Below are positions 1-64,000 of a stretch of 64,000 nucleotides of DNA, in pieces. The translations under genes and the position numbers were made by a program. The notes below the pieces were generated by a model. That model was not told where the DNA came from and searched no databases. It saw only the letters and a list, made by a program, of their open reading frames with translations. Positions within the stretch are counted from its first letter, which is position 1. Every line of letters starts with the position of its first letter. Source of the DNA: Patescibacteria group bacterium (lineage in GTDB: Bacteria; Patescibacteriota; Microgenomatia; UBA1406; GWC2-37-13); contig BPJC01000004.1 of assembly GCA_026004415.1 (NCBI GenBank), forward strand, positions 1-64,000. The letters are read 5' to 3'.

Positions 1-1019
1 CTAATACTCCAACACCAGCTCCAACAAGTTATTATAGCACTTGTGAAAATAATAGATGTGTTGTGAGAACAGGTACTCCTCCAGCAAATAGACGACGCTG
101 TAGTGTTGATGCAGATTGTGTAAATAATCCAACTAGTACTCCGACCAGACAACCAACCAGTACTCCGACCAGACAACCAACCAGTACTCCGACCAGACAA
201 CCAACCAGTACTCCGACCAGACAACCAACCAGTACTCCAAGCAGACAACCAACCAGTACTCCAAGCAGACAACCAACCAGTACTCCAAGCAGACAACCAA
301 CCAGTACTCCAAGCAGACAACCAACCAGTACTCCGACCAGACAACCAACCAGTACTCCGACCAGACAACCTACTAGTACTCCGAGCAGACAACCAACCAG
401 TACTCCAAGCAGACAACCAACTAGTACTCCGACCAGACCTATTGCAAATAATACTCCTACTAATACTCCATCTAGTCAGCCAAGAAATATAGTATTAACA
501 TTTAAAGTAAAATTCCAGGGAATAAACAATCCAGTTGTAACAACATTGCCTGTCAATGTAACTGTTAGAAGAGCTTTTGAAACAGGAGTTTCCAAGACAG
601 TAACATTTAATTATAATCAACAACAAAGAGTGTGGATTGGACAATCCAGCTTTAATTTGTCGCCATCAGATGGTTACTTTATTTATATTAAAGGACCAAA
701 GCATTTAAGAAAAAAAATCTGTGATGAAATGCCGATTGAGTCAGCAGGAGCTGAAGGAACCTATATTTGCTCTGGATCAGGCTTGACTATAACTAATGAC
801 AAAGTTTATGACTTCAGTAAAATAACTTTGCTTGCTGGAGATTTAGATCCACAAAATGGTGTCATTAACTCATATGACTGGGCATTAGTAAGAAACAGCA
901 TTGGAACTACAGATGAATCTGCAATCAGGCTAGCAGATATAAATTATGACGGAAGAGTAAATGTTCAGGATTATACTTTGATAATGTATTCATTATCAAT
1001 TAAATTAGATGAATTTTAG
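1..1019 (+). CDS. Secreted dockerin-domain protein with octapeptide stalk (5' partial)
   Basis: The window edge cuts this gene. The frame beginning at base 3 is open to the edge, so the first in-frame GTG (63) is not a convincing start. About 338 residues are visible. In order they are a Cys-containing segment (STCENNRC, CSVDADC), 13 tandem PTSTP[TS]RQ octapeptides forming an extended Pro/Thr stalk, a Val/Thr-rich probable beta domain, and a C-terminal dockerin-like pair of calcium-loop repeats (GDLDPQNGVINSYDW and ADINYDGRVNVQDY). Type I dockerins bind cohesin domains, and the next two genes encode cohesin-like proteins, so a surface complex is a reasonable inference. The signal peptide would lie outside the window. 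Confidence 0.75.
   Translation, partial: NTPTPAPTSYYSTCENNRCVVRTGTPPANRRRCSVDADCVNNPTSTPTRQPTSTPTRQPTSTPTRQPTSTPTRQPTSTPSRQPTSTPSRQPTSTPSRQPTSTPSRQPTSTPTRQPTSTPTRQPTSTPSRQPTSTPSRQPTSTPTRPIANNTPTNTPSSQPRNIVLTFKVKFQGINNPVVTTLPVNVTVRRAFETGVSKTVTFNYNQQQRVWIGQSSFNLSPSDGYFIYIKGPKHLRKKICDEMPIESAGAEGTYICSGSGLTITNDKVYDFSKITLLAGDLDPQNGVINSYDWALVRNSIGTTDESAIRLADINYDGRVNVQDYTLIMYSLSIKLDEF
129..437 (+). repeat. 24-bp tandem repeat, 13 copies (coding)
   Basis: Thirteen copies of a 24-bp unit encode PTSTP[TS]RQ; the last copy lacks its Gln codon. Copies 1-4, 9, 10 and 13 carry CCGACC (Thr), copies 5-8 and 12 carry CCAAGC (Ser), and copy 11 carries the hybrid CCGAGC. The block arrangement points to recent duplication of multi-copy segments, so copy number probably varies between strains. 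Confidence 0.95.
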
Positions 1020-1020
1020 T

Positions 1021-1026
1021 TATAAT
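1021..1026 (+). promoter_or_regulatory. Candidate -10 box of the first cohesin gene
   Basis: TATAAT lies 7 nt before the ATG at 1034, immediately after the dockerin gene's stop. It predicts a separate leaderless transcript. No clear -35 was seen. Confidence 0.5.
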
Positions 1027-1033
1027 AATTTAT

Positions 1034-1711
1034 ATGGAAGAATTTAATAATCAAGAAAACACATCAAAAGCAACTGTTTTGTATAAAATTGTAAAAACAA
1101 ATTATGCATTTTTGGCATTGATCATCCTTGTTTTAGTTTCAATATCAGTTTTTCTTTATTATAGATGGTCTAACAATCAAGATGAAGCCATAACTGTTTC
1201 AGAACAAGAAGTTTTTTTAGATACAGCATCAGAATCTAAAGAATCTAACGCAGATGAAAAATTTGCACAAGAAGCTGAAAGTTATGAAGCTTTAGGTAGT
1301 ATATATACCTATTCTGATAAAGAGTCAGTAAGTGTAAATGAAAATATAGAAACATTTATAGTTTTAAATTCTAATAATACGGATATTACTGGTTTTGATG
1401 TTGTAGTAAATTATGATCCAAATGTTCTTAAATTTTTAGATATTGGAAATTTCTTAGCAAAAAGACTTGATATTATTTATCAAGACAATTCTGGAGTCAT
1501 AACCATATCAGCTGTAAAAAAACTATCAGACAAAGATCAATTAGTATTTAATGACGAAGATGTGTTGGTTTTGCGATTTCAAGCTTTGAAACCTGGAGAA
1601 ACATCTGTAAGTGTAGTTAGGTCTTCAGAGTTTGGTATTACACAGTTCGTTGATAGTCAGAATAAGGTTTTTACTCCAAATGTTGCTGGTTTAAGTCTAA
1701 AAGTTGAGTAA
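1034..1711 (+). CDS. Membrane-anchored cohesin-domain protein
   Basis: This 225-residue protein has a short cytoplasmic N-terminus and one transmembrane helix at about residues 28-45 (FLALIILVLVSISVFLYY). An acidic linker follows, then a cohesin-like beta-sandwich at about residues 90-225. The characteristic segment is TGFDVVVNYDPNVLKFLDI, followed by a late strand LVLRFQAL. Cohesins are the receptors for dockerins, and the preceding gene ends in a dockerin. The single N-terminal helix would hold the cohesin outside the cytoplasmic membrane. There are 14 nt between the dockerin stop and this ATG, and 5 nt before the next gene's ATG. The cohesin assignment rests on motif shape only. Confidence 0.65.
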   Translation: MEEFNNQENTSKATVLYKIVKTNYAFLALIILVLVSISVFLYYRWSNNQDEAITVSEQEVFLDTASESKESNADEKFAQEAESYEALGSIYTYSDKESVSVNENIETFIVLNSNNTDITGFDVVVNYDPNVLKFLDIGNFLAKRLDIIYQDNSGVITISAVKKLSDKDQLVFNDEDVLVLRFQALKPGETSVSVVRSSEFGITQFVDSQNKVFTPNVAGLSLKVE

Positions 1712-1716
1712 ACTTG

Positions 1717-2520
1717 ATGAAAAAATTATTAACAATTCTTTTTTATACAGCAATATTTTTTTTTATTTATAATGGTGTTGTTAATGCCGCTTATTTTTAT
1801 TTTGAGCCAGCTAGTTCTACTATAAATCAAGGCAGTATAGTAACTTTGCAGTTGAATATAAATACAGAAAATGAAAATGTAAGAGGCGCTGAAGTTTATA
1901 TTACTTTTGATCCAAGTTTGGTTTCAGTTGAATCAATAAGTCCAGGCAATTATTTCGATACTGTACAGCATGTTATAAATTCTAATGAGGCTTATGTTAC
2001 CGCATTTATGGAAAATGTGGATTATGTAAATGGATCAGGAACTATTGCTAGCATTACTTTTAAAGCTGTGTCAGATGGTTCAGCAACTATTAATTTTGAT
2101 TGCAATCGTTCTGGTATCTATAAAGATGATGTTGATTCAACAAATTTATTAGTCTGCTCTTCTAATCAAACTGCGCAAATACAGGTCCAAGGAGCATCAG
2201 GTTCAGGAGGTTCATCAAGTTCAGGAGGATCATCAAGTTCAGGAGGTTCATCAAGTTCAGGAGGATCATCAAGTTCAGGAGGTTCATCAAGTTCAGGAGG
2301 ATCATCAAGTTCAGGAGGATCATCAAGTTCAGGATCGTCGTCAGGTTCGTATTCATCAAGTAATTCTTCAGGATCAGGTTCTTCAGACCAGGGATCCTCA
2401 AACCAACAATTAACAGAACTTCCTAAATCTGGAAATTTTGAGAACACTTTATTTTATGCTTTGCCCGGACTTGTCGTTACTGGGTTGGGGTTGGCTATTA
2501 AATTGGTATTATTTAAATAA
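1717..2520 (+). CDS. Secreted cohesin-domain protein with Gly/Ser stalk and LPxTG-like anchor
   Basis: ATG at 1717 is preferred to the adjacent TTG at 1714. The protein has about 267 residues: a signal peptide (ending near VVNAA), a cohesin-like domain at about 25-150 (GAEVYITFDPSLVSVESI, then GTIASITFKAV), seven GGSSSS hexapeptides followed by a Ser/Gly linker, and a C-terminal LPKSG motif, hydrophobic helix and final Lys. That tail resembles a sortase sorting signal with Ser in place of Thr; no sortase gene is in the window. It could equally be a simple C-terminal membrane anchor. Together with the preceding two genes it suggests paired cohesins presenting a dockerin partner at the cell surface. 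Confidence 0.65.
   Translation: MKKLLTILFYTAIFFFIYNGVVNAAYFYFEPASSTINQGSIVTLQLNINTENENVRGAEVYITFDPSLVSVESISPGNYFDTVQHVINSNEAYVTAFMENVDYVNGSGTIASITFKAVSDGSATINFDCNRSGIYKDDVDSTNLLVCSSNQTAQIQVQGASGSGGSSSSGGSSSSGGSSSSGGSSSSGGSSSSGGSSSSGGSSSSGSSSGSYSSSNSSGSGSSDQGSSNQQLTELPKSGNFENTLFYALPGLVVTGLGLAIKLVLFK
2206..2331 (+). repeat. 18-bp tandem repeat, 7 copies (coding, GGSSSS)
   Basis: Seven 18-bp units encode Gly-Gly-Ser4. The second Gly codon mostly alternates between GGT and GGA, which suggests that 36-bp double units were duplicated. The unit acts as a flexible stalk between the cohesin domain and the C-terminal anchor. Confidence 0.9.
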
Positions 2521-2522
2521 AT

Positions 2523-5384
2523 TTAAAATAAATATTTTGCTGTGGGAGAATTTTTTACTTTTTTAAGACCAGATAATTGCCCTTGGTACAGCAAGTAACC
2601 TCCTTTTTCTCCTCCTTCAGGACCTAATTCAATGATATATTGAGCGTTTTTAATAACATCTATATTATGTTCTATTACAATTACAGTGTTTCCTTCTTTA
2701 ACTAATTTATACAATGAGTTGAGTAGTTTTTGAATATCAGCAAAATGAAGTCCTGTTGTAGGTTCATCTAGTATATAAACTGTATGTTGGTTGTTTTTTT
2801 TAGATAACTCAGATGCAATTTTAAGCCTTTGAGATTCTCCTCCTGAAAAGGTTGGAGCAGACTGACCTAATTTAATATATGATAGTCCAACCTCATCTAA
2901 TGTCTTAAGTTGTTCATATATTTTTTTGTGAGATCTAAAAAACTCAAGACCCTCCTCTACGGTCATGTTTAACACCTCATAGATGTTAAGTCCTTTGTAA
3001 GTAACTGTTAAGGTTTCCTCATTGTATCTCTTGCCTTTGCAAACAGGACATTTTACATATACATCAGCCAGAAACTGCATTTCAATTTTTATTTCTCCAG
3101 CGCCTTCGCATCGCTCGCATCTGCCTCCTTTTAAGTTAAAAGAAAACCTGCTTTTGGTAAATCCTTTTAATTTTGCAGTTTGAGTTTCTGCAAAAAGGTC
3201 TCTAATTTCATTAAAAAATCCAATGTATGTTGCTGTATTAGATCTTGGAGTTCTGCCAATTGAAGATTGATCAACTAAGTATACTTTTTTAATTTGCTCA
3301 TATCCTTCTAATGTCGCAAATTCTCCAATTTGATTTGAAAAGTATCCATCAATATAATACTTTAAGGCAGGATATAATGTGTCTGCGATTAAACTTGATT
3401 TTCCAGACCCTGAAACACCAGTTACTACAATAAAGTTGCTTAGTGGGATTTCTATATCAATGTTTTTTAAATTGTTGTGTTTGACTCCTTTAAGTCTAAG
3501 AAATCCTTTTTTAAGGCTTAATTTCTCTTGTGGTATTCTTATTTGATTGCCATTAAACAAATACTTTGTAGTAAGCGTTTTTGATGTTCGATAGTTGTCT
3601 AGATAACCGCTAAATACAACCTTGCCTCCGTGTTCACCTGATCCTGGCCCCATCTCAACTATATAATCTGCCGACAACATTGTTTCTTTGTCATGTTCAA
3701 CAACAATTAAGGTGTTGCCTAAATCTCTGAGATACTTTAATGATTTTATTAGAGCTGATACATCGGAGGGATGCAGTCCAATTGATGGTTCATCAAGTAC
3801 ATATAAAACTCCTGTTAATCCTGTTCCCAACTGTGAGGCTAATCTTATTCTTTGGGATTCACCGCCTGATAAGGTGTTGGCTTTTCTATCTAATGTTAGA
3901 TAGCTTAAACCTACATCATTTAAGAACTGAAGTCTGCTCTCGATTTCTTTAATAATTAGTTTTGAAATTTCAGTTTCAAACTGATCTAAACTTCCAATAA
4001 GTTCTGTTTTAAAATATCTCAAAATATTGCTTATAGTCATTGAGCTTATTTCTGCTATGTTTTTATTGTTTATTCTGATGCTTAAAGCAGTTTTGTTAAG
4101 CCTTTTGCCCTGACAGTCTGGACAAATATCCTCATAAAAATATTTTGAAAGATGATGGCTTTCAATATCTCCGTCACCCTCAAAAAATTTTGCTTCTAAA
4201 TCAGGAATTATGCCATTGAATTTTTCAGTTATAAAAGTGGTTTTCCCAAATCTGTTTTTGCCAAAAACTGTGTAGTTTTTTTTAGTGCCGTATAAAAGCA
4301 TATTAAGTTTTTCTTCTGGTATGTCTTTTAAGGGAGTATTTAAGTTAATTCCTTCTTCTTTGGCAACTGTTTTGATCAATCTTGCATACCATGTGTCTTG
4401 CTCATAAAGATTTGGCATAGCCAACAACCCACCTTCATTTATAGATAGTTTCGGATTAATTATTTTTTCAGGATTTATTTTGTATATAGTTCCTAATCCT
4501 TTGCAGGTTTTGCAAGCTCCTATGGGCGAGTTAAAAGAAAATATTCTAGGTTCAATCTCTGGCACTGACCAACCGCAGATCTGACAAGTAAATTTTTCTG
4601 AAAAGGTATAACTTTTATTATTAATCTCAACTTCAACAATTCCCTCTGATAACTCTACAGCATTTTCAATATCAGAATTTAACCTTGTCTTTAAATTAGA
4701 TAAAAATACTTCGTCTGATAAATTTTTTTTGTTAATAGACAAAAAATCAATCACAGTTTTTATGCTGTGTCTTAGATTTTTATTCAGATCAGGTAAGTTG
4801 TCTGCCCTCAGCTCATAGTTTGTGCCATCTATAATTGCGTTATTAAAACCTTTACTAATAAGATTTTCCATTAAGCTTTTAAACTCGCCCTTTTTCTGGT
4901 TAATGATCGGAGATAAAATTCTTAAATTCACAGTATCATTTTTTAATTCTTTAATTTTTTCTAAAATTATTTTAAGAATTTCTTGTACTGTTAGTTTAGA
5001 GACTAATTTGTCGCAGTTTGGGCAGTATACATCGCCTACTTTTGAAAATAAAAGCCTTAAGTAATCATAAATTTCAGTTACTGTGCCAACAGTAGATCTA
5101 GGGTTGTGTCCAGATTTTTTTTGGTCAATTGAGATGGCAGGAGATAAACCTTCTACAAAGTCCACATCTGGTTTGCTTGAGATTCCTAGAAACTGTCTGG
5201 CATAAGCAGATAATGATTGAATATACCTTCTTTGACCTTCAGCATAAATAGTATCAAATGCCAGAGATGACTTGCCGGAGCCAGAGACTCCAGTAATAAC
5301 AGTAAATGTGTTTTTAGGAATCTCAAGATCAACATTTTTTAAATTATGCTCTCTGGCTCCTGTTATTTTTATTTTATCAATCAT
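2523..5384 (-). CDS. uvrA: Excinuclease ABC subunit A
   Basis: UvrA is the damage-sensing ATPase of nucleotide excision repair and acts with UvrB and UvrC. Two ABC modules are present. The first has Walker A GVSGSGKSSLAFDTIYAEGQ near residue 30 and signature LSGGESQRIRLA with DEPSIGLHPSD. The second has Walker A GVSGSGKSSLIADTLYP and signature FSGGESQRLKIA with DEPTTGLHFAD. CxxC zinc pairs occur at CPNC, CQIC, CKTC, CPDC, CERC and CPVC. ATG at 5384 begins MIDKIKITGAREHNLKN, the usual UvrA N-terminus; the upstream TTG at 5396 would only add four residues. It is full length (about 953 residues) and converges on the cohesin gene with 2 nt between. uvrB lies about 3.3 kb away across an accessory island. 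Confidence 0.97.
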   Translation of the reverse strand: MIDKIKITGAREHNLKNVDLEIPKNTFTVITGVSGSGKSSLAFDTIYAEGQRRYIQSLSAYARQFLGISSKPDVDFVEGLSPAISIDQKKSGHNPRSTVGTVTEIYDYLRLLFSKVGDVYCPNCDKLVSKLTVQEILKIILEKIKELKNDTVNLRILSPIINQKKGEFKSLMENLISKGFNNAIIDGTNYELRADNLPDLNKNLRHSIKTVIDFLSINKKNLSDEVFLSNLKTRLNSDIENAVELSEGIVEVEINNKSYTFSEKFTCQICGWSVPEIEPRIFSFNSPIGACKTCKGLGTIYKINPEKIINPKLSINEGGLLAMPNLYEQDTWYARLIKTVAKEEGINLNTPLKDIPEEKLNMLLYGTKKNYTVFGKNRFGKTTFITEKFNGIIPDLEAKFFEGDGDIESHHLSKYFYEDICPDCQGKRLNKTALSIRINNKNIAEISSMTISNILRYFKTELIGSLDQFETEISKLIIKEIESRLQFLNDVGLSYLTLDRKANTLSGGESQRIRLASQLGTGLTGVLYVLDEPSIGLHPSDVSALIKSLKYLRDLGNTLIVVEHDKETMLSADYIVEMGPGSGEHGGKVVFSGYLDNYRTSKTLTTKYLFNGNQIRIPQEKLSLKKGFLRLKGVKHNNLKNIDIEIPLSNFIVVTGVSGSGKSSLIADTLYPALKYYIDGYFSNQIGEFATLEGYEQIKKVYLVDQSSIGRTPRSNTATYIGFFNEIRDLFAETQTAKLKGFTKSRFSFNLKGGRCERCEGAGEIKIEMQFLADVYVKCPVCKGKRYNEETLTVTYKGLNIYEVLNMTVEEGLEFFRSHKKIYEQLKTLDEVGLSYIKLGQSAPTFSGGESQRLKIASELSKKNNQHTVYILDEPTTGLHFADIQKLLNSLYKLVKEGNTVIVIEHNIDVIKNAQYIIELGPEGGEKGGYLLYQGQLSGLKKVKNSPTAKYLF

Positions 5385-5463
5385 TTTAAAATACAAAAAT
5401 AGTGAACTTAAAATTATACAAAAATTCTTTTAATTTTTCTATTTATATGGTAAAGTAACATTT

Positions 5464-5724
5464 ATGAAAGATTCAGGCTTAGCTAAAGAAAATGCCAAAA
5501 AAATCTGGGTAAAACTCTATCATCCTATAGAAGAAGGTAGTCTTTGCATCAATAGCGGATTGTCTATAAGATTTGCCATTGAGTTAACTTCTTTTCCGAC
5601 TGGCTATGATATAGAATCAATTATCAGATCAATTACTGAAACAAGAGACAGTGTTTTTTTTAAAGGAGATGTTTGCAAGTCTTGTGGAGCTTTAGCTGTT
5701 GTTTCTTATAGTATTGAAGAATAA
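5464..5724 (+). CDS. Small Cys-containing protein, TSCPD-like
   Basis: This 86-residue protein is divergent from uvrA. The segment LSIRFAIELTSFPTGYDIESIIRSI followed by a CKSCG pair loosely resembles TSCPD-type domains (an Ile/Leu-rich helix followed by a late Cys motif) seen with class II ribonucleotide reductases. No reductase is nearby and the similarity is weak. An earlier Cys at LCINSG could be a further metal ligand. The ATG at 5464 follows a TAAAGT box by 7 nt, matching the leaderless layout seen elsewhere in the window. The function is not established. Confidence 0.5.
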   Translation: MKDSGLAKENAKKIWVKLYHPIEEGSLCINSGLSIRFAIELTSFPTGYDIESIIRSITETRDSVFFKGDVCKSCGALAVVSYSIEE

Positions 5725-5833
5725 TATTTTGGATAAATTATTATATTTCTAAAATATTAACCTGTAAATTTATTTTGTATAACTACTTTTTAAGATGCTA
5801 TTAAAAATAATATTAAAAAATCTTTATAAATCG

Positions 5834-6113
5834 TCAAAATTTTTCCAGTAAATAGATTAATCCTTTATAAAATATAAGAAAAGGTTTTACCCATATAACT
5901 GTATCAAAAAGTAGTTTTTTAGGCTTAGATAATAAATTAATATTAAAGCTCATAAAAGGTAGGGCAACAAACTTAGAGTTCAAATAAACAGTTCTGATTA
6001 ATGTTTAGTTGGATAATCAACTAAACAAGAGATGATAAATCAAATGATGGGTATTTAAGAAACTGTAAACAATTTTAATAAACCAACAAAACACTAAAAA
6101 AATTATTTGTCAT
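5834..6113 (-). pseudogene. Possible decayed small membrane-protein gene
   Basis: On the minus strand an ATG at 6113, overlapping the end of the 45-codon gene, begins MTNNFF and shifts frame in a T7 run (about 6096-6102). The shifted frame reads LVFCWFIKIVYSFLNTHH, meets a TGA and then a TAA inside the hairpin at 6002-6027, and continues RTVYLNSKFVALPFMSF and LLFDTVIWVKPFLIFYKG to a TGA at 5834-5836. The hydrophobic, Lys-punctuated composition looks protein-like. With one shift and two stops it is at best a remnant, and chance open frame is a real alternative in DNA this AT-rich. Apart from this and the hairpin I see nothing in 5725-6102. Confidence 0.3.
6002..6027. repeat. Perfect hairpin, 10-bp stem
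   Basis: TGTTTAGTTG and CAACTAAACA pair around a 6-nt loop (GATAAT). No T-run follows on either strand, so it is not an obvious intrinsic terminator. On the minus strand it supplies both in-frame stops of the neighbouring remnant. Confidence 0.7.
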
Positions 6114-6240
6114 AAATGTCAATCTTTTTTTGTGACTGAAACCCAACAAGATTGTGTCTTTTTTCCGGTAGTTTTAAGTCTTTAAACCTTATAGCTTTTT
6201 GAACAGATTGAAAATCCCATATTGTAGCTAAATAGATCAT
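6103..6240 (-). CDS. 45-residue small protein, translationally coupled
   Basis: The ATG at 6240 overlaps the TGA of the preceding 300-residue gene as ATGA, the classic arrangement for coupled translation. The 45-codon frame begins MIYLATIWDFQSVQKAIRF, is charged and mixed in composition, and ends QKKIDIYDK with TAA. It is shorter than usual gene-calling cut-offs. I recognise no family. The coupling suggests it works with, or is a detached C-terminal part of, the upstream protein. No transmembrane segment or Cys pair is visible. Confidence 0.5.
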   Translation of the reverse strand: MIYLATIWDFQSVQKAIRFKDLKLPEKRHNLVGFQSQKKIDIYDK

Positions 6241-7139
6241 GTTTGACGATCATAATACACACCTAAAAGCACATCTAATATTTGAGCTTCGGATTCGTTA
6301 ATATTACTTCTTTCTTTAATTTTTTTTAATAATTCGCCGTAGGTTGCAAAAGTATCAGCTATACTACCGGTACGATTAGGATAACATCTTGCTAACATAA
6401 ATTCCAACGGAGTTCTGGATGCAGATAAGAATATTGCTATGAGTCTTCTTAGCCACAAATCAGGTTTTGGTAGTAGTTCATTATCATTATTTGGAATTCT
6501 TTTTCTTATGATTTCTAAAGTAGCTTCTAGATTTGATATTAAGGATTCTATATTATTAATATAAACTTTAAAGTTTGGCGGCAAGTTTTCATTATAGTAT
6601 ATATCATTTCTAATATAACCACCATAGAGTTTTTGATTTATTTTAGAAGGATTTTCTTGAAGGATAATTGCCATTAGTAAAACATTTAACATTTTTATTA
6701 TAACAGTATAGTAAGATTCAACAGCTTGTTCGATTAGGTAATTAGCGAAATCAAAAGTATCTGGTGTTCTTCTTTTAAATTTATTTCGCAATGTGTTTGG
6801 GTTTTCTTGAGTTGTTGAATATGGTTGTCCTGTAAGTTGATTTATTATCTGTGTCAAATAATCAGGATCTGAAAATTTATTTAAATCATCAGTTTCTAAT
6901 GGATTATCTAAAACACTTTGTTTTAATAATTCCAAAACATACACTAAAGGGGGGTTTAACGATGCTAAGTCAGGTTTTTGTGATACTAAAGCAGATGCCT
7001 CTGCTATTGCTTGATTTATCCAAAATATAAGTTTTTGTGAATATTCTTCTTTACGATCTTGATCCCTATCATCCCAATCTTTTGTAGGTCTATTATAATT
7101 TAATAATCTTCTAATGTGTGCAAATAATGTAAATTCCAT
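6237..7139 (-). CDS. Hypothetical protein (300 residues), accessory island
   Basis: I do not recognise this protein. ATG at 7139 (MEFTLFAHIRRLLNY) is preferred to the TTG at 7145 because a TGC-TATAAT extended -10 sits 8 nt upstream of that ATG. The protein looks largely helical. One hydrophobic helix at about 145-165 (SYYTVIIKMLNVLLMAIIL) may be buried or membrane-associated, a second segment (WLRRLIAIFLSASRTPLEFM) is amphipathic, and no signal peptide is present. Its stop overlaps the ATG of a 45-codon gene, making a two-gene unit. It sits among decayed genes between uvrA and uvrB, so it may be a recently acquired or expendable gene. Confidence 0.6.
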   Translation of the reverse strand: MEFTLFAHIRRLLNYNRPTKDWDDRDQDRKEEYSQKLIFWINQAIAEASALVSQKPDLASLNPPLVYVLELLKQSVLDNPLETDDLNKFSDPDYLTQIINQLTGQPYSTTQENPNTLRNKFKRRTPDTFDFANYLIEQAVESYYTVIIKMLNVLLMAIILQENPSKINQKLYGGYIRNDIYYNENLPPNFKVYINNIESLISNLEATLEIIRKRIPNNDNELLPKPDLWLRRLIAIFLSASRTPLEFMLARCYPNRTGSIADTFATYGELLKKIKERSNINESEAQILDVLLGVYYDRQT

Positions 7140-7147
7140 TTTCAAAA

Positions 7148-7153
7148 ATTATA
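7148..7153 (-). promoter_or_regulatory. Candidate extended -10 box of the 300-residue gene
   Basis: TATAAT preceded by TGC (extended -10) lies 8 nt before the ATG at 7139. Confidence 0.5.
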
Positions 7154-7206
7154 GCAACATTTTTTTGTTTCGCAACAATTTGATGGTTGTTTATGTAAGA
7201 AACAGA

Positions 7207-7225
7207 CTCATTAATTTATAATGAG
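7207..7225. repeat. Inverted repeat CTCATTA/TAATGAG
   Basis: A perfect 7-bp inverted repeat around a 5-nt loop lies between the divergent 300-residue gene and the decayed plus-strand gene. It could be an operator or chance in AT-rich DNA. Confidence 0.35.
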
Positions 7226-7300
7226 AATTATAAGTTAATGACTTTGTTACCTATGTACCTATCTTATACAAAACTTGACATAAAAGATAAAGTTATTTAT

Positions 7301-7317
7301 CAACTTAAATTAAGTTG
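7301..7317. promoter_or_regulatory. 17-bp near-perfect palindrome, operator-like
   Basis: CAACTTAA-A-TTAAGTTG is symmetrical around one base. A TTGACA hexamer lies just upstream at 7275-7280, and the decayed gene opens immediately downstream. The layout suits a former promoter and operator; a poor -10 weakens the case. Confidence 0.4.
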
Positions 7318-7319
7318 AA

Positions 7320-7779
7320 AGCTCTTTTTACAAATAACCAGCTACTTTTTTAATTGTTATTTTTTTATTCACTTTTTTACTTACCTTAAAAAGGCTTTTG
7401 CAGATTGTATTATTCAAGCAACAATAATAGATCCTCATGGAGAAACATAAGATGTTTCCTACATCTTTACTAATCTTGATAATTAACAGGAAATAATAGG
7501 AATCGCTGTAGGATGGTTTTTAAACCAAACACTTCCAGATGGTAACTGGAAATTAACCTTAAATCCTTATTCCTCTTACCGATATATAGATGTTATCGTT
7601 ATTGAAAATATTCACATAGAGTCTGGAGAAGTTTTTAATTTTGGAGTAATTCAGTTTCGTTTTCAAGTCCTCCAGAAGTTAATTGAGTTGAGGATCTTAT
7701 GATACTTCATGCTGAATGTAGACTCTCAGAAGGTTCGGATCCAAAACCAAAGATTTTTCGAATATATTATGAAGACTAG
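7320..7779 (+). pseudogene. Decayed gene for a secreted beta-domain protein
   Basis: One plus-strand frame reads a hydrophobic signal-like stretch ending KAFA, then DCIIQATIIDPHGE, a TAA at 7448, DVSYIFTNLDN, a TAA at 7484, then GIAVGWFLNQTLPDGNWKL and YRYIDVIVIENIHIESGEVF. Around 7640-7660 the sense passes to the -1 frame (SVSFSSPPEVN), crosses a TGA at 7684, and ends MILHAECRLSEGSDPKPKIF with a TAG at 7777-7779. The continuity of sensible protein across three stops and one shift marks a real gene that has decayed, not an error. The DPHGE and LPDGNWKLTL pattern is reminiscent of carboxypeptidase-regulatory or Cna-B type beta domains, but that is a guess. It accounts for most of the gap between 7146 and 7827. 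Confidence 0.6.
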
Positions 7780-7827
7780 AAAAATAAAGTTTTCTGTTTC
7801 AAGGTATGGTTTCATCTATTTTTTTGA

Positions 7828-8484
7828 TTATTGATTTATAATCCACAGAGTAAAAGGTACATCTTGTGATACGGGTATACTAAAGTCTATTATTATATTT
7901 CCTTCGTGGTAATCCGGTAATAAATTTTCTCTAGAAAAGTAAATGTCGGATAGTTTTGTTATTTTGTTCTTTACTTCTTTAAAAAGGTAATTTATTAATT
8001 TTATATATTGTTGATAGGAAGGCATTTCTCTAACTTCTTCAACAGTTAAACCATCATTAGTTTTTTGCATTATTAAATACTCGCAAGGTAATTGTCTACA
8101 AGAGATCAATCCATAATGCTCAGGTGCTCTAACTAAAGGGTAAAGAGCTTCTCTACATAAGTAGTATAATTTGTCCATGCTGTTGAGAATTGACCATGCG
8201 GAGTTACCTGGTAAGGCTTCTTTGATTACTATAGAAGTTCCACTTAAATCATATACATCACTATTTCCTCCGCTTCTGAAATAGTGTATTACATTGTATC
8301 TATTTGTTCTGATATCTTCTCTATATTCATGAAGTTGACAAAGAAGTTCTGATTTCATTCTTAACAATTTTTGTCCACTTGAAGTTACTACTACTTCTAA
8401 AGAAAGATGAAATATTTTCCATTTACTTTTGTCAAAGCTTTCTATATATCCAATTGTAGGGAAAATATTTCTCTCCATATTCAT
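7828..8484 (-). CDS. Short protein-kinase-fold-like protein
   Basis: In this 218-residue protein a Gly-rich loop plus Lys pattern (SGGNSDVYDLSGTSIVIKEA, about residues 70-90) resembles a kinase N-lobe. LLPDYHEGNIIIDF (about 188-201) resembles the D-x-H-x-G-N catalytic loop of ABC1/RIO/aminoglycoside-kinase families. It ends at TLWIINQ, where a metal-binding Asp would be expected (IID), so the second metal ligand is Asn or lost and the C-terminal helices are missing. It may be a compact atypical kinase, a pseudokinase or a truncated gene. Two in-frame ATGs (8484, 8478) are possible starts. It is flanked on both sides by remnants on the opposite strand. Confidence 0.5.
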   Translation of the reverse strand: MNMERNIFPTIGYIESFDKSKWKIFHLSLEVVVTSSGQKLLRMKSELLCQLHEYREDIRTNRYNVIHYFRSGGNSDVYDLSGTSIVIKEALPGNSAWSILNSMDKLYYLCREALYPLVRAPEHYGLISCRQLPCEYLIMQKTNDGLTVEEVREMPSYQQYIKLINYLFKEVKNKITKLSDIYFSRENLLPDYHEGNIIIDFSIPVSQDVPFTLWIINQ

Positions 8485-8544
8485 TACAATAAACTAACCC
8501 ATAGTATGTTTTACAGTATGTGGTTTTTTCAATCTTAACTTTTA

Positions 8545-8715
8545 AGATTCAGAAATAATCTTCAGGCTGTTAGAACCGAGATAACTCCAGAAACAATAAA
8601 ATGTGCTAAATTATCTTCTTGATTAGGTCTTGTTTTGTTGATTTTATCTTTATTAATGTTTTTTCTAAAATTCAGTTCTATGCTAATTTTTTTAGGTGGT
8701 AAGAAGAAGATTTAA
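8545..8715 (+). pseudogene. Gene remnant: C-terminal membrane anchor
   Basis: A plus-strand frame reads FRNNLQAVRTEITPETIKCA, then KLSS, a TGA where Trp would fit, then LGLVLLILSLLMFFLKFSSM and a Lys-rich end (LGGKKKI) with TAA at 8713-8715, overlapping uvrB's 3' end. A hydrophobic helix with a basic tail is typical of a C-terminal membrane anchor. It might be the tail of the decayed secreted gene at 7320-7779, now separated by the kinase-like gene, but this is speculative. Confidence 0.35.
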
Positions 8716-10790
8716 TTTTTTTCCAGTTCTCTTATTTTATCCCTGTACATTATTGCAAGTTCAAAGTTCATATTCTCTGCATAGTCTTTCATTAATTTTC
8801 TTAGTTTTTTTATAATCTTTTTTTTGTCTATTCCTGTAAGATTCTCTGGCTTAATTGAGTCAAGATATTCCTGATCAGTGTTGTAATCTGATCTTGTTTC
8901 ATTTAAGAACATTTTGTCTTCAGCCTTGATAATGTCTTCTCTGATTGGTTTGATTATGCTTTTGGGCGTTATGTTGTGTTCTTTGTTGTATTTTATCTGC
9001 GCTTGTCGTCTGCGATCAATCTCTGCTTTTGCTTCTTCTATTGATTTTGTGATCTCATCAGCGTAAAGAATTACCTTGCCTTTGATGTTGCGAGCTGCTC
9101 TGCCCATTGTTTGGATCAGTGAGGTTTTTGATCTTAAGAAGCCTTCTTTATCAGCGTCAAGTATTGCAACCAGTGTTACTTCTGGAAGGTCTAGACCTTC
9201 TCTTAAAAGATTTATGCCAACTAGGACATCAAACTTGCCTTTTCTAAGATTAGTTAAAATATCTGATCGCTCAAGTGTATGTATATCAGAGTGTAGGTAA
9301 TAGGATTTTATGCCTAATTCATTTAAATAACTATGAAGATCTTCCGCCATTTTTTTGGTTAAAGTTGTAATTAAAACTTTTTCTTTATTTTTAGATCTTA
9401 GTTTTATTTCTTTTACAACATCTTCTATTTCTGATTCAGCTGGTCTTATCTCAATTTCAGGATCAACGATTCCTGTAGGTCTGATTAGTTGTTCTACAAC
9501 CCCAGTATGTTGAATCATTCTAAGTTTTTCTTTAATATTTTTGTTTTTCAAATAAATAATTTCAGATCTCGCTTGGTTTATTTCCCATTCATCTGGAGTT
9601 GCTGAAACATATATAAAATGAGAGACTTTAGGATAAAACTCATCAAATTTCAATGGTCTGTTATCATAGGCTGATTTTAGTCTAAAACCAAAATCAATTA
9701 AGTTCTTTTTTCTTGATCTGTCTCCTTCATACATTCCTCTGATTTGCGGTATTGTTATATGAGATTCATCTACAATTAAGATCCAGTTGTTTCCATACCT
9801 ATAGTTGTAAAAGTCAAGTAAGCTGTAAGGAGGGTCTCCAGGTTTTCTGCCATCAAAATATCTTGAATAATTTTCAATGCCATTGACATAACCTATTTCT
9901 TTAATCATTTCAAGGTCATAGTTTACTCTTTGTATTAGTCGTTTAGCTTCAAGCTCTTTTCCTTGTTTTTTTAACTCTTCTGATTCTTTGGTTAAGTCTT
10001 GTCTAATCTCTTGTTCAACTTGATTAAATTTTTTTGGATCAGAAACATATTGTTTAGCTGGGTAGATTGTTATTTGATCTGTTTTTTTTAATACTTTGCC
10101 TGTTAGTGGATCAAATAATGATATACTGCAGACTTTATTATTAAGATCTCTTTCAACTTTAACTCCAAAATCTTCATACGCTGGATATATATCTATGTTA
10201 TTGCCTCTGATTCTAAAGGTTCCTCTTTTAAACTCAAACTCTGACCTTATATAAAAAATCTTGACTAAATGTTCTGCAATTTCAAAGATATCTGTTGAAT
10301 CACCAGTTTTAATGTTGTATATAAACCTATTGTACTCAGAGGGTGATCCTATGTTATAAATACAGGAGACAGATGCTACAGTTATGACATCATCTCTTGA
10401 AAGAATATTGGCTGTTGTTTGTAAACGAAGTTTGTCGATCAGTTCATTTATTTGAGTTTCTTTTGCAATATAAAGATCTTTTTGAGGTACATAAGCTTCA
10501 GGTTGATAGTAATCATAGTAAGACACAAAATAAGAAACAGCGTTATTTGGAAAAAACTCTCTCATCTCTTGATACAGTTGGGCAGATAAGGTTTTGTTGT
10601 GAGATATGATTAAGGCTGGCATTTGTAATTTAGCAATGACATTTGCCATTGTAAAGGTTTTTCCGGATCCTGTTACTCCTAGCAAGACTTGATTCTTAAG
10701 TCCAAGCTGTATTCCTTGTGTAAGTTTTTCTATAGCTTTGGGTTGGTCTCCTGTAGGAGAGAAGTTTGATTTTAACTTAAACATAAACAT
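8712..10790 (-). CDS. uvrB: Excinuclease ABC subunit B
   Basis: UvrB is the helicase-like damage-verification subunit of nucleotide excision repair. Walker A GVTGSGKTFTMA is near residue 40, the beta-hairpin region contains YYDYYQPEAYVPQKD, DEAD-type motif II reads VDESH, motif VI reads QTMGRAARN, and a C-terminal UVR domain (MKDYAENMNFELAIMYRDKI) ends the protein. Length 692 is normal. Two ATGs are available (10790 and 10784). TACAAT lies 3 nt before the first and 9 nt before the second, so the second (MFKLKSNFSPTGDQPKAI) may be the real start. The neighbouring island separates it from uvrA. Confidence 0.97.
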   Translation of the reverse strand: MFMFKLKSNFSPTGDQPKAIEKLTQGIQLGLKNQVLLGVTGSGKTFTMANVIAKLQMPALIISHNKTLSAQLYQEMREFFPNNAVSYFVSYYDYYQPEAYVPQKDLYIAKETQINELIDKLRLQTTANILSRDDVITVASVSCIYNIGSPSEYNRFIYNIKTGDSTDIFEIAEHLVKIFYIRSEFEFKRGTFRIRGNNIDIYPAYEDFGVKVERDLNNKVCSISLFDPLTGKVLKKTDQITIYPAKQYVSDPKKFNQVEQEIRQDLTKESEELKKQGKELEAKRLIQRVNYDLEMIKEIGYVNGIENYSRYFDGRKPGDPPYSLLDFYNYRYGNNWILIVDESHITIPQIRGMYEGDRSRKKNLIDFGFRLKSAYDNRPLKFDEFYPKVSHFIYVSATPDEWEINQARSEIIYLKNKNIKEKLRMIQHTGVVEQLIRPTGIVDPEIEIRPAESEIEDVVKEIKLRSKNKEKVLITTLTKKMAEDLHSYLNELGIKSYYLHSDIHTLERSDILTNLRKGKFDVLVGINLLREGLDLPEVTLVAILDADKEGFLRSKTSLIQTMGRAARNIKGKVILYADEITKSIEEAKAEIDRRRQAQIKYNKEHNITPKSIIKPIREDIIKAEDKMFLNETRSDYNTDQEYLDSIKPENLTGIDKKKIIKKLRKLMKDYAENMNFELAIMYRDKIRELEKN

Positions 10791-10845
10791 ACAATTGTAT
10801 CAAAAAATATTTAGACTTTCACGATGTAGTATGCAGAGAACTTAA

Positions 10846-12441
10846 TCAATTGCTGTTTTTGTTATTTATGTCTATAATTCTATGGGTAAATGCGCCTAAA
10901 ATATTTAGGTTTTCTTTTTTTAATTCTTGGTCTATGTCTTCAAAACTTAGGTTTTGGGAAACAATTTTGCCATTTTTAATTAAGGTATAGTATTTATTGT
11001 TTGTGTTTTTATAATAGATTAAATATGATGTGTTTTCTGAATTGGTTTGGTAAATAATGCCTGATTGAATAGCAGATTTAGCTTGTTCTGGATTTATCCC
11101 ATATAGACTGCTAGGATATTTCTTATTTTCAAGATAATAATTATTGATTGACGCCACTATCTGATTTGTAAGTTGTTCTTTTGTTTGGTAGTTGTTTATT
11201 TTGTTTTGTGTATAGTTTTTCGGTGAGTAATAATTATTTTGGTATGATTGTAAAAAATCTAACTGAATTTCTTGTAAAATAGTTTCTAATGATGTTGCTT
11301 GCGGAGGTTCTATATTTTTCTCAACATTGAAATTATCAAAGGTTGAAGCAATTGCTAGGTCAACTTTTGTTGTATCTTGATTTAAAAAGTTATTAATCTC
11401 TGGAATTTCTTTAAGTAGATATTCTTTATTTAAGTTTAAGTTTATTATTGTGGAAACTTTTGTTACATAATAATCTTTATTGGCTTCAATTGTAATCGTT
11501 AGTTTGTTAAACAAACTTTCTAGTTCTTCAAGCTGTTTTTTTTCATTTTCTGTAAGGAGTATACCGTCTTCATAAAGACTCTGTTTGATAAGATTAATAA
11601 TGTCTTTGCCTGTAAACTCAGCAGTAAAAATATAGTTGTTATCACCTTCAGTAAATTTAATATTTTTGTATTTATCGTTAATCAATATTTCTAAATTATC
11701 TTTGTATAAAAGTGAGAATGTTTCTTTAGAACCTTGCTTTTCTAGTTCTTTGCTGGCTTGCGACTCAAGAGTTTTAGGTGTTATAGCAATCCAACGGTTT
11801 CTTATTTTGTTGTATAAAACTTGAAATATTTTTGCATCTATCTGTTCTGAAGAATTTGAGAAGGTATTTAAGGTTTGTAATATTTTATCAATTGGTAGAT
11901 ATGTTAATTTAAAATAAAGTTCAGATCCTATAATCACATATTCTCCTTCTGCTACAAAATTGTTGGCAATGATTCTTAAGTTTAGTTTCAGCTTTCCTTG
12001 ACCATAAATTGTGTCATTTTTAAAACTGAAATAGTTTTGTGAATCAAACTCAGCTCCTAGGCTTCCTAATTGTGAGATGTTGGACAGATTAACTGAACTT
12101 GAGATGTTTGTGTCAAAGCTGGTTACTGTTTCTGCTTTGCTAATTATTGATAAAACAACCATTTCTTTGGTTTTGGGTGTAAAAGGAAGTTTTGCAAGAT
12201 AAACTTTTATAGCAGATTTTTGAGCATTGTTTAAAAAGGGTAAATTAATATCTGTATATCCTGCAGTCACAATTGTTCCGGAAAACAATATTATTCCTAA
12301 AGCTATTATTAAAACTATAGAAATTATGAGTTTTTTAAAAATTTTTGGCTTTGGAGGCATTTTTGTCTCTAATGTTTGCTGGAAATTTGTATAAGAATGA
12401 TCTTGAGAGTTGATTTTTAAGGCTGTAAAATTTTGTTCCAT
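10846..12441 (-). CDS. Anchored extracytoplasmic protein, unknown family
   Basis: This 531-residue protein has an N-terminal cytoplasmic tail of about 35 residues, one transmembrane helix at about 37-62 (LIISIVLIIALGIILFSGTI), and a large Asn/Lys/Thr-rich extracytoplasmic part with alternating strands. The C-terminal region (KKYPSSLYGINPEQ, YLIYYKNTNNKYYTLIKNG) looks like a pseudopilin-style or small-molecule-binding beta domain, but I recognise no family. The next gene upstream encodes a protein with the same layout (N-terminal helix and a C-terminal strand pair of the form YPxxLY, ...YTL), so the two are probably distant paralogues. TATAAT is 6 nt before the ATG. Confidence 0.7.
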   Translation of the reverse strand: MEQNFTALKINSQDHSYTNFQQTLETKMPPKPKIFKKLIISIVLIIALGIILFSGTIVTAGYTDINLPFLNNAQKSAIKVYLAKLPFTPKTKEMVVLSIISKAETVTSFDTNISSSVNLSNISQLGSLGAEFDSQNYFSFKNDTIYGQGKLKLNLRIIANNFVAEGEYVIIGSELYFKLTYLPIDKILQTLNTFSNSSEQIDAKIFQVLYNKIRNRWIAITPKTLESQASKELEKQGSKETFSLLYKDNLEILINDKYKNIKFTEGDNNYIFTAEFTGKDIINLIKQSLYEDGILLTENEKKQLEELESLFNKLTITIEANKDYYVTKVSTIINLNLNKEYLLKEIPEINNFLNQDTTKVDLAIASTFDNFNVEKNIEPPQATSLETILQEIQLDFLQSYQNNYYSPKNYTQNKINNYQTKEQLTNQIVASINNYYLENKKYPSSLYGINPEQAKSAIQSGIIYQTNSENTSYLIYYKNTNNKYYTLIKNGKIVSQNLSFEDIDQELKKENLNILGAFTHRIIDINNKNSN

Positions 12442-12447
12442 TTTTTA

Positions 12448-12453
12448 ATTATA
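12448..12453 (-). promoter_or_regulatory. Candidate -10 box of the 531-residue gene
   Basis: TATAAT ends 6 nt before the ATG at 12441, so the predicted transcript starts at or next to the start codon. Confidence 0.5.
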
Positions 12454-12484
12454 TAAATCAATCTTTTTGTATTGCAAACCCAAT

Positions 12485-13714
12485 TTAATAGATTGATTTA
12501 TTGATAATTTCGTAAATAAACCTATCTTTATCATTAAACTTAAATTTATCTAATAAAGGTTTGATCTCCTTTCTGCTTATTGTCTTATTATCAAAATTTT
12601 TATCGTTTGATAAAGTATAAAGTTGATCGTTTTCTTCGATAAAAGCAAGGTATGTTGCTTCTTTGTTATTTGAAAAAAAGGCAGTTACAGGAAACTGGTT
12701 TTCTGTTATTAGTTTGAATTCATATAAATTATTAGGATAAGCTAAATTTAGCAAGTATTCTTTGTCTAAACTTTGTTTAATATTGTAAAACTCTGAAGTT
12801 GAAGGATTTTGATCAATTTTTTCATCTGTGTTTGCCTGTTTGTTTTGGGTAGTTATTTGGTTGAGACTTAAAGCATTTCCAATGTTCAATTTAGCAAAAG
12901 GATCGTCGTTGTTATTTGATATATTTATTTTTATCGTTACTTTATCTGTTGCTTCTGAATTAAAATAGGTTATAGCTGAGATTTCCAAGAGTTTGTTTTT
13001 GTTGTTAAAACTTATTTTAAACAGTATGTTTTTAACATCATTGTTTATATAATCAAAAAAAAGACTTATCTTTCTTAGATCACTGTGCTTTAATTCTGTT
13101 ACAACTGTTTGTTGATCGCCATTTGCTTGATACTGACCTGCTTTGGAAATTTTTGCTAATAAATCTATAAAGGTTTTTTTAAAGTCTGTGCTTTCTATAG
13201 CGATGTTAGTTTTTAGCCATTTGTTGTATAGATTTGGTTGGTTTATAAGCAAGTTGTAAAATGACATTAGGTTGAGTTTGTCCAGATTGGATTGTAAAAA
13301 GTCTAATTTATTTATCTTAAGATAGAGATTTGAGTTCAGGTATAGTTCAAGGTTTATTGCCTCTGTCGTGTTGAGATGATTTAACTGTATCTGGTTGTTA
13401 GAGTAAAGTTTTGTATTGTTTAAATACATTATGGTGTTGGATTTAATCAATGTTGGCTCAGTTAGATAATTGTTAATATTACTATGAAACACTTCAGTAG
13501 TAAGTTCTGTTTTTAAAATTTCTTGGGAGTTTAGAAATGTTGCAATTTGTTTTATAAAATTATCTTCAGACTTATCAGAGTTAAGTCTGATTATATAAGA
13601 ATACGCTATAAATATTGATAGAACAATAAAGGTAAATATAAACAGCCAAAATATTTTTTTATTTGGCTGTTTATATTTTTTGAGATCTAAAGGCGTATAA
13701 TTGTTTTGTCTCAT
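12485..13714 (-). CDS. Anchored extracytoplasmic protein, paralogue-like
   Basis: This 409-residue protein starts MRQNNYTPLDLKKYKQPNKK, has a transmembrane helix at about 24-43 (IFWLFIFTFIVLSIFIAYSY), then an Asn/Lys/Leu-rich extracytoplasmic domain with a repeated strand-helix pattern. Near the C-terminus LAYPNNLYEFKLITENQFPV and NDQLYTLSND parallel the end of the 531-residue neighbour. No catalytic motif is visible. TATAAT lies 6 nt before the ATG, so it has its own promoter, and 43 nt separate it from the next gene. The role is unknown; an envelope or cell-surface function is inferred from topology only. Confidence 0.7.
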   Translation of the reverse strand: MRQNNYTPLDLKKYKQPNKKIFWLFIFTFIVLSIFIAYSYIIRLNSDKSEDNFIKQIATFLNSQEILKTELTTEVFHSNINNYLTEPTLIKSNTIMYLNNTKLYSNNQIQLNHLNTTEAINLELYLNSNLYLKINKLDFLQSNLDKLNLMSFYNLLINQPNLYNKWLKTNIAIESTDFKKTFIDLLAKISKAGQYQANGDQQTVVTELKHSDLRKISLFFDYINNDVKNILFKISFNNKNKLLEISAITYFNSEATDKVTIKINISNNNDDPFAKLNIGNALSLNQITTQNKQANTDEKIDQNPSTSEFYNIKQSLDKEYLLNLAYPNNLYEFKLITENQFPVTAFFSNNKEATYLAFIEENDQLYTLSNDKNFDNKTISRKEIKPLLDKFKFNDKDRFIYEIINKSIY

Positions 13715-13720
13715 AATTTG

Positions 13721-13726
13721 ATTATA
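13721..13726 (-). promoter_or_regulatory. Candidate -10 box of the 409-residue gene
   Basis: TATAAT ends 6 nt before the ATG at 13714. Confidence 0.5.
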
Positions 13727-13794
13727 ATAAAGTTTTGGTAAACACTGCCATCTAATTAGTTGAAAAATTGTTGTTTAAAGAGTAAATTTAATCT

Positions 13795-14310
13795 ATGTCA
13801 ATTGATTCAATTATAGCTATAGATCATTTATACACTGGTAGCATTCGCAGTCTTTTTGGTAATAGCAGTTTTTTTTATGTTTTATTTGCAATATTTACCA
13901 ATCCATACTTTATTTTGCTTTTTTTTTATATTACTGCTCTTTTTTTGTTTAGTAGCCAAAATATAATTAAAAAGATTATCTTTTTTTTCTTGATTGGAGG
14001 TTGTGTTTTTTTTGTCTCAGATTATTTGTTAAAGTATATTTTTAAAATATCAAGGCCAGATTTGAATCAGTTTTGCCCCAGCAATTACAGTTTTCCCTCT
14101 TCGCATTCTGTTATCGCTTTTACCTATGCTGTTTTTTTAAGTTTTATAAACAGACATTTTACTTTACTTTTGTTATTTATTGCAGGTTTAATAGGTACAT
14201 CAAGAATATATCTTGGTTGTCATTATTTAAGTGATGTTGTGGTTGGCGGTGTAATAGGCTCATTATTTGGCTATTTGTTTTTTCTAATGTTCAAAAAATA
14301 TATAGCATAA
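13795..14310 (+). CDS. PAP2-family membrane phosphatase
   Basis: This 171-residue integral membrane protein has about five helices. The acid-phosphatase signature is complete: KYIFKISRP (motif 1), FPSSHSVIAF (motif 2) and GTSRIYLGCHYLSDV (motif 3, with catalytic His). The family dephosphorylates lipid pyrophosphates or phosphatidic acid. In a bacterium with an active murein pathway an undecaprenyl-pyrophosphate phosphatase role is plausible but unproven. It is divergent from the 409-residue gene and convergent with dnaB (10 nt between stops). Confidence 0.88.
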   Translation: MSIDSIIAIDHLYTGSIRSLFGNSSFFYVLFAIFTNPYFILLFFYITALFLFSSQNIIKKIIFFFLIGGCVFFVSDYLLKYIFKISRPDLNQFCPSNYSFPSSHSVIAFTYAVFLSFINRHFTLLLLFIAGLIGTSRIYLGCHYLSDVVVGGVIGSLFGYLFFLMFKKYIA

Positions 14311-14320
14311 AATCTTTAGT

Positions 14321-15673
14321 TTACAGTGGTATATCTTCAGTTTGAACCTCATCTGTAATACCGTAAAACTTTACTCTATCTGCTTTAAACATTAAATCAA
14401 TTTCTCCAATAGGTCCATTTCTGTGTTTGGCAATAGAAAGTTTTACCTTTCTTTTGTTTTGTTCTATAAGATCATCTGAGTCATCTTCGTTATATAAAAA
14501 CATAACTACATCTGCATCTTGTTCTATAGATCCGCTTTCTCTTAAGTCAGACAATTGAGGTTTTTTATTGCCTCTTTGTTCTACAGCTCTTGATAATTGT
14601 GATAATGCCAAAACAGGAATCTGAAGTTCTCTGGCAAGGTTTTTCAGTCCTTGAGAGATAAAAGAAACTTCTTGTACTCTGCTATCAAATCTTCTGCCAG
14701 CATCAGCCAACTGTAAATAATCAACCACAATTAGATCTAACCCTTTTTCAAACATAAGTTTTCTGGCTTTGGTTCGCATCTCAATTATTGAGATGCCTGG
14801 CGTGTCATCTATGTAAATTTTTAAATCGCTTAGTTCTCCCATAGCAGTAACTATTTTTGTGTATTCTTCATCTGAACTTTTTCCTGTTTTTATTTTCCAA
14901 GAATCAACATCAGCATGACTAGCTAATAATCTGTCTACTAACTCTTCTTTACTCATTTCCAGTGAAAAAAAACCGATTGATTTTTTTTGTTTTAAAGCGG
15001 CGTTTAACGCAATATTTAATGCAAAACTAGTTTTTCCTAGACCTGGCCTTGCGGCTAAAATTATTAGATTAGCTTTTTGCATGCCTCCTAGTTTTTTATC
15101 TAAATCTTTAAATCCTGTTTGTACTCCTCGGTATTCATCTCCTGATTTAAGAAACTTTTCAAGTCTTTCGAAATTTTCAGACAAGATGTCTTTTATTGGT
15201 AGAAAATCTCTGTGAACATTCTGTTGTGCAAGTGAAAAAATCTCAGTCTCTGCGATGTCTAATAAGTTTTTTACATCGTCTTCTTCTTCAAAGGCCTTTT
15301 GTACAAGTCTTGAAGAAATAGAGATTATTTTTCTGCGAACATATTTCTCAATTACTATCTGCGCATAATGTTCTACATAAGCAGAGGTAGGCACCTCATC
15401 TATCAACTGGCTTAAATACTTGGTTCCACCTATATTTGTAAGTTCTTTGGTTTTTTTTAGCTCATTTTTCAAGGTTATTATGTCAATAGGCTTTTGTTTC
15501 TCAAATAAGGTTAGCATTGCCTCAAATATTTTTTGATGTTCTGGTTGGTAAAAAAACTCTGATCTTAAAAGAGATGAGATTAAATTTATTGCTGTTGGAT
15601 CTATAAGCACTGATCCTAATACAGATTTTTCAGCTTGTAGATCATAAGGTGGAGTTTTTAAAGGATCATTCAT
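14321..15673 (-). CDS. dnaB: Replicative DNA helicase DnaB
   Basis: DnaB is the hexameric fork helicase. The N-terminal domain starts PPYDLQAEKSVLGSVLIDP, and a linker helix precedes the RecA-like ATPase with Walker A AARPGLGKTSFALNIAL (about residue 205), Walker B LDLIVVDYLQL and the LRESGSIEQDADVVMFLY motif. At 450 residues it is full length and no intein is present. Its start overlaps the 3' end of the MBL hydrolase gene by 8 nt, so the two are co-transcribed. Confidence 0.97.
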   Translation of the reverse strand: MNDPLKTPPYDLQAEKSVLGSVLIDPTAINLISSLLRSEFFYQPEHQKIFEAMLTLFEKQKPIDIITLKNELKKTKELTNIGGTKYLSQLIDEVPTSAYVEHYAQIVIEKYVRRKIISISSRLVQKAFEEEDDVKNLLDIAETEIFSLAQQNVHRDFLPIKDILSENFERLEKFLKSGDEYRGVQTGFKDLDKKLGGMQKANLIILAARPGLGKTSFALNIALNAALKQKKSIGFFSLEMSKEELVDRLLASHADVDSWKIKTGKSSDEEYTKIVTAMGELSDLKIYIDDTPGISIIEMRTKARKLMFEKGLDLIVVDYLQLADAGRRFDSRVQEVSFISQGLKNLARELQIPVLALSQLSRAVEQRGNKKPQLSDLRESGSIEQDADVVMFLYNEDDSDDLIEQNKRKVKLSIAKHRNGPIGEIDLMFKADRVKFYGITDEVQTEDIPL

Positions 15674-16328
15674 AGATCGGTTTTAAAACAACAACTTTTT
15701 TCTCATCATCATCTGTGAAATCATTGTCTGTGAGTTTGTTGAGATGATCTACTGTCTCTGGATTTAGACCAAACTCAGTTAGGAATTCATTTAAAGTTTT
15801 TAGATTAGCAAAGACTTTATCATTATGTTTATCGGTTTTGTAGTGCATTGGTACAACAACTTTGGGCTCGATCTGGTTGATTACTTTAATTGCCTCTTGA
15901 GGTCCTATGGTGTAAAAACCTCCTACTGGCACTAAAGCTATATCAATATTGCCAATTTCGTCAATTAACTCATCGTTTAAAATATGGCCAAGATCACCAC
16001 AATGTAGTATTGTTTTGTTGTCTATTAGAAATCTAAAAATAGTATTTTTTCCCCTCTCTAATCCATTGTTGTTGTCGTGAAAAGTTGGGTATCCAGTAAT
16101 AGAGACTGTATTAATCTCATATTCTCCGGGAAGACCAATAACTAACTCAGCTGAGTTTTCTTTTTCTGTATAACAATGGTCTTGATGATTATGAGATGTT
16201 GTTATTAAATTAGCTCCTTGTTTTTTGTATGGCAAACCGACCATTTTAGGATCAAATGGATCTGTGACAATTTTGATGTTTTTGTTTTTTATTAAAAAAG
16301 AAGAATGTCCTAAATACCTTATTTCCAT
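15666..16328 (-). CDS. Metallo-beta-lactamase-fold hydrolase (UPF0173/UlaG-like)
   Basis: This 220-residue protein starts MEIRYLGHSSFLIKNKN and has the metal-binding TTSHNHQDHCY motif (about residues 44-54), a later LHCGDLGH and a C-terminal VVPMHYKT. This is the UPF0173/UlaG-type metal-dependent hydrolase layout. The substrate is unknown. It overlaps dnaB, which lies downstream. A GATAAT box lies 9 nt before the ATG. Confidence 0.85.
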   Translation of the reverse strand: MEIRYLGHSSFLIKNKNIKIVTDPFDPKMVGLPYKKQGANLITTSHNHQDHCYTEKENSAELVIGLPGEYEINTVSITGYPTFHDNNNGLERGKNTIFRFLIDNKTILHCGDLGHILNDELIDEIGNIDIALVPVGGFYTIGPQEAIKVINQIEPKVVVPMHYKTDKHNDKVFANLKTLNEFLTEFGLNPETVDHLNKLTDNDFTDDDEKKVVVLKPIYE

Positions 16329-16370
16329 ATATTAAAGATTATCAAAAATTTTATAAAATACAAACCTTGA

Positions 16371-16409
16371 AATCACACAGCCCTGCCAGACTGCAGGGCG
16401 TGTGTGATT
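16371..16409 (-). terminator. Hairpin at the end of hsp20
   Basis: AATCACACA-GCCCTGC pairs with GCAGGGC-G-TGTGTGATT: a 16-bp stem with one bulged base and a 6-nt loop (CAGACT), overlapping the hsp20 stop codon. It is the most GC-rich hairpin noticed in the window. The downstream minus-strand sequence is T-rich but not a clean U-tract, so it may terminate weakly or protect the mRNA 3' end. Confidence 0.6.
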
Positions 16410-16824
16410 AGGCTTTTTTTACTGGTATTTTTCTTGATTTGGCTGTATCGGCAAGATCTGCGCTTACAGTAACAACGCCGTCTTTGACCTCAGCAGTTAA
16501 TGAATCTGGGTTTACTGGTCTTGGCACAGTTACTGTATAATCAAAAGAAACTATACGATCTTTTCTGTAATACTGTCTTTCGTTTTTATCTTCCTCTTTT
16601 TTCTCCTCTTTAGCCTTGATATGCAAAACTCCGTCTTCAAAAGTAATATCTACATTATTAGGATCAATGCCGGGTACAGCCGCTTTTACAAATATTTTAT
16701 TGTTTTCTTCAAACATATCAACACCTTCTGTCATTGTCAGATCTCCAAAGTCTTCATCGAAATCATCCCATATTAGGCTTGGTCTGAAAAACCATTTAGC
16801 TAATTGTGTTGTTGATCTTGGCAT
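16408..16824 (-). CDS. Small heat-shock protein, Hsp20 family
   Basis: This 138-residue alpha-crystallin-type chaperone holds unfolding proteins. The alpha-crystallin core runs from about residue 35 (EENNKIFVKAAVPGIDPNNV) through FEDGVLHIKAKEEKKEE to the strand VKDGVVTVSADLA, with the C-terminal IPV tail motif. A perfect Shine-Dalgarno (AAAGGAGGTG) lies 7 nt before the ATG, unlike most genes here. Upstream is a complete sigma-70-type promoter overlapped by a CIRCE-like inverted repeat, implying HrcA-type heat-shock control. A strong hairpin follows at the stop codon. Confidence 0.93.
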   Translation of the reverse strand: MPRSTTQLAKWFFRPSLIWDDFDEDFGDLTMTEGVDMFEENNKIFVKAAVPGIDPNNVDITFEDGVLHIKAKEEKKEEDKNERQYYRKDRIVSFDYTVTVPRPVNPDSLTAEVKDGVVTVSADLADTAKSRKIPVKKA

Positions 16825-16861
16825 CTTGTTTCACCTCCTTTCTATAATTAACTTATAACTA

Positions 16862-16895
16862 TTAGCAATATAGCACAAAGTCTGCTAATTGTCAA
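16862..16895 (-). promoter_or_regulatory. hsp20 promoter with CIRCE-like operator
   Basis: On the minus strand TTGACA (16895-16890), a 17-nt spacer and TATATT (16872-16867) form a near-consensus promoter. The inverted repeat TTAGCA-N15-TGCTAA (16862-16888) spans exactly the 27 nt of CIRCE (TTAGCACTC-N9-GAGTGCTAA), keeps the six outer bases of each arm, and covers the spacer and -10. This is where an HrcA repressor would bind. The inner three bases of each arm differ from consensus, and hrcA is not in the window. Confidence 0.7.
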
Positions 16896-17014
16896 GGGTT
16901 GTGTTTATTGTTGTTATGTCAATCTAAACTCTTGCTTTTGTTAAACCATTAAAGATTTTGATATTAATTTAAATAATCAATAGCATTTGGTAAAATTAGA
17001 TTGTGCAAATTTAA

Positions 17015-17086
17015 GCCGACGTAGCTCAGAGGCAGAGCACCATCTTGGTAAGATGGGGGTCATGGGTTCAATTCCCATCGTCGGCT
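17015..17086 (+). tRNA. tRNA-Thr (GGT)
   Basis: Acceptor GCCGACG pairs with CGTCGGC, the anticodon loop TTGGTAA sits on a CCATC/GATGG stem, and the T-arm contains GGTTCAATTCC. The discriminator is T and no CCA is encoded. It is first of three tandem tRNAs. Confidence 0.93.
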
Positions 17087-17120
17087 CAAAATAGTCCAAT
17101 TATTTCATTAGATATTGTTA

Positions 17121-17192
17121 GTCTCCGTAGTTTAATGGATAAAACAGAGGTTTCCGGAACCTCAGATGGGAGTTCAAATCTCTCCGGAGACG
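17121..17192 (+). tRNA. tRNA-Arg (CCG)
   Basis: Acceptor GTCTCCG pairs with CGGAGAC, anticodon loop TTCCGGA sits on GAGGT/ACCTC, and the T-arm contains AGTTCAAATCT. CCA is not encoded. It lies 34 nt after the tRNA-Thr. Confidence 0.92.
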
Positions 17193-17198
17193 CAGTCA

Positions 17199-17269
17199 GG
17201 GCCGGTAGGTAAACGGCATACCGCTCCGTTCGCAATGGAGAGTTCCGAGTTCAATTCTCGGCCGGTCCA
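17199..17269 (+). tRNA. tRNA-Ala (CGC)
   Basis: Acceptor GGGCCGG pairs with CCGGTCC (one G-T pair), anticodon loop TTCGCAA sits on CTCCG/TGGAG, and the T-arm contains AGTTCAATTCT. Discriminator A. It lies only 6 nt after the tRNA-Arg, so the three are probably processed from one transcript. Confidence 0.88.
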
Positions 17270-17274
17270 CAACA

Positions 17275-17841
17275 TTATTTTGCATTGCTTTGTAAAAGAA
17301 ACCGCTTTGGTTGGTCTTTTAAGATCCAATAACCAACTACAGAAGCAGAAACTAAAACATTTAATGATTTGTTTACCCCATACATTGGTATCTCTGCTAT
17401 ATAGTCACAGTAGTTTAAAACTGCTTGATTTACTCCTTTAGTCTCATTGCCTAGGACTAATGCTAATGGAAATTTGTAGCTAATTTCTCTGTAATCAGTG
17501 GAGTCTTTAGTTTGTTCGATTGCAATAATTTGAAAATTGTTTTTTTTTAAGTCTGTAATCAGTTTTTTTATATCTTTTTTGTACTCCCAATCAATTAGCT
17601 TATCTGTTCCTACAGCGGCTCGTTTAATCTTAATATTTGGCGGAGTCTCCATCTGGCCTGTAAGATATATTTTTTTGATTCCTAAGGCTTCGGCTAATCT
17701 AAAAAAACTGCCTGTGTTGTAAGTGTCATAAACTGAGTCCAGTATAAAGTATATTGGAAATGTCTGTCTTTGTTGTTTAATTTGCAAGGCTTGTTCTTCT
17801 GCAAGATTTCTGATTTGTTTTGAGTTTAGCCTCAGACTCAT
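17275..17841 (-). CDS. SpoU/TrmH-family RNA 2'-O-methyltransferase
   Basis: This 188-residue SPOUT enzyme has motif 1 DTYNTGSFFRLAEAL, motif 2 LALVLGNETKGV and motif 3 IPMYGVNKSLNVLVSASVV (the knotted SAM site). It methylates ribose 2'-OH in tRNA or rRNA; the target cannot be told from sequence. There is no extra N-terminal substrate-binding domain, as in TrmL-like minimal members, although the N-terminal 30 residues are charged. Its start abuts the stop of a small membrane-protein gene, and it converges on the tRNA cluster. Confidence 0.9.
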   Translation of the reverse strand: MSLRLNSKQIRNLAEEQALQIKQQRQTFPIYFILDSVYDTYNTGSFFRLAEALGIKKIYLTGQMETPPNIKIKRAAVGTDKLIDWEYKKDIKKLITDLKKNNFQIIAIEQTKDSTDYREISYKFPLALVLGNETKGVNQAVLNYCDYIAEIPMYGVNKSLNVLVSASVVGYWILKDQPKRFLLQSNAK

Positions 17842-18081
17842 TTATTTTCTTTTTTTTATAAAATATGTAAAAACTGCAGAAAGTATAATTATTAACAGAT
17901 TTATTGGTTTTGTTGTCTCCCTTAAATTTGACCAAAAACCTCTAAATGTCGTAAATTTTTTAATTTGTTCTGAGGTTTTAAAATAGATTCTCCACATTAC
18001 AATAGTAAACAAAATTAGTATGAAGATAACTAAGATAAAGAAAATGCTTCCTGTGAGAAAAAATAAATTATTTAGATCCAT
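17842..18081 (-). CDS. Small membrane protein
   Basis: ATG at 18081 (MDLNNLFFLTGSIFFILVIF) is the likely start, overlapping the YtxH-like gene by 14 nt. A longer frame to 18174 would run well inside that gene. About 79 residues contain two hydrophobic segments (residues 6-30 and about 57-75), the second followed by a basic KKRK end. No family is recognised. The overlap suggests co-translation and a role with the YtxH-like protein at the membrane. Confidence 0.6.
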   Translation of the reverse strand: MDLNNLFFLTGSIFFILVIFILILFTIVMWRIYFKTSEQIKKFTTFRGFWSNLRETTKPINLLIIILSAVFTYFIKKRK

Positions 18082-18484
18082 TTGCCTTTTTTGTAGCTGA
18101 AACTTTTTTTGTAATTTCTTCAGATATTTTTTTAGTTTGTTTTTTAGACAATTTATATCTGTCTTTGATTTCATTTATAAACGCAGTTATTTTAGATTTA
18201 ACTTTGTCAAACGAGGTCTGCGAATCGTTTTTTCTCATTTCATTTACAAAGTTAATTGTTTCCTTCTGAATTTGTAAATAAGTCTCTTTTGTTGTTTCAG
18301 TAAGTTTGCCAAAAAATTCTTTTGCTTTTTTATCGAGTTCTTTATCTTTGATTTCTTTTTGAAGTTTTGAAACTTCTTTTTTAATTTTAGTTCTTGTTTT
18401 TTTGCCTTCTTCAGGAGCAGTTAGAACTCCTATTATGTATCCTATAATGCTTCCAAAGAACAGTCCTTTAAAAAATCTTTTCAT
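18068..18484 (-). CDS. YtxH-like membrane-associated protein
   Basis: This 138-residue protein has an N-terminal Gly-rich helix (FFKGLFFGSIIGYIIGVLTA) followed by PEEGKKTR, the hallmark of YtxH/gas-vesicle-accessory-type proteins. A long Lys/Glu-rich coiled coil with a basic C-terminus follows. The family is associated with general stress in Firmicutes, but its function is unclear. TAAAAT lies 6 nt before the ATG. It is the first gene of a unit with the small membrane protein and the SpoU methyltransferase. Confidence 0.75.
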   Translation of the reverse strand: MKRFFKGLFFGSIIGYIIGVLTAPEEGKKTRTKIKKEVSKLQKEIKDKELDKKAKEFFGKLTETTKETYLQIQKETINFVNEMRKNDSQTSFDKVKSKITAFINEIKDRYKLSKKQTKKISEEITKKVSATKKANGSK

Positions 18485-18517
18485 AATTTTATTTTAATTT
18501 GTAATTATTTGATTATA

Positions 18518-19396
18518 TCATTTATTATCTGAAATATAAAGAAGGTAAGCTCTACAAAATCTTATGGCAGAAAAAAACGCAAAAACTACGCCTCTCCAAC
18601 CATCTAAAATGCCTTTATGTCTTATAAGTGATAATACAAACCAGTTTGTTGGTTTTAATATAATGTAGTCTATTGCAGTTCTGAAGTTTTTAGGCGTTTT
18701 GTTCTGTCTAAGTTGATTTGCTAAAAAGTGAACATATCTATTGTTTCTTGATATATATCTGTCAAAGGTTGGAGAATCATAATGCAGTAATGGGTTGCGT
18801 AACCACCCGATTTTGCCTTTAACTTCTATTACTTCATGAACATCTTTGCATGGAAAGTATGCTTTGTTTTTGTCAATAAGTCTTATAGGTGCATCTGGGT
18901 AAAGCCCTCCGTATCTCATAAATTTCCCTAAAAAATTGTTTAGTCTTGGCACAAAAAAGCCAGCGTAAATTTTGTGTTCCTGTTTTTGTGTTTGCATTTT
19001 TGGTAAAACCAAAGATTGGTGTCTTAAAAAAAGTTTTTTTTCATTGTCAGGAATGCTGTTTTGATATTTTTCAATCTCCTCATTATTCATCTGTGTAATA
19101 TTTATAATTTCATGTTTTAATTCTTTTGAAACTTCTTCATCTGCATCAAGCTGTAAAACCCATTTGTTTTTACAATTATCAAGAGCTAACTGTTTGTTTA
19201 TGTGGAAGTTTGTTGGATTATTATGAGTCTCTATAACCTTAACTTTTTTGCCATAAGTTTTGGCAATTAAAACTGTTTTATCTGTAGATCCTCCATCTAC
19301 AATTACTATTTCATCAGCCCATTCTATAGTTGAGTCTAAACTATAGTGTAGATTGCTTTCTTCATTGAAAACTGCTAAAGCTATAGATACTGGCAT
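18518..19396 (-). CDS. Family 2 glycosyltransferase
   Basis: This 292-residue protein is counted from ATG 19396 (MPVSIALAVFNEESNL). A TTG at 19426 would add ten residues but would run through the TATAAT box lying 10 nt before the chosen ATG. The GT-A fold is shown by DEIVIVDGGSTDKTV and the metal-binding VLQLDADEEV. The C-terminal part has an amphipathic WFVLSLIRHKGILDGWRG segment seen in WaaE/KdtX-like cytosolic glycosyltransferases that act at the membrane. The sugar and acceptor are unknown. It is divergent from def. Confidence 0.88.
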   Translation of the reverse strand: MPVSIALAVFNEESNLHYSLDSTIEWADEIVIVDGGSTDKTVLIAKTYGKKVKVIETHNNPTNFHINKQLALDNCKNKWVLQLDADEEVSKELKHEIINITQMNNEEIEKYQNSIPDNEKKLFLRHQSLVLPKMQTQKQEHKIYAGFFVPRLNNFLGKFMRYGGLYPDAPIRLIDKNKAYFPCKDVHEVIEVKGKIGWLRNPLLHYDSPTFDRYISRNNRYVHFLANQLRQNKTPKNFRTAIDYIILKPTNWFVLSLIRHKGILDGWRGVVFAFFSAIRFCRAYLLYISDNK

Positions 19397-19406
19397 ATTT
19401 AGAGTT

Positions 19407-19412
19407 ATTATA
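19407..19412 (-). promoter_or_regulatory. Candidate -10 box of the glycosyltransferase gene
   Basis: TATAAT lies 10 nt before the ATG at 19396. It supports that start over the TTG at 19426. Confidence 0.45.
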
Positions 19413-19433
19413 CTTTGTTTTTGCATTTTTTGG

Positions 19434-19439
19434 TATACT
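19434..19439 (+). promoter_or_regulatory. Candidate extended -10 box of def
   Basis: TGG-TATACT lies 8 nt before the ATG at 19448, arguing for that start over an upstream frame extension. Confidence 0.5.
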
Positions 19440-19447
19440 TTAGGATT

Positions 19448-19984
19448 ATGCCAAAGCCATATAAGATTTTAACAACACCTAATGAAATCTTAAATAAACC
19501 AGTAACTGCGGTTTCAAAATTTGATAAGAGATTAAAAGGTATTGTTGATAGAATGGTAGCCACATTAGATGTACAGACTGATCCGCCTGGCGTTGGTTTG
19601 GCGGCTAATCAGATAGGTTTGTGTTTGGCAATATTTGTAATTAAAAAAAATAAAAACGATAAACCGCAGGTGTTTATAAATCCTGAGATTTTAGAAAAAG
19701 GAAAACTTATGCAAAACTTAGAGGATTCGCCTAACTGCAGTTTTGAAGGTTGCTTATCTATTCCTAGAATCTGGAGTCCAGTTGATAGGTTTGACTGGGT
19801 TAAGGTTAAGTTTCAAGATCTTTCCGGTAATGTTTTGATAAAAAAATTTTCTGGTATGGATTCTGTAATAGTGCAACATGAGGTTGATCACTTGAATGGC
19901 ATTTTGTTTACAAAAAGAGTTATGGAACAGAATAAAAATCTTTATAAAGAAGTTGGCAACAAATTTGTAAAAATTGATTTATAA
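19448..19984 (+). CDS. def: Peptide deformylase
   Basis: Peptide deformylase removes the N-formyl group from nascent proteins and is a metal-dependent enzyme. All three signatures are present: GVGLAANQIG, EGCLSIP (metal Cys) and QHEVDHLNGILF (two metal His and the catalytic Glu). Length from ATG 19448 is 178 residues (MPKPYKILTTPNEIL). An upstream in-frame start at 19415 would place the -10 box inside the gene. It converges on rpmB with 3 nt between the stops. Confidence 0.96.
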   Translation: MPKPYKILTTPNEILNKPVTAVSKFDKRLKGIVDRMVATLDVQTDPPGVGLAANQIGLCLAIFVIKKNKNDKPQVFINPEILEKGKLMQNLEDSPNCSFEGCLSIPRIWSPVDRFDWVKVKFQDLSGNVLIKKFSGMDSVIVQHEVDHLNGILFTKRVMEQNKNLYKEVGNKFVKIDL

Positions 19985-19987
19985 GCG

Positions 19988-20290
19988 TTAATTGTTTTGT
20001 TTAGTCTCTGAAGTTTTTCGCGATAAATTGCCTTCTATTGATACTATATTTAAAAATGGTTTTTTGCCATCATTTAAATCCTTTTTTACTCTTTTGATAC
20101 ACTTTGAACAAACCTTTACTCTTTTTATTTTTCCATCTTCAAGTCTTACTTTTACAGCTTGTAGGTTTACTTTAAATATCTTTCTTGTAGCTTGAGCCCT
20201 TTTTTTCCATCTACCTCCAGCTACACCTTTTCTGTGGGTATAGGATCTGCCAAACTGTGTTGTTTTTCCGCAATGAAAACAAATAACCAT
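19988..20290 (-). CDS. rpmB: 50S ribosomal protein bL28
   Basis: This protein of about 100 residues starts at ATG 20290 (MVICFHCGKTTQFGRS); a longer frame adds 12 unrelated residues. It has the bL28 fold with two CxxC zinc pairs (CFHC and CSKC), the RKGVAGGRWKKRAQATRKIF region and VKVCSKCIKRV. It has a longer Lys-rich C-terminal tail (ETKQNN) than the common 62-78-residue forms. It lies 13 nt after the upstream gene's stop. Confidence 0.9.
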   Translation of the reverse strand: MVICFHCGKTTQFGRSYTHRKGVAGGRWKKRAQATRKIFKVNLQAVKVRLEDGKIKRVKVCSKCIKRVKKDLNDGKKPFLNIVSIEGNLSRKTSETKQNN

Positions 20291-20303
20291 AAACAATATA
20301 TTA

Positions 20304-21347
20304 TCAATTTGATTTGAAAAAATCAACTATTGAGATTTTAAGCACATTATTGAAATAATTTTTTATCTTTGCAAATAGTGTTTTAATTTTTTCGTATTTT
20401 GAATTCTTTGTGTTTGGCTCTTTGTTTAAATTATCTTTTTTGTTTTTTTGAACTGTTATTTTATGCGATATCTCTTCAGTTGTTGAAATTTTAGTATTTA
20501 TAGAATTTTGGTTTATCTCTGATTTGATCTCTATTTTTTGTTGTGTAGTTGTTGTTTTTTGATTAGAATTTACAGTTAAAATATCGGAGACATTATTTGA
20601 GTTGATCGCAGATTTATTGTTTGAGTGTTCATTAACTGTAGATATATTAGATAAGGTTGTTGGATCTGTAGTTGTGTTGGTAGGTGTAGTTGTGTTATTA
20701 GAAACTGGGCTAGTTATGATGCTGGCAGTGTCAGTGCTTTCATAATTTACTGTTGGTGTTGGTATAACTTTTGTTGGGGTGGGCAGACTAGATTCAGTTT
20801 GCGTGGATAAAACCGTTGGCGTTGGTGTTGCTGAAGGAAGATTTGTTGGTGTAGGTGATAGTGTAGGTGTTGGTGTTGGAGATGGTACAACTATTTTGAG
20901 ATTAACAGATACAGAGACTCCTCCGAAATAATAACAATCTGGGATCTGAGTATTAAAATTACAGGTTTTTCCATCTATTACAAAAGAGGTTGTGTATTCA
21001 TTTTCATTATAATTTGAGGGATATGATATTTTGTACTCAATTGTTATGGGTTCTGCAGGCTCAATAGTCTTGTCTAGTCTATAGATCTCAGTTACCCAAG
21101 GTCCAGAGTTTACTCTAAACTCTGTAGTTTTATAATAATTATTAGCAATTACAGTTGTCTCATAAAGATCTTGTTCTGATGCATTTGTTAAAACTATTGA
21201 ACCTTGCACTGTACAGCCTTGTTTATTATTGCAAATAGTTGTAATCTGATTGCTGTTTGGTGAAACTATTTTATAAGATGCCGCAAATACTGCTTTGACA
21301 GAGATTATCAATAACAACAATAAAATAAGCGTTTTCTTCAGATTCAT
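20304..21347 (-). CDS. Secreted protein with Thr/Pro-rich linker
   Basis: This 347-residue protein has a signal peptide (MNLKKTLILLLLLIISVKAV, cleavage after FAA). A beta-rich domain of about 130 residues with Cys pairs (TTICNNKQGCTV, GKTCNFNTQIPDCYY) is followed by a TPTPTLSPTPT linker and a Ser/Thr/Asn-rich low-complexity tail with a Lys-rich, partly hydrophobic end. Several secreted proteins in the window share such TPTP linkers. The Cys-paired domain likely has disulfides outside the cell. No known catalytic motif is seen. A surface or adhesion role is an inference from composition. Confidence 0.7.
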   Translation of the reverse strand: MNLKKTLILLLLLIISVKAVFAASYKIVSPNSNQITTICNNKQGCTVQGSIVLTNASEQDLYETTVIANNYYKTTEFRVNSGPWVTEIYRLDKTIEPAEPITIEYKISYPSNYNENEYTTSFVIDGKTCNFNTQIPDCYYFGGVSVSVNLKIVVPSPTPTPTLSPTPTNLPSATPTPTVLSTQTESSLPTPTKVIPTPTVNYESTDTASIITSPVSNNTTTPTNTTTDPTTLSNISTVNEHSNNKSAINSNNVSDILTVNSNQKTTTTQQKIEIKSEINQNSINTKISTTEEISHKITVQKNKKDNLNKEPNTKNSKYEKIKTLFAKIKNYFNNVLKISIVDFFKSN

Positions 21348-21367
21348 AAACTTATTAAACTATTAAC

Positions 21368-21452
21368 AAACAACCTATAATTATAACAAAGATGGTCTTG
21401 TTTTCAAATTAACTTGTTTTTGTTTAATTTTTTTTATTTATATAGGTTGTTT
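21368..21452. repeat. Long-range inverted repeat in the divergent intergenic region
   Basis: AAACAACCTATA (21368-21379) and TATAGGTTGTTT (21441-21452) are perfect 12-bp inverted copies with 61 bp between. They lie between the divergent secreted-protein gene and the M50 protease gene, so they may be paired operator half-sites or a looping element. Confidence 0.5.
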
Positions 21453-21585
21453 AGATTGGTTTGGAATAAACCTGAATTGTTATGGTATCAGCCATACAAT
21501 AGATTATTAGACTTTATATAAAAATTTTCTTTTTTGATTTTGTTATATTATTATAACTTTGATTCAAATTAAGTTTAATTTATTA

Positions 21586-21591
21586 TATAAT
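21586..21591 (+). promoter_or_regulatory. Candidate -10 box of the M50 protease gene
   Basis: TATAAT lies 10 nt before the ATG at 21602. Confidence 0.45.
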
Positions 21592-21601
21592 CCTATTTAT
21601 A

Positions 21602-22231
21602 ATGTTTGAATTAAATTTGACTTTTTTTATAATACAAGCTATTGCAATAATAAGCGCAATTACTGTGCATGAATTTGCCCATGCATATACTGCTGATAGA
21701 TTAGGTGATCCTACTCCTCGTTTGATGGGCAGAGTTACTTTAAACCCTTTAGCTCATTTAGATCCTATAGGGACAGTTTTAATTTTTGTGTTTGGCTTTG
21801 GTTGGGGCAAGCCTGTATTATTTGATCCATTTAATCTAGCAAACCCTAGAAAAGACTCAGCTATTATTTCTTTTGCAGGTCCTTTGTCTAACATAATTTT
21901 GGCTATTATCTTTGCTTTGATCTATCATTTATTATCTTTTTTAGGGTTTAGTAAATATTTAGATATTTTGCAGTATCCTATATTTATTAATTTAATTTTA
22001 GCTTTTTTCAACTTAATTCCAGTTTATCCTTTAGATGGATACAAAATTGTTGAAGGATTACTGCCAGAACGACAAGCAATTGAGTGGTCTGAATTGAGAA
22101 GATATGGAATCATATTTCTTTTCCTGCTGGTTATGCCATTATTTTCAAACTCCTCAATGGCCACGAACTTGATTTTTCCAATAGTCAGATTTATTCAGAA
22201 TATTTTACTTGCTGGAAACAGCATTATTTAA
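21602..22231 (+). CDS. Site-2 protease-type M50 metallopeptidase
   Basis: This 209-residue polytopic membrane protein has the zinc motif VHEFAHAYTADRLGD (HExxH) in the first core helix, LNPLAHLDPIGTVL between helices, and NLIPVYPLDGYKI with the third metal ligand (NPxxxxDG type). It is the compact M50B form without PDZ domain, as in YwhC/SpoIVFB-like proteins, which cleave transmembrane substrates in regulatory cascades. The gene overlaps the convergent 148-residue gene by 8 nt. Confidence 0.9.
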   Translation: MFELNLTFFIIQAIAIISAITVHEFAHAYTADRLGDPTPRLMGRVTLNPLAHLDPIGTVLIFVFGFGWGKPVLFDPFNLANPRKDSAIISFAGPLSNIILAIIFALIYHLLSFLGFSKYLDILQYPIFINLILAFFNLIPVYPLDGYKIVEGLLPERQAIEWSELRRYGIIFLFLLVMPLFSNSSMATNLIFPIVRFIQNILLAGNSII

Positions 22232-22670
22232 GTATGAACTCGCTTTTGTTAATTTTGGGATAATTCATATTTAGCCATTCGTAAAAAGCTAACTCTGTTT
22301 CATTTTTAGGCTCTTTTAATGTAACTATAAACTTGAGTCTGTCGAAGTTGTACTCTATTTTAAACTGCGCTGTCTCAAGAGGAGTATTGTTTCTTAGCAT
22401 TCTGATCTGTTCTATTGTTTCCTCTTCTTCTTTGGATATTTGCTGATCTGGGTTTACTCCTGTAAAGGTTGGTTGAGGTAAATCGTCCTTTGTGTTTGAA
22501 GTTGGTAGAGTAATTTTAGGAGGATTTTCAACTGTAGTAGGTTTTGGTTGTTCTGTAGTGTTTTGTTCATTAACCTGTGGTTCTTTTAAATAAATATTTA
22601 AAAGAATTAATATTATTCCTAAAAATAAGGCAATGCTTGATGTAATAATTATAAATAATCTATTGTTCAT
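22224..22670 (-). CDS. Anchored small extracytoplasmic protein
   Basis: This 148-residue protein has an N-terminal transmembrane helix (about 5-26), a Pro/Thr-rich linker and a compact C-terminal domain (about 95-148) with FKIEYNFDRLKFIVTLKEPK and ELAFYEWLNMNYP. No family is recognised. It begins 9 nt after the C39-like protease gene and is probably co-transcribed with it, so it may be a partner on the outside of the membrane. Confidence 0.65.
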   Translation of the reverse strand: MNNRLFIIITSSIALFLGIILILLNIYLKEPQVNEQNTTEQPKPTTVENPPKITLPTSNTKDDLPQPTFTGVNPDQQISKEEEETIEQIRMLRNNTPLETAQFKIEYNFDRLKFIVTLKEPKNETELAFYEWLNMNYPKINKSEFILK

Positions 22671-22679
22671 AATTTTATT

Positions 22680-23564
22680 TTATCGTTTTTTAAATGGAAA
22701 TGCTAATCTGTATTTTGGGTCTGGATAAAATGAGTTTTCGTTTAATGGAACCAACCTGCCTTCGCTATAGTATGGATCATAAGCCCAAACATTGTTGTTT
22801 TCATCAATATCTACAATCCAGAAGAAATGTCCGTAATTATTAAAATTAGCTAAAGCAAAAATATAATAACCATTATTGATAAACATTTTCATATCTTTGA
22901 TTATCATATTTAATTCATATCCAGCTTCACTTGCAAAAATGTAATTTCCTACATCAAAGTATCTAGATAAAATTTCTTTTGCGGCGCTTATATAAGTGCC
23001 ATTGCAATTTGCTATATAATATTTGTTTGTTTTTGATAATGGTTCGTAGAAACTTTCAATTACTTTAATTGGAGTCCAGCTTTTGTCAATAAATGTTGAA
23101 AGTATCATAGCCACTGTGGTAGGACCACATCCTGCTTTGCAGATATCACAGCCTTGAGGTAATTTATAACTTCCAAAATCATTTGAGCATTGGTAATAAA
23201 AAGTGTAGCTGTAGTTTTTATTGGGAATTGGTGTGTAATTTTCAGGATTATATTGATTATTATCTGTTGTGTTTTGTTGCATTTGTTCTGTGGTTGTATT
23301 CGTATTTGTATTTTTATCTGTGTTAGTGTTTGTATTGGTGTTTGTATTTAGTGTTGCAGTTGGCGTTGCTGTTGCGGTTGGCGTTGGTTTTGGAGTTAAA
23401 AAATCTACTTGATTATCGTACTTTATAGTTTGAGCTGATGTTGAACGGTATATAAGATATTTTTCAGATGTTTTGTATATATAATATGATTCAAATATTA
23501 TTATAATGAATAGCAGTAAATAAATTGAGATAGAAGTTTTGAGTTTAAACTTAATCTTTGTCAT
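22680..23564 (-). CDS. Membrane-anchored C39-like (papain-fold) peptidase
   Basis: This 294-residue protein has an N-terminal transmembrane helix, a TPTPTATATP plus Thr/Asn repeat linker, and a C-terminal C39_2-type domain. The catalytic Cys motif is CDICKAGCGPTTVAMIL (about residue 145), followed later by the His region NYGHFFWIVDID and WAYDPYYSEG. Extra Cys (CSNDF, CDICKAGC, ANCNG) could form disulfides. The fold cleaves peptides or cross-links at the cell surface, and the substrate is unknown. Unlike leader-processing C39 domains it is not fused to an ABC transporter. Confidence 0.75.
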   Translation of the reverse strand: MTKIKFKLKTSISIYLLLFIIIIFESYYIYKTSEKYLIYRSTSAQTIKYDNQVDFLTPKPTPTATATPTATLNTNTNTNTNTDKNTNTNTTTEQMQQNTTDNNQYNPENYTPIPNKNYSYTFYYQCSNDFGSYKLPQGCDICKAGCGPTTVAMILSTFIDKSWTPIKVIESFYEPLSKTNKYYIANCNGTYISAAKEILSRYFDVGNYIFASEAGYELNMIIKDMKMFINNGYYIFALANFNNYGHFFWIVDIDENNNVWAYDPYYSEGRLVPLNENSFYPDPKYRLAFPFKKR

Positions 23565-23597
23565 CTTATTTTTATTTGAAAAAAATTAAATATATAT

Positions 23598-23603
23598 TAT
23601 AAT
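23598..23603 (+). promoter_or_regulatory. Candidate -10 box of the HTH gene
   Basis: TATAAT lies 8 nt before the ATG at 23612. Confidence 0.5.
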
Positions 23604-23611
23604 AACATAAT

Positions 23612-23845
23612 ATGTCAGACAATGTTGCTTCTAAAAAAAATGATAACATAAATCTTGACAATTTGCCTGATTTATTAACAGTAAGAGAGGTGGCTGAATT
23701 ATTGCGTGTTTCTCCTTTAACTATAAAGCGTTGGGGTAAGAAAGGCAAGTTAATCCCAATTAGAATTAACTCAAGAGGTGATAGACGGTATAGAAAAGAA
23801 GAGATTCTTAAGTTTTTGGGTCTTGAGTCAGAGTTAAATGATTAA
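23612..23845 (+). CDS. Excisionase/MerR-type helix-turn-helix protein
   Basis: This 77-residue protein has a winged-helix DNA-binding domain (helix_turn_helix/excisionase family) at about 23-72. The helix LLTVREVAELLRVSPLTIKR is followed by the wing region GKLIPIRINSRGDRRYRKEE. The family includes phage excisionases and small transcription factors. No integrase or phage gene is nearby, so a housekeeping regulator is more likely. It is followed 18 nt later by pth, probably in the same transcript. Confidence 0.85.
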   Translation: MSDNVASKKNDNINLDNLPDLLTVREVAELLRVSPLTIKRWGKKGKLIPIRINSRGDRRYRKEEILKFLGLESELND

Positions 23846-23863
23846 AATTGAAAAAGGTTATTG

Positions 23864-24661
23864 ATGAAACCTCAATGGCTTTTCTTTGGTTTGGGCAATT
23901 TTGGCAAGGAATACAAAGATACTCGTCATAATATTGGTCATCAGTTTGTTGATTATATTTCAGCTTTAAATAAATTGAAACTTAAGAAGTCAGAAAAGCT
24001 AAAGACCAGCTACACTCAATTTAACAATAAATTTTTGGCCAAGAATATAAGTTATATGAATCTTTCAGGTCAGTCGCTTAAATTGTTTTGTTCTTATTAT
24101 TATATTGATCCAGATAAAATTACAGTGGTTTATGATGATTTAGACATACCCTTAGGAAAATTTAAAATTCAAACAGGGGTTTATTCAAAGACTCATAATG
24201 GCTTGAAATCTATAGCTGAATATTTTGATCTCAATACTCTAAATTTTATTAGAATTGGCATAGAAAACAGAAAAATTCGGATTCCTGGTCAAAGATATGT
24301 TTTAAGCAAGTTTAGCTCTACAGAAAAAAATATCTTAAAGACAGTTTTTGATAAAGTAGCCAAATTAGTTTTTAGTTTATTTTTATTGTTAATTTATCCT
24401 GTTAGAGTTTTGGCGCAACCTAGTAATATTATTCCAACTGAGATAATAACCAGTTTTAATCTTGGCTTTATTCCTTATTTGTTTATAACCTTTGTTTTTT
24501 TAACTTTATTAAGATTTGGCCTACGAGTAAAAAAAGATGTTGAGATATATGGAACTACTATTTTGTTTATAATCTGCACTGCGATTGGTTGGTTTTTTGA
24601 CAATTATGCTATAAGCCTGGTAATCATTGTAATTTACACTTTAATGTATATAGGTGATTGA
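23864..24661 (+). CDS. pth: Peptidyl-tRNA hydrolase fused to a membrane domain
   Basis: ATG at 23864 is preceded by AAGG 8 nt upstream and chosen over TTG 23861. Residues 1-180 are Pth: FFGLGNFGKEY, the DTRHNIGHQFV catalytic His, VVYDDLDIPLGKF and KTHNGLKS. The usual GGHNGL is KTHNGL here. The enzyme recycles peptidyl-tRNA. Unusually the chain continues for about 85 residues with a signal-like helix (LVFSLFLLLIYPVRVLAQ) and two or three further membrane helices. This could be a genuine membrane-tethered Pth, or a fusion of two genes created by mutation or a single-base assembly error. The TGA stop is 1 nt from the convergent htpX stop. Confidence 0.85.
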   Translation: MKPQWLFFGLGNFGKEYKDTRHNIGHQFVDYISALNKLKLKKSEKLKTSYTQFNNKFLAKNISYMNLSGQSLKLFCSYYYIDPDKITVVYDDLDIPLGKFKIQTGVYSKTHNGLKSIAEYFDLNTLNFIRIGIENRKIRIPGQRYVLSKFSSTEKNILKTVFDKVAKLVFSLFLLLIYPVRVLAQPSNIIPTEIITSFNLGFIPYLFITFVFLTLLRFGLRVKKDVEIYGTTILFIICTAIGWFFDNYAISLVIIVIYTLMYIGD

Positions 24662-24662
24662 A

Positions 24663-25565
24663 TTACATTAGGCTTTTTAGGTTTTTGATTCTTTCCTCAA
24701 TTGGAGGGTGTGTAGAAAACAAGTTCTGAAGTTTTGCTACAAAGTCGTTGTTCTTTTTAGGATTTATATGAAAAAATAAGTGCGCTGTCTCTGGGTTTGC
24801 GTTGAACTGTTTTGGGTAACTGGAAATTTTTTCAAGCGCAGATATTAAGCCATTGGGATTTCTAGTCATAAGCACAGCACTTGAATCAGCTAAAAATTCT
24901 CTTTTTCTTGATATTGCCAGCTGAATTAAACTGGCGGCGATTGGTAGCAAAATAATTGCAACAATAGCTAAAATTAAGATAAATGCATTATTGTTTTTTT
25001 CTTTGTCAGAGCTTCTTGATCCCCAATAGAGATTTCTTAAAGCAATCTCGGAAGCATAGCCAATAATGCTAGCTAAAACAGCCGCAATCGTTGCTACTAA
25101 AATATCATAGTTTTTGATATGTGAAAGTTCATGCGCTATAACACCTTCAAGATCTGATCTGTCCAAAATTTTAAGCAAACCTGTGGTTACAGCTATCGCA
25201 GAGTGTTTTGGATCTCTGCCTGTAGCAAAAGCATTAGGGCTTTCATCTTCAATCACATATACTTTTGGCATTGGTAAACCTTGTGCAATACATAGATTCT
25301 CTGTGACTGTATATAGGTCAAAGTACTTTTCTTTATCAGCTAATTTTGCTTTATACATTGAAAGCACTATTTTATCGCTGTAAAAATAGCTGATAAAAGA
25401 GCCAAAAATGCTTGCAAATAAGCCAATTACTAAAAATGTTCCTGGAGACTCAAAGATTGCACCTAATGCATAAAAAAATAAAGTAAAGACAAAGATGAAG
25501 AATAAAAAAGTTAGATAAGTTTTTCTTTTATTACTCTCTATAAGAGCATAAGGTGAGGTAGCCAT
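24663..25565 (-). CDS. htpX: HtpX-like M48 membrane metalloprotease
   Basis: This 300-residue protein has paired N-terminal transmembrane helices, zinc motif GVIAHELSHIKNYD (HExxH) near residue 145, two more helices and the third ligand in REFLADSSAVLMT. HtpX degrades misfolded membrane proteins and is stress-linked in many bacteria. It starts 2 nt after the lemA stop, the widely conserved lemA-htpX pairing. It is full length. Confidence 0.93.
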   Translation of the reverse strand: MATSPYALIESNKRKTYLTFLFFIFVFTLFFYALGAIFESPGTFLVIGLFASIFGSFISYFYSDKIVLSMYKAKLADKEKYFDLYTVTENLCIAQGLPMPKVYVIEDESPNAFATGRDPKHSAIAVTTGLLKILDRSDLEGVIAHELSHIKNYDILVATIAAVLASIIGYASEIALRNLYWGSRSSDKEKNNNAFILILAIVAIILLPIAASLIQLAISRKREFLADSSAVLMTRNPNGLISALEKISSYPKQFNANPETAHLFFHINPKKNNDFVAKLQNLFSTHPPIEERIKNLKSLM

Positions 25566-25567
25566 TT

Positions 25568-26116
25568 TTAAAATCTAACTTGTATGTTTTCTTTTTCTTC
25601 AGTTGAGAAAAATTCTTTGGCTGTAAAGCCAAACAGATTTGCTACTATGTTGGATGGAAAAACCTGGATTTGATTATTGTAATCTAAAACTGAAGCGTTG
25701 TAAAACTGCCTTGAGTAAGCTATTTTATCTTCGGTATCTTCTAATTGCCTTTGTAGTTGCAAAAAATTTTCATTTGCTTTAAGTTCAGGGTAATTTTCTG
25801 AAACTGCAAATAATGTTTTTAAACTTTCAGTCAGCATATTGTTTGCCTCAGCTTTCTCTTGCATAGATTGAGCATTTAATAGATTTGATCTTGCTTTAGT
25901 TATGTTTTCTAGAAGTTCTTTTTCGTGTTTGGCATAACCTTTTATTGTCTCAACAAGGTTTGGTATCAGGTCTGCTCTTCTTTTTAACTGAACATCTATG
26001 CCAGATTCTGCCTCATTGATTCTGTTTCGTAAAACTACAAGTCTGTTATAAAGAAAGATTATATATAAAATTATTACTCCTAATGCTATTAAAAGATAAA
26101 GTGTTATTTGGTTCAT
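25568..26116 (-). CDS. lemA: LemA family protein
   Basis: This 182-residue protein has an N-terminal transmembrane helix followed by a four-helix coiled-coil domain with the family pattern [20 protein letters not shown] and [19 protein letters not shown]. It is typically co-encoded with htpX and proposed to act with it in envelope stress, though its exact role is unclear. Confidence 0.93.
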
Positions 26117-26206
26117 GTTATGAATTAAATTTTAATTAGTTTAAATTCTACTATTATTTAAGATATTTGCAACTAATTTGTATTTTTGCTTTATTAATAA
26201 ATAAGT

Positions 26207-26212
26207 TATAAT
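26207..26212 (+). promoter_or_regulatory. Candidate -10 box of rmuC
   Basis: TATAAT lies 7 nt before the ATG at 26220; a TTGCTT hexamer lies 15 nt further upstream. Confidence 0.5.
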
Positions 26213-26219
26213 TTAAAGT

Positions 26220-27290
26220 ATGGAGATTTTAATTACTACTCTTATAGTAGGTATACTCTTATCAGTTGTTATCTTTATACTGTTTAGACAGTTAAGCAGA
26301 AACTTTGAGTCAAAAGTAACAGATTTTTATAAATCTGCGTATCAGCAGATTGCAGAAATTTATGAGGGTAGATTTAAACAGGATAAAGAAAGTATACATA
26401 GAGATTTGGAGGATAAGCGTAAACTTTTTCAGGAGATGATAAATAGGATTGAGTCGCATATTCAGCAAACAGATAAAGAAAGGATCTCATCATTTAGTAG
26501 ATTGCAGGAGGCAATAACTAAACAGATTCAACAGGTTGATAAATTAACGATTACTGCAGAGGCTTTGAGCAAAGTTTTGTCTAACAACCAAATGAGAGGA
26601 CAGTTTGGTGAGCAGGTTGCTGAGAACTTGCTTAAAATGTCAGGTTTTGTTAAAGGTACAGATTACAATGTCAATACAGCTCAATCTTCAAACACTTCAA
26701 GACCTGATTTTTCAATTTTTTTGCCAGATAGGACTAAAATTAATGTTGATGTAAAGTTTCCTTATCAAAATTTAAAAAAAGCTGTTGAAACTAATGATAA
26801 GGAAGAGAGGCGCAGATTGCTGAAGGTATTTGAAGGAGATGTTAAAAAAAAGATTAAAGAGGTTGCTGGCAGAGAATATATAAACCCAGATGATAAAACA
26901 GTTGATTTTGTTATTTTGTTTATTCCAAACGAATCAATTTTTTCATATATTTATGAAAAAATGACAGATATTTGGGAAGAGGCGATGAAAAATAAAGTTG
27001 TTTTAGCAGGCCCGTTTTCTTTTACAGCTATTTTAAGAATGATTAAGCAGGCATATGATAACTTTAAGTTTCAACAAAATATTCACGAGATCATAGCTTT
27101 AATTAAAAGATTTCAGTCTGAGTTTGATAAGTTTTCAACAGAATTTGAAAAGATGGAGACTTATATAAATAGATTGCAAAATCAATATAATGCTATAAAA
27201 ACAACAAGAGCGAATGCATTGACGCGGGTTGTAGATAAGATTATGCTGTCAGAATCTGATGATAGTTTGAAATTACTTGATAAAAATTGA
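26220..27290 (+). CDS. rmuC: DNA recombination protein RmuC
   Basis: This 356-residue protein has an N-terminal membrane helix (about 4-24), a coiled coil to about 130, and the RmuC core with GQFGEQVAENLLKMSGFVKG, TSRPDFSIFLPDRTKINVDVKFP (PD-(D/E)xK-like) and a second coiled coil. RmuC limits inversions and is a predicted membrane-anchored nuclease. It is followed by a strong hairpin terminator. Confidence 0.94.
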   Translation: MEILITTLIVGILLSVVIFILFRQLSRNFESKVTDFYKSAYQQIAEIYEGRFKQDKESIHRDLEDKRKLFQEMINRIESHIQQTDKERISSFSRLQEAITKQIQQVDKLTITAEALSKVLSNNQMRGQFGEQVAENLLKMSGFVKGTDYNVNTAQSSNTSRPDFSIFLPDRTKINVDVKFPYQNLKKAVETNDKEERRRLLKVFEGDVKKKIKEVAGREYINPDDKTVDFVILFIPNESIFSYIYEKMTDIWEEAMKNKVVLAGPFSFTAILRMIKQAYDNFKFQQNIHEIIALIKRFQSEFDKFSTEFEKMETYINRLQNQYNAIKTTRANALTRVVDKIMLSESDDSLKLLDKN

Positions 27291-27292
27291 GG

Positions 27293-27330
27293 TAGGTCCC
27301 TGTAAACATATACAGGGACCTATTATTTTT
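27293..27330. terminator. Bidirectional intrinsic terminator
   Basis: AGGTCCCTGTA and TACAGGGACCT form a perfect 11-bp stem (12 with one further T-A pair) around a 6-nt loop, followed on the plus strand by TTATTTTT. It lies between convergent rmuC and the 149-residue secreted-protein gene and overlaps that gene's stop. Confidence 0.85.
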
Positions 27331-27778
27331 AGAAGGGCATTCTGTGGAAGTGTTTAAAGCCAGGTTTTTCAGGTTTTAGATTGAGGGGAATATTATTTTC
27401 TTTTAGCCAGTTTTGATAATCCTGCTTAAGTTGTTTAACTTGTTCTCGTTTTCTATCTGGGTCAAGGTTTTTAAGTTGTTCTATTTCTTGTCTTAATTCT
27501 TGCTGTTTTTGAAGTATTTTTTGTTTCTGTTCTTCAGTTATTTTGCCTTGCTTAACTTGTTGATCTAAATACTCTTGAAATTTTTGCTGTCTTTGTACAT
27601 ACATCTCTTTTTTGTGTTCATCGAAAACTTGTTGGACTTCTTCTTTTTTTAACCCAAATTTCTTTGCTATTTTATCTACTAAGCTATTGGAATCTGATTC
27701 TGCAAAAATTGTACTGCTTGATACTGCCACAGTTGCAATTATTGCTGTTATTGCGGCGATTAAATATTTTTTATTCAT
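27329..27778 (-). CDS. Small secreted coiled-coil protein (DUF2680-like)
   Basis: This 149-residue protein has a signal peptide (AAITAIIATVAVSSSTIFA) followed by a Lys/Gln/Glu-rich helical domain. The pattern VDKIAKKFGLKKEEVQQVFD and QVKQGKITEEQKQKIL resembles short DUF2680/YckD-type or Spy-like periplasmic proteins. The C-terminus contains His (FKHFHRMPF). A perfect AAAGGAGGTG Shine-Dalgarno precedes the ATG. Upstream is an operator matching that of the adjacent response-regulator gene, so it is probably the main target of the two-component system. An envelope-stress chaperone role is an inference. Confidence 0.75.
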   Translation of the reverse strand: MNKKYLIAAITAIIATVAVSSSTIFAESDSNSLVDKIAKKFGLKKEEVQQVFDEHKKEMYVQRQQKFQEYLDQQVKQGKITEEQKQKILQKQQELRQEIEQLKNLDPDRKREQVKQLKQDYQNWLKENNIPLNLKPEKPGFKHFHRMPF

Positions 27779-27837
27779 TTGTTTTCACCTCCTTTCTAAA
27801 TAAATAACTTATAATGTTTAAATATTAGTTAATGAAT

Positions 27838-27853
27838 CTTAAATTAACCTTAA
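27838..27853 (-). promoter_or_regulatory. OmpR-type direct repeat upstream of the 149-residue secreted gene
   Basis: On the minus strand TTAAG-N6-TTAAG (11-bp period) is followed after 10 nt by TAATAT. The same spacing occurs upstream of the response-regulator gene. OmpR/PhoB-family regulators bind such direct repeats. Confidence 0.55.
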
Positions 27854-27860
27854 ATTTAGG

Positions 27861-28922
27861 TTAGGCTTTTTTAATAGGAAGTTCTATAGTAAAAACACTG
27901 CCTTGATTGGGTGTTGACTCAACTTTGATGTTACCATTGTGCAAATCAATAATGTCTTTTGCTATTGATAGTCCTAACCCAAAACCAGTATTTATATGTC
28001 TTGATCTTGAACTATCAACTCTAAAGAATCGTTCAAAAATTTTCTTATGGTATTTTTTTGGAATACCAATGCCTGTGTCTGATACTTTGATGACTGCAGT
28101 ATTCTTTTTTACAAAATTTTCTATGCAGATCTCGCCGTCTTTTGGCGTATATTTGATTGCATTATCAAGCAAAATTAGTAAAACTTCTTCTATAGCGTTT
28201 TTATCAGCATTAAGTTTAATATCATTAGACTTTACTTTAATTTTTATATTTTTATTCTCTGCAAAATGCTTGATGCGTTTTACGCTTGAGTAAATAACAT
28301 CTTTTATGTTGAATGTAGTTAAGACAATATTATTATCGTTTTGATATTTGTTTAGATCAAGAAGCCTATTGCTTAAACTAATTATTGTATTTACTTCGTT
28401 TAAGTTGTCGGCAATAATGTCGTAAATTGACTTATTCTTTTTTATTGCTTTGCTTCTTAGGGCTACTTCAAGAGATGTTTTTAATGATGTTAAGGGAGTT
28501 CTAAGCTCATGTGCGGCTGATGAGATAAAGTTTTTTTGCATAGTCATATTTTCCTCTATTGGTTTGAGTACATAGCCTGAAAACAAATAACTGGCTATTG
28601 TTGAAAATATTAAAATTACAAAATTGATTATTGCAAGCTTGATTGCAATGCCGCTTTTGGCTGAACTAATCTCATTTTCTAGCACTTCTTCTATTTTTTT
28701 TATATTTCCAGTTAACTTTAGTTGTTTGTTGTTAAAGTCAAATGGTTTGTCTGCTAAAAACGGTGTTATCTCTTGTATTATTAATTTTTGGCCTACTGTT
28801 TTAATTTTCCTTTCAATTTCAGATGTTGTTATTTGGTAGATGATTAAGCTAAAAAAAAGGCTTACTGCCATTATAATTAATGTGTAATAAACTGTAAGTT
28901 TTATGTGAGCAGATTTAAACAC
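27861..28922 (-). CDS. Sensor histidine kinase
   Basis: This 353-residue protein has two transmembrane helices (about 9-30 and 95-118) bracketing a short external loop, no obvious HAMP, H-box SSAAHELRTPLTSLKTSLEV (phosphoacceptor His), N-box LILLDNAIKYTPKDGEI, and G-boxes DTGIGIPKKYHKKIFERFF and GFGLGLSIAKDI. The GTG start overlaps the response regulator's TAG by one base (TAGTG), so the two are translationally coupled. The signal is unknown; the short loop suggests membrane or near-surface sensing. Confidence 0.95.
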   Translation of the reverse strand: MFKSAHIKLTVYYTLIIMAVSLFFSLIIYQITTSEIERKIKTVGQKLIIQEITPFLADKPFDFNNKQLKLTGNIKKIEEVLENEISSAKSGIAIKLAIINFVILIFSTIASYLFSGYVLKPIEENMTMQKNFISSAAHELRTPLTSLKTSLEVALRSKAIKKNKSIYDIIADNLNEVNTIISLSNRLLDLNKYQNDNNIVLTTFNIKDVIYSSVKRIKHFAENKNIKIKVKSNDIKLNADKNAIEEVLLILLDNAIKYTPKDGEICIENFVKKNTAVIKVSDTGIGIPKKYHKKIFERFFRVDSSRSRHINTGFGLGLSIAKDIIDLHNGNIKVESTPNQGSVFTIELPIKKA

Positions 28923-29602
28923 TAGGTCTTATCATCAATTTTATAACCATAGCCTCTTACTGTTTTGATTAGTTTTTTGCTTTTGTCAAAAGGCTGGTCA
29001 ATTTTACGGCGAAGGTATTTTATGTAGACTTCTACTGTATTGGGCATAATATCGTCTGAAAAATGCCAAATGTTGTCAATAATTTTATCTTTGCTAATTA
29101 TCTGTCCTTTATACCTTGCTAATAATTCGAGTATTAAATACTCTTTTTTTGTCAGTTTAATGCGTTTGTTGTTTCTGGATACTTCATAGGTTTCTGTATT
29201 TATTTGTAAATCTCCAATTTTAATAATTTTTTTTATGGGTTTATCCCTTCGCCTGGTTAATGATTTTAATCTTGCTAGTAATTCTTCAAAATCAAAAGGT
29301 TTGACAAGATAATCGTCTGCTCCGCAGTTGAATCCTTTGAGCTTGTCATCTAAATCAGATTTAGCAGTAAGTATGAGTATTGGAGTTTGTATGTTTTTTT
29401 CTCGTATCGCAGAGCATAGTCTTAAGCCATCAATTTTGGGAAGCATTAAGTCTATGATTATTACATCAAAACTGTAATTTGTTGCTAGTTCATAACCAAG
29501 TTGGCCATCGTAGGCAGTTTCTACGATATACTTTTCTTGTTCCAGTCCAAGTCTTATAGCTTTTGAGATTTTAAGATCATCTTCAATAAGTAATACTTTC
29601 AT
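28922..29602 (-). CDS. OmpR/PhoB-family response regulator
   Basis: This 226-residue protein has a receiver domain with acidic pocket EDD (7-9), phosphoacceptor Asp51 in DVIIIDLMLPKIDG, and ILTAKSD. Its C-terminal winged helix is Trans_reg_C type (LTKKEYLILELLARYKGQII, NTVEVYIKYLRRKID, VRGYGYKI). It precedes and overlaps its sensor kinase gene. A TATAAT box and direct repeats lie upstream, pointing to autoregulation. Confidence 0.96.
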   Translation of the reverse strand: MKVLLIEDDLKISKAIRLGLEQEKYIVETAYDGQLGYELATNYSFDVIIIDLMLPKIDGLRLCSAIREKNIQTPILILTAKSDLDDKLKGFNCGADDYLVKPFDFEELLARLKSLTRRRDKPIKKIIKIGDLQINTETYEVSRNNKRIKLTKKEYLILELLARYKGQIISKDKIIDNIWHFSDDIMPNTVEVYIKYLRRKIDQPFDKSKKLIKTVRGYGYKIDDKT

Positions 29603-29613
29603 AAGTTGTAAAT

Positions 29614-29619
29614 ATTATA
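29614..29619 (-). promoter_or_regulatory. Candidate -10 box of the two-component operon
   Basis: TATAAT lies 11 nt before the ATG at 29602 and 10 nt after the direct repeat at 29629-29646. Confidence 0.5.
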
Positions 29620-29628
29620 TTATTTAAA

Positions 29629-29646
29629 CCTTAAAATTAGCTTAAG
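29629..29646 (-). promoter_or_regulatory. OmpR-type direct repeat upstream of the response regulator
   Basis: CTTAAGCTAATTTTAAGG on the minus strand contains TTAAG twice with an 11-bp period, overlapping the expected -35 region and the topA stop codon. It matches the repeat at 27838-27853 in sequence and spacing. Confidence 0.55.
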
Positions 29647-31675
29647 TATTGTTGTTTTCTTGTTTAGGCAGTTTCCAACTGCTAAAGTCGCAGTCAGGAT
29701 AGTTTTTACAGCCATAAAACCGTTTGCCTTTGCTTGTTTTTTTGATGATAATCTTGCCACCGCATTTTGGACAGGCTACATTGTCTACATACTCAATATA
29801 TGGTTCTATATATTTGCAGTCTGGAAAACCAGAGCAACCATAAAATTTTCCGTATTTTGAAAATCGCAGTATTAGATTTTTTCCGCATTTGGGACATTTT
29901 TTTTCTGTTTCTCTTTCCACATTTATGTGTGTTTGATCATTTTTGTTTTTTTCTAGATCTTTTTCTAAGGGTTTATAGAATTTGTAAATGACTTGAATAA
30001 TGTCTTCTTCTCCGTTGGCAATTTTATCAAGGTCTTCCTCCATTTTAGCTGTAAAATCGAGTTCAAATATATCTTTGAAGCTGTTGGATAAATAATCAGA
30101 TATTGCAGTTCCTAATATTGATGGTCTTAAGACTCCATCTATTTTTTCTACATATTTTCTCTCTTGTATTAATGAGATAATTGGAGCGTATGTTGAAGGT
30201 CTGCCAATACCCTTTTCTTCCAGTGCTTTGATTAAGCCAGCTTCTGTGTATGCAGGAGGAGGAAGAGTCTGCTTTTCTTCTTTATTCAATTTTTCCAGAT
30301 CTAATTTTGAGTTCTCAGTGAGTTTTAAGAATTTGTCTTGTCTGGGGTTGAGGTTAGGATATAGTTTTAGGTAGCCATCAAAAACTAATCTTTCTTGTTC
30401 AGTAACAAAAAGATCATTGTCTTTGTTGGTTATGTGAATTTTTAGGATCTCAAATTCAGCAGGTTTAAACTGCGTTGCCAGTGCTCTTTTGTAGATTAGT
30501 TTGTAAACTTTTTTTTGCGGTTGAGATAGGTTTTTTAATATCTCTGGTTTTTTGTTTAAATCAGTTGGTCTTATGGCTTCGTGTGCTTCCTGTGCCAGCC
30601 TGCTTTTGGTTTTATAGGTTTTTGTTTGTTCATTTAAATAGTCTTTGCCAAATTCTTTTAATATAAATGTTTTAGCTTGTTTTAAAAATTCTTCTGATAA
30701 ATTAAATGAGTCTGTACGATGGTAGGTAATCAGACCTTGTTCATAAAGAGACTGAGCAATTCTCATAGTGTATTTAGTGCTATAACCAAAGTTTCTATTA
30801 CAAAGTTGTTGTAGTAATGATGTGTTTAATGGCGATGGCGCTTGTCTTTTTGTTTTCTTTGTCTCTATTTTTTTAATTTTATAGTCATTATGTTCTAATC
30901 TGTTTATTTCTTCTTCTATGTTAGATTCATTTAGTTTGGTTTTTTTATAGGTATAGTCTCCAGCAAATAAACTGAGTGTTGTTCTTATATCAATATCTTC
31001 ACCTTTAATTTGCTTAAGTTGCGCTAAAAATTTTTGCTTATCTGATCTAAACTCTGCTGAAATATTAAAGTAGGTTTCGGGTTTAAAGTTGTCAATCTCT
31101 TTTTGGCGTTCTACGACGAGTCTTAAGGCTACTGTTTGCACTCTTCCTGCAGATAACCAGCGTTTGCCAATCTTTTTCCATAATAATGGGGAGACCTTGT
31201 ATCCTACGAGTCTGTCTAATATTCTTCTACAGTTCTGCGCTTTTACTAAATCAGATCTTAATTCTTTTGCGTTTTCAAAGGCTTTTTTGAGTTCAGTTTC
31301 TGTTATTTCGTAAAAAACCATTCTTTTAAGTTTGGTTTTGTTATTTATTATTTTAAAATCAGGCCAGTCTTCTTTAATAAATCCTAGATAATATGCAGTA
31401 TGGTATGAGATAGACTCTCCTTCTCTATCTGGATCTGTTGCTAAAATTATTTCATCAGCTTTTTTTCCTAATGATTTTAATTCTTTAATAACTTGTTTTT
31501 TTTCTTTTATATCAACATACTCAGGTTTAAAATTGTTTTCTATATCTATAGCCAGTTTATTTTTGGGTAGATCTCTGATATGCCCTTTTGTGGCAAAAAC
31601 TGTTATTTCTTTGTTTTTAAAGATTTTGCTAAAACTTTTTACCTTTGTTGGTGACTCAACGATTATAAGTTTCAT
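29642..31675 (-). CDS. topA: DNA topoisomerase I
   Basis: TopA relaxes negative supercoils as a type IA enzyme. This 677-residue protein has an N-terminal TOPRIM domain (KLIIVESPTK, ATDPDREGE), the core with active-site Tyr about 318 in GLITYHRTDSFNL (His replaces the usual Met), AHEAIRPTDL and GIGRPSTYA. Two C-terminal four-Cys zinc ribbons follow (CPKCGKNLILRFSKYG..., CPKCGGKIIIKKTSKG...). It follows atpC by 24 nt and is followed by the two-component genes. Confidence 0.97.
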   Translation of the reverse strand: MKLIIVESPTKVKSFSKIFKNKEITVFATKGHIRDLPKNKLAIDIENNFKPEYVDIKEKKQVIKELKSLGKKADEIILATDPDREGESISYHTAYYLGFIKEDWPDFKIINNKTKLKRMVFYEITETELKKAFENAKELRSDLVKAQNCRRILDRLVGYKVSPLLWKKIGKRWLSAGRVQTVALRLVVERQKEIDNFKPETYFNISAEFRSDKQKFLAQLKQIKGEDIDIRTTLSLFAGDYTYKKTKLNESNIEEEINRLEHNDYKIKKIETKKTKRQAPSPLNTSLLQQLCNRNFGYSTKYTMRIAQSLYEQGLITYHRTDSFNLSEEFLKQAKTFILKEFGKDYLNEQTKTYKTKSRLAQEAHEAIRPTDLNKKPEILKNLSQPQKKVYKLIYKRALATQFKPAEFEILKIHITNKDNDLFVTEQERLVFDGYLKLYPNLNPRQDKFLKLTENSKLDLEKLNKEEKQTLPPPAYTEAGLIKALEEKGIGRPSTYAPIISLIQERKYVEKIDGVLRPSILGTAISDYLSNSFKDIFELDFTAKMEEDLDKIANGEEDIIQVIYKFYKPLEKDLEKNKNDQTHINVERETEKKCPKCGKNLILRFSKYGKFYGCSGFPDCKYIEPYIEYVDNVACPKCGGKIIIKKTSKGKRFYGCKNYPDCDFSSWKLPKQENNNT

Positions 31676-31699
31676 TTTATTTATAATATCAAATTAAAT

Positions 31700-33517
<1,818 letters not shown>

Positions 33518-34372
33518 TTAATTTGTAACCTCAACTGATTCTTTTGCTGTTATCATATCTAACAACTCATAAGTTATTTTTTCTTGTCTTAATTTGTTTC
33601 TTAGCAGTGTTAGGTGGTAGATTAACTCTCCAGCATTATCAGTTGCATTTTTCATCGCCATCATTCTAGCTGAATATTCTCCTGCCTCAGACTCGATTAT
33701 AGCGGTTCTGATTCTGTCTTCTAGGTATGAGTGCAGAAGTGATTCTAAAAAACTCTCAGCAGATGGTTCAATGCTGTATGGCTTTTGGCTGTGTTGTTTA
33801 TCCTGATTTTGCTGGCTAGTTAATGGCAGTAACTGCTCTATAGTGGGTTCTGATCTAAAAGCTGATATAAATCTGTTGTAAACAAGATAAACAGTGTTTA
33901 TTTGCTTGTTTAGAAAACGAGTTAAAACATTGTTGTAAACAGCTGATACTGAAGCAATAAAACTAGAATCGGAGAAATCTAAAACCACTTCACCTTTAAG
34001 GTTTTCCACAAACTCTCTTGCTTTTTTGCCAAATATTATGAATTGATCGTTATCTGTTGTTTTAATATTGTGTAGGAAATATTTAAATAAATTCAGGTTG
34101 AAAGAACCGCAAAGACCTTTGTTTGTTGATATGAAAACAAAAGTTCTGGTTGTTACATCTTTGTTGTTTTGAAACAACTCAGATGTGCTTTTATCTACAT
34201 TAGCAGAAATCTCAGTTATCATCTGTTTTAGGTATTGTTTATAAATAAGTCCTTGCATTGCCCTTTCTTGGGCTTTTTTCATTTTTACTGCCGCTACCAT
34301 CTGCATAGCTTTTGTAATTTTTCTCACATTGCCGATTGATTTTATTTTTAGTCTTACTTGCCTTAAGTTCAT
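33518..34372 (-). CDS. atpG: ATP synthase F1 subunit gamma
   Basis: Central rotor shaft, 284 residues. The N-terminal helix MNLRQVRLKIKSIGNVRKITKAMQMVAAVKMKKAQ and the C-terminal helix RMMAMKNATDNAGELIYHLTLLRNKLRQ pair into the coiled coil, and the middle has STNKGLCGSFN. Its ATG overlaps the atpA TGA as ATGA. Confidence 0.95.
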   Translation of the reverse strand: MNLRQVRLKIKSIGNVRKITKAMQMVAAVKMKKAQERAMQGLIYKQYLKQMITEISANVDKSTSELFQNNKDVTTRTFVFISTNKGLCGSFNLNLFKYFLHNIKTTDNDQFIIFGKKAREFVENLKGEVVLDFSDSSFIASVSAVYNNVLTRFLNKQINTVYLVYNRFISAFRSEPTIEQLLPLTSQQNQDKQHSQKPYSIEPSAESFLESLLHSYLEDRIRTAIIESEAGEYSARMMAMKNATDNAGELIYHLTLLRNKLRQEKITYELLDMITAKESVEVTN

Positions 34373-35880
34373 TGTTGTTCATCTTGGTAATTTGCAATTA
34401 TTGAAGATACTATTTCTTCAAAGACCTTTTCATCTTCTTCTGTAAAATCTTTGTTTTTGTTAATTTTGTCTGCAAATTTTTTATATTTTAAGTTAAGGGT
34501 TTCCAACATTTCCTCTTTAACTTGAGAGATCTCAGTCAAAGGTATCTTATCTAAAAATCCCTTTATTCCAGCCCAAATGACTAAAACTTGTTCAGCTAAA
34601 TCATAGGGTTCTCCTTTCTTTTGGATTAAAACATTGGTTATTTTAGCGCCTCTGTTTAAAAAGTTTCGTGTGCTTTCATCGAGTTCTGATTCAAACTGAG
34701 AGAATGCCGCTATCTCCCGATACTGAGCTAGGTCTAGTTTAAGCCTGCCAGCAACTTTTTTTATTGCTTTAGTTTGGGCAGCTGAACCTACTCTGGATAC
34801 AGATGTTCCAACATTTATAGCAGGCCTGATACCATTATTAAACAAGTCTTTTTCTAAATAAATCTGACCGTCTGTAATTGAGATTACATTAGTTGGAATA
34901 TAAGCTGAGACATCACCTTCTAAGGTTTCAATTATTGGCAAAGCAGTTATTGAACCTCCCCCATACTTTTCATCTAAACGACAAGCTCTTTCCAGCAATC
35001 TTGAATGTAGATAAAAAACATCTCCTGGGTAGGCTTCTCTGCCTGCAGGCCTTCTAAGAATTAGTGATATTTCTCTGTAAGCCCAAGCATGTTTTGACAA
35101 ATCATCGTAGATAACTAAAACATCTTTGCCTTGATCCATAAAATACTCAGCTATAGCAGTAGCAGAGTATGGAGCAATATACTGAAGTGTTGCAGGGTCG
35201 GAGCTATCTGCTGTTACAACAACTGTATAATCCATAGCTCCTTTGTTTCTAAGAGTTTCTATGGTTAATGCTGTTTTTGATCTTCTTTGTCCTATAGAGC
35301 AATAAATACAGATTATGTCTTTTCCCTTTTGGTTTATAATAGTATCAATTGCTATTGTAGTTTTTCCAGTGTTTCTATCACCGATAATCAGTTCTCTTTG
35401 ACCTCTACCAATTGGTATCAATGCATCAACAGCATTAATTCCTGTTTGTAGAGGTTCTGAGACTGGTTTTCTATATATGACACCTGGAGCTATTTTCTCA
35501 ACTGGGTAATACTTTTCAGCTTTATAGTCGGTGTTTGAGTCAAGCGTTTTACCTAATGGATTTACGACTCTACCTATAATTTCATTGCTTACAGGTATGG
35601 AAAGTTGATAACCTAATGCTTTAACTGTATCTCCTGCTTTAATATCTTCGTATTCATCTAAAACAACTATACCTACGGTGTCTTCTGTTAAGTCAATTAC
35701 ATAACCTTTTTCGCCGTTTTCAAACTCAACAACCTCGCCGTAGGTTGCGTTTTGAAGGCCATCTGCAGTTACTACTCCATCTTTAATCTCAACTACTTGG
35801 CCTATCTCTGCTTTATTGTTTTGCTTGGTTCCTTCAAGTTCTTTGATGATATCAGTTACAACTGAGTCAATTTTTGTCAT
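34369..35880 (-). CDS. atpA: ATP synthase F1 subunit alpha
   Basis: Non-catalytic nucleotide-binding subunit, 503 residues. It contains an N-terminal beta barrel (IGQVVEIKDGVVTADGLQNA), P-loop GDRNTGKTTIAID, CIYCSIGQRRS, VIYDDLSKHAWAYREISLIL and RPAINVGTSVSRVGS. It overlaps atpH and atpG by 4 nt on either side (ATGA junctions). Confidence 0.97.
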   Translation of the reverse strand: MTKIDSVVTDIIKELEGTKQNNKAEIGQVVEIKDGVVTADGLQNATYGEVVEFENGEKGYVIDLTEDTVGIVVLDEYEDIKAGDTVKALGYQLSIPVSNEIIGRVVNPLGKTLDSNTDYKAEKYYPVEKIAPGVIYRKPVSEPLQTGINAVDALIPIGRGQRELIIGDRNTGKTTIAIDTIINQKGKDIICIYCSIGQRRSKTALTIETLRNKGAMDYTVVVTADSSDPATLQYIAPYSATAIAEYFMDQGKDVLVIYDDLSKHAWAYREISLILRRPAGREAYPGDVFYLHSRLLERACRLDEKYGGGSITALPIIETLEGDVSAYIPTNVISITDGQIYLEKDLFNNGIRPAINVGTSVSRVGSAAQTKAIKKVAGRLKLDLAQYREIAAFSQFESELDESTRNFLNRGAKITNVLIQKKGEPYDLAEQVLVIWAGIKGFLDKIPLTEISQVKEEMLETLNLKYKKFADKINKNKDFTEEDEKVFEEIVSSIIANYQDEQQ

Positions 35881-36152
35881 ATGTTTAATCTTTTTAAACT
35901 TGATAATTTAGAGTTGACTGTAAAATCATAAACAGTGGTTCCAATGACAACTTTAAAACCGCTTATTATTGAATTGTCCACAATCTGCTCAATTTGTTTG
36001 TGTTCAAGTTCAGGAATTGCTTTTTCCAATGATTTTATCTCGTCTTGTGTCAATTTAACTGCAGTATATACAACAGCCTTATTTTTAGATTCATTAAGCT
36101 TCTTTAGTAACAGTTTTTTTATCTCAGACTTAATCTGCGGTGTTACTCTCAT
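35877..36152 (-). CDS. atpH: ATP synthase subunit delta, short form
   Basis: At 91 residues this is about half the usual 175-180. It aligns with the C-terminal part of delta: IEQIVDNSIISGFKVVIGTTVYDFTV is the DxSIIGGxxIxIG motif. The N-terminal six-helix bundle that grips alpha is mostly absent. Its ATG shares a base with the atpF stop (TAATG) and its stop overlaps atpA (ATGA), so it is intact as read and the shortness looks native. The stator link would have to rely on the remaining helix. Confidence 0.85.
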   Translation of the reverse strand: MRVTPQIKSEIKKLLLKKLNESKNKAVVYTAVKLTQDEIKSLEKAIPELEHKQIEQIVDNSIISGFKVVIGTTVYDFTVNSKLSSLKRLNI

Positions 36153-36649
36153 TAATTGACTGTCTTATCTAAATTTTTAATTAAAAGTTTTTGGTATTCT
36201 TTTTTTCTTTCTTCAGTCATAAACTCTTTAAGTGTTTCTTCTGTTAATTTTAAGGATAAGTTTAGTATATTTTGCTTAAGTTCTTTTTCAAAGGATTCTT
36301 TTTCAGTCTCCAGCTCTTTCATTAGTTTTTCTTTTTCTAATTGAACTTCTTTTTTTACTTCTTCTGTCAGCCTTTTTTTTAGTTCTTCAGCAGATTTGAC
36401 TGCTTCATGTATAAGTTGATCTGCTGTTTCTTTGGCTTTTTTCCTGGTAGCGTTTAAGATCTTTTCTTTTTCAAGATCCAACTCAGCTAGTTTTTGCTCA
36501 TACTCTTCTTGAATTTTTTCTCTTTGCTTTTGTTTCTTAACAAACTCTGAAAAAGGTTTTGCTAAAAACTTTTTAAAAATATAAAAAAGCAATACAAAAT
36601 TTATTAGCTGAGCCAGCAAGAGTTTATAATTTATACCAAGCTGTTCCAT
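36152..36649 (-). CDS. atpF: ATP synthase F0 subunit b
   Basis: This 165-residue protein has an N-terminal membrane helix (LLLAQLINFVLLFYIFKKFL) and a long Lys/Glu coiled coil forming the peripheral stalk. Only one b-type gene is present, so it is presumably a homodimer. It starts 5 nt after atpE. Confidence 0.93.
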   Translation of the reverse strand: MEQLGINYKLLLAQLINFVLLFYIFKKFLAKPFSEFVKKQKQREKIQEEYEQKLAELDLEKEKILNATRKKAKETADQLIHEAVKSAEELKKRLTEEVKKEVQLEKEKLMKELETEKESFEKELKQNILNLSLKLTEETLKEFMTEERKKEYQKLLIKNLDKTVN

Positions 36650-36654
36650 ATAAA

Positions 36655-36885
<231 letters not shown>

Positions 36886-36906
36886 TTATACTCCTTTTTT
36901 TAACTT

Positions 36907-37656
36907 TTAATGATGTTTTTGAATTGCTGAATTTATAAATACTGCTGTCAGCATTGAAAAGACTAATGCTTGTATTAGTCCAACGAAAACCTCCAAAACT
37001 AAAAATGGAAATGACATCAAAATCGGCATCAAACTAGCTATGATTGCAATCATTACCTCACCTGCGAATATGTTGCCAAAAAGTCTAAATGCAAAGGATA
37101 TTATTTTAGAAAATTCTGAGATTATTTCAAGTATTCCTGTGAAAAATGCAATCGGATTGGCAAAGTTTATGAATTTGCTTATGTATTCTTTAAATCCTAA
37201 AATTTTTATACCGTAAAACTGAGTTAGAATAACTGAAAACATTGCTAATGCCAATGTAAGGTTTAAATCTGCTGTAGCTCCTCTTAATAGGTGATACTTA
37301 TGTGGCTGACCATGTTCTATAACTTTGATATAAATACTACCTACTCCTGGCAATAATCCAAACCAGTTCTGAACTAAAATAAATAAGAAAAAACTTGCGA
37401 TGATAGGGAAAAAAATATCAGTTTTTTTTGATCCGAATAATGAAGCTGTAAACTCATAAATTGCTGTATTTATAAAATGAATAAAGTAAAATAATTTGCT
37501 TCTGTGATCTGATTTAAGATTTAGTTGTTTTTTATACCAAAATATTAATGCAATAAGTAGCAAGCTGACAATTACAGATGTTAAATATGAGTTTGTTATC
37601 TGAAAATCGCCTATATGTAGGATTGGCTCTGGTTTGATACTAATTTTTTCTTCCAT
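36907..37656 (-). CDS. atpB: ATP synthase F0 subunit a
   Basis: This 249-residue polytopic protein has the stator half-channels. Its essential Arg is in SFAFRLFGNIFAGEVMIAII, followed by PFLVLEVFVGLIQALVFSML. Its start overlaps the atpI-like gene by 17 nt. Confidence 0.95.
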   Translation of the reverse strand: MEEKISIKPEPILHIGDFQITNSYLTSVIVSLLLIALIFWYKKQLNLKSDHRSKLFYFIHFINTAIYEFTASLFGSKKTDIFFPIIASFFLFILVQNWFGLLPGVGSIYIKVIEHGQPHKYHLLRGATADLNLTLALAMFSVILTQFYGIKILGFKEYISKFINFANPIAFFTGILEIISEFSKIISFAFRLFGNIFAGEVMIAIIASLMPILMSFPFLVLEVFVGLIQALVFSMLTAVFINSAIQKHH

Positions 37657-37909
37657 TGATTATTTTTTTGATAAATAAAACTAAATTATATATCATACTT
37701 GCTATACCAGCAAGAACAAAATAGATAAAATATTTTTTACTTATAACCTCTTTGTCAATTAGGAATTTGCCTAATCCTATAAATAGGATAATAGGAATAA
37801 CAATATACCAGCCAAAAATTAAATAATCAAGATCTATTTTAAATGTTTTAAGATTGGATTTCTTTTTGTTTACTTTTTGTTTGTCAATTTTTAAGGCGTA
37901 GTTAAGCAT
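37640..37909 (-). CDS. AtpI/AtpZ-like small membrane protein
   Basis: This 89-residue protein has two transmembrane helices (about 30-50 and 62-80) with a Lys-rich N-terminus and C-terminus. Sitting immediately upstream of atpB it occupies the position of AtpI or AtpZ, which assist c-ring assembly or ion transport. Sequence similarity itself is weak, so the call is mostly positional. It starts 2 nt after dnaE. Confidence 0.55.
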   Translation of the reverse strand: MLNYALKIDKQKVNKKKSNLKTFKIDLDYLIFGWYIVIPIILFIGLGKFLIDKEVISKKYFIYFVLAGIASMIYNLVLFIKKIINGRKN

Positions 37910-37911
37910 TT

Positions 37912-40900
37912 TTATTTAAGTCTTTTAAGATTTTTAATATACAGGCCTGTTTTGTCATCTGCGCTTCTTACTTGAGCTTTAAATATAAGAACAGCATTTT
38001 TTACTATAGAAGATTTGAATTTAGCATATGTATCTGGAAAAACAACAGCTTCTGTGCTACCTGTCGGATCTATAAGTTGTAAAATTGCCATATCTTTTTG
38101 ATCTTTTTTTGTTTTGAGTATTTTTAAGTCTGAAATATAGCCAATGAAAATAAACTCTTTGTTGTTTAAGTCTTCATTAAGTTTTGAGAAAAACATATTG
38201 ACTCTAGATTTGATTAGATCTTTTAGGTCTTGAAAAGGATTTATGCTTATGCTGAAACCTAATGCCTGTTTTTCTAGCTCTATGAGTTCTGAAGTATTAA
38301 ACTCTGGCAGATTTTCAAAGTTGTCAGTTAAGTGGGTGTTTGTTTTGCTGGCAAAAAGATTAAATTGACCATTCTGTTGATTGTTTTTGTTTTGTTGAAT
38401 TTTTTTTAATACCTCAGGATAGTTTTCCAACAATGTGGCTCGGTTGCCAAAGTCTGAAAAAGCTCCGGCCTTAATTAGGTTTTCAACTGTTTTTTTATTT
38501 ACTTTTCTAAGATCTACTCTGTTTAGAAAATCTGAGAAACTTTTGAATGCTCCTTTTTCTCTGGCTGATAATATCGATTCAATAGCAGCCTGTCCAACAT
38601 TTTTAACTGCTGATAAGCCAAATCTGATTTTTTTATCTCCTTCAATTGTAAACTCTGATTTTGATTTATTTATATTAGGCGGTAGTAGTTTTATGCCAAA
38701 TTCTTTGCAGTCGTTTACAATTCTTAAGATTTTTTCTTCTCTCTGCGGTCCTGATAGTCCAGATATTTCAGAGGTCAACAAAGATACAAAAAACTCTGTT
38801 GTGTAATTGGCTTTAAGATAAGCTGTCCAGTATGAGATTAGGCCGTAGGATGCTGAGTGCGGTTTATTGAAACCATAAGATGCAAATTTTTCCATAAAAC
38901 TATAAATCTTTTCTGCTGTTTTTTTTGAGTATCCGTTTTTTACACACCCTTTTATAAACTTAACTTTTTCTATTGCCATTAGTTCTTTTTTCTTTTTACC
39001 CATAGCCATTCTTAATGCGTCTGCTTCAGCCATTGTGTAACCTGCCATCTTGTTGGCAATCTGCATAACTTGTTCTTGATAAACCAAAATGCCATAGGTT
39101 TCTTTTAAAATTGATTCAAGATCATCATGTAGATACTTAATATGTTCAGGGTCTTTTTTGTTCTTTAAAAACTCAGGAATAAGTTCTAAAGGTCCAGGTC
39201 TATATAAGGCAATCATAGCAATAATATCTGTAATCTTTGACGGTTGCATTTGTTTGGCAAGTCTTTGCATACCTTGTGATTCAAGTTGAAACACACCTGT
39301 AGTTTTGCCGTTTGAGATTATCTGAAAGGTTTTTTTGTCATCTAAAGGAACATTATGAAGGTCTATCTCTGTTTTTTTATATTCTTTTACAAGTTTTAAG
39401 GTGTTTTCAATACTGGATAGGTTTCTTAATCCTAAAAAATCCACCTTAAGCAAGCCAACAGCTTTATTTTCTGAAACAGCATTAAGATCTATACAGTACA
39501 TATCAAACTGAGTAACTACACCTTCTCCATTTGGGTTTTTTTGAACAGGAACATACTCAGTCAGGTCTTTGTCTGCGATGATAACACCTGCGGCATGAAC
39601 CGAAAGATGTCTGGGAACACCTTCAAGTCTCATTGCAATATCTATGATTTTTTTTGTGTTTTCATCTGATTTGTAACTTTGTTTTAATAGATCTGATTCC
39701 TGCAAAGCTGTTTTAAGATTGATATGAAAGCCTTGTTTGGCTGGAGGTATCATTTTTGCAATTCTATCTCCTACAGCATAGGAAAAACCCAACGCTCTGG
39801 CAGTGTCTCTAATTGCCATTTTAGCCTCAATTGAACCAAAGGTTGCGATATTTGCAACTTTTTCTTTACCATATTTTTGTTTAACATACTCAAGTACTTC
39901 AGCTCTTCTTGTATCTGCAAAGTCTATATCAATATCTGGAGGCGTTGGTCTTTGAGGATTTAAAAATCGTTCAAATGGCAGGTCATACTCTAAAGGGTTA
40001 ATATCAGTTATTTTTGTAAGATAAGCTATCAAAGATCCAGCTACAGATCCTCTGCCGGGTCCAACAGCAATGCCAGCGTTTTTTGCCCAATTAACAAAGT
40101 CCTGAACTATTAGAAAATAGGTTGAATAACCTTTAGAATCAATAATCTTTAATTCATAATCAATTCTGTTCAAAAGTGTTTTTTTATCAAAAGATTTTGC
40201 TCTGTCAAGGTTTTTTAAAGCTAGTTCTTTAAGCATTTGTCCTGGTGTTTTTCCTTTGGGAATATCGTATTTAGGAAGCACCCATTGTCCATAAGGAATC
40301 TTTAAATCAACCTCATCCGCAATTTTTAGGGTATTGTCTACTGCCTCTGGCAGATCTGCAAACTCTATTTTCATCTCATCTGGAGATTTAAGGTAAAAAT
40401 CAGGCACATCAATCATAGATATTTTTCTGTTTTTATCATAAATATTAGTCTGAGTTTGGATACAAAGCAAAATTTCTTGTGCATAAGCATCGTCTTTATT
40501 TATATAATGAACATCATTGGTAGCAACTAATGGTATGTTAAACTTCCGTGAAAGTTCAACTAATTTTTTGTTAATTTCTGTTAATTCTTTGATCTCTTTA
40601 TGTCTTTGAATCTCTAGATAATAATTGTTATCAAACTCTGCTTTGTATTGTGCAATCAATCTCTCAGCTGACTCAAAGTTTTTAGTTTTTAAATAATATG
40701 AAAGTTCACTGCTTAAACAGCCTGACAAGATAATCAGTCCTTCCTTATATTTTTTTAATAAGTTAAAATCGATTCTAGGTTTGTAGTAAAAACCTTCTAA
40801 ATGCGCAATACTTGATAATTTAATTAGGTTTTTATAACCAGTATAATTTTTAGCTAATACTGTAAGATGAAAGTACCGTTTTTTGTAACTCGGATTTTGG

Positions 40901-41124
40901 TCTTCTAGATCTGGCACATAATAAAACTCTTGTCCTATTATTGGTTTTATACCTGAATCTACAGCCTTTATAAAAAATTTAAAGGCTCCGTATAAGCCTC
41001 CATGATCAGTAATAGCTATTGCAGGCATCTCATACTCCTTGGTTTTTTCTATTAAATCTTCAATTCTGCATAAACCATCTAGCAATGAGTAGGCTGAGTG
41101 TGTGTGAAGATGCACAAAACTCAT
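37912..41124 (-). CDS. dnaE: DNA polymerase III subunit alpha
   Basis: Replicative polymerase, 1070 residues. The N-terminal PHP domain (MSFVHLHTHSAYSLLDGL, AITDHGGLYG) is followed by the palm with VGPGRGSVAGSLIAYL and RPTPPDIDIDFADTR, the fingers (YRPGPLELIPEFL, ILVYQEQVMQIA, NKPHSASYGLISYWTAYLKA), tandem HhH and an OB-fold (EFIFIGYISDLKI). It ends soon after the OB fold, shorter than E. coli DnaE at the C-terminus. It overlaps gatB by 4 nt (ATGA). Confidence 0.97.
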   Translation of the reverse strand: MSFVHLHTHSAYSLLDGLCRIEDLIEKTKEYEMPAIAITDHGGLYGAFKFFIKAVDSGIKPIIGQEFYYVPDLEDQNPSYKKRYFHLTVLAKNYTGYKNLIKLSSIAHLEGFYYKPRIDFNLLKKYKEGLIILSGCLSSELSYYLKTKNFESAERLIAQYKAEFDNNYYLEIQRHKEIKELTEINKKLVELSRKFNIPLVATNDVHYINKDDAYAQEILLCIQTQTNIYDKNRKISMIDVPDFYLKSPDEMKIEFADLPEAVDNTLKIADEVDLKIPYGQWVLPKYDIPKGKTPGQMLKELALKNLDRAKSFDKKTLLNRIDYELKIIDSKGYSTYFLIVQDFVNWAKNAGIAVGPGRGSVAGSLIAYLTKITDINPLEYDLPFERFLNPQRPTPPDIDIDFADTRRAEVLEYVKQKYGKEKVANIATFGSIEAKMAIRDTARALGFSYAVGDRIAKMIPPAKQGFHINLKTALQESDLLKQSYKSDENTKKIIDIAMRLEGVPRHLSVHAAGVIIADKDLTEYVPVQKNPNGEGVVTQFDMYCIDLNAVSENKAVGLLKVDFLGLRNLSSIENTLKLVKEYKKTEIDLHNVPLDDKKTFQIISNGKTTGVFQLESQGMQRLAKQMQPSKITDIIAMIALYRPGPLELIPEFLKNKKDPEHIKYLHDDLESILKETYGILVYQEQVMQIANKMAGYTMAEADALRMAMGKKKKELMAIEKVKFIKGCVKNGYSKKTAEKIYSFMEKFASYGFNKPHSASYGLISYWTAYLKANYTTEFFVSLLTSEISGLSGPQREEKILRIVNDCKEFGIKLLPPNINKSKSEFTIEGDKKIRFGLSAVKNVGQAAIESILSAREKGAFKSFSDFLNRVDLRKVNKKTVENLIKAGAFSDFGNRATLLENYPEVLKKIQQNKNNQQNGQFNLFASKTNTHLTDNFENLPEFNTSELIELEKQALGFSISINPFQDLKDLIKSRVNMFFSKLNEDLNNKEFIFIGYISDLKILKTKKDQKDMAILQLIDPTGSTEAVVFPDTYAKFKSSIVKNAVLIFKAQVRSADDKTGLYIKNLKRLK

Positions 41125-42476
41125 TGAGCCTTATTGATTTCAGATATTAATAATTCTTTAATTTTTTCTGCTGGTGCTTGACCTTTAAGTTTTCTCATAG
41201 ATTGACCTACTAAAAACATTATAGCTGATTCTTTCCCATTTTTGTAATCTGCTACTGCTTGTTGATTTTCTGACAATACCTGTTTTACAGTTGCCGATAT
41301 CTTGTTTTTGTCAAAGTTTACTTTTTTTTGAGTATCATCAAGCATCTTTAATACATCGTTTTTATTCTTTAGACTAGTTCTGCTGTTTATAATTAGATTA
41401 GCAATCTGTTTTATAGTTTCTTGATTTAAACCTTTGTTTCGTTGTTGTAGTTCTTTAATGGTTTCTTCAAACAATTTGCCAAAGTTTTCTTTTTTAGTCA
41501 GAATTATCGCTTGGTCTTTAGAAAGAAAATACTCTTTTATAAAGCGTCTCGCTTGTTGAATTGGCAGTTCTGGCAAAGTTTTTTTTATTTTTTTAAGTTC
41601 CTTTTTGTCAAATTTTATTGGTGGTATATCTGGTTCTGGAAAATATCTGTAATCTAAGGCTTCTTCTTTTTTTCTTTGTGAAACTGTAATACCTTTGTCT
41701 TCATTGTATCCTCGTGTTTCTTGAATTGGTCTTTTTCCATTTTTTATAAGTTTTGTTTGTCTTTCAATTTCATACTCAACAGCCTTTTTGGCATACCTAA
41801 AAGAGTTTATGTTTTTTAACTCAACTTTATAGTCTGGCAGGTCAATGTTTCCATCTGGTTTGACTTCTGCCAAAGACATATTCGGTTCCAGTCTCATACT
41901 GCCTTTTTCCATATCTGCAGTAGAGACCTTTATTCTTCTGAATATTAACTGTAAATTTTCTAAAAACTCTTTGCCATCATCTAAATTATCAAAGTCTGGT
42001 TCAGTAACAATCTCAACTAATGGCACTCCTGCTCTGTTGTAATCTACCAATGTTTTACCTTGTTTATGAATCAGTTTACCTGTGTCTTCTTCAAGATGAA
42101 CTCTGGTTATCTTAATTTTTTTGCCAGAAATAAGTTCAAGACTGCCTGAAAAACCTATTGGTTTGTTCCATTGGGTTATTTGATAACCTTTGGGCAGGTC
42201 AGGATAAAAGTAATGTTTTCTATCGAAATAAAACTCTGAATTAATGTTGCAGTTTAAAGCATAAGCAATTTTGTAGGTATATTCTATAGCCTTTTTGTTT
42301 GGATATGGCAATGTGCCGGGAAATCCTAAACAGATAGGACAAACAGTTGTATTTGGCTCTTTGCCAAACCATTCAGCACTGCATCTGCAAAACATTTTGC
42401 TTTTAGTTGACAACTCAAGATGTATCTCAAATCCCAACACTAATCTGTATTTTTTTCCATTTATACTTACTTCCAT
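41121..42476 (-). CDS. gatB: Asp/Glu-tRNA amidotransferase subunit B
   Basis: GatB is the kinase/tRNA-binding subunit of GatCAB, which converts Glu-tRNA(Gln) and Asp-tRNA(Asn) to the amides. Signatures are LGFEIHLELSTKSKMFCRC, NTTVCPICLGFPGTLPYPN, RAGVPLVEIVTEPDF and DYRYFPEPDIPPI, with a C-terminal YqeY-like tail. It has 451 residues. The start overlaps gatA by 10 nt and the stop overlaps dnaE. Confidence 0.96.
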   Translation of the reverse strand: MEVSINGKKYRLVLGFEIHLELSTKSKMFCRCSAEWFGKEPNTTVCPICLGFPGTLPYPNKKAIEYTYKIAYALNCNINSEFYFDRKHYFYPDLPKGYQITQWNKPIGFSGSLELISGKKIKITRVHLEEDTGKLIHKQGKTLVDYNRAGVPLVEIVTEPDFDNLDDGKEFLENLQLIFRRIKVSTADMEKGSMRLEPNMSLAEVKPDGNIDLPDYKVELKNINSFRYAKKAVEYEIERQTKLIKNGKRPIQETRGYNEDKGITVSQRKKEEALDYRYFPEPDIPPIKFDKKELKKIKKTLPELPIQQARRFIKEYFLSKDQAIILTKKENFGKLFEETIKELQQRNKGLNQETIKQIANLIINSRTSLKNKNDVLKMLDDTQKKVNFDKNKISATVKQVLSENQQAVADYKNGKESAIMFLVGQSMRKLKGQAPAEKIKELLISEINKAQ

Positions 42477-43837
42477 TTTTCAACACCTAATTTAATAACA
42501 TCAAAGTAATTAGTTTCCTGTTGAAATTTGTAAAGCGTCTGTAGTAACCTTAATTCATCTAAATAATTGCCAATTAGCTGTAAACTAGTTGGCAGTTTTT
42601 TGTTGTCAAATCCTGTAGGAAATGAAACCGCAGGAAGACCTGCTATTGCCGCAGGTTCATTGAATTTATCTATTAATTCTCCAAAAAATGGATACTTTTC
42701 AAACTCACCTAATTTTAGGGCTGTACTTGGCACGACAGGAGCTAAAATCAGATCTACTTCTGAAAAAACTCTAGCAAAATCAGCTTTTATTTCTTGCCTT
42801 AATTTTTGCGCTTGTTGATAAAAAGCTGAATAATACCCTGCAGATAAGACGAAATTTCCAAGCATAATTCTCTTTTTAGCCTCAAATCCAAACCTGTCTC
42901 TTGTATTTCCAAATCTTATGCCATCGAATCTAGATAGATTGGAGGCAACCTCTGCTCTTTGAATTATAGTATAAACAGATATTGCGTACTCTGGTGAAAT
43001 CAGTTTTATTTTTTTGAATTTAAATCCTAATTTGTTAAATACTTGTTTTGATTTTTCAAAGTTTTGTGCTGTTTCTTTTTGGATATTGTCAAAGTATTCT
43101 TCTGGAATTCCAATCACTAATTTTTTTCCTTCAGCCAGTTTTTCAAAATATAATTCAGGAGGTTTTTCAACTGTGGTGGCATCTTTTTTATCTTGTCCGG
43201 AAAGAACCCCTAACAAATATGCCGCGTCTTGCACATTTAATGTCATTGGACCAGGACAATCAAAGGAGGATGCCATAGCTATTAAACCAAATCTTGAGAT
43301 TCTACCGTAAGTAGGTTTAAAACCAATCACCCCACACCACCCTGCAGGTTGTCTTATTGAACCTGCTGTCTCAGATCCAATTGCCGCAGGAGCTAAGTAG
43401 GCTGAAACAACAGCGCCTGAACCACCAGATGAACCACCGGGTATATGATCTAAATTCCAAGGGTTTTTCGTAGGACCATAATCAGAGGTTTCGGTTGATG
43501 ATCCATGAGCCCATGCATCCATATTTGTTTTACCTAAGATTGAAAAATTGTTCGCAAGGAGTCTATCTATTACTTCTGCATTATAATTTGGAACAAAATT
43601 ATCTAAAACTTTAGAAGCAGCAGTTGTTCTAATGCCTTTGGTACAAAAATTGTCTTTAACTGCAATAGGGAGTTTATCTTCGTTTTGTTTATCACAGACA
43701 GTAATATATGCATTAAGTTTTGGGTTATGTTTTTTTATTCTAGCTATAAAATAATCAAAGACTTCTTTATAAGATATCTTTTTTTCTTCTATAAGTTTTT
43801 TTAATTCTAGTAAACCTAAGCCTAGTATGTCTGTCAT
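42467..43837 (-). CDS. gatA: Asp/Glu-tRNA amidotransferase subunit A
   Basis: Amidase-signature subunit, 456 residues. The Ser-cisSer-Lys triad is visible: catalytic Lys in LPIAVKDNFCTKGIRTT, cis-Ser in GGSSGGSGAVV and nucleophile Ser in GSETAGSIRQPAGWCG. It lies 6 nt downstream of the frame-corrected gatC stop, consistent with a tight gatC-gatA-gatB operon. Confidence 0.97.
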   Translation of the reverse strand: MTDILGLGLLELKKLIEEKKISYKEVFDYFIARIKKHNPKLNAYITVCDKQNEDKLPIAVKDNFCTKGIRTTAASKVLDNFVPNYNAEVIDRLLANNFSILGKTNMDAWAHGSSTETSDYGPTKNPWNLDHIPGGSSGGSGAVVSAYLAPAAIGSETAGSIRQPAGWCGVIGFKPTYGRISRFGLIAMASSFDCPGPMTLNVQDAAYLLGVLSGQDKKDATTVEKPPELYFEKLAEGKKLVIGIPEEYFDNIQKETAQNFEKSKQVFNKLGFKFKKIKLISPEYAISVYTIIQRAEVASNLSRFDGIRFGNTRDRFGFEAKKRIMLGNFVLSAGYYSAFYQQAQKLRQEIKADFARVFSEVDLILAPVVPSTALKLGEFEKYPFFGELIDKFNEPAAIAGLPAVSFPTGFDNKKLPTSLQLIGNYLDELRLLQTLYKFQQETNYFDVIKLGVEKWK

Positions 43838-43843
43838 AAAGTT

Positions 43844-44145
43844 TTACAGTATTTTGTCAACTTCAAAATAATTTGATCTAAATATTCTAGCATTTGAAAA
43901 TAACTTTTTTTTATCAAACTTTAAAGGGTTTTCTTCCCATCTGCAAACATTTTGTTTTGCACAAGACTGTCTACTGTATTTGTTTGATTAAACTCAAACT
44001 GTTGTATGTTTTTTACAAAATCAAGAGTGTTGTTAAGGTCTTGTTCTAATCTTGATTTTTCATTGGCAGATAATTTTAGATTGGATAACTGAGCCAAGTA
44101 ATTAGCGTCTATAATTATTTTTTTTACTTTTTTCCTGTCAGCCAT
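43844..44145 (-). CDS. gatC: Asp/Glu-tRNA amidotransferase subunit C, with frameshift near the 3' end
   Basis: GatC wraps around GatA and stabilises the complex. The ATG at 44145 gives IDANYLAQLSNLKLSANEK, the usual N-terminal helix, and the frame as read stops early (FADGKKTL, TAA at 43921-43923, 74 residues). One base inserted in the GGG near 43936 shifts to a frame reading ENPLKFDKKKLFSNARIF then RSNYFEVDKIL with TAA at 43844-43846, the standard GatC C-terminus of about 98 residues. The start overlaps polX by 22 nt. The lesion is either a recent mutation or a consensus error. Confidence 0.85.
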
Positions 44146-45938
44146 AAGTCTATTTTATCTAAAGACTTAGTATTTACAACATCATCTTTAGTTAACCAGC
44201 CTTTTTTGGCTATATCAACTCCATATTTTAAAAACTCCATGCTTTGGCAATCATGTGCATCTGTATTTATTATAAACTTAACGCCTTTGCTTTTGTATTT
44301 TTTAATCAATTCAAAAGGTAAATCTAGTCTCAATGGATTTGAGTTTATCTCAACAGCTATATCTTTGGTTTTGCAAACAGATAAAACTTTATCCCAGTCT
44401 GCAGTTATTGCTGGTCGTTTGTTAATTAAACGACCAGTTGGATGAGCTAAAATCCTAACATTGGGATACTCTAACGCCTTAACTAGTCTTTTGGTCATTG
44501 TATCTTTATCTTGCTCAAATGATGAATGAACAGATATAATCAAATAATCAAGATACTCAATGCAAGAATGGGGTATCGCTAATTCTCCATTGGGTAAAAT
44601 ATCGCATTCTATGGCTATAAAAACCTTAAATTGTTCAATATTTTTTGAGTAAATAATTTGATCATAAAAGCGCCGTCTTTCTGTTAAAATTTTTTTAACT
44701 TCTTGTTCAGAAAGGCTGTGTTGAGGATTGTGATCTGCAATTCCAATATAACTGTATCCTAAATTAATGGCTTTTGTTATAATCTCTTCTAAACTAGAGA
44801 CACCAAGATCATAAACAGTTTTAGTATTAAAGTTGCTATGTATATGCAAATCTCCTTTAATATCACTTGCTGTTATAAGATTTGGCAAATTATTTACTAA
44901 TGCTTTTTCTATTTCTTCATTGCCTTCTCTAATCTCAGGCGGAATATACTGTAGTTTTAAAAAATGGTACAGGTCCTTTTCATCTGAAAAATAAATCAAT
45001 CTGTTGTTTTTGATATCCTTTAGACCATATTCTGACAAAGAGTATCCAAGACGCAGAGCATGTTCTCTTAAGTTAATGTTATGAATTTTATTGCCAGTAA
45101 AATACTGTAGCATAGATCCATATTTAGATTTTTCAGCAATCCTTATATCAACTCTAATATTATTTTTTAAGATAATACTTGCTTTATTCGTTCCAGCATT
45201 TTCTATCTTTACTTTATTTGGATAATTAACAAAGTGATCTATAATCTTTTGGTTATTTTTGCTTACAACAGCAATATCTATATCTCCTACAGTTTCATAG
45301 CGTCTTCTGATAGATCCTAATACATCAATTTTTTCAATAGAATCTAATTTTTTAAGCCATTTAATAATAGCCCCAGCTATTTTATCTGCTTCAGAGAGTA
45401 AAATTCTGCTTTGTTTTGAGAAACTTAAGTATGTTTGTATCGCTTTGATAATAGATTCTTCAGATTTTGCACCAAACCCTTCTAAAACTTTTATTTTTCC
45501 TTGTTGCGCTATAGTCAATAAATCTTCATAGACTGTGTCTGGATTATATAATTTAAAAGTCTCAACTAACCTATATGCTTTTTTAGGTCCTATTGATCTT
45601 ACTTTGGTTAAAAGAAATACAGTAATTGGAATTCCAGACAGTATCTCTGCAATCTCTAGGCTATAACCATTTTTACAGTATTCTATGAGTTTTTGTTTTA
45701 TTATTTTTCCAATATTTTCAATTTCAAAATCTTCATTGTTTTTTATAAGATCGTATATCTCAACTGGATAGCTTTCTAATGCGTCTGCGGCGTTTTTATA
45801 AGCAATTATTCTAAAATAATCTTGTTTTTTTAACTCTAAACTGTAGGCAATATATCTAAGCAATTCAGCGAGTTCCTTATTGCTTTTGCCAAATAAATAC
45901 TTTTGTTTATAGTAATTTACATCAAAGTTTACACTCAT
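44124..45938 (-). CDS. polX: PolX-type DNA polymerase/3'-5' exonuclease
   Basis: This 604-residue protein has an N-terminal HhH/lyase-like region (ELAELLRYIAYSLELK, IGPKKAYRLVE, EGFGAKSEESIIKAI) and a family X nucleotidyltransferase with VLGSIRRRYETVGDIDIAVV carrying the metal Asp pair. The C-terminal PHP exonuclease domain has GDLHIHSNFNTK, GIADHNPQH and INTDAHD. Such enzymes fill gaps in base-excision repair. TATAAT lies 6 nt before the ATG, and it probably heads the long minus-strand run into gatCAB, dnaE and atp. Confidence 0.93.
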   Translation of the reverse strand: MSVNFDVNYYKQKYLFGKSNKELAELLRYIAYSLELKKQDYFRIIAYKNAADALESYPVEIYDLIKNNEDFEIENIGKIIKQKLIEYCKNGYSLEIAEILSGIPITVFLLTKVRSIGPKKAYRLVETFKLYNPDTVYEDLLTIAQQGKIKVLEGFGAKSEESIIKAIQTYLSFSKQSRILLSEADKIAGAIIKWLKKLDSIEKIDVLGSIRRRYETVGDIDIAVVSKNNQKIIDHFVNYPNKVKIENAGTNKASIILKNNIRVDIRIAEKSKYGSMLQYFTGNKIHNINLREHALRLGYSLSEYGLKDIKNNRLIYFSDEKDLYHFLKLQYIPPEIREGNEEIEKALVNNLPNLITASDIKGDLHIHSNFNTKTVYDLGVSSLEEIITKAINLGYSYIGIADHNPQHSLSEQEVKKILTERRRFYDQIIYSKNIEQFKVFIAIECDILPNGELAIPHSCIEYLDYLIISVHSSFEQDKDTMTKRLVKALEYPNVRILAHPTGRLINKRPAITADWDKVLSVCKTKDIAVEINSNPLRLDLPFELIKKYKSKGVKFIINTDAHDCQSMEFLKYGVDIAKKGWLTKDDVVNTKSLDKIDLWLTGKK

Positions 45939-45944
45939 ACTAAA

Positions 45945-45950
45945 ATTATA
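45945..45950 (-). promoter_or_regulatory. Candidate -10 box of polX and downstream run
   Basis: TATAAT lies 6 nt before the ATG at 45938. Confidence 0.5.
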
Positions 45951-45986
45951 ATTTAAGTATATCTATTATTTTTATGAATACTGTTG

Positions 45987-46586
45987 CTAATTTTGAGGTA
46001 TTTTTAGTTTTTGGCCTGTAAATAAAATATTTGGGTTGCTTAAATTGTTTGCTTTGGCAATCTTTGTCCAAGCATATCCATCACCGTAAACCTCTTGGGC
46101 TATCTTCCATAAGTGATCACCTTTCTTTACAGTATACTCGTTAATATTTGCTTTTCTTTGTTCTGTTTTTGCAGATGAGACTTTGTCTGTTGTTGGAGTT
46201 CTGTCAACAACATCTTTTGGCAAAACCAATTTTTGTCCAGCAAACAGTAAATTTGGATTATCTAAATTGTTTGCTTGGGCAATATCTACAGCATTATATC
46301 CTGATCCATAAACTTCTTCTGCAATTTTCCAAAGGTTATCTCCTCTTTTTACTATATATTCATTTACTTGATTGGAAGTTTTTTCATTTGTTTCTGTATT
46401 GGTCTCATTTTGTTGTTGATTAGTATCTTTTTTTTGCACAGCATCATATCCTTTGTAGTAATTATATAAGACTCCAACTGTAATTAATATAATTATAATT
46501 CCTGTTATTATATATGTTAAATTTTCAGTAACGAATTTTTTAAGGTCATTTATTTTATTATTAAAATCACTTTTTTTATTTTCCAT
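45987..46586 (-). CDS. Membrane-anchored protein with two LysM domains
   Basis: This 199-residue protein has a transmembrane helix at about 21-43, a Gln/Asn/Thr-rich linker, then two near-identical LysM modules at about 75-123 and 149-197 (YIVKRGDNLWKIAEEVYG; YTVKKGDHLWKIAQEVYG). LysM binds N-acetylglucosamine in peptidoglycan, so this probably tethers membrane to wall. No catalytic domain is attached. Confidence 0.92.
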   Translation of the reverse strand: MENKKSDFNNKINDLKKFVTENLTYIITGIIIILITVGVLYNYYKGYDAVQKKDTNQQQNETNTETNEKTSNQVNEYIVKRGDNLWKIAEEVYGSGYNAVDIAQANNLDNPNLLFAGQKLVLPKDVVDRTPTTDKVSSAKTEQRKANINEYTVKKGDHLWKIAQEVYGDGYAWTKIAKANNLSNPNILFTGQKLKIPQN

Positions 46587-46591
46587 AAATA

Positions 46592-46597
46592 ACTATA
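46592..46597 (-). promoter_or_regulatory. Candidate -10 box of the LysM gene
   Basis: TATAGT lies 5 nt before the ATG at 46586. Confidence 0.4.
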
Positions 46598-46670
46598 ATT
46601 TATTATAAGTTTAATATAACAAAGATTATAGTATATGTCAATAAGATGTATTAAGTTGTTTAATTAAATA

Positions 46671-48887
46671 TTAGTTATTGTTTAAGATTTTATTAATTAT
46701 TTCGTATAAATGCAGTATCGGTGAATAATAGATCTCTATTGTTTTAAAACCCGGCTCTAACTTGACGAAATAGGAATAATTTTGTATATTTTTAGTTAAT
46801 TGTTGGCCATCTGTTTTTATAATTTTTCCACCTGGTTGTTCTAATACTTCCAAAACAGCTCCAGACCTTAATTTTTTAGGCAACTTTAAAATAGTTTTGT
46901 TAGGAGTTTTTTTTATAATTTCTGGATATATTGTTTTATTACCAATTTTAATTGAATATATTGCTTTTGTCTCCTTAATTCTATAAATAAATAAATTTTG
47001 TATTCTTTTGTCTAAAATTAAATTGTTATATGATTTTAATTCAAAAGGAGAAATAATATATTTTACAGCTAAATTAGACCATCTTTGATCTGAAAATGTA
47101 ATTTTTGAAGTTTCAATATAATTTGTGTGAAAACCTTTGTCTTCTCCTCCTAAAAATGGGTTTTTGGCTATTAAATTAGAGTATTTTTCCTTATAATCAA
47201 CAGATGGGTTATTAAAATATTCTGCCAAGTTTTTAGGCACAAAAGTTGCATAACCTTGTACTGATGATACAGAATAAATAATATTCCAATTTGATGGGAC
47301 TCCCCAAAAAATATGTCTTAAGAGCTCATAATTGTTATTTAATTCGTTTATAAAAAAATCTTTTTCTTTTGAAAACGGCGGTCTTTTTAAGACTCCAGGC
47401 ATATAAGAATGTATTCCAGTATAAGGATAAACATCGAGTATAGACTGAATTCTAAAGTTTTTATTTTTATCCAGTTTATTTAGATAAGAAATATTTAAGA
47501 TAGAGTCTTCAATTATACTTTGGGGTATAAAAAGATTATGATAATAAGTATAGGTTAGACCCTCAACTAAGACAAATAAAAAAATTCCTAACCAAATGTT
47601 TTGATTTAAAAAAAGCACTACTAATAATAAAAAAATCCAAATAATTAGACTTCTAACAATAAGCATTTTTATCGAATTTATTGTTGCTAAATCATAAAAT
47701 GCATGGGGATATTTATTCAAAATCTTTAACAAATATATTGATAAATTGTCAAAAAATAAGTAAACGAATAATGTTAGTGAGCTTAAAATTACCATCAGCA
47801 ACATAATTTTTTTCTTTTGAGTTAAAATTAAACTTAATTCTTTATTTATTACTGATAAATTCTGTGCTATTTTGGCAACTAAAATAAAGAAAATCACGCT
47901 ATACATTTGTTGCATATTTCTTAGAAATGGTATTTGAATTAAGCCAAATGATAAAATATAGCAGATAAGCAAAACAAAGATCAAAGATGTTTCAATTTTT
48001 CGTTTAAATAAGAGGATAATCAAAAAAGGAAGTACTAAGATTGAGGTTGTGATTACTTCAACCTGGCCCACAGCCCAATTAGCTCCTTCTCTTATATTGC
48101 CAAAAATAAAAGGTAATATTATTTGAGTAAGTTGTATTGGATTGAGTGATGCTAATTTAGTATATTCAGTAGAATTCGTTAATCTAGTTGACTCTATAAT
48201 GATAGGAATGGCAAGCAATATATAGGGTAGTAAAAATATTGCTAAAAGCAAATTAAAAAGTAATATCTTTTTAAAAGGAATATTATAAATATATTGTGCT
48301 ATTAACAAAATAAGAAAAAGCCCAAACACAGCCATTTGAAAATGACCTGACAACACCATTAATACAGACCAAAAAACAGGTTTTAAATAATTTGATTTTT
48401 GAATATCTTTCAAAGCATAAAGAATCATTCCCCAATGTGAGATTACAGCCCACATAGTAGGATTATTCATTCTAATAAACACACCTTGTCCGGAAAATAG
48501 AATAATACCAAAAAATAAAAAACTCCATTTCAAACTTTTAGTTAGGTTCATGAAAAATTTAAGAAAGCCATAACTAAATATTAAAGTTGTAAAAAAAACC
48601 CAAATACTTATTGATAATGGGTATGGTGATAAAAAAAACAAATTGAATGGGTGTAAATTGCCAAGTCCAATATCAAAAGCAAAAGGAATTCCTGTAAAAA
48701 TATAAGGATTGTATAGAGGAAATATCCCCTTTTTAAGCCATAAACCTAAAAACAATTTATTCGGTAAAAATAAAATAATTGAGTCAGTAGGAAGATTTAT
48801 ATAAAAAAAATAAAAAATGGCTATAACCAATGAAATTAAAACAGACATTATTTTAATTATTTTGGTGTTAGCTATTTTTAAAAACAT
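46671..48887 (-). CDS. YfhO-like polytopic membrane protein
   Basis: This 738-residue protein has about a dozen transmembrane helices followed by a soluble C-terminal region (from about 460). The N-terminal loop LPTDSIILFLPNKLFLGLWLKKGIFPLYNPY and GHFQMAV match the YfhO/GT-C layout, used for transferring lipid-linked sugars to envelope polymers. An AGGA precedes the ATG. The neighbouring GT2 (49 kb) makes polyprenyl-phosphate sugars, so the pair may work in sequence. Confidence 0.8.
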   Translation of the reverse strand: MFLKIANTKIIKIMSVLISLVIAIFYFFYINLPTDSIILFLPNKLFLGLWLKKGIFPLYNPYIFTGIPFAFDIGLGNLHPFNLFFLSPYPLSISIWVFFTTLIFSYGFLKFFMNLTKSLKWSFLFFGIILFSGQGVFIRMNNPTMWAVISHWGMILYALKDIQKSNYLKPVFWSVLMVLSGHFQMAVFGLFLILLIAQYIYNIPFKKILLFNLLLAIFLLPYILLAIPIIIESTRLTNSTEYTKLASLNPIQLTQIILPFIFGNIREGANWAVGQVEVITTSILVLPFLIILLFKRKIETSLIFVLLICYILSFGLIQIPFLRNMQQMYSVIFFILVAKIAQNLSVINKELSLILTQKKKIMLLMVILSSLTLFVYLFFDNLSIYLLKILNKYPHAFYDLATINSIKMLIVRSLIIWIFLLLVVLFLNQNIWLGIFLFVLVEGLTYTYYHNLFIPQSIIEDSILNISYLNKLDKNKNFRIQSILDVYPYTGIHSYMPGVLKRPPFSKEKDFFINELNNNYELLRHIFWGVPSNWNIIYSVSSVQGYATFVPKNLAEYFNNPSVDYKEKYSNLIAKNPFLGGEDKGFHTNYIETSKITFSDQRWSNLAVKYIISPFELKSYNNLILDKRIQNLFIYRIKETKAIYSIKIGNKTIYPEIIKKTPNKTILKLPKKLRSGAVLEVLEQPGGKIIKTDGQQLTKNIQNYSYFVKLEPGFKTIEIYYSPILHLYEIINKILNNN

Positions 48888-48976
48888 TTCTATTCCTGCT
48901 TTATGTTTTAAAACAATTCATAATGTTTTAATTGTTTATTTTAGCTAATTTATAGAGCATAAAAATAATGTAGCTA

Positions 48977-49708
48977 CTAATCTGAAAATAAATTGTATTT
49001 TAATATTTCCCAAATAGCTTTAACACCATCTTTCCAATTTATTTTTTTTCCTTCTTCATAAGTTCTACCCCAATACGAGATTCCGACTTCATAAATTTTT
49101 ATTCCTTTTATCTTTGAGATTCTAGCTGTGATTTCTGGTTCAAAACCAAATCTTTTTGATTTTAGTTTTAATGCTATCTTTCTTATTAAATCTCCTTTGA
49201 AAACTTTGTATCCTGTTTCCATATCTGTTAAGTTTAGATTCGTAAAAGCATTAGAAAGAAGCGTTAAAAAGAAGTTGGCAATATAATGCCAAAAGTATAA
49301 AACCCTATGAGGTTTATCAGAGATAAATCTAGAACCGTAGACTACATCTGCATTGTTTTTTATAAAAGGTTCTAACAATCTTGGAAAATCGCTGGGATCA
49401 TATTCTAAGTCAGCATCTTGAATGATGACTATATCTCCTTTTGTTTTTAAAAAACCAAGTTTTAAAGCTGAACCTTTGCCTTCATTTTTGTTTTTATATA
49501 TAATTTTAAGTTTGTTTTTTTCATATTTTTTTTCAAGTTCTTTTAAAATTTCCTTTGTACCATCTGTTGAGTTGTCATCAACAACGATTATTTCTTTTTT
49601 TAGACCAAGAGAGTCAGAGTGTAAAACTCTATCTATTGTTTCTGATATAAAAAGCTTTTCATTGTAAACAGGTATTACTATTGAAAGTGTTTTAAATTTC
49701 TTTTCCAT
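48977..49708 (-). CDS. Polyprenyl-phosphate glycosyltransferase (DPM1-like GT2)
   Basis: This 243-residue protein has GT-A motifs LSIVIPVYNEKLFISETI, IVVDDNSTDGTKEIL and the metal-binding IIQDADLEYDPSDFPRLLEP, then DVVYGSRF and DMETGYKVFKGDL. This is the dolichol/undecaprenyl-phosphate mannosyl- or glucosyltransferase subgroup without C-terminal membrane helices. It probably supplies lipid-linked sugar to a GT-C enzyme. Confidence 0.92.
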   Translation of the reverse strand: MEKKFKTLSIVIPVYNEKLFISETIDRVLHSDSLGLKKEIIVVDDNSTDGTKEILKELEKKYEKNKLKIIYKNKNEGKGSALKLGFLKTKGDIVIIQDADLEYDPSDFPRLLEPFIKNNADVVYGSRFISDKPHRVLYFWHYIANFFLTLLSNAFTNLNLTDMETGYKVFKGDLIRKIALKLKSKRFGFEPEITARISKIKGIKIYEVGISYWGRTYEEGKKINWKDGVKAIWEILKYNLFSD

Positions 49709-49714
49709 AAAGTG

Positions 49715-49720
49715 ATTGTA
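49715..49720 (-). promoter_or_regulatory. Candidate -10 box of the DPM1-like gene
   Basis: TACAAT lies 6 nt before the ATG at 49708. Confidence 0.45.
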
Positions 49721-49803
49721 TCAAATATGAGGTATGTTTTCTAATAATATTAGTTTTTAATTATAGATAAGTTTATAAAAATAGAAAAATATTATAATCC
49801 TTG

Positions 49804-49875
49804 AGCCGGTGAGAGGATTTGAACCTCCAACCTCTCCCTTACGAAGGGATTGCTCTGCCATTGAGCTACACCGGC
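49804..49875 (-). tRNA. tRNA-Thr (CGT)
   Basis: Acceptor GCCGGTG pairs with CACCGGC, anticodon loop TTCGTAA sits on a TCCC/GGGA stem, and the T-arm contains AGGTTCAAATCCT. The discriminator is T, as in the GGT isoacceptor at 17015. No CCA is encoded. Confidence 0.92.
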
Positions 49876-49878
49876 AAA

Positions 49879-50598
49879 TTATGGTTGCTCTTTTGTTACC
49901 TTCAGCTCCTGTTCTGTTGCATTTCCAGCAAAGTCAACAGCTTTAATTGTTATATTATTTTCTCCATCGTTTAAAAAAAACCTATGTTCAAAACTTAAAT
50001 CAGATAAAAGTACTATTGGTTGACCATTTATTGTAAGTTCTGATTTCTCTGAAACTTTACCTTTGATTACAATAAAATCTAAAACTGTTGTTGTTGGTAT
50101 TTCTTCCAGTGAAATTTCTGGTGCGGTTTTGTCATAAACAATATTAAAGGTTTTAGTTTTTTTTTCTGTACTTTCTGATTTAGCAATAAAAAAAATAGAA
50201 TTGTCTCCTTCTTTGAGTCCGTTTATATCAAACTCTGTAATATTATCACCTGCTTTTATCTCAACTTCATCGTTTTTATTGTCATTTAAGTAGATCTCTA
50301 TAGCTTTTGCGTTTTGGATATCTAATCTTGCTTTAATTTTAGCTGAATTTGTAGCCTTAGGAATATCTATAGAACCTATCAAAATCTCTGGTTTAATCTC
50401 TTGTTGAGTTGTCTGAACTGGACCGGAGTCTTGTATAAAATAATTACTCAAAAAGGAAAGTATCATAATCATGATTTTAAGTCCAAAATACAACAGTACA
50501 AGTATAATAATTATTGCAATAAGCAATTTCATCCAAAGGCTTGATTTTGTTTTTGCAGATGAGGTTTTATTTGGGTTTAATTTATTTGCAATCCTCAT
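49879..50598 (-). CDS. Anchored protein with Ig-like domains
   Basis: This 239-residue protein has a basic N-terminus, a transmembrane helix at about 22-50 (LLIAIIIILVLLYFGLKIMI), then two Ig-like beta domains. The second (ISLEEIPTTTVLDFIVIKGK and LNDGENNITIKAVDFAGNAT) matches the Big/glucodextranase-B-type pattern common in surface proteins. It is probably a wall- or surface-binding module. It ends 3 nt before the tRNA-Thr. Confidence 0.8.
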   Translation of the reverse strand: MRIANKLNPNKTSSAKTKSSLWMKLLIAIIIILVLLYFGLKIMIMILSFLSNYFIQDSGPVQTTQQEIKPEILIGSIDIPKATNSAKIKARLDIQNAKAIEIYLNDNKNDEVEIKAGDNITEFDINGLKEGDNSIFFIAKSESTEKKTKTFNIVYDKTAPEISLEEIPTTTVLDFIVIKGKVSEKSELTINGQPIVLLSDLSFEHRFFLNDGENNITIKAVDFAGNATEQELKVTKEQP

Positions 50599-50606
50599 TT
50601 GTTTAT

Positions 50607-50612
50607 ATTATA
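50607..50612 (-). promoter_or_regulatory. Candidate -10 box of the Ig-like gene
   Basis: TATAAT lies 8 nt before the ATG at 50598. Confidence 0.5.
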
Positions 50613-50664
50613 TCTGAAGTTTTGGAGTAAATTTTCAGCAATTTGAGTTTTATCTACATTTATG

Positions 50665-50738
50665 TGACGCGTACGGGATTCGAACCCGTGATCTCCACCT
50701 TGAAAGGGTGGCGTCTTAGGCCACTAGACGAACGCGCC
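50665..50738 (-). tRNA. tRNA-Glu (TTC)
   Basis: Acceptor GGCGCGT pairs with ACGCGTC (one G-T), anticodon loop CTTTCAA sits on CCACC/GGTGG, and the T-arm contains GGGTTCGAATCCC. Discriminator A, no CCA. GatCAB in this window would use this tRNA family's mischarged Gln counterpart. Confidence 0.94.
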
Positions 50739-50772
50739 TTGAAACGATTTAACTACTTCATATTATAACAGA

Positions 50773-51939
50773 TTAGATTTTATATTTAAATTTAAGAAGG
50801 TTTAAGAATAAACTTAAATAAAACAAAACAAAAACATTAAACAGCGCATTATCTATAAGGCTGTAGGTTAACACATAGATTAAAATATCAGGAAATCTGT
50901 ACAGATTTAATAGTTGTACAAGTGCTAATAAAAACAAGCAAAATCCGATAATGCCTGTTGTTGCCCAAATACTCAAGTAAAGATTATGAAAATATGATTT
51001 TGAGTTATAAACAGGTTTTAGTTGTGCAATTTCATAATAATAAACCTCTTTTTTATAATTGCCAATGAAATTAAAACCAATGCCAAATAGAATATTTTTT
51101 TTAATAAGTTCAAGCGCTTGCTTTGAATCTTCTATTCTTGAGATAACTGTGTCTGATCTTAACAATTTGCCGCCTATATATGGATTTAGAAAAAACAAAA
51201 TTAGCGTTACTGCTCCTGCTAAGATTAAAAAAAACAGTTTTATCTTTGCTAAGAATCTTTTATTGAACAACAAGGCAATACCAAAAAGCATTATGCCAGC
51301 TCTAGCATAGGTTGCCAAAGAAAGCAATGAATGTAGTAAAAATAAACCTGTCCAGTTATTATATAAACTAAAAAAAGCAAATAATACAAATATATTATTG
51401 GTCAAGTATGTGTCTAGATAAACGCTAAATACTCTAAAGTAATGTGGATCCCAACCTAAATACTGCAGGTTTCTTAAGTTGGGATACCAGAGTATTTGAG
51501 CTATTGCAATAATAACTTGCAAAACTGCTGAAAGTTTTATAATTTTAATCAAAGGGTTTGAAGGTAAATATTTATTCTTAATTAAAGTGTATAAGATTGG
51601 AAATAATAATAAAAAAACAGTTATTCTTATCAAATAAAATACTCCAATTATGATTGAACTTTGATTATATCTAGTTGAATTAAAAGCAAAGTTGATCCAA
51701 GAGTAAACCAAAAAAAAATTTAAAAATTTAAACTTTGAAATTTGTATAACAAAGTCTTTTTTAATTTTTAACAAAGCAATTAAAACAAAGATATAAACCA
51801 ATACTTCAAAGATAGTAAATCTGATCTCTTTGGTAAAACTCAGTCTAGTCAAGAGACCAAAATTTGCAGTTAAAATTACAAAGCAGAGCAAATAAAATAT
51901 TAGTTTTTGTTCAACTTTGCTAATTATTTTTGCCAACAT
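50773..51939 (-). CDS. O-antigen ligase/polymerase-like membrane protein
   Basis: This 388-residue protein has about ten transmembrane helices and a longer external loop near residues 270-310 (RIEDSKQALELIKKNILFGI, GFNFIGNY, YFHNLYLSIWATTGIIGF), the Wzy_C/WaaL layout. Ligases of this kind join glycan chains to lipid or protein carriers at the cell surface. It overlaps the upstream GT2 by 20 nt, so the two form a unit. Confidence 0.8.
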   Translation of the reverse strand: MLAKIISKVEQKLIFYLLCFVILTANFGLLTRLSFTKEIRFTIFEVLVYIFVLIALLKIKKDFVIQISKFKFLNFFLVYSWINFAFNSTRYNQSSIIIGVFYLIRITVFLLLFPILYTLIKNKYLPSNPLIKIIKLSAVLQVIIAIAQILWYPNLRNLQYLGWDPHYFRVFSVYLDTYLTNNIFVLFAFFSLYNNWTGLFLLHSLLSLATYARAGIMLFGIALLFNKRFLAKIKLFFLILAGAVTLILFFLNPYIGGKLLRSDTVISRIEDSKQALELIKKNILFGIGFNFIGNYKKEVYYYEIAQLKPVYNSKSYFHNLYLSIWATTGIIGFCLFLLALVQLLNLYRFPDILIYVLTYSLIDNALFNVFVLFYLSLFLNLLKFKYKI

Positions 51940-52681
51940 AAGCCTTTGCTCTTGATAAGAATGAATGAAAAGACATCATAAATGAGTAAATAAAGCCTTC
52001 TGCTTTGTCTAAAAAGCCTAAGAGAATAAAATAACTGTAAATAAATTTTAGTATTGGTATAGTAAAGATCTCAATAGTTGAAATATTTTTTTGCGCTAAC
52101 TCTTTTGCTCTTAAATCTGAGTAGTAATTGATTTTATGCAAAAAGTCTTTAACTCCAGCATGTGAGTTATGAATTATTGATCCAGAGAGTTTATAAACTT
52201 TGCCTGAAGTCTGGTAAACTTCATGGACTTTGCCAATCCATCTTCCCTCAATGTTTTTATTTATCAATCGCGTTATACCAAATAGTCTTTGTTTAAAAAC
52301 TTCTCCATACTTTATTTTTTTGCCAAGAAACACATCATAACGAGGGATTCTATATCCAGCCGCTTTTGAGTTTAATTCTGTTGTCTTTAATAAAGTTTGC
52401 AGTTGTTTGTCGATAACTTCATCAGCGTCTAAAAAAAAGACCCAGTTGTTTTTTGCTTTTTTAAGACTTCTATTTCTCATTTCAGAAAAATCATCTGTCT
52501 TTAACTGCAAAAGTCTTACTTTGTCAAATGGTTTAATCAGATGTTTAATATTATTAATTACTGAGTTGTCAGAAATATTAGTTGTAAAAATAATTTCATC
52601 AAAGTAATTGTTTTCTTTGATTATTTTTTGAATTAGTTTATAATGTTGTTTGCCTAATAAAACAATAAGTGAAATTTTCAT
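51920..52681 (-). CDS. Family 2 glycosyltransferase
   Basis: This 253-residue protein starts MKISLIVLLGKQHYKLIQKI and has WVFFLDADEVIDKQLQTLL (metal-binding DxD) and a C-terminal amphipathic tail. It resembles the 18518-19396 protein in topology (both WaaE/KdtX-like). The TATAAT 8 nt before the ATG and the overlap with the ligase-like gene suggest a two-gene envelope glycan operon. Confidence 0.85.
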   Translation of the reverse strand: MKISLIVLLGKQHYKLIQKIIKENNYFDEIIFTTNISDNSVINNIKHLIKPFDKVRLLQLKTDDFSEMRNRSLKKAKNNWVFFLDADEVIDKQLQTLLKTTELNSKAAGYRIPRYDVFLGKKIKYGEVFKQRLFGITRLINKNIEGRWIGKVHEVYQTSGKVYKLSGSIIHNSHAGVKDFLHKINYYSDLRAKELAQKNISTIEIFTIPILKFIYSYFILLGFLDKAEGFIYSFMMSFHSFLSRAKAYVGKNN

Positions 52682-52689
52682 TTAACTTA

Positions 52690-52695
52690 ATTATA
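52690..52695 (-). promoter_or_regulatory. Candidate -10 box of the GT2/ligase unit
   Basis: TATAAT lies 8 nt before the ATG at 52681. Confidence 0.5.
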
Positions 52696-52730
52696 ATTTA
52701 ACATATTATTTAATTAAACTATTTGATTTT

Positions 52731-53345
52731 ATGATCAGATATATTATTACAGAATTTTTTTCATTTATAATGGATATTCTAGAGACTATTGCATTTGTTG
52801 GATCAATCTACCTTATAATCCATTTTTTTGTTTTTACACCTCATAGAATTGAAGGTCAATCAATGTACCCTACCTTTAATAATGGTGAAAATATCATAAC
52901 CAGCAAAATTCACTATAAAATATTTCCAATCAAAAGAGGAGATGTTGTTGTGTTTACGAGAGTTGATGTTCCTGAAAAAACTATGTTAATTAAAAGAGTT
53001 ATAGGTTTGCCTGGAGATGAAATTTTGATTCAAGATGGATATGTTTATTTAAATGGCAAGAAATTGGTTGAGCCATATATTGAAAGTTACACTAATCTTG
53101 ACAACTCTAGTGCGGTTATAGAAGGAGTCCCTTATAAAGTTCCAGTTGGCAGTGTTTTTGTAATGGGAGATAATCGATTAAACTCTCAAGATTCAAGATA
53201 TTTTGGCGCTATAAAAATAAATGTTATAGAAGGCAAAGTTGTTTTCAGATATTTTCCGTTAAATAAGATTGGCTTTATAGATAATGGTTTACCCAAAAAT
53301 TTACAAAGTTTTGTTTACTTTAGATCAATATTTAAGACAACATAA
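52731..53345 (+). CDS. lepB: Signal peptidase I
   Basis: This 204-residue protein has one N-terminal transmembrane helix and the Ser-Lys dyad. The nucleophile is in RIEGQSMYPTFNNGE and the general base Lys in MLIKRVIGLPGDEI, with the late box VFVMGDNRLNSQDSRYFG. It removes signal peptides from exported proteins such as the secreted ones in this window. It converges on the ParB-like gene. Confidence 0.96.
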   Translation: MIRYIITEFFSFIMDILETIAFVGSIYLIIHFFVFTPHRIEGQSMYPTFNNGENIITSKIHYKIFPIKRGDVVVFTRVDVPEKTMLIKRVIGLPGDEILIQDGYVYLNGKKLVEPYIESYTNLDNSSAVIEGVPYKVPVGSVFVMGDNRLNSQDSRYFGAIKINVIEGKVVFRYFPLNKIGFIDNGLPKNLQSFVYFRSIFKTT

Positions 53346-53355
53346 ATATTGTCAG

Positions 53356-53916
53356 CTATTGTTGTTCTTTTTTTAGATTAAATATCGTTGTAAGTTTCTT
53401 AAGCATTAGGTTTGATTCTAAAAGATTTGCTTTTAATTCCAAAACCACTTTAGTTCTAACTCTTGATTGAATTATCTTAACCTTAAGATTAGGATTAAGT
53501 TTTGATTTAATTATTTGTTCTAATTCTTTTATTTTGTCTTGTGAATAGTATTTGCTATATCCTTGTTCATAAACATTGTGAAGAATATTTCTAACTCTTT
53601 CTTCTGTTTGCAAAGCTGTATAGTTGTTTTTAAGTATCTCTTCATATAATTTAATCATATCATCTTGTGTTTTTAGCCTGGAAAGTATTAGCAAATGAGT
53701 AATTGATATAATTTGGCTGTAATAACCATCTATAATTAAATCTGGCAATTTTAACAACCTAACATAATGTGCCAAATATGAAGATTGAATTGATGTTAAT
53801 TTAGATAATTTCTGATAAGTTAATGAAAAATCTTTTAAGGCTTGTTTTATTAGTTTTCCTTTTGTAAATGGATCTTTTGTTTTTTTAATGGCAGAGACAA
53901 TCTCATCGAGGTTCAT
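53356..53916 (-). CDS. ParB-like HTH protein without CTPase domain
   Basis: This 186-residue protein has a helical region at about 30-100 (LTYQKLSKLTSIQSSYLAHY, RLLKLPDLIIDGYYSQIIS, THLLILSRL) matching the ParB HTH core. The N-terminal ParB/Srx CTP-binding fold is absent, and the start abuts the rpmA stop with no gap, so it is not truncated here. The C-terminus is basic and beta-rich. The role is unknown: a nucleoid-binding or regulatory offshoot of ParB/Noc is plausible. Confidence 0.6.
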   Translation of the reverse strand: MNLDEIVSAIKKTKDPFTKGKLIKQALKDFSLTYQKLSKLTSIQSSYLAHYVRLLKLPDLIIDGYYSQIISITHLLILSRLKTQDDMIKLYEEILKNNYTALQTEERVRNILHNVYEQGYSKYYSQDKIKELEQIIKSKLNPNLKVKIIQSRVRTKVVLELKANLLESNLMLKKLTTIFNLKKEQQ

Positions 53917-54162
53917 TTACTCAACTGCAACATATAATTTACTTTTGCGGACATAAAACTTAACTTTGCCATCTCTTTCAGCGTGAATAGTATAATCTTT
54001 ACCCATATAAGTATTGGCGCCAGGTTTAACTCTGGTACCTCTTTGTCTGATAATAACATAGCCGCTTTTAACCTCTTGACCTCCAAAATACTTTACTCCC
54101 AGTCTTTTGGCGATTGAGTCTTTATTTCCTTTTGCGGCTTTAAGGGCTTTTGTATGTGCCAT
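53917..54162 (-). CDS. rpmA: 50S ribosomal protein bL27
   Basis: This 81-residue protein has SIAKRLGVKYFGGQEVKSGYVIIRQRGTRVKPG and the DGKVKFYV end, clearly bL27. The usual Gly-rich N-terminus (AHKKGGGSTRNGRDS) reads AHTKALKAAKGNKDS here. That tail reaches the peptidyl-transferase centre in E. coli, so the change is notable. It sits between rplU and the ParB-like gene. Confidence 0.94.
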   Translation of the reverse strand: MAHTKALKAAKGNKDSIAKRLGVKYFGGQEVKSGYVIIRQRGTRVKPGANTYMGKDYTIHAERDGKVKFYVRKSKLYVAVE

Positions 54163-54174
54163 ACTATTTTATGA

Positions 54175-54477
54175 TTAAATCTTGACAATTTTTAATTTAG
54201 TTAATAACTGTCTATGGCCTTTGTTTTTTCTATACCTTACTTTAGCTTTAAACCTTCTTATATTAATTTTATCAGATTTTATCTCTTCAACGATCTCTGC
54301 TTTAACTTTATTGTTTAAAACAGGCTCTCCTATCTGAGATCCTTTTTCATCAAATATTGCCAATGTCTCCAATTCTACTGTTTTATTATTAGATTCAATT
54401 CTTTCAACATTTATAACATCTCCTTCTTTTACCAAATATTGTTTACCTCCTGTTTTAACGACAGCTAATTTATTCAT
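54175..54477 (-). CDS. rplU: 50S ribosomal protein bL21
   Basis: This 100-residue protein starts MNKLAVVKTGGKQYLVKEGD and ends KVRYRKNKGHRQLLTKLKI. It is the usual partner of bL27. It lies 15 nt after rodA and 12 nt before rpmA. Confidence 0.96.
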   Translation of the reverse strand: MNKLAVVKTGGKQYLVKEGDVINVERIESNNKTVELETLAIFDEKGSQIGEPVLNNKVKAEIVEEIKSDKINIRRFKAKVRYRKNKGHRQLLTKLKIVKI

Positions 54478-54492
54478 AAGTTATATTTTAAT

Positions 54493-55530
54493 TTATTCTT
54501 TTAATTCTAACAAACCAATTGATAAAAGTAAAGCAATGAACGCAGAACCGCCATAGGAAAAAAGGGGTAATGGTATGCCAGCTATTGGAAACAGATTAAG
54601 ATTCATCGCTATGTTTATAATTACTCTATAACTTAAGTAAACAGCCAAACAAAGATGCGTTAACCCTATATAACTGGAAAGTTGACCAATATTGCCTTTT
54701 TTTATCACTGAAAAAATTAGATTGTAAATAAATATTGCATACAAAATTATTAAAAAAACACCTCCTATTAGTCCTGTTTGTTCTACAAAACTTGCAAAGG
54801 CAAAATCAGTATGAGATTCAGGCAGAAAAAAAAGTTTAGACTGTGTGGACCTTCCAATTCCTTTACCTATAAACCGACCCGATCCTAAAGCTATCTCAGC
54901 TTGTTTTGAGTTATATGATTTTTCAGAAGTTGATTCATTAAATGCAGAAAAAAAATGTATGATTCTATTTTTTTGATAATCTTTTAAAGATCCCCATAGC
55001 ACTGGAAAACTCAATGTTGAGACTAAAACAGCAGATATAATTATTTTTTTGGGAATTTTGCTAAAAAACAATGCTGTTATAAATATTGGTATTAGGTTTG
55101 TTGCAGTGGTAAAGTCAGGTTGCAGAAAAATTACAATGAATGAGACAGCAGTAATACCTAATCCATGCAAAAAGTAGATTACTGGTTTGAGTTCCAGATC
55201 ATCTTTATTAAATAAGAGAGATATATAAAAGATATAAAATATTATTAAAAATTCAGACGGTTGAAGGTTGAAAAAACCTAAACTTATCCAGCGTTTTGCT
55301 CCTTTAATCTCTTCTCCAAAAAACAACAATGAAAGATTTAACAGCCAAATAAGCCAAAAGATAACCGGAGTTATCTGTTTTAAAAGCAGATTAAACTTTT
55401 TAGTTAATAAATACACAACTAATCCTAGTAATAAAAAAATTAGTTGTCTGTATGCATAATAGGTCTGAATTCCAATCAAATTGATTATGCCAAGTGCGCT
55501 TATAAAAAAAATAATAATAATGTTGGCCAT
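54493..55530 (-). CDS. rodA: RodA-type SEDS peptidoglycan polymerase
   Basis: This 345-residue protein has about ten transmembrane helices. SEDS signatures are GAKRWISLGFFNLQPSEF, QPDFTTATN and FLPESHTDFAFA, where the Asp of HTD is in the catalytic loop. The ending FSYGGSAFIALLLSIGLL is typical. It polymerises lipid II for elongation. ATG shares a base with the ileS stop (TAATG). Confidence 0.92.
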   Translation of the reverse strand: MANIIIIFFISALGIINLIGIQTYYAYRQLIFLLLGLVVYLLTKKFNLLLKQITPVIFWLIWLLNLSLLFFGEEIKGAKRWISLGFFNLQPSEFLIIFYIFYISLLFNKDDLELKPVIYFLHGLGITAVSFIVIFLQPDFTTATNLIPIFITALFFSKIPKKIIISAVLVSTLSFPVLWGSLKDYQKNRIIHFFSAFNESTSEKSYNSKQAEIALGSGRFIGKGIGRSTQSKLFFLPESHTDFAFASFVEQTGLIGGVFLIILYAIFIYNLIFSVIKKGNIGQLSSYIGLTHLCLAVYLSYRVIINIAMNLNLFPIAGIPLPLFSYGGSAFIALLLSIGLLELKE

Positions 55531-58479
55531 TATTTGATTATATTAAAAGAGTCGCCGATTTGAATAGCTTCAGCATTTAATTTTTGTTTTATTTCTTGCT
55601 TAAACTGTTCGTACTTTGCAGGAATCTGCAAAACAACTTTGTCTTCAGGAGATAAACCTAATTTTTTTCTTGCCATCTGCAATTTTCTTATTTCTTCTCT
55701 AATCTCTCCTTCTAGTCTTAACTCATCTGTAAGATTAAAATCAAACTCAATATTGATATTATCTGATGTGTTAATTGTTAATCTTTTAAAGTTAAGTTCT
55801 TTTGAGATTATTTGACTGAATTCATTGATTAGACTGTGAAAAGATTTAGGAGCCGAGATCAAAGCGCTTGCCAATGGTTGCCTAATTTTAACATTGTTTT
55901 CTTTTCTAATTCTTCTGCCAGTCTCTATTATTTCTTTTACAACTTCAAAACTATTTAAAATATCTGGATCGTCTTGTAACTCTGCAAACTCAGGCCAAAA
56001 CTGTAGATGAACAGATTCCTTATTGGTTAAGCTAGTATATATCTCTTCGGTAATATATGGCAAAAATGGTGACAAGATTATTGCCAAATTAACTAACAAG
56101 TAATAAAAACTTTGATAAAAATTGTTTTTATCGTTGTTATCATCAGTATTTGTCCAGACTCTATCTCTGCATAATCTTATATACCAATTTGATATGTCCT
56201 CAACCAAAGTCTCAATAGATTCTGCGGCTTTATTGGGCGCAAACTCTAAAAGATTAGATTTTACCTCATCTGTTGTTTGTTTTAATCTTTGCAATATCCA
56301 TTTATCAAGTTTTGAAAGTTTTTTATACTCTAACTTTGAAAAAAGTTCAGAATCAGGTTGATCAAGATTTACATAGGTTAAGAAGAATTGGTAAATATTC
56401 CACAACTTTAAGTAGAAACTCTTTCTGACTTCATCAGCTTTTTTATACCCAAAAAGTAGATTTTCATATGGATTGTTTTTAACATACATCCATCTTATGA
56501 CATCTACGCCCATTTTTTGAGCACCTTCGTTAAACTCAATAGAGTTGCCCCAGCTTTTATGCATTGGTCTGCCATCTTCTGCCAACAAGGTTCCAAATCC
56601 CAAAACTGTTTTGTACGGATTAGTGTCTTCAAGCACAGTAGACATTGCAATTAGAGCATAAAACCAGTTTTTAAACTGACCTGGAAATGACTCAGTTATA
56701 AAATCTGCTGGAAACCAATGTTGCCATTCTTGTCTATCTGTAAGGTATAGCGGTTGACCTTGATTGTTTCTTTTGATAGTCGAAAATGGCACAATTCCAG
56801 CGTCTAACCATGGATTGCCCACATCTGAAACTCTGCTGATAACTTTATTACAATTCTTGCATCTAATTTTTACTTTATCTATATGAGGTTTATGAGGAGA
56901 GTTGTTCTCCAGATACTCAAACCCTTCTACTGCCTTTTCTTTTAACTCTTCTTTACTGCCTATGACTTCAAACTTACCACAGCTTTTGCATTCCCAGATA
57001 GGCAATGATAAACCCCAGTATCTATTCTTTTTGCTAATAAGCCAGTCATGCATTTTTTCAAGCCAGTCTAATTCTCTTTGTAAACCAAACTCAGGCAACC
57101 ATTTAATTTTTTTGGCTGTTTCAATCATTCTTTGTCTCAATGTTCTTGAGTCTTTTCCTGGTTTATCCATTGCTATGTACCACTCTTCTGCAACTTTCCA
57201 AACCAGTTCTGTTTTGCAACGCCAGCAGACAGGATATCTGTGTCTTATTGTTTGAATTTTTAATAAATACTCTTTTTGATCTTCAAATCTTTTTAATATG
57301 ATATTTGGGTCTGATTTAGCATTTAAACCAGCCAGATCGTCTAAATCCTGTAAATAATTTGCTTCATCATCTATAATCTCAATAACTGCAAGATTGTTTT
57401 TCTTAGCTATCTGAAAATCTTCTTCTCCTGCGGATGGAGCCAAATGCAAGATACCAGTTCCTTTGTCTGCTGTTACATAATCATTCTCAGCAATTATTGT
57501 ATGAAAGTTAGAGAAGTTTTTTTGGGCTGACACAGCTTTTTTTAAGTAATCAAATGGAGATCTGTATTTAAGACCTACTAGTTTGTCTCCTTTAAACCTT
57601 TCTTTTTTTTGCCAGGATTTACCTAAAGCTCTTTCTAAAAATTTTTTAACTTCAGGATCTGTTATTTCATCAGGGTCTATGCAAACAATTTTTTCTCCTG
57701 TTTCTTTATGTTCAAATAAACAATAATTTAATTCAGAGTTCACAGCCAAAGCTGTATTACCAGGAATTGTCCATGGTGTAGTGGTCCAGACGACTACAGA
57801 GTAGTCTTTGCCTTCAATTGGAAGTTTAAAGAATATACTTTGATGAACAAGTTCTTGATAATCTTCTGTTAAGATCTCATGTTGTGAGATTGCTGTTTGA
57901 CATCTGGGACACCAAGGAACAACATCTTTGCCTTTATATATCCAGTTGTTTTCATAACAGGTTTTTAAAAAATGCCAAATCATATAATTGTTCTCATCGC
58001 TCATAGTGTAATAGGAGTTACCCCAATCCATAAAGTAGCCTAATCTTTTTGATTGTTCTGTTTGTACTTTAGAAAACTTTAAAACTCTTTCTTTACACAG
58101 ATTAACGAATTTTTCTATTGATTTTTCTCTATCTCCAGGAACCAGGTTTTCTATCTCTCTTTTGTTTGTTATGCCTAAATCTTTTTCAACGCCCACCTCT
58201 ACCCATAGGCCTTGACAGTCAAAACCATTGTGAAATCTTTGCTTATAACCTAAGAGATTATAAAACTTTTGCCATAAATCTTTGTATGTTCTTCCCCAAG
58301 CATGATGAACTCCCATAGGATTGTTTGCTGTAATAGGGCCGTCTAAAAAAGAAAAATATTTATTGGAGTTTTGGTTTTTTTTTAATGTATTTTTTTACTA
58401 TTCCTGTTTCATACCATTTTTTAAGCAGAGATTCTTCCATTTCAATAAAGTTTTTTTTAGTTTCTGGTTTTTTAAACAT
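55530..58479 (-). CDS. ileS: Isoleucyl-tRNA synthetase, frameshifted in an A9 run near the 5' end
   Basis: Charges tRNA(Ile). The main frame (58316 down) starts inside the nucleotide-binding site (MGVHHAWGRTYKDLWQKF, the HIGH-region variant) and includes editing-domain VVVWTTTPWTIPGNTALA, CxxC pairs and MHKSWGNSIEF (KMSKS variant). The true start is upstream at ATG 58479, reading MFKKPETKKNFIEMEESL and ending KKPKLQ with TAA. Removing one A from the A9 run (58375-58383) joins this to NSNKYFSFLDGPITANNPMG. Corrected length is about 982 residues. The gene lies 17 nt after ftsZ and shares a TAATG junction with rodA. Confidence 0.92.
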
Positions 58480-58496
58480 ATTGTATATTTTACCTT

Positions 58497-59648
58497 TTAT
58501 TTTTTTCTACGCAAGAAGGCTGGAACATCAAGTTCTGAGTCAAACTGATTGTCATCTATATCCTCTTCAAGTATTTCTTCCTCAAATTTTTGTTCTTCTG
58601 TTTGCGATGTTAGATTAGCAATATCTTCTGGTTCTGGTTTTTGTCTTGACTGCGTTGTAGTTGATCTGCTGGAAAAATTAAATGAGTTAATCCTTCTTTC
58701 TGAAAATCTGGTTGCTATGATTGTAATCTTAATTTCATCAACTAAGTTTTCGTCAATGACTGCTCCAAAGATAATATTTGCATTGGGACTGACTGATTTG
58801 GTTATTAAGTTTGCGGCTTCATCTATCTCCATCATTGAGATGTCGGGTCCGCCGACAATATTAAATAAAACACCTTCTGCTCCTTCAATATGCACATCTA
58901 TTAATGGAGATGAGATTGCTTCTTTCACAGCTGAGATTGCTCGTTTGTCTCCACTGCCAACACCAATGCCCATTAAAGATGTTCCTGCGTTCTCCATAAC
59001 TGATTTAACATCTGCAAAATCAACATTTATTAAACCTGGAAGTGTTATTAACTCAGCTATTGCCTTAACTCCTTGATAAAGTATGCTATCTATTTTTTTA
59101 AAAGCATCTATGATTGATGTTTTTTTATCAATTATTTGCAGTACTCTTTGGTTGGGGACTATTATTAAAGTATCAACATTTTCTTTTAATGATTCAATAC
59201 CCTCTTCTGCTAACTCAGACCTTTTTTTGCCTTCAAACTCAAAAGGCTTGGTAACTACTGCAACTGTTAGAATATTCATTTCTTTTGCAATTCTTGCAAT
59301 TACTGGCGCGGCTCCTGTTCCTGTACCTCCTCCCATTCCAGCTGTGATAAAGACCATATCTGATCCTGTCAATTCCTCTTTTATCTTTTCAATTGATTCT
59401 TCTGCGGCCTGTCTTCCTATTTCAGGATTACCTCCAGAGCCTAAACCTCTAGTTATTTCTTCTCCTATTTGAATTTTTATATCAGCTTCATTGGCAAGCA
59501 ATGCCTGAGAATCTGTATTTACAGCAATAAAACTTACTCCTGTAATGCCTCCGGTTTTTATCATTGAAGATATGGCATTTCCGCCTCCGCCGCCAACTCC
59601 GATAACAGATATCTTTGCTGGTTGTCCTGCGTTTGGTTTAACTAACAT
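58497..59648 (-). CDS. ftsZ: Cell division GTPase FtsZ
   Basis: This 383-residue tubulin-like GTPase forms the division ring. It has GVGGGGGNAISSMI, the tubulin signature GMGGGTGTGAAPVIA, a T7 loop region (NVDFADVKSVME) and the conserved C-terminal peptide DVPAFLRRKK that binds FtsA. It sits between ftsA (3 nt away) and ileS. Confidence 0.98.
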   Translation of the reverse strand: MLVKPNAGQPAKISVIGVGGGGGNAISSMIKTGGITGVSFIAVNTDSQALLANEADIKIQIGEEITRGLGSGGNPEIGRQAAEESIEKIKEELTGSDMVFITAGMGGGTGTGAAPVIARIAKEMNILTVAVVTKPFEFEGKKRSELAEEGIESLKENVDTLIIVPNQRVLQIIDKKTSIIDAFKKIDSILYQGVKAIAELITLPGLINVDFADVKSVMENAGTSLMGIGVGSGDKRAISAVKEAISSPLIDVHIEGAEGVLFNIVGGPDISMMEIDEAANLITKSVSPNANIIFGAVIDENLVDEIKITIIATRFSERRINSFNFSSRSTTTQSRQKPEPEDIANLTSQTEEQKFEEEILEEDIDDNQFDSELDVPAFLRRKK

Positions 59649-59651
59649 ACT

Positions 59652-60932
59652 TTATTTAGGTACAAATTGTTTGAAAAATTCCTTAATTTTTTTAATCTGT
59701 GAGGCTAATGATATATTTTTTAATACTCTATCAAAATTTTTAAACTCCATTGTATCATCTATTATATTGTCTTTTACATACAAAATCAAACCTACTAAAC
59801 CAGCATACTCAGGTGATCCAGCCTCATCTATTAAACCTGTTATTCTTTGAGGATAGCCTACTCTAATAGGTAAACCTAATATCTTTTTGCCAATATACAC
59901 AAGTCCTGGACTTAAAGCTCCTCCTCCTGTTATTACTAATCCTGAAGGAATAGCTTCAGCAAAACCGCTTTTTTCTATCTCCTCTCCTATTAGTTGAAAA
60001 ATCTCTTCGTATCTTGGCATTATTATGTCATTGACAATTTCTTTTACTGAAAGCTCTTCTCTAATATCCAACACTCCTAGTTTGTTTGGATTGATTTTTT
60101 CATCTTTTCTTGATTTTGAATTTAAAAAGCTGTCAATATCAAATTCATTACTTAAATGAAGCTTAATTCTTTCGGCATTGCCAAGTGTTGTTTTTAAACC
60201 AATAGCCAAATCATTAGTAATATTTTTGGCTCCAACTGGCAGTGACCCTGAATAAGCTACTGCGTTTTCAATATACATGCAGATATCTGTTTTTCCTCCG
60301 CCGATGTCAACAACCACTACGCCTAATTCTTTTTCTGTTTCTGACAACACTGCTTCAGCGGATGCTAATCCAGAGAATACAAATCCTTGTCTGGCAACTC
60401 CTGTATGTTGCAAGACTTTATCTATGTTTCTCAAACTTGTTGAGCTTGCAGTTATTATATGTGTTTCAACCTCAAGTCTTATGCCAGACATACCAATAGG
60501 GTTGCTTATGCCGTTCTGTCCATTGACAATATACTCTCTAGGCAAAACTTCAATTAACTCTCTGTGATTAGGTAAAGATACAGCTTCAGCCGCTTCAATA
60601 GCTCTATTTACATCTTCTTGGGTTATCTCCCCTTCTGGGTCAGAAACAGCTACAACTCCGTGTGAGTTTAAAGATGATATCGAAGGTCCGCCAACTACAA
60701 CATAGGCTTGATTTATTCGTTTTCCAGACATTCTTTCTGCTTTGTCTAGACTTTCCTCTAATGCTTGGGTAACTTTATCTATGTCAACAATTAAGCCTTT
60801 TTTTACTCCTATTGAAGGTTTTCTGCTGTAGCCTATGATGCGAATATCTTTGCTTTTGTCGTTGCAAACAGCTGTAACAACAGCAATCTTGCTACTGCCT
60901 ATATCTATTCCGCAGATTATTTGATCAGACAT
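59652..60932 (-). CDS. ftsA: Cell division protein FtsA
   Basis: This 426-residue actin-like protein has phosphate-1 CGIDIGSSKIAVV, phosphate-2 VVVDIGGGKTDICMY, adenosine motif VITGGGALSPG and a C-terminal amphipathic helix (IKKIKEFFKQFVPK) that anchors FtsZ to the membrane. Confidence 0.97.
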   Translation of the reverse strand: MSDQIICGIDIGSSKIAVVTAVCNDKSKDIRIIGYSRKPSIGVKKGLIVDIDKVTQALEESLDKAERMSGKRINQAYVVVGGPSISSLNSHGVVAVSDPEGEITQEDVNRAIEAAEAVSLPNHRELIEVLPREYIVNGQNGISNPIGMSGIRLEVETHIITASSTSLRNIDKVLQHTGVARQGFVFSGLASAEAVLSETEKELGVVVVDIGGGKTDICMYIENAVAYSGSLPVGAKNITNDLAIGLKTTLGNAERIKLHLSNEFDIDSFLNSKSRKDEKINPNKLGVLDIREELSVKEIVNDIIMPRYEEIFQLIGEEIEKSGFAEAIPSGLVITGGGALSPGLVYIGKKILGLPIRVGYPQRITGLIDEAGSPEYAGLVGLILYVKDNIIDDTMEFKNFDRVLKNISLASQIKKIKEFFKQFVPK

Positions 60933-60935
60933 ATT

Positions 60936-61664
60936 TTATAAACTTTTATATACAACTTTATCAAATCTTAGGTCAAGGTACTCTAATTTATCTTTTTCAG
61001 AAAACCTTGACCAAAAATAGCTAAACTCATAAGCTGTTTTTTCAACATCTTTCTCAGCTGAAATCAATATATAAAAACTCAACTCACCAGCTTTTATATT
61101 TAATCGTATCATATTACTTGATAAAATATCAATAGAATCTATCTTAAGATTATTATTCAAAATTACATCTGAAAACTGCAAGCTGTATGCAATCTCAAAG
61201 TTTTGAATCTGTTTGCCTACAGAATAGGATAAGTATGAAAGAGGTTGGTAATGGTTAATAATAAAATAATGCTCTGAAATCTGACGACTTTTAACTAAAA
61301 TATAGCCTTTTTTATCTATTAAAAAATAACCTGCGTCAGCTTTGATAAAAGCAAAAGGCGACCTCTTTTTGAACTCTATAATAACTGCATTAGGATACTT
61401 TTTGATAATATTAATATCTGTTAAAAGAGGGTTGGTTTCTTCCAGTTTCTTGGCAAAATCAGTGGTATTTAGAAAAAGAATATTAGTATTTTTTAATTTA
61501 GACAAACCATTTACTTGATCTGAAGAAGTCAAATATACTTCTTTTATGAAAAAAACACTATTAAATAAATACACAGCAAATAAAATATAACCAAGGGTTG
61601 AGATAAATCTAATGATGGGCAAAAATAGATTTAGAAATCTCCTTGTAAATAATCTCTTCAGCAT
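60936..61664 (-). CDS. ftsQ: FtsQ/DivIB cell division protein
   Basis: A single-pass membrane protein with an external POTRA/FtsQ domain (IKEVYLTSSDQVNGL, INIIKKYPNAVIIEFKKRSP, GYFLIDKKGYILVKS). ATG 61664 (MLKRLFTRRF) gives 242 residues and overlaps murG by 56 nt. Upstream in-frame ATG 61715, with AAGG about 11 nt before it, or TTG 61727 are alternatives. The protein recruits the division complex. Confidence 0.85.
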   Translation of the reverse strand: MLKRLFTRRFLNLFLPIIRFISTLGYILFAVYLFNSVFFIKEVYLTSSDQVNGLSKLKNTNILFLNTTDFAKKLEETNPLLTDINIIKKYPNAVIIEFKKRSPFAFIKADAGYFLIDKKGYILVKSRQISEHYFIINHYQPLSYLSYSVGKQIQNFEIAYSLQFSDVILNNNLKIDSIDILSSNMIRLNIKAGELSFYILISAEKDVEKTAYEFSYFWSRFSEKDKLEYLDLRFDKVVYKSL

Positions 61665-62736
61665 GCTGAATATAAATATCTGAAAGTTTGTCAAAATTCT
61701 TTTTATAAGACTCATAATTTTTAGCAACCTTGTTTATTAATTCTAAAAGTTTTTCAGATGTTTTGTTTTGATTAAAAATTTCAGCGCAGTTTGCTGATTT
61801 TAAAATCTCAGCTTGCAAAATTTGCTCTCTACCAGCTGACCATAATAGTGGCACCAAAACCGCAGGCTTTTTAAGTCGCACAATCTCAAAAAATGTATTG
61901 GCGCCGGATCTGCTAACTACTATATCAGCTATGGAGTAAATATAACCAATCTCATTATCTGTGAAATGCTCTTTTATAAAATAACAGTTGTCTGACTTAT
62001 TTAATATTTTTTGTATTTTAAGTCCTGTTTCATAATCCGAATATTTTTGCACACTGCCTGTTTGGTGAATAACAATATAATTTTGACAAAGCCTATCTAT
62101 GATATTAAAAATATGTTTATTAAGACTGTGCGCTCCTAAAGAACCTCCTGTAACATATATTACTGGTTTGTTTTTGTTAATTTTAAAGGGCTTGTTTATT
62201 ATTTTGAAAACAGCAGATCTAACAGGGTTTCCAGTTACAATAATTTTTTTTCTTAAAAAAAATGGAAATTGTTTCTGGTTTTCATAAAAAGACACAAATA
62301 CCTTTTTAGCAAAAAAAGCAATACAGATATTGCTTAAACCCGCTTGTCTGGTTTGTTCATGAGTAAATATAGGAACTCTATTTAAGAAACCAATCAAAGC
62401 AATAGGCAAAGCTATATAACCTCCAAATGAAATTATTACATCTGGTTTTTCAGATTTTATAATCCTGTAGCTTTCCCAAAATCCTTGAATAATTCTAAAA
62501 ACATTTTTAATCCAGTCAAAACTTAAACTCCTTATAAACTTGCCTGTTCTTAAATCATAAAACTTTATCTTTTTTTCAACAGCATTTTTATAATCTAAAG
62601 AATAACCTTTATCTCCTTCTAAATTATATTTTCTGCCAACCAATATAATAGTTGAGTTTGGGTCTTTTTGTTTAAGGTAATCAATTATTGCAAAAGCAGG
62701 AGCAGGATGTCCTCCTGTAATTAAATATTTTCTCAT
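61609..62736 (-). CDS. murG: MurG UDP-GlcNAc transferase
   Basis: This 375-residue GT-B protein makes lipid II by adding GlcNAc to lipid I. The N-terminal loop reads ITGGHPAPAFAI, shorter than the usual GGTGGH. The donor-site GGSLGAHSLN and SRSGANTFFEIVRLKKPAVL are present. Its ATG overlaps the ftsW stop (ATGA). Confidence 0.92.
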   Translation of the reverse strand: MRKYLITGGHPAPAFAIIDYLKQKDPNSTIILVGRKYNLEGDKGYSLDYKNAVEKKIKFYDLRTGKFIRSLSFDWIKNVFRIIQGFWESYRIIKSEKPDVIISFGGYIALPIALIGFLNRVPIFTHEQTRQAGLSNICIAFFAKKVFVSFYENQKQFPFFLRKKIIVTGNPVRSAVFKIINKPFKINKNKPVIYVTGGSLGAHSLNKHIFNIIDRLCQNYIVIHQTGSVQKYSDYETGLKIQKILNKSDNCYFIKEHFTDNEIGYIYSIADIVVSRSGANTFFEIVRLKKPAVLVPLLWSAGREQILQAEILKSANCAEIFNQNKTSEKLLELINKVAKNYESYKKNFDKLSDIYIQHAEEIIYKEISKSIFAHH

Positions 62737-63827
62737 ATATGCTTGGCTATATTATAAACAATGCCTAACAAAAAAAAAGTTATAAGCAAATTAGAACCTC
62801 CATACGAAATTAAAGGAATTGGCAAACCAGTAAATGGAATTATTCTTGCGATACCCGAGACATTAATTGCCAGATGTAGCATAAAAAAAAGCATAATTGC
62901 GCCAGACAGTATAAACCCAAATTTATCTGGAGCTGAAATAGCTGTTCTGTAAAGGTTGAAAATTAAATAAAAATAAATAATTAAAACAATCATAAGACCT
63001 ATAAAGCCAAGTTCTTCTCCTATGATTGCCAGTATGGCATCTGTATGAGCCTCTGGCAAAAATAAAAACTTTTTTTCAGAAAACCCAATACCTCTGCCAA
63101 ACAATCCACCACTGCTTAAGGCCTCTCTCATCTGTGTTATTTGATAACCTATTCCTAAAGGATCAGACTCTGGGTTTAAAAAAGCAGAGAACCGTCTTAG
63201 TCTGTAGGGCGCAATTATAATGCCTACAGCACCAAGCATACCAGCTAAAGCAAAAAGATAGATTAAATAAACATAGCTTAATCCAGAAAAATAATAAATA
63301 CCTATTGAAAGCAAAAATATCAACAAACCAGTACCTAAATCAGGTTGATTCATAATAAGAAACATTGTCAAACCTAACAGTATTAGAAACGAGGCAAATT
63401 GTTTTCTCTCTTTTTTTAAAAACCATGAGGAAAGATATAAGATCATTGCAAGTTTAGCAAACTCAGAAGGCTGAAAATTAAAAAAACCTAGATCAATCCA
63501 TCTTCTGGCTCCTCCTATTTGTTTGCCAATACCAGGTATTAAAACAATTAGCAATGACAAGAAGTTTACAACAACTAAACTAAAAGCTAAATAATACCAT
63601 CTGTGATAATCTATTTTAGAGGTTATATAAAAAATTATTAGACCAACTATGAACCAAATGCTTTGAAGTTTTACATAATAAAATGGGTCATTAAAGTTAA
63701 CATAAGAGCTCACAGAACTTGCCTCAAAAATAAAAAAAATACCCATCAAATTAATCACCACTGCTGTGAACAGAATATTATTAGCCAGATTAACAATTGT
63801 TTTATGCTTAAGTTTTGATCTAATCAT
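62733..63827 (-). CDS. ftsW: FtsW SEDS peptidoglycan polymerase
   Basis: This 364-residue protein has about ten transmembrane helices. Signatures are GARRWIDLGFFNFQPSEFAKLA, NQPDLGTGL, the catalytic loop FLPEAHTDAILAIIGEE and LPLISYGGSNLL (as PIPLISYGG). It polymerises septal murein. It lies between murD and murG in the dcw cluster. Confidence 0.94.
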   Translation of the reverse strand: MIRSKLKHKTIVNLANNILFTAVVINLMGIFFIFEASSVSSYVNFNDPFYYVKLQSIWFIVGLIIFYITSKIDYHRWYYLAFSLVVVNFLSLLIVLIPGIGKQIGGARRWIDLGFFNFQPSEFAKLAMILYLSSWFLKKERKQFASFLILLGLTMFLIMNQPDLGTGLLIFLLSIGIYYFSGLSYVYLIYLFALAGMLGAVGIIIAPYRLRRFSAFLNPESDPLGIGYQITQMREALSSGGLFGRGIGFSEKKFLFLPEAHTDAILAIIGEELGFIGLMIVLIIYFYLIFNLYRTAISAPDKFGFILSGAIMLFFMLHLAINVSGIARIIPFTGLPIPLISYGGSNLLITFFLLGIVYNIAKHI

Positions 63828-63853
63828 AGTAAAATCACAATAAACAACTGTCT

Positions 63854-64000
63854 TTAAAAAATTTGGTTAATTAATTGATTAAAGGCTCTACCTCGATCGA
63901 ACTCATTATTAAATTGAGCAAAAGATGTTGCTCCAGGAGAAAACAAAACATAATACTGTCTGTCTTTACCCAAAAATCTTTTTTTGATATCGTTTAATAT
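63854..64000 (-). CDS. murD: UDP-N-acetylmuramoylalanine-D-glutamate ligase (3' end only)
   Basis: The minus-strand frame, open to the window edge, ends VLFSPGATSFAQFNNEFDRG and AFNQLINQIF with TAA at 63854-63856. This is the conserved C-terminus of Mur ligases (LLSPAxASFDQFxNFExRG), closest to MurD. It is the first gene of the dcw run seen here, 26 nt from ftsW. Only 48 residues lie in the window. Confidence 0.85.
   Translation of the reverse strand: MLNDIKKRFLGKDRQYYVLFSPGATSFAQFNNEFDRGRAFNQLINQIF

Follow-up and report, generated by a model that had tools for sequence, protein, structure and literature searches.

A conserved operon of one dockerin protein and two differently anchored cohesins, a candidate surface display system in Patescibacteria

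Cohesins and dockerins that take no part in cellulose degradation have long been known. What do a dockerin-ended stalk protein and two cohesin proteins do side by side in the small genome (1.01 Mb, in agreement with the earlier note) of a Patescibacteria group bacterium? The window analysed here comprises the 64,000 nucleotides at positions 1 to 64,000 of contig BPJC01000004.1 (C4; assembly GCA_026004415.1), and the three genes lie at its very beginning. We suggest, with a probability of roughly 0.7, that the locus serves, outside any cellulosome, to display proteins on the cell surface by means of cohesins and a dockerin.

Three genes and their domains

As the earlier note had described, the contig opens with three adjacent open reading frames on one strand (Table 1), separated by gaps of 14 bases (dockerin gene to the membrane-anchored cohesin, T) and 5 bases (T to the sortase-type cohesin, S). 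Base 1 of the window is also base 1 of contig C4, which cuts off the 5' end of the dockerin gene; 338 residues are present, and the N-terminus and full length lie beyond the contig start. For S, ATG at 1717 is a likelier start than TTG at 1714, and a convergent uvrA-like gene lies downstream of S in the window species.

Table 1. Features of the dockerin-cohesin operon in the window.
Feature	Position	Strand	Remarks and basis
Dockerin-ended stalk protein	3..1019	+	First operon gene; 5' end cut by contig start (open)
Cys-rich knot CENNRCVVRTGTPPANRRRCSVDADC within stalk	54..128	+	Sequence; 69-74% identical stretch in G001 C1
Tandem repeat of PTSTP(T/S)RQ, stalk predicted to be disordered	132..480	+	Sequence; Pfam PT repeat 40.4 bits
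Conserved pre-dockerin beta domain (GPKH domain), motif KGPKHLRKKIC	486..815	+	Alignment of relatives
Dockerin	816..1016	+	Pfam PF00404; PDB dockerins by sequence
T cohesin, N-terminal TM	1034..1711	+	Pfam PF00963 (E 4e-7), domain bounds, AF2, Foldseek
S cohesin: signal peptide, cohesin, Ser/Gly linker, LPKSG, C-terminal TM	1717..2520	+	Pfam PF00963 (E 8.1e-12)
Cohesin domain of S, residues 24-162 from TTG 1714, with S-lineage Cys pair	1783..2199	+	
C-terminal sorting-signal-like segment: LPKSG, hydrophobic stretch, one terminal Lys	2419..2517	+	Sequence

The identities assigned in the earlier note, which had proposed profile searches with PF00404 and PF00963, are confirmed by scores above the Pfam curated cut-offs for all three domains: 31.2 bits against 22.9 for the dockerin (Dockerin_1, E 2.5e-7), and 30.8 and 46.0 bits against 24.1 for the cohesins of T and S. 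These scores and the recurrence of the same features in dozens of genomes rule out chance domain matches.

T has a short cytoplasmic N-terminus, a transmembrane segment near residues 15-45 and a C-terminal cohesin at residues ~88-225. Its AF2 model is of moderate confidence (mean pLDDT 66) and has 82 Foldseek matches in the PDB at E<=0.001, the best being 2jh2 (1.8e-8); the best 50 of these 82 matches are all cohesins or cohesin-bearing constructs. The fold expected by the earlier note is thus found for T by model and Foldseek, S being judged by profile only. By sequence, the T profile reaches among solved structures only the Clostridium perfringens NagJ-type cohesins 2jh2 and 2ozn, and in a sequence-profile search the S lineage matches 3l8q best (E 2.2e-7).

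The anchors of the two cohesin proteins differ, as had also been claimed: T has its N-terminal transmembrane segment, and S ends in LPKSG, a variant of LPXTG, with a C-terminal transmembrane segment. The tail of S after the hydrophobic segment is a single terminal Lys, and its Gram_pos_anchor score of 14.1 bits is under the Pfam cut-off of 20. LPx[STA]G ends 37 of the 40 complete S proteins of relatives. All 57 related genomes have a sortase match, and the window genome has two sortases, both with the His, Cys and Arg present in sequence.

The dockerin matches the solved dockerins 3ul4_B (E 8e-5) and 5nrm_B (E 9e-5) in a sequence search of the PDB. Its second calcium loop (DINYDGRVNVQD) is canonical; the first (DLDPQNGVINSYD) is irregular, having 13 residues, one extra, as in most relatives of its type. 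The AF2 model of the dockerin with the GPKH domain, made from only two sequences, is unusable (pLDDT 39). What remains of the stalk protein consists of the Cys-rich knot, an unbroken run of ~20 PTSTP(T/S)RQ-type units, a beta domain of ~110 residues and the dockerin. The nearest relative found, a sister named Patescibacteria group bacterium KatS3mg091 (L065), has the same operon; its contig opens inside the same dockerin gene, just past the stalk, and the G001 sequence is identical. At the end of contig C1 of G001, an open reading frame that shares the Cys-rich knot encodes, in order, a hydrophobic segment, SQSRA and a domain of ~540 residues for which a Pfam search gave no match; the knot closes this repeat, a PT stretch follows, and then comes the domain once more. 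The last bases of that contig again encode a PT stretch, in a broken frame. We infer that this reading frame, likely the N-terminal part of the stalk, and the dockerin-bearing part are two halves of one repetitive gene broken by the assemblers. No counterpart of the stalk N-terminus was found at another contig end or elsewhere in the window's own genome. At L147:4003-4924 (G001, C1 end) the tail of the stalk gene runs on in several frames, as if at a low-quality contig end.

Conservation of the operon and the two cohesin lineages

Cohesin matches occur in 51 and dockerin matches in 53 of the 57 related genomes. Iterated profiles, applied to 61 stretches, show dockerin protein, T and S in this order and on the same strand in at least 34 of the 57, and parts of the arrangement in six more; broken contigs and the fetching of only some loci make 34 a minimum. 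The idea in the earlier note that the three proteins act together is upheld in outline by this kept order of dockerin, transmembrane cohesin and sortase-type cohesin. Because the operon recurs in most relatives, it looks like a general protein-mounting device.

Overlaps of 1-14 bases between the operon genes are frequent in relatives. In several of them, a 98-residue membrane protein of no family (L094:4921-5217) lies before the cassette and a membrane-anchored fn3-like protein of ~200 residues (L094:9354-9941) after it, both with counterparts in L099 and L128; beyond the fn3-like protein are genes similar to those for site-2 protease, ribosomal protein L28 and peptide deformylase. Both membrane proteins may belong to the system; neither was found beside the window's operon. 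In another relative, a dockerin match (G027:C2:275127-275333) has an in-frame TAA, possibly reflecting a pseudogene or an assembly error.

In a tree of 142 cohesin domains, made by a short search over 145 columns that left deeper forks unresolved, 41 of the 42 rows of one branch are S (SH-aLRT 95), and 26 rows of family f1, T only, are held together with an SH-aLRT of 99. Two Cys are present in 42 of 49 S domains and may form a disulfide, and 43 of 45 T domains have none. S is the better conserved of the two: most of its rows are 28-42% identical to the protein of the window, versus 16-23% for T. Judging by sequence, T and S are old, distinct and mostly vertically inherited lineages.

Within the window genome, the Pfam cohesin model matches four places, two in the window, one on C1 (54374-54727) and one on C11, and each cohesin protein has one cohesin. 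The C1 protein is a second S-type cohesin with LPKSG (L003 / L135:8270-8953, C1 ~54270-54950), located 12 bases after an open reading frame with VirB4-like features; the short contig C11 (L002) carries nearly the same protein again, which may be a strain variant that entered the assembly. Searches with Dockerin_1 and with a type B profile (for a second dockerin type, see below) both return only the window dockerin. The genome-wide cohesin and dockerin searches thus give three cohesin genes for one plug, with enzyme cargo not detected. The only carbohydrate-enzyme-like giant noticed, an exported protein of 2626 residues that contains PT-rich linkers and weakly matches DUF5060 (L146:2421-10301, C2 ~184420-192300), has neither a dockerin call nor an LPXTG-like tail. 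An NCBIfam search gave no useful names.

Proposed surface display and the alternatives

Behind the hydrophobic stretch, 71 of 81 dockerin proteins versus 14 of 38 T proteins have a signal-peptide-like small-x-Ala site, and the strict site [ST][KR]A is found in 28 of these dockerin proteins and in no T protein; these patterns were read from sequence motifs, not from a signal-peptide predictor. The simplest reading is that the dockerin proteins would be cut from the membrane and need cohesins to stay, T being an uncleaved anchor. In the display system that we suggest, the dockerin protein would be exported and cleaved from the membrane, which would leave a long PT-rich stalk with the C-terminal dockerin as its sole attachment device. 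T would sit on the outer face by its uncleaved N-terminal membrane anchor, and S would be held there by its C-terminal hydrophobic tail and probably be attached to the wall through one of the two sortases that the genome encodes. Binding of the dockerin to T, S or both with calcium would then mount the stalk in such a way that its N-terminal modules face away from the cell. A role of the stalk as an adhesin for host or surface, suggested in the earlier note, would be a possible further function. Where relatives have more dockerin proteins, these sockets would receive further cargo, and those dockerin proteins that bear cohesins of their own may act as a second tier.

Directly before 50 of the 116 dockerins in the loci lies a GPKH domain (type A); the rest are mixed (type B). 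A cohesin of their own is carried by 19 of 49 type A versus 2 of 49 type B proteins (within the order; p 3.7e-5, ignoring relatedness), which would fit a two-tier scaffold; the presence of cohesin-bearing dockerin proteins in a genome and that of type B dockerins are not significantly associated (p 0.19). We tentatively raise the possibility, which we regard as doubtful, that membrane-held T and sortase-held S form a standard two-tier surface platform in this branch, in which proteins with GPKH-type dockerins would dock to T or S and would often provide cohesins for the second dockerin type on cargo, the window species having a minimal version with one stalk.

Alternatively, the N-terminal hydrophobic segment of the stalk could itself hold it in place, which would leave the tip dockerin to reach the cohesins of neighbouring cells of the same population rather than those of its own cell, giving rise to aggregation. 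The dockerin proteins do have long N-terminal hydrophobic segments with the putative cleavage site farther from the core than usual, so that some perhaps stay uncleaved, and the dockerin lies at the extreme C-terminus behind a long disordered stalk. However, T lacks the signal-peptide-like site present in most dockerin proteins, and docking in cis by operon partners is simpler, so that we consider adhesion in trans unlikely.

Order was read within the 57 relatives; a sample of 380 genomes of the phylum gives presence only. Here, cohesins are found in 112 and dockerins in 149 genomes (E<=0.001), with both in 76, a cohesin alone in 36, a dockerin alone in 73 and neither in 195. The co-occurrence has an odds ratio of 5.6 (p 2.6e-13), a statistic that, like all associations reported here, ignores relatedness. 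Distance co-variation between dockerin and cohesin gave a partial r of 0.39 for T in a first run, ~0.2 for T and S alike within the family and ~0.05 with a neighbouring-gene control in 14 genomes. That each domain stands alone in many genomes of the phylum would suit three genes that are neighbours without mutual binding, the cohesins serving other ligands and the dockerin being a calcium-stabilised terminal fold. Set against this are the order and close spacing conserved across families, the co-occurrence in the phylum and the failure of the genome-wide search to find a second dockerin for the cohesins to serve; we hold such a mere neighbourhood to be quite improbable.

In a Pfam search of 108 dockerin proteins of relatives, thermolysin-like peptidase domains were found in 6, beta helices in 4, fn3 in 3, VWA in 2 and CARDB in 2; single proteins have lectin-like, sulfatase or phosphatase domains, and the GH39, GH42, GH14 and GH141-insertion models are each matched by at most one of the 108, in distant relatives. 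As far as these models tell, the dockerin cargo in relatives is mostly proteins without a recognised family. The reading offered for Ca. Shapirobacterales (PMC9123182), a cellulosome or another enzyme-degrading complex, would draw on the same two domain families and on these few glycoside hydrolase, sulfatase or phosphatase matches, but it is very improbable given the rarity of each such family, the giant C2 protein without a dockerin call and a sole genomic dockerin on a stalk protein. For this genome we reject it, in line with the earlier note, because two independent profile searches return only that one dockerin; neither a dockerin on a plant-cell-wall-degrading enzyme nor a multi-cohesin scaffoldin was found in the window genome.

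The display system that we favour is supported by the domains, the close spacing and kept order of the genes, the two lineages, the fold match of T, the contrast in cleavage sites, the SQSRA behind the hydrophobic start of the likely N-terminal stalk part in G001, the sortases and the co-occurrence. It is weakened by the irregular first calcium loop, by the 73 genomes that have a dockerin without a detected cohesin, by the single Lys and sub-cut-off Gram_pos_anchor score of S, by the poor dockerin model and by a distance co-variation that singled out neither T nor S.

Relation to known systems and significance

Non-cellulosomal cohesins and dockerins have been described in ANME archaea (PMC9012536, which cites earlier reviews). 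Like those of Archaeoglobus fulgidus and ANME (PMC9012536), the cohesins and dockerins described here lie outside cellulose degradation on diverse surface or secreted proteins, and in those organisms too some dockerin proteins also bear cohesins. However, the ANME proteins are variable and include scaffoldins with up to five cohesins, whereas here a fixed operon encodes two receptors with different anchors and one cohesin each, conserved across families. As in the Ruminococcus cellulosome with its sortase-linked scaffoldin (PMC11557425), a cohesin protein with a C-terminal sorting signal would hold dockerin proteins on the cell, the docking being predicted here; in contrast to that system, enzyme cargo was not detected, each anchor has one cohesin and there is an additional, N-terminally membrane-anchored cohesin. 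The NagJ-type cohesin of C. perfringens (2jh2, 2ozn), the best fold match of T, is likewise non-cellulosomal but part of a secreted glycoside hydrolase, whereas T is a stand-alone membrane anchor. The best profile match of S is to the type II cohesins of an Acetivibrio cellulolyticus adaptor scaffoldin (3l8q), which are tandem cohesins in a cellulosome, whereas S has one cohesin, a Cys pair invariant in the aligned set and a sorting-signal-like tail of its own.

In Ca. Shapirobacterales (Microgenomates, CPR), expressed cohesin and dockerin genes were read as a cellulosome, and a similar claim for Roizmanbacterium is cited there (PMC9123182). This is probably the same kind of system; the available part of that paper contains no analysis of operon or anchoring. 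In a partial literature search, in which papers on CPR cohesins were few, we found no published account of a dockerin > T > S operon. The dockerin-domain protein SEML1_0315 is among the essential genes of a cultivated Saccharibacterium, with host glycans suggested as its target (PMC10633639).

How proteins are fixed to the surface of ultrasmall CPR cells, and thereby how host contact is made, is largely unknown in the field. Two conserved receptors that share a defined candidate plug provide a testable answer to the question of surface attachment, and the operon argues against taking cohesins and dockerins in CPR genomes as evidence of cellulose degradation. Searches for the plug could list the surface cargo of uncultured species, and the Saccharibacterium dockerin protein suggests that related parts are testable in laboratory co-culture.
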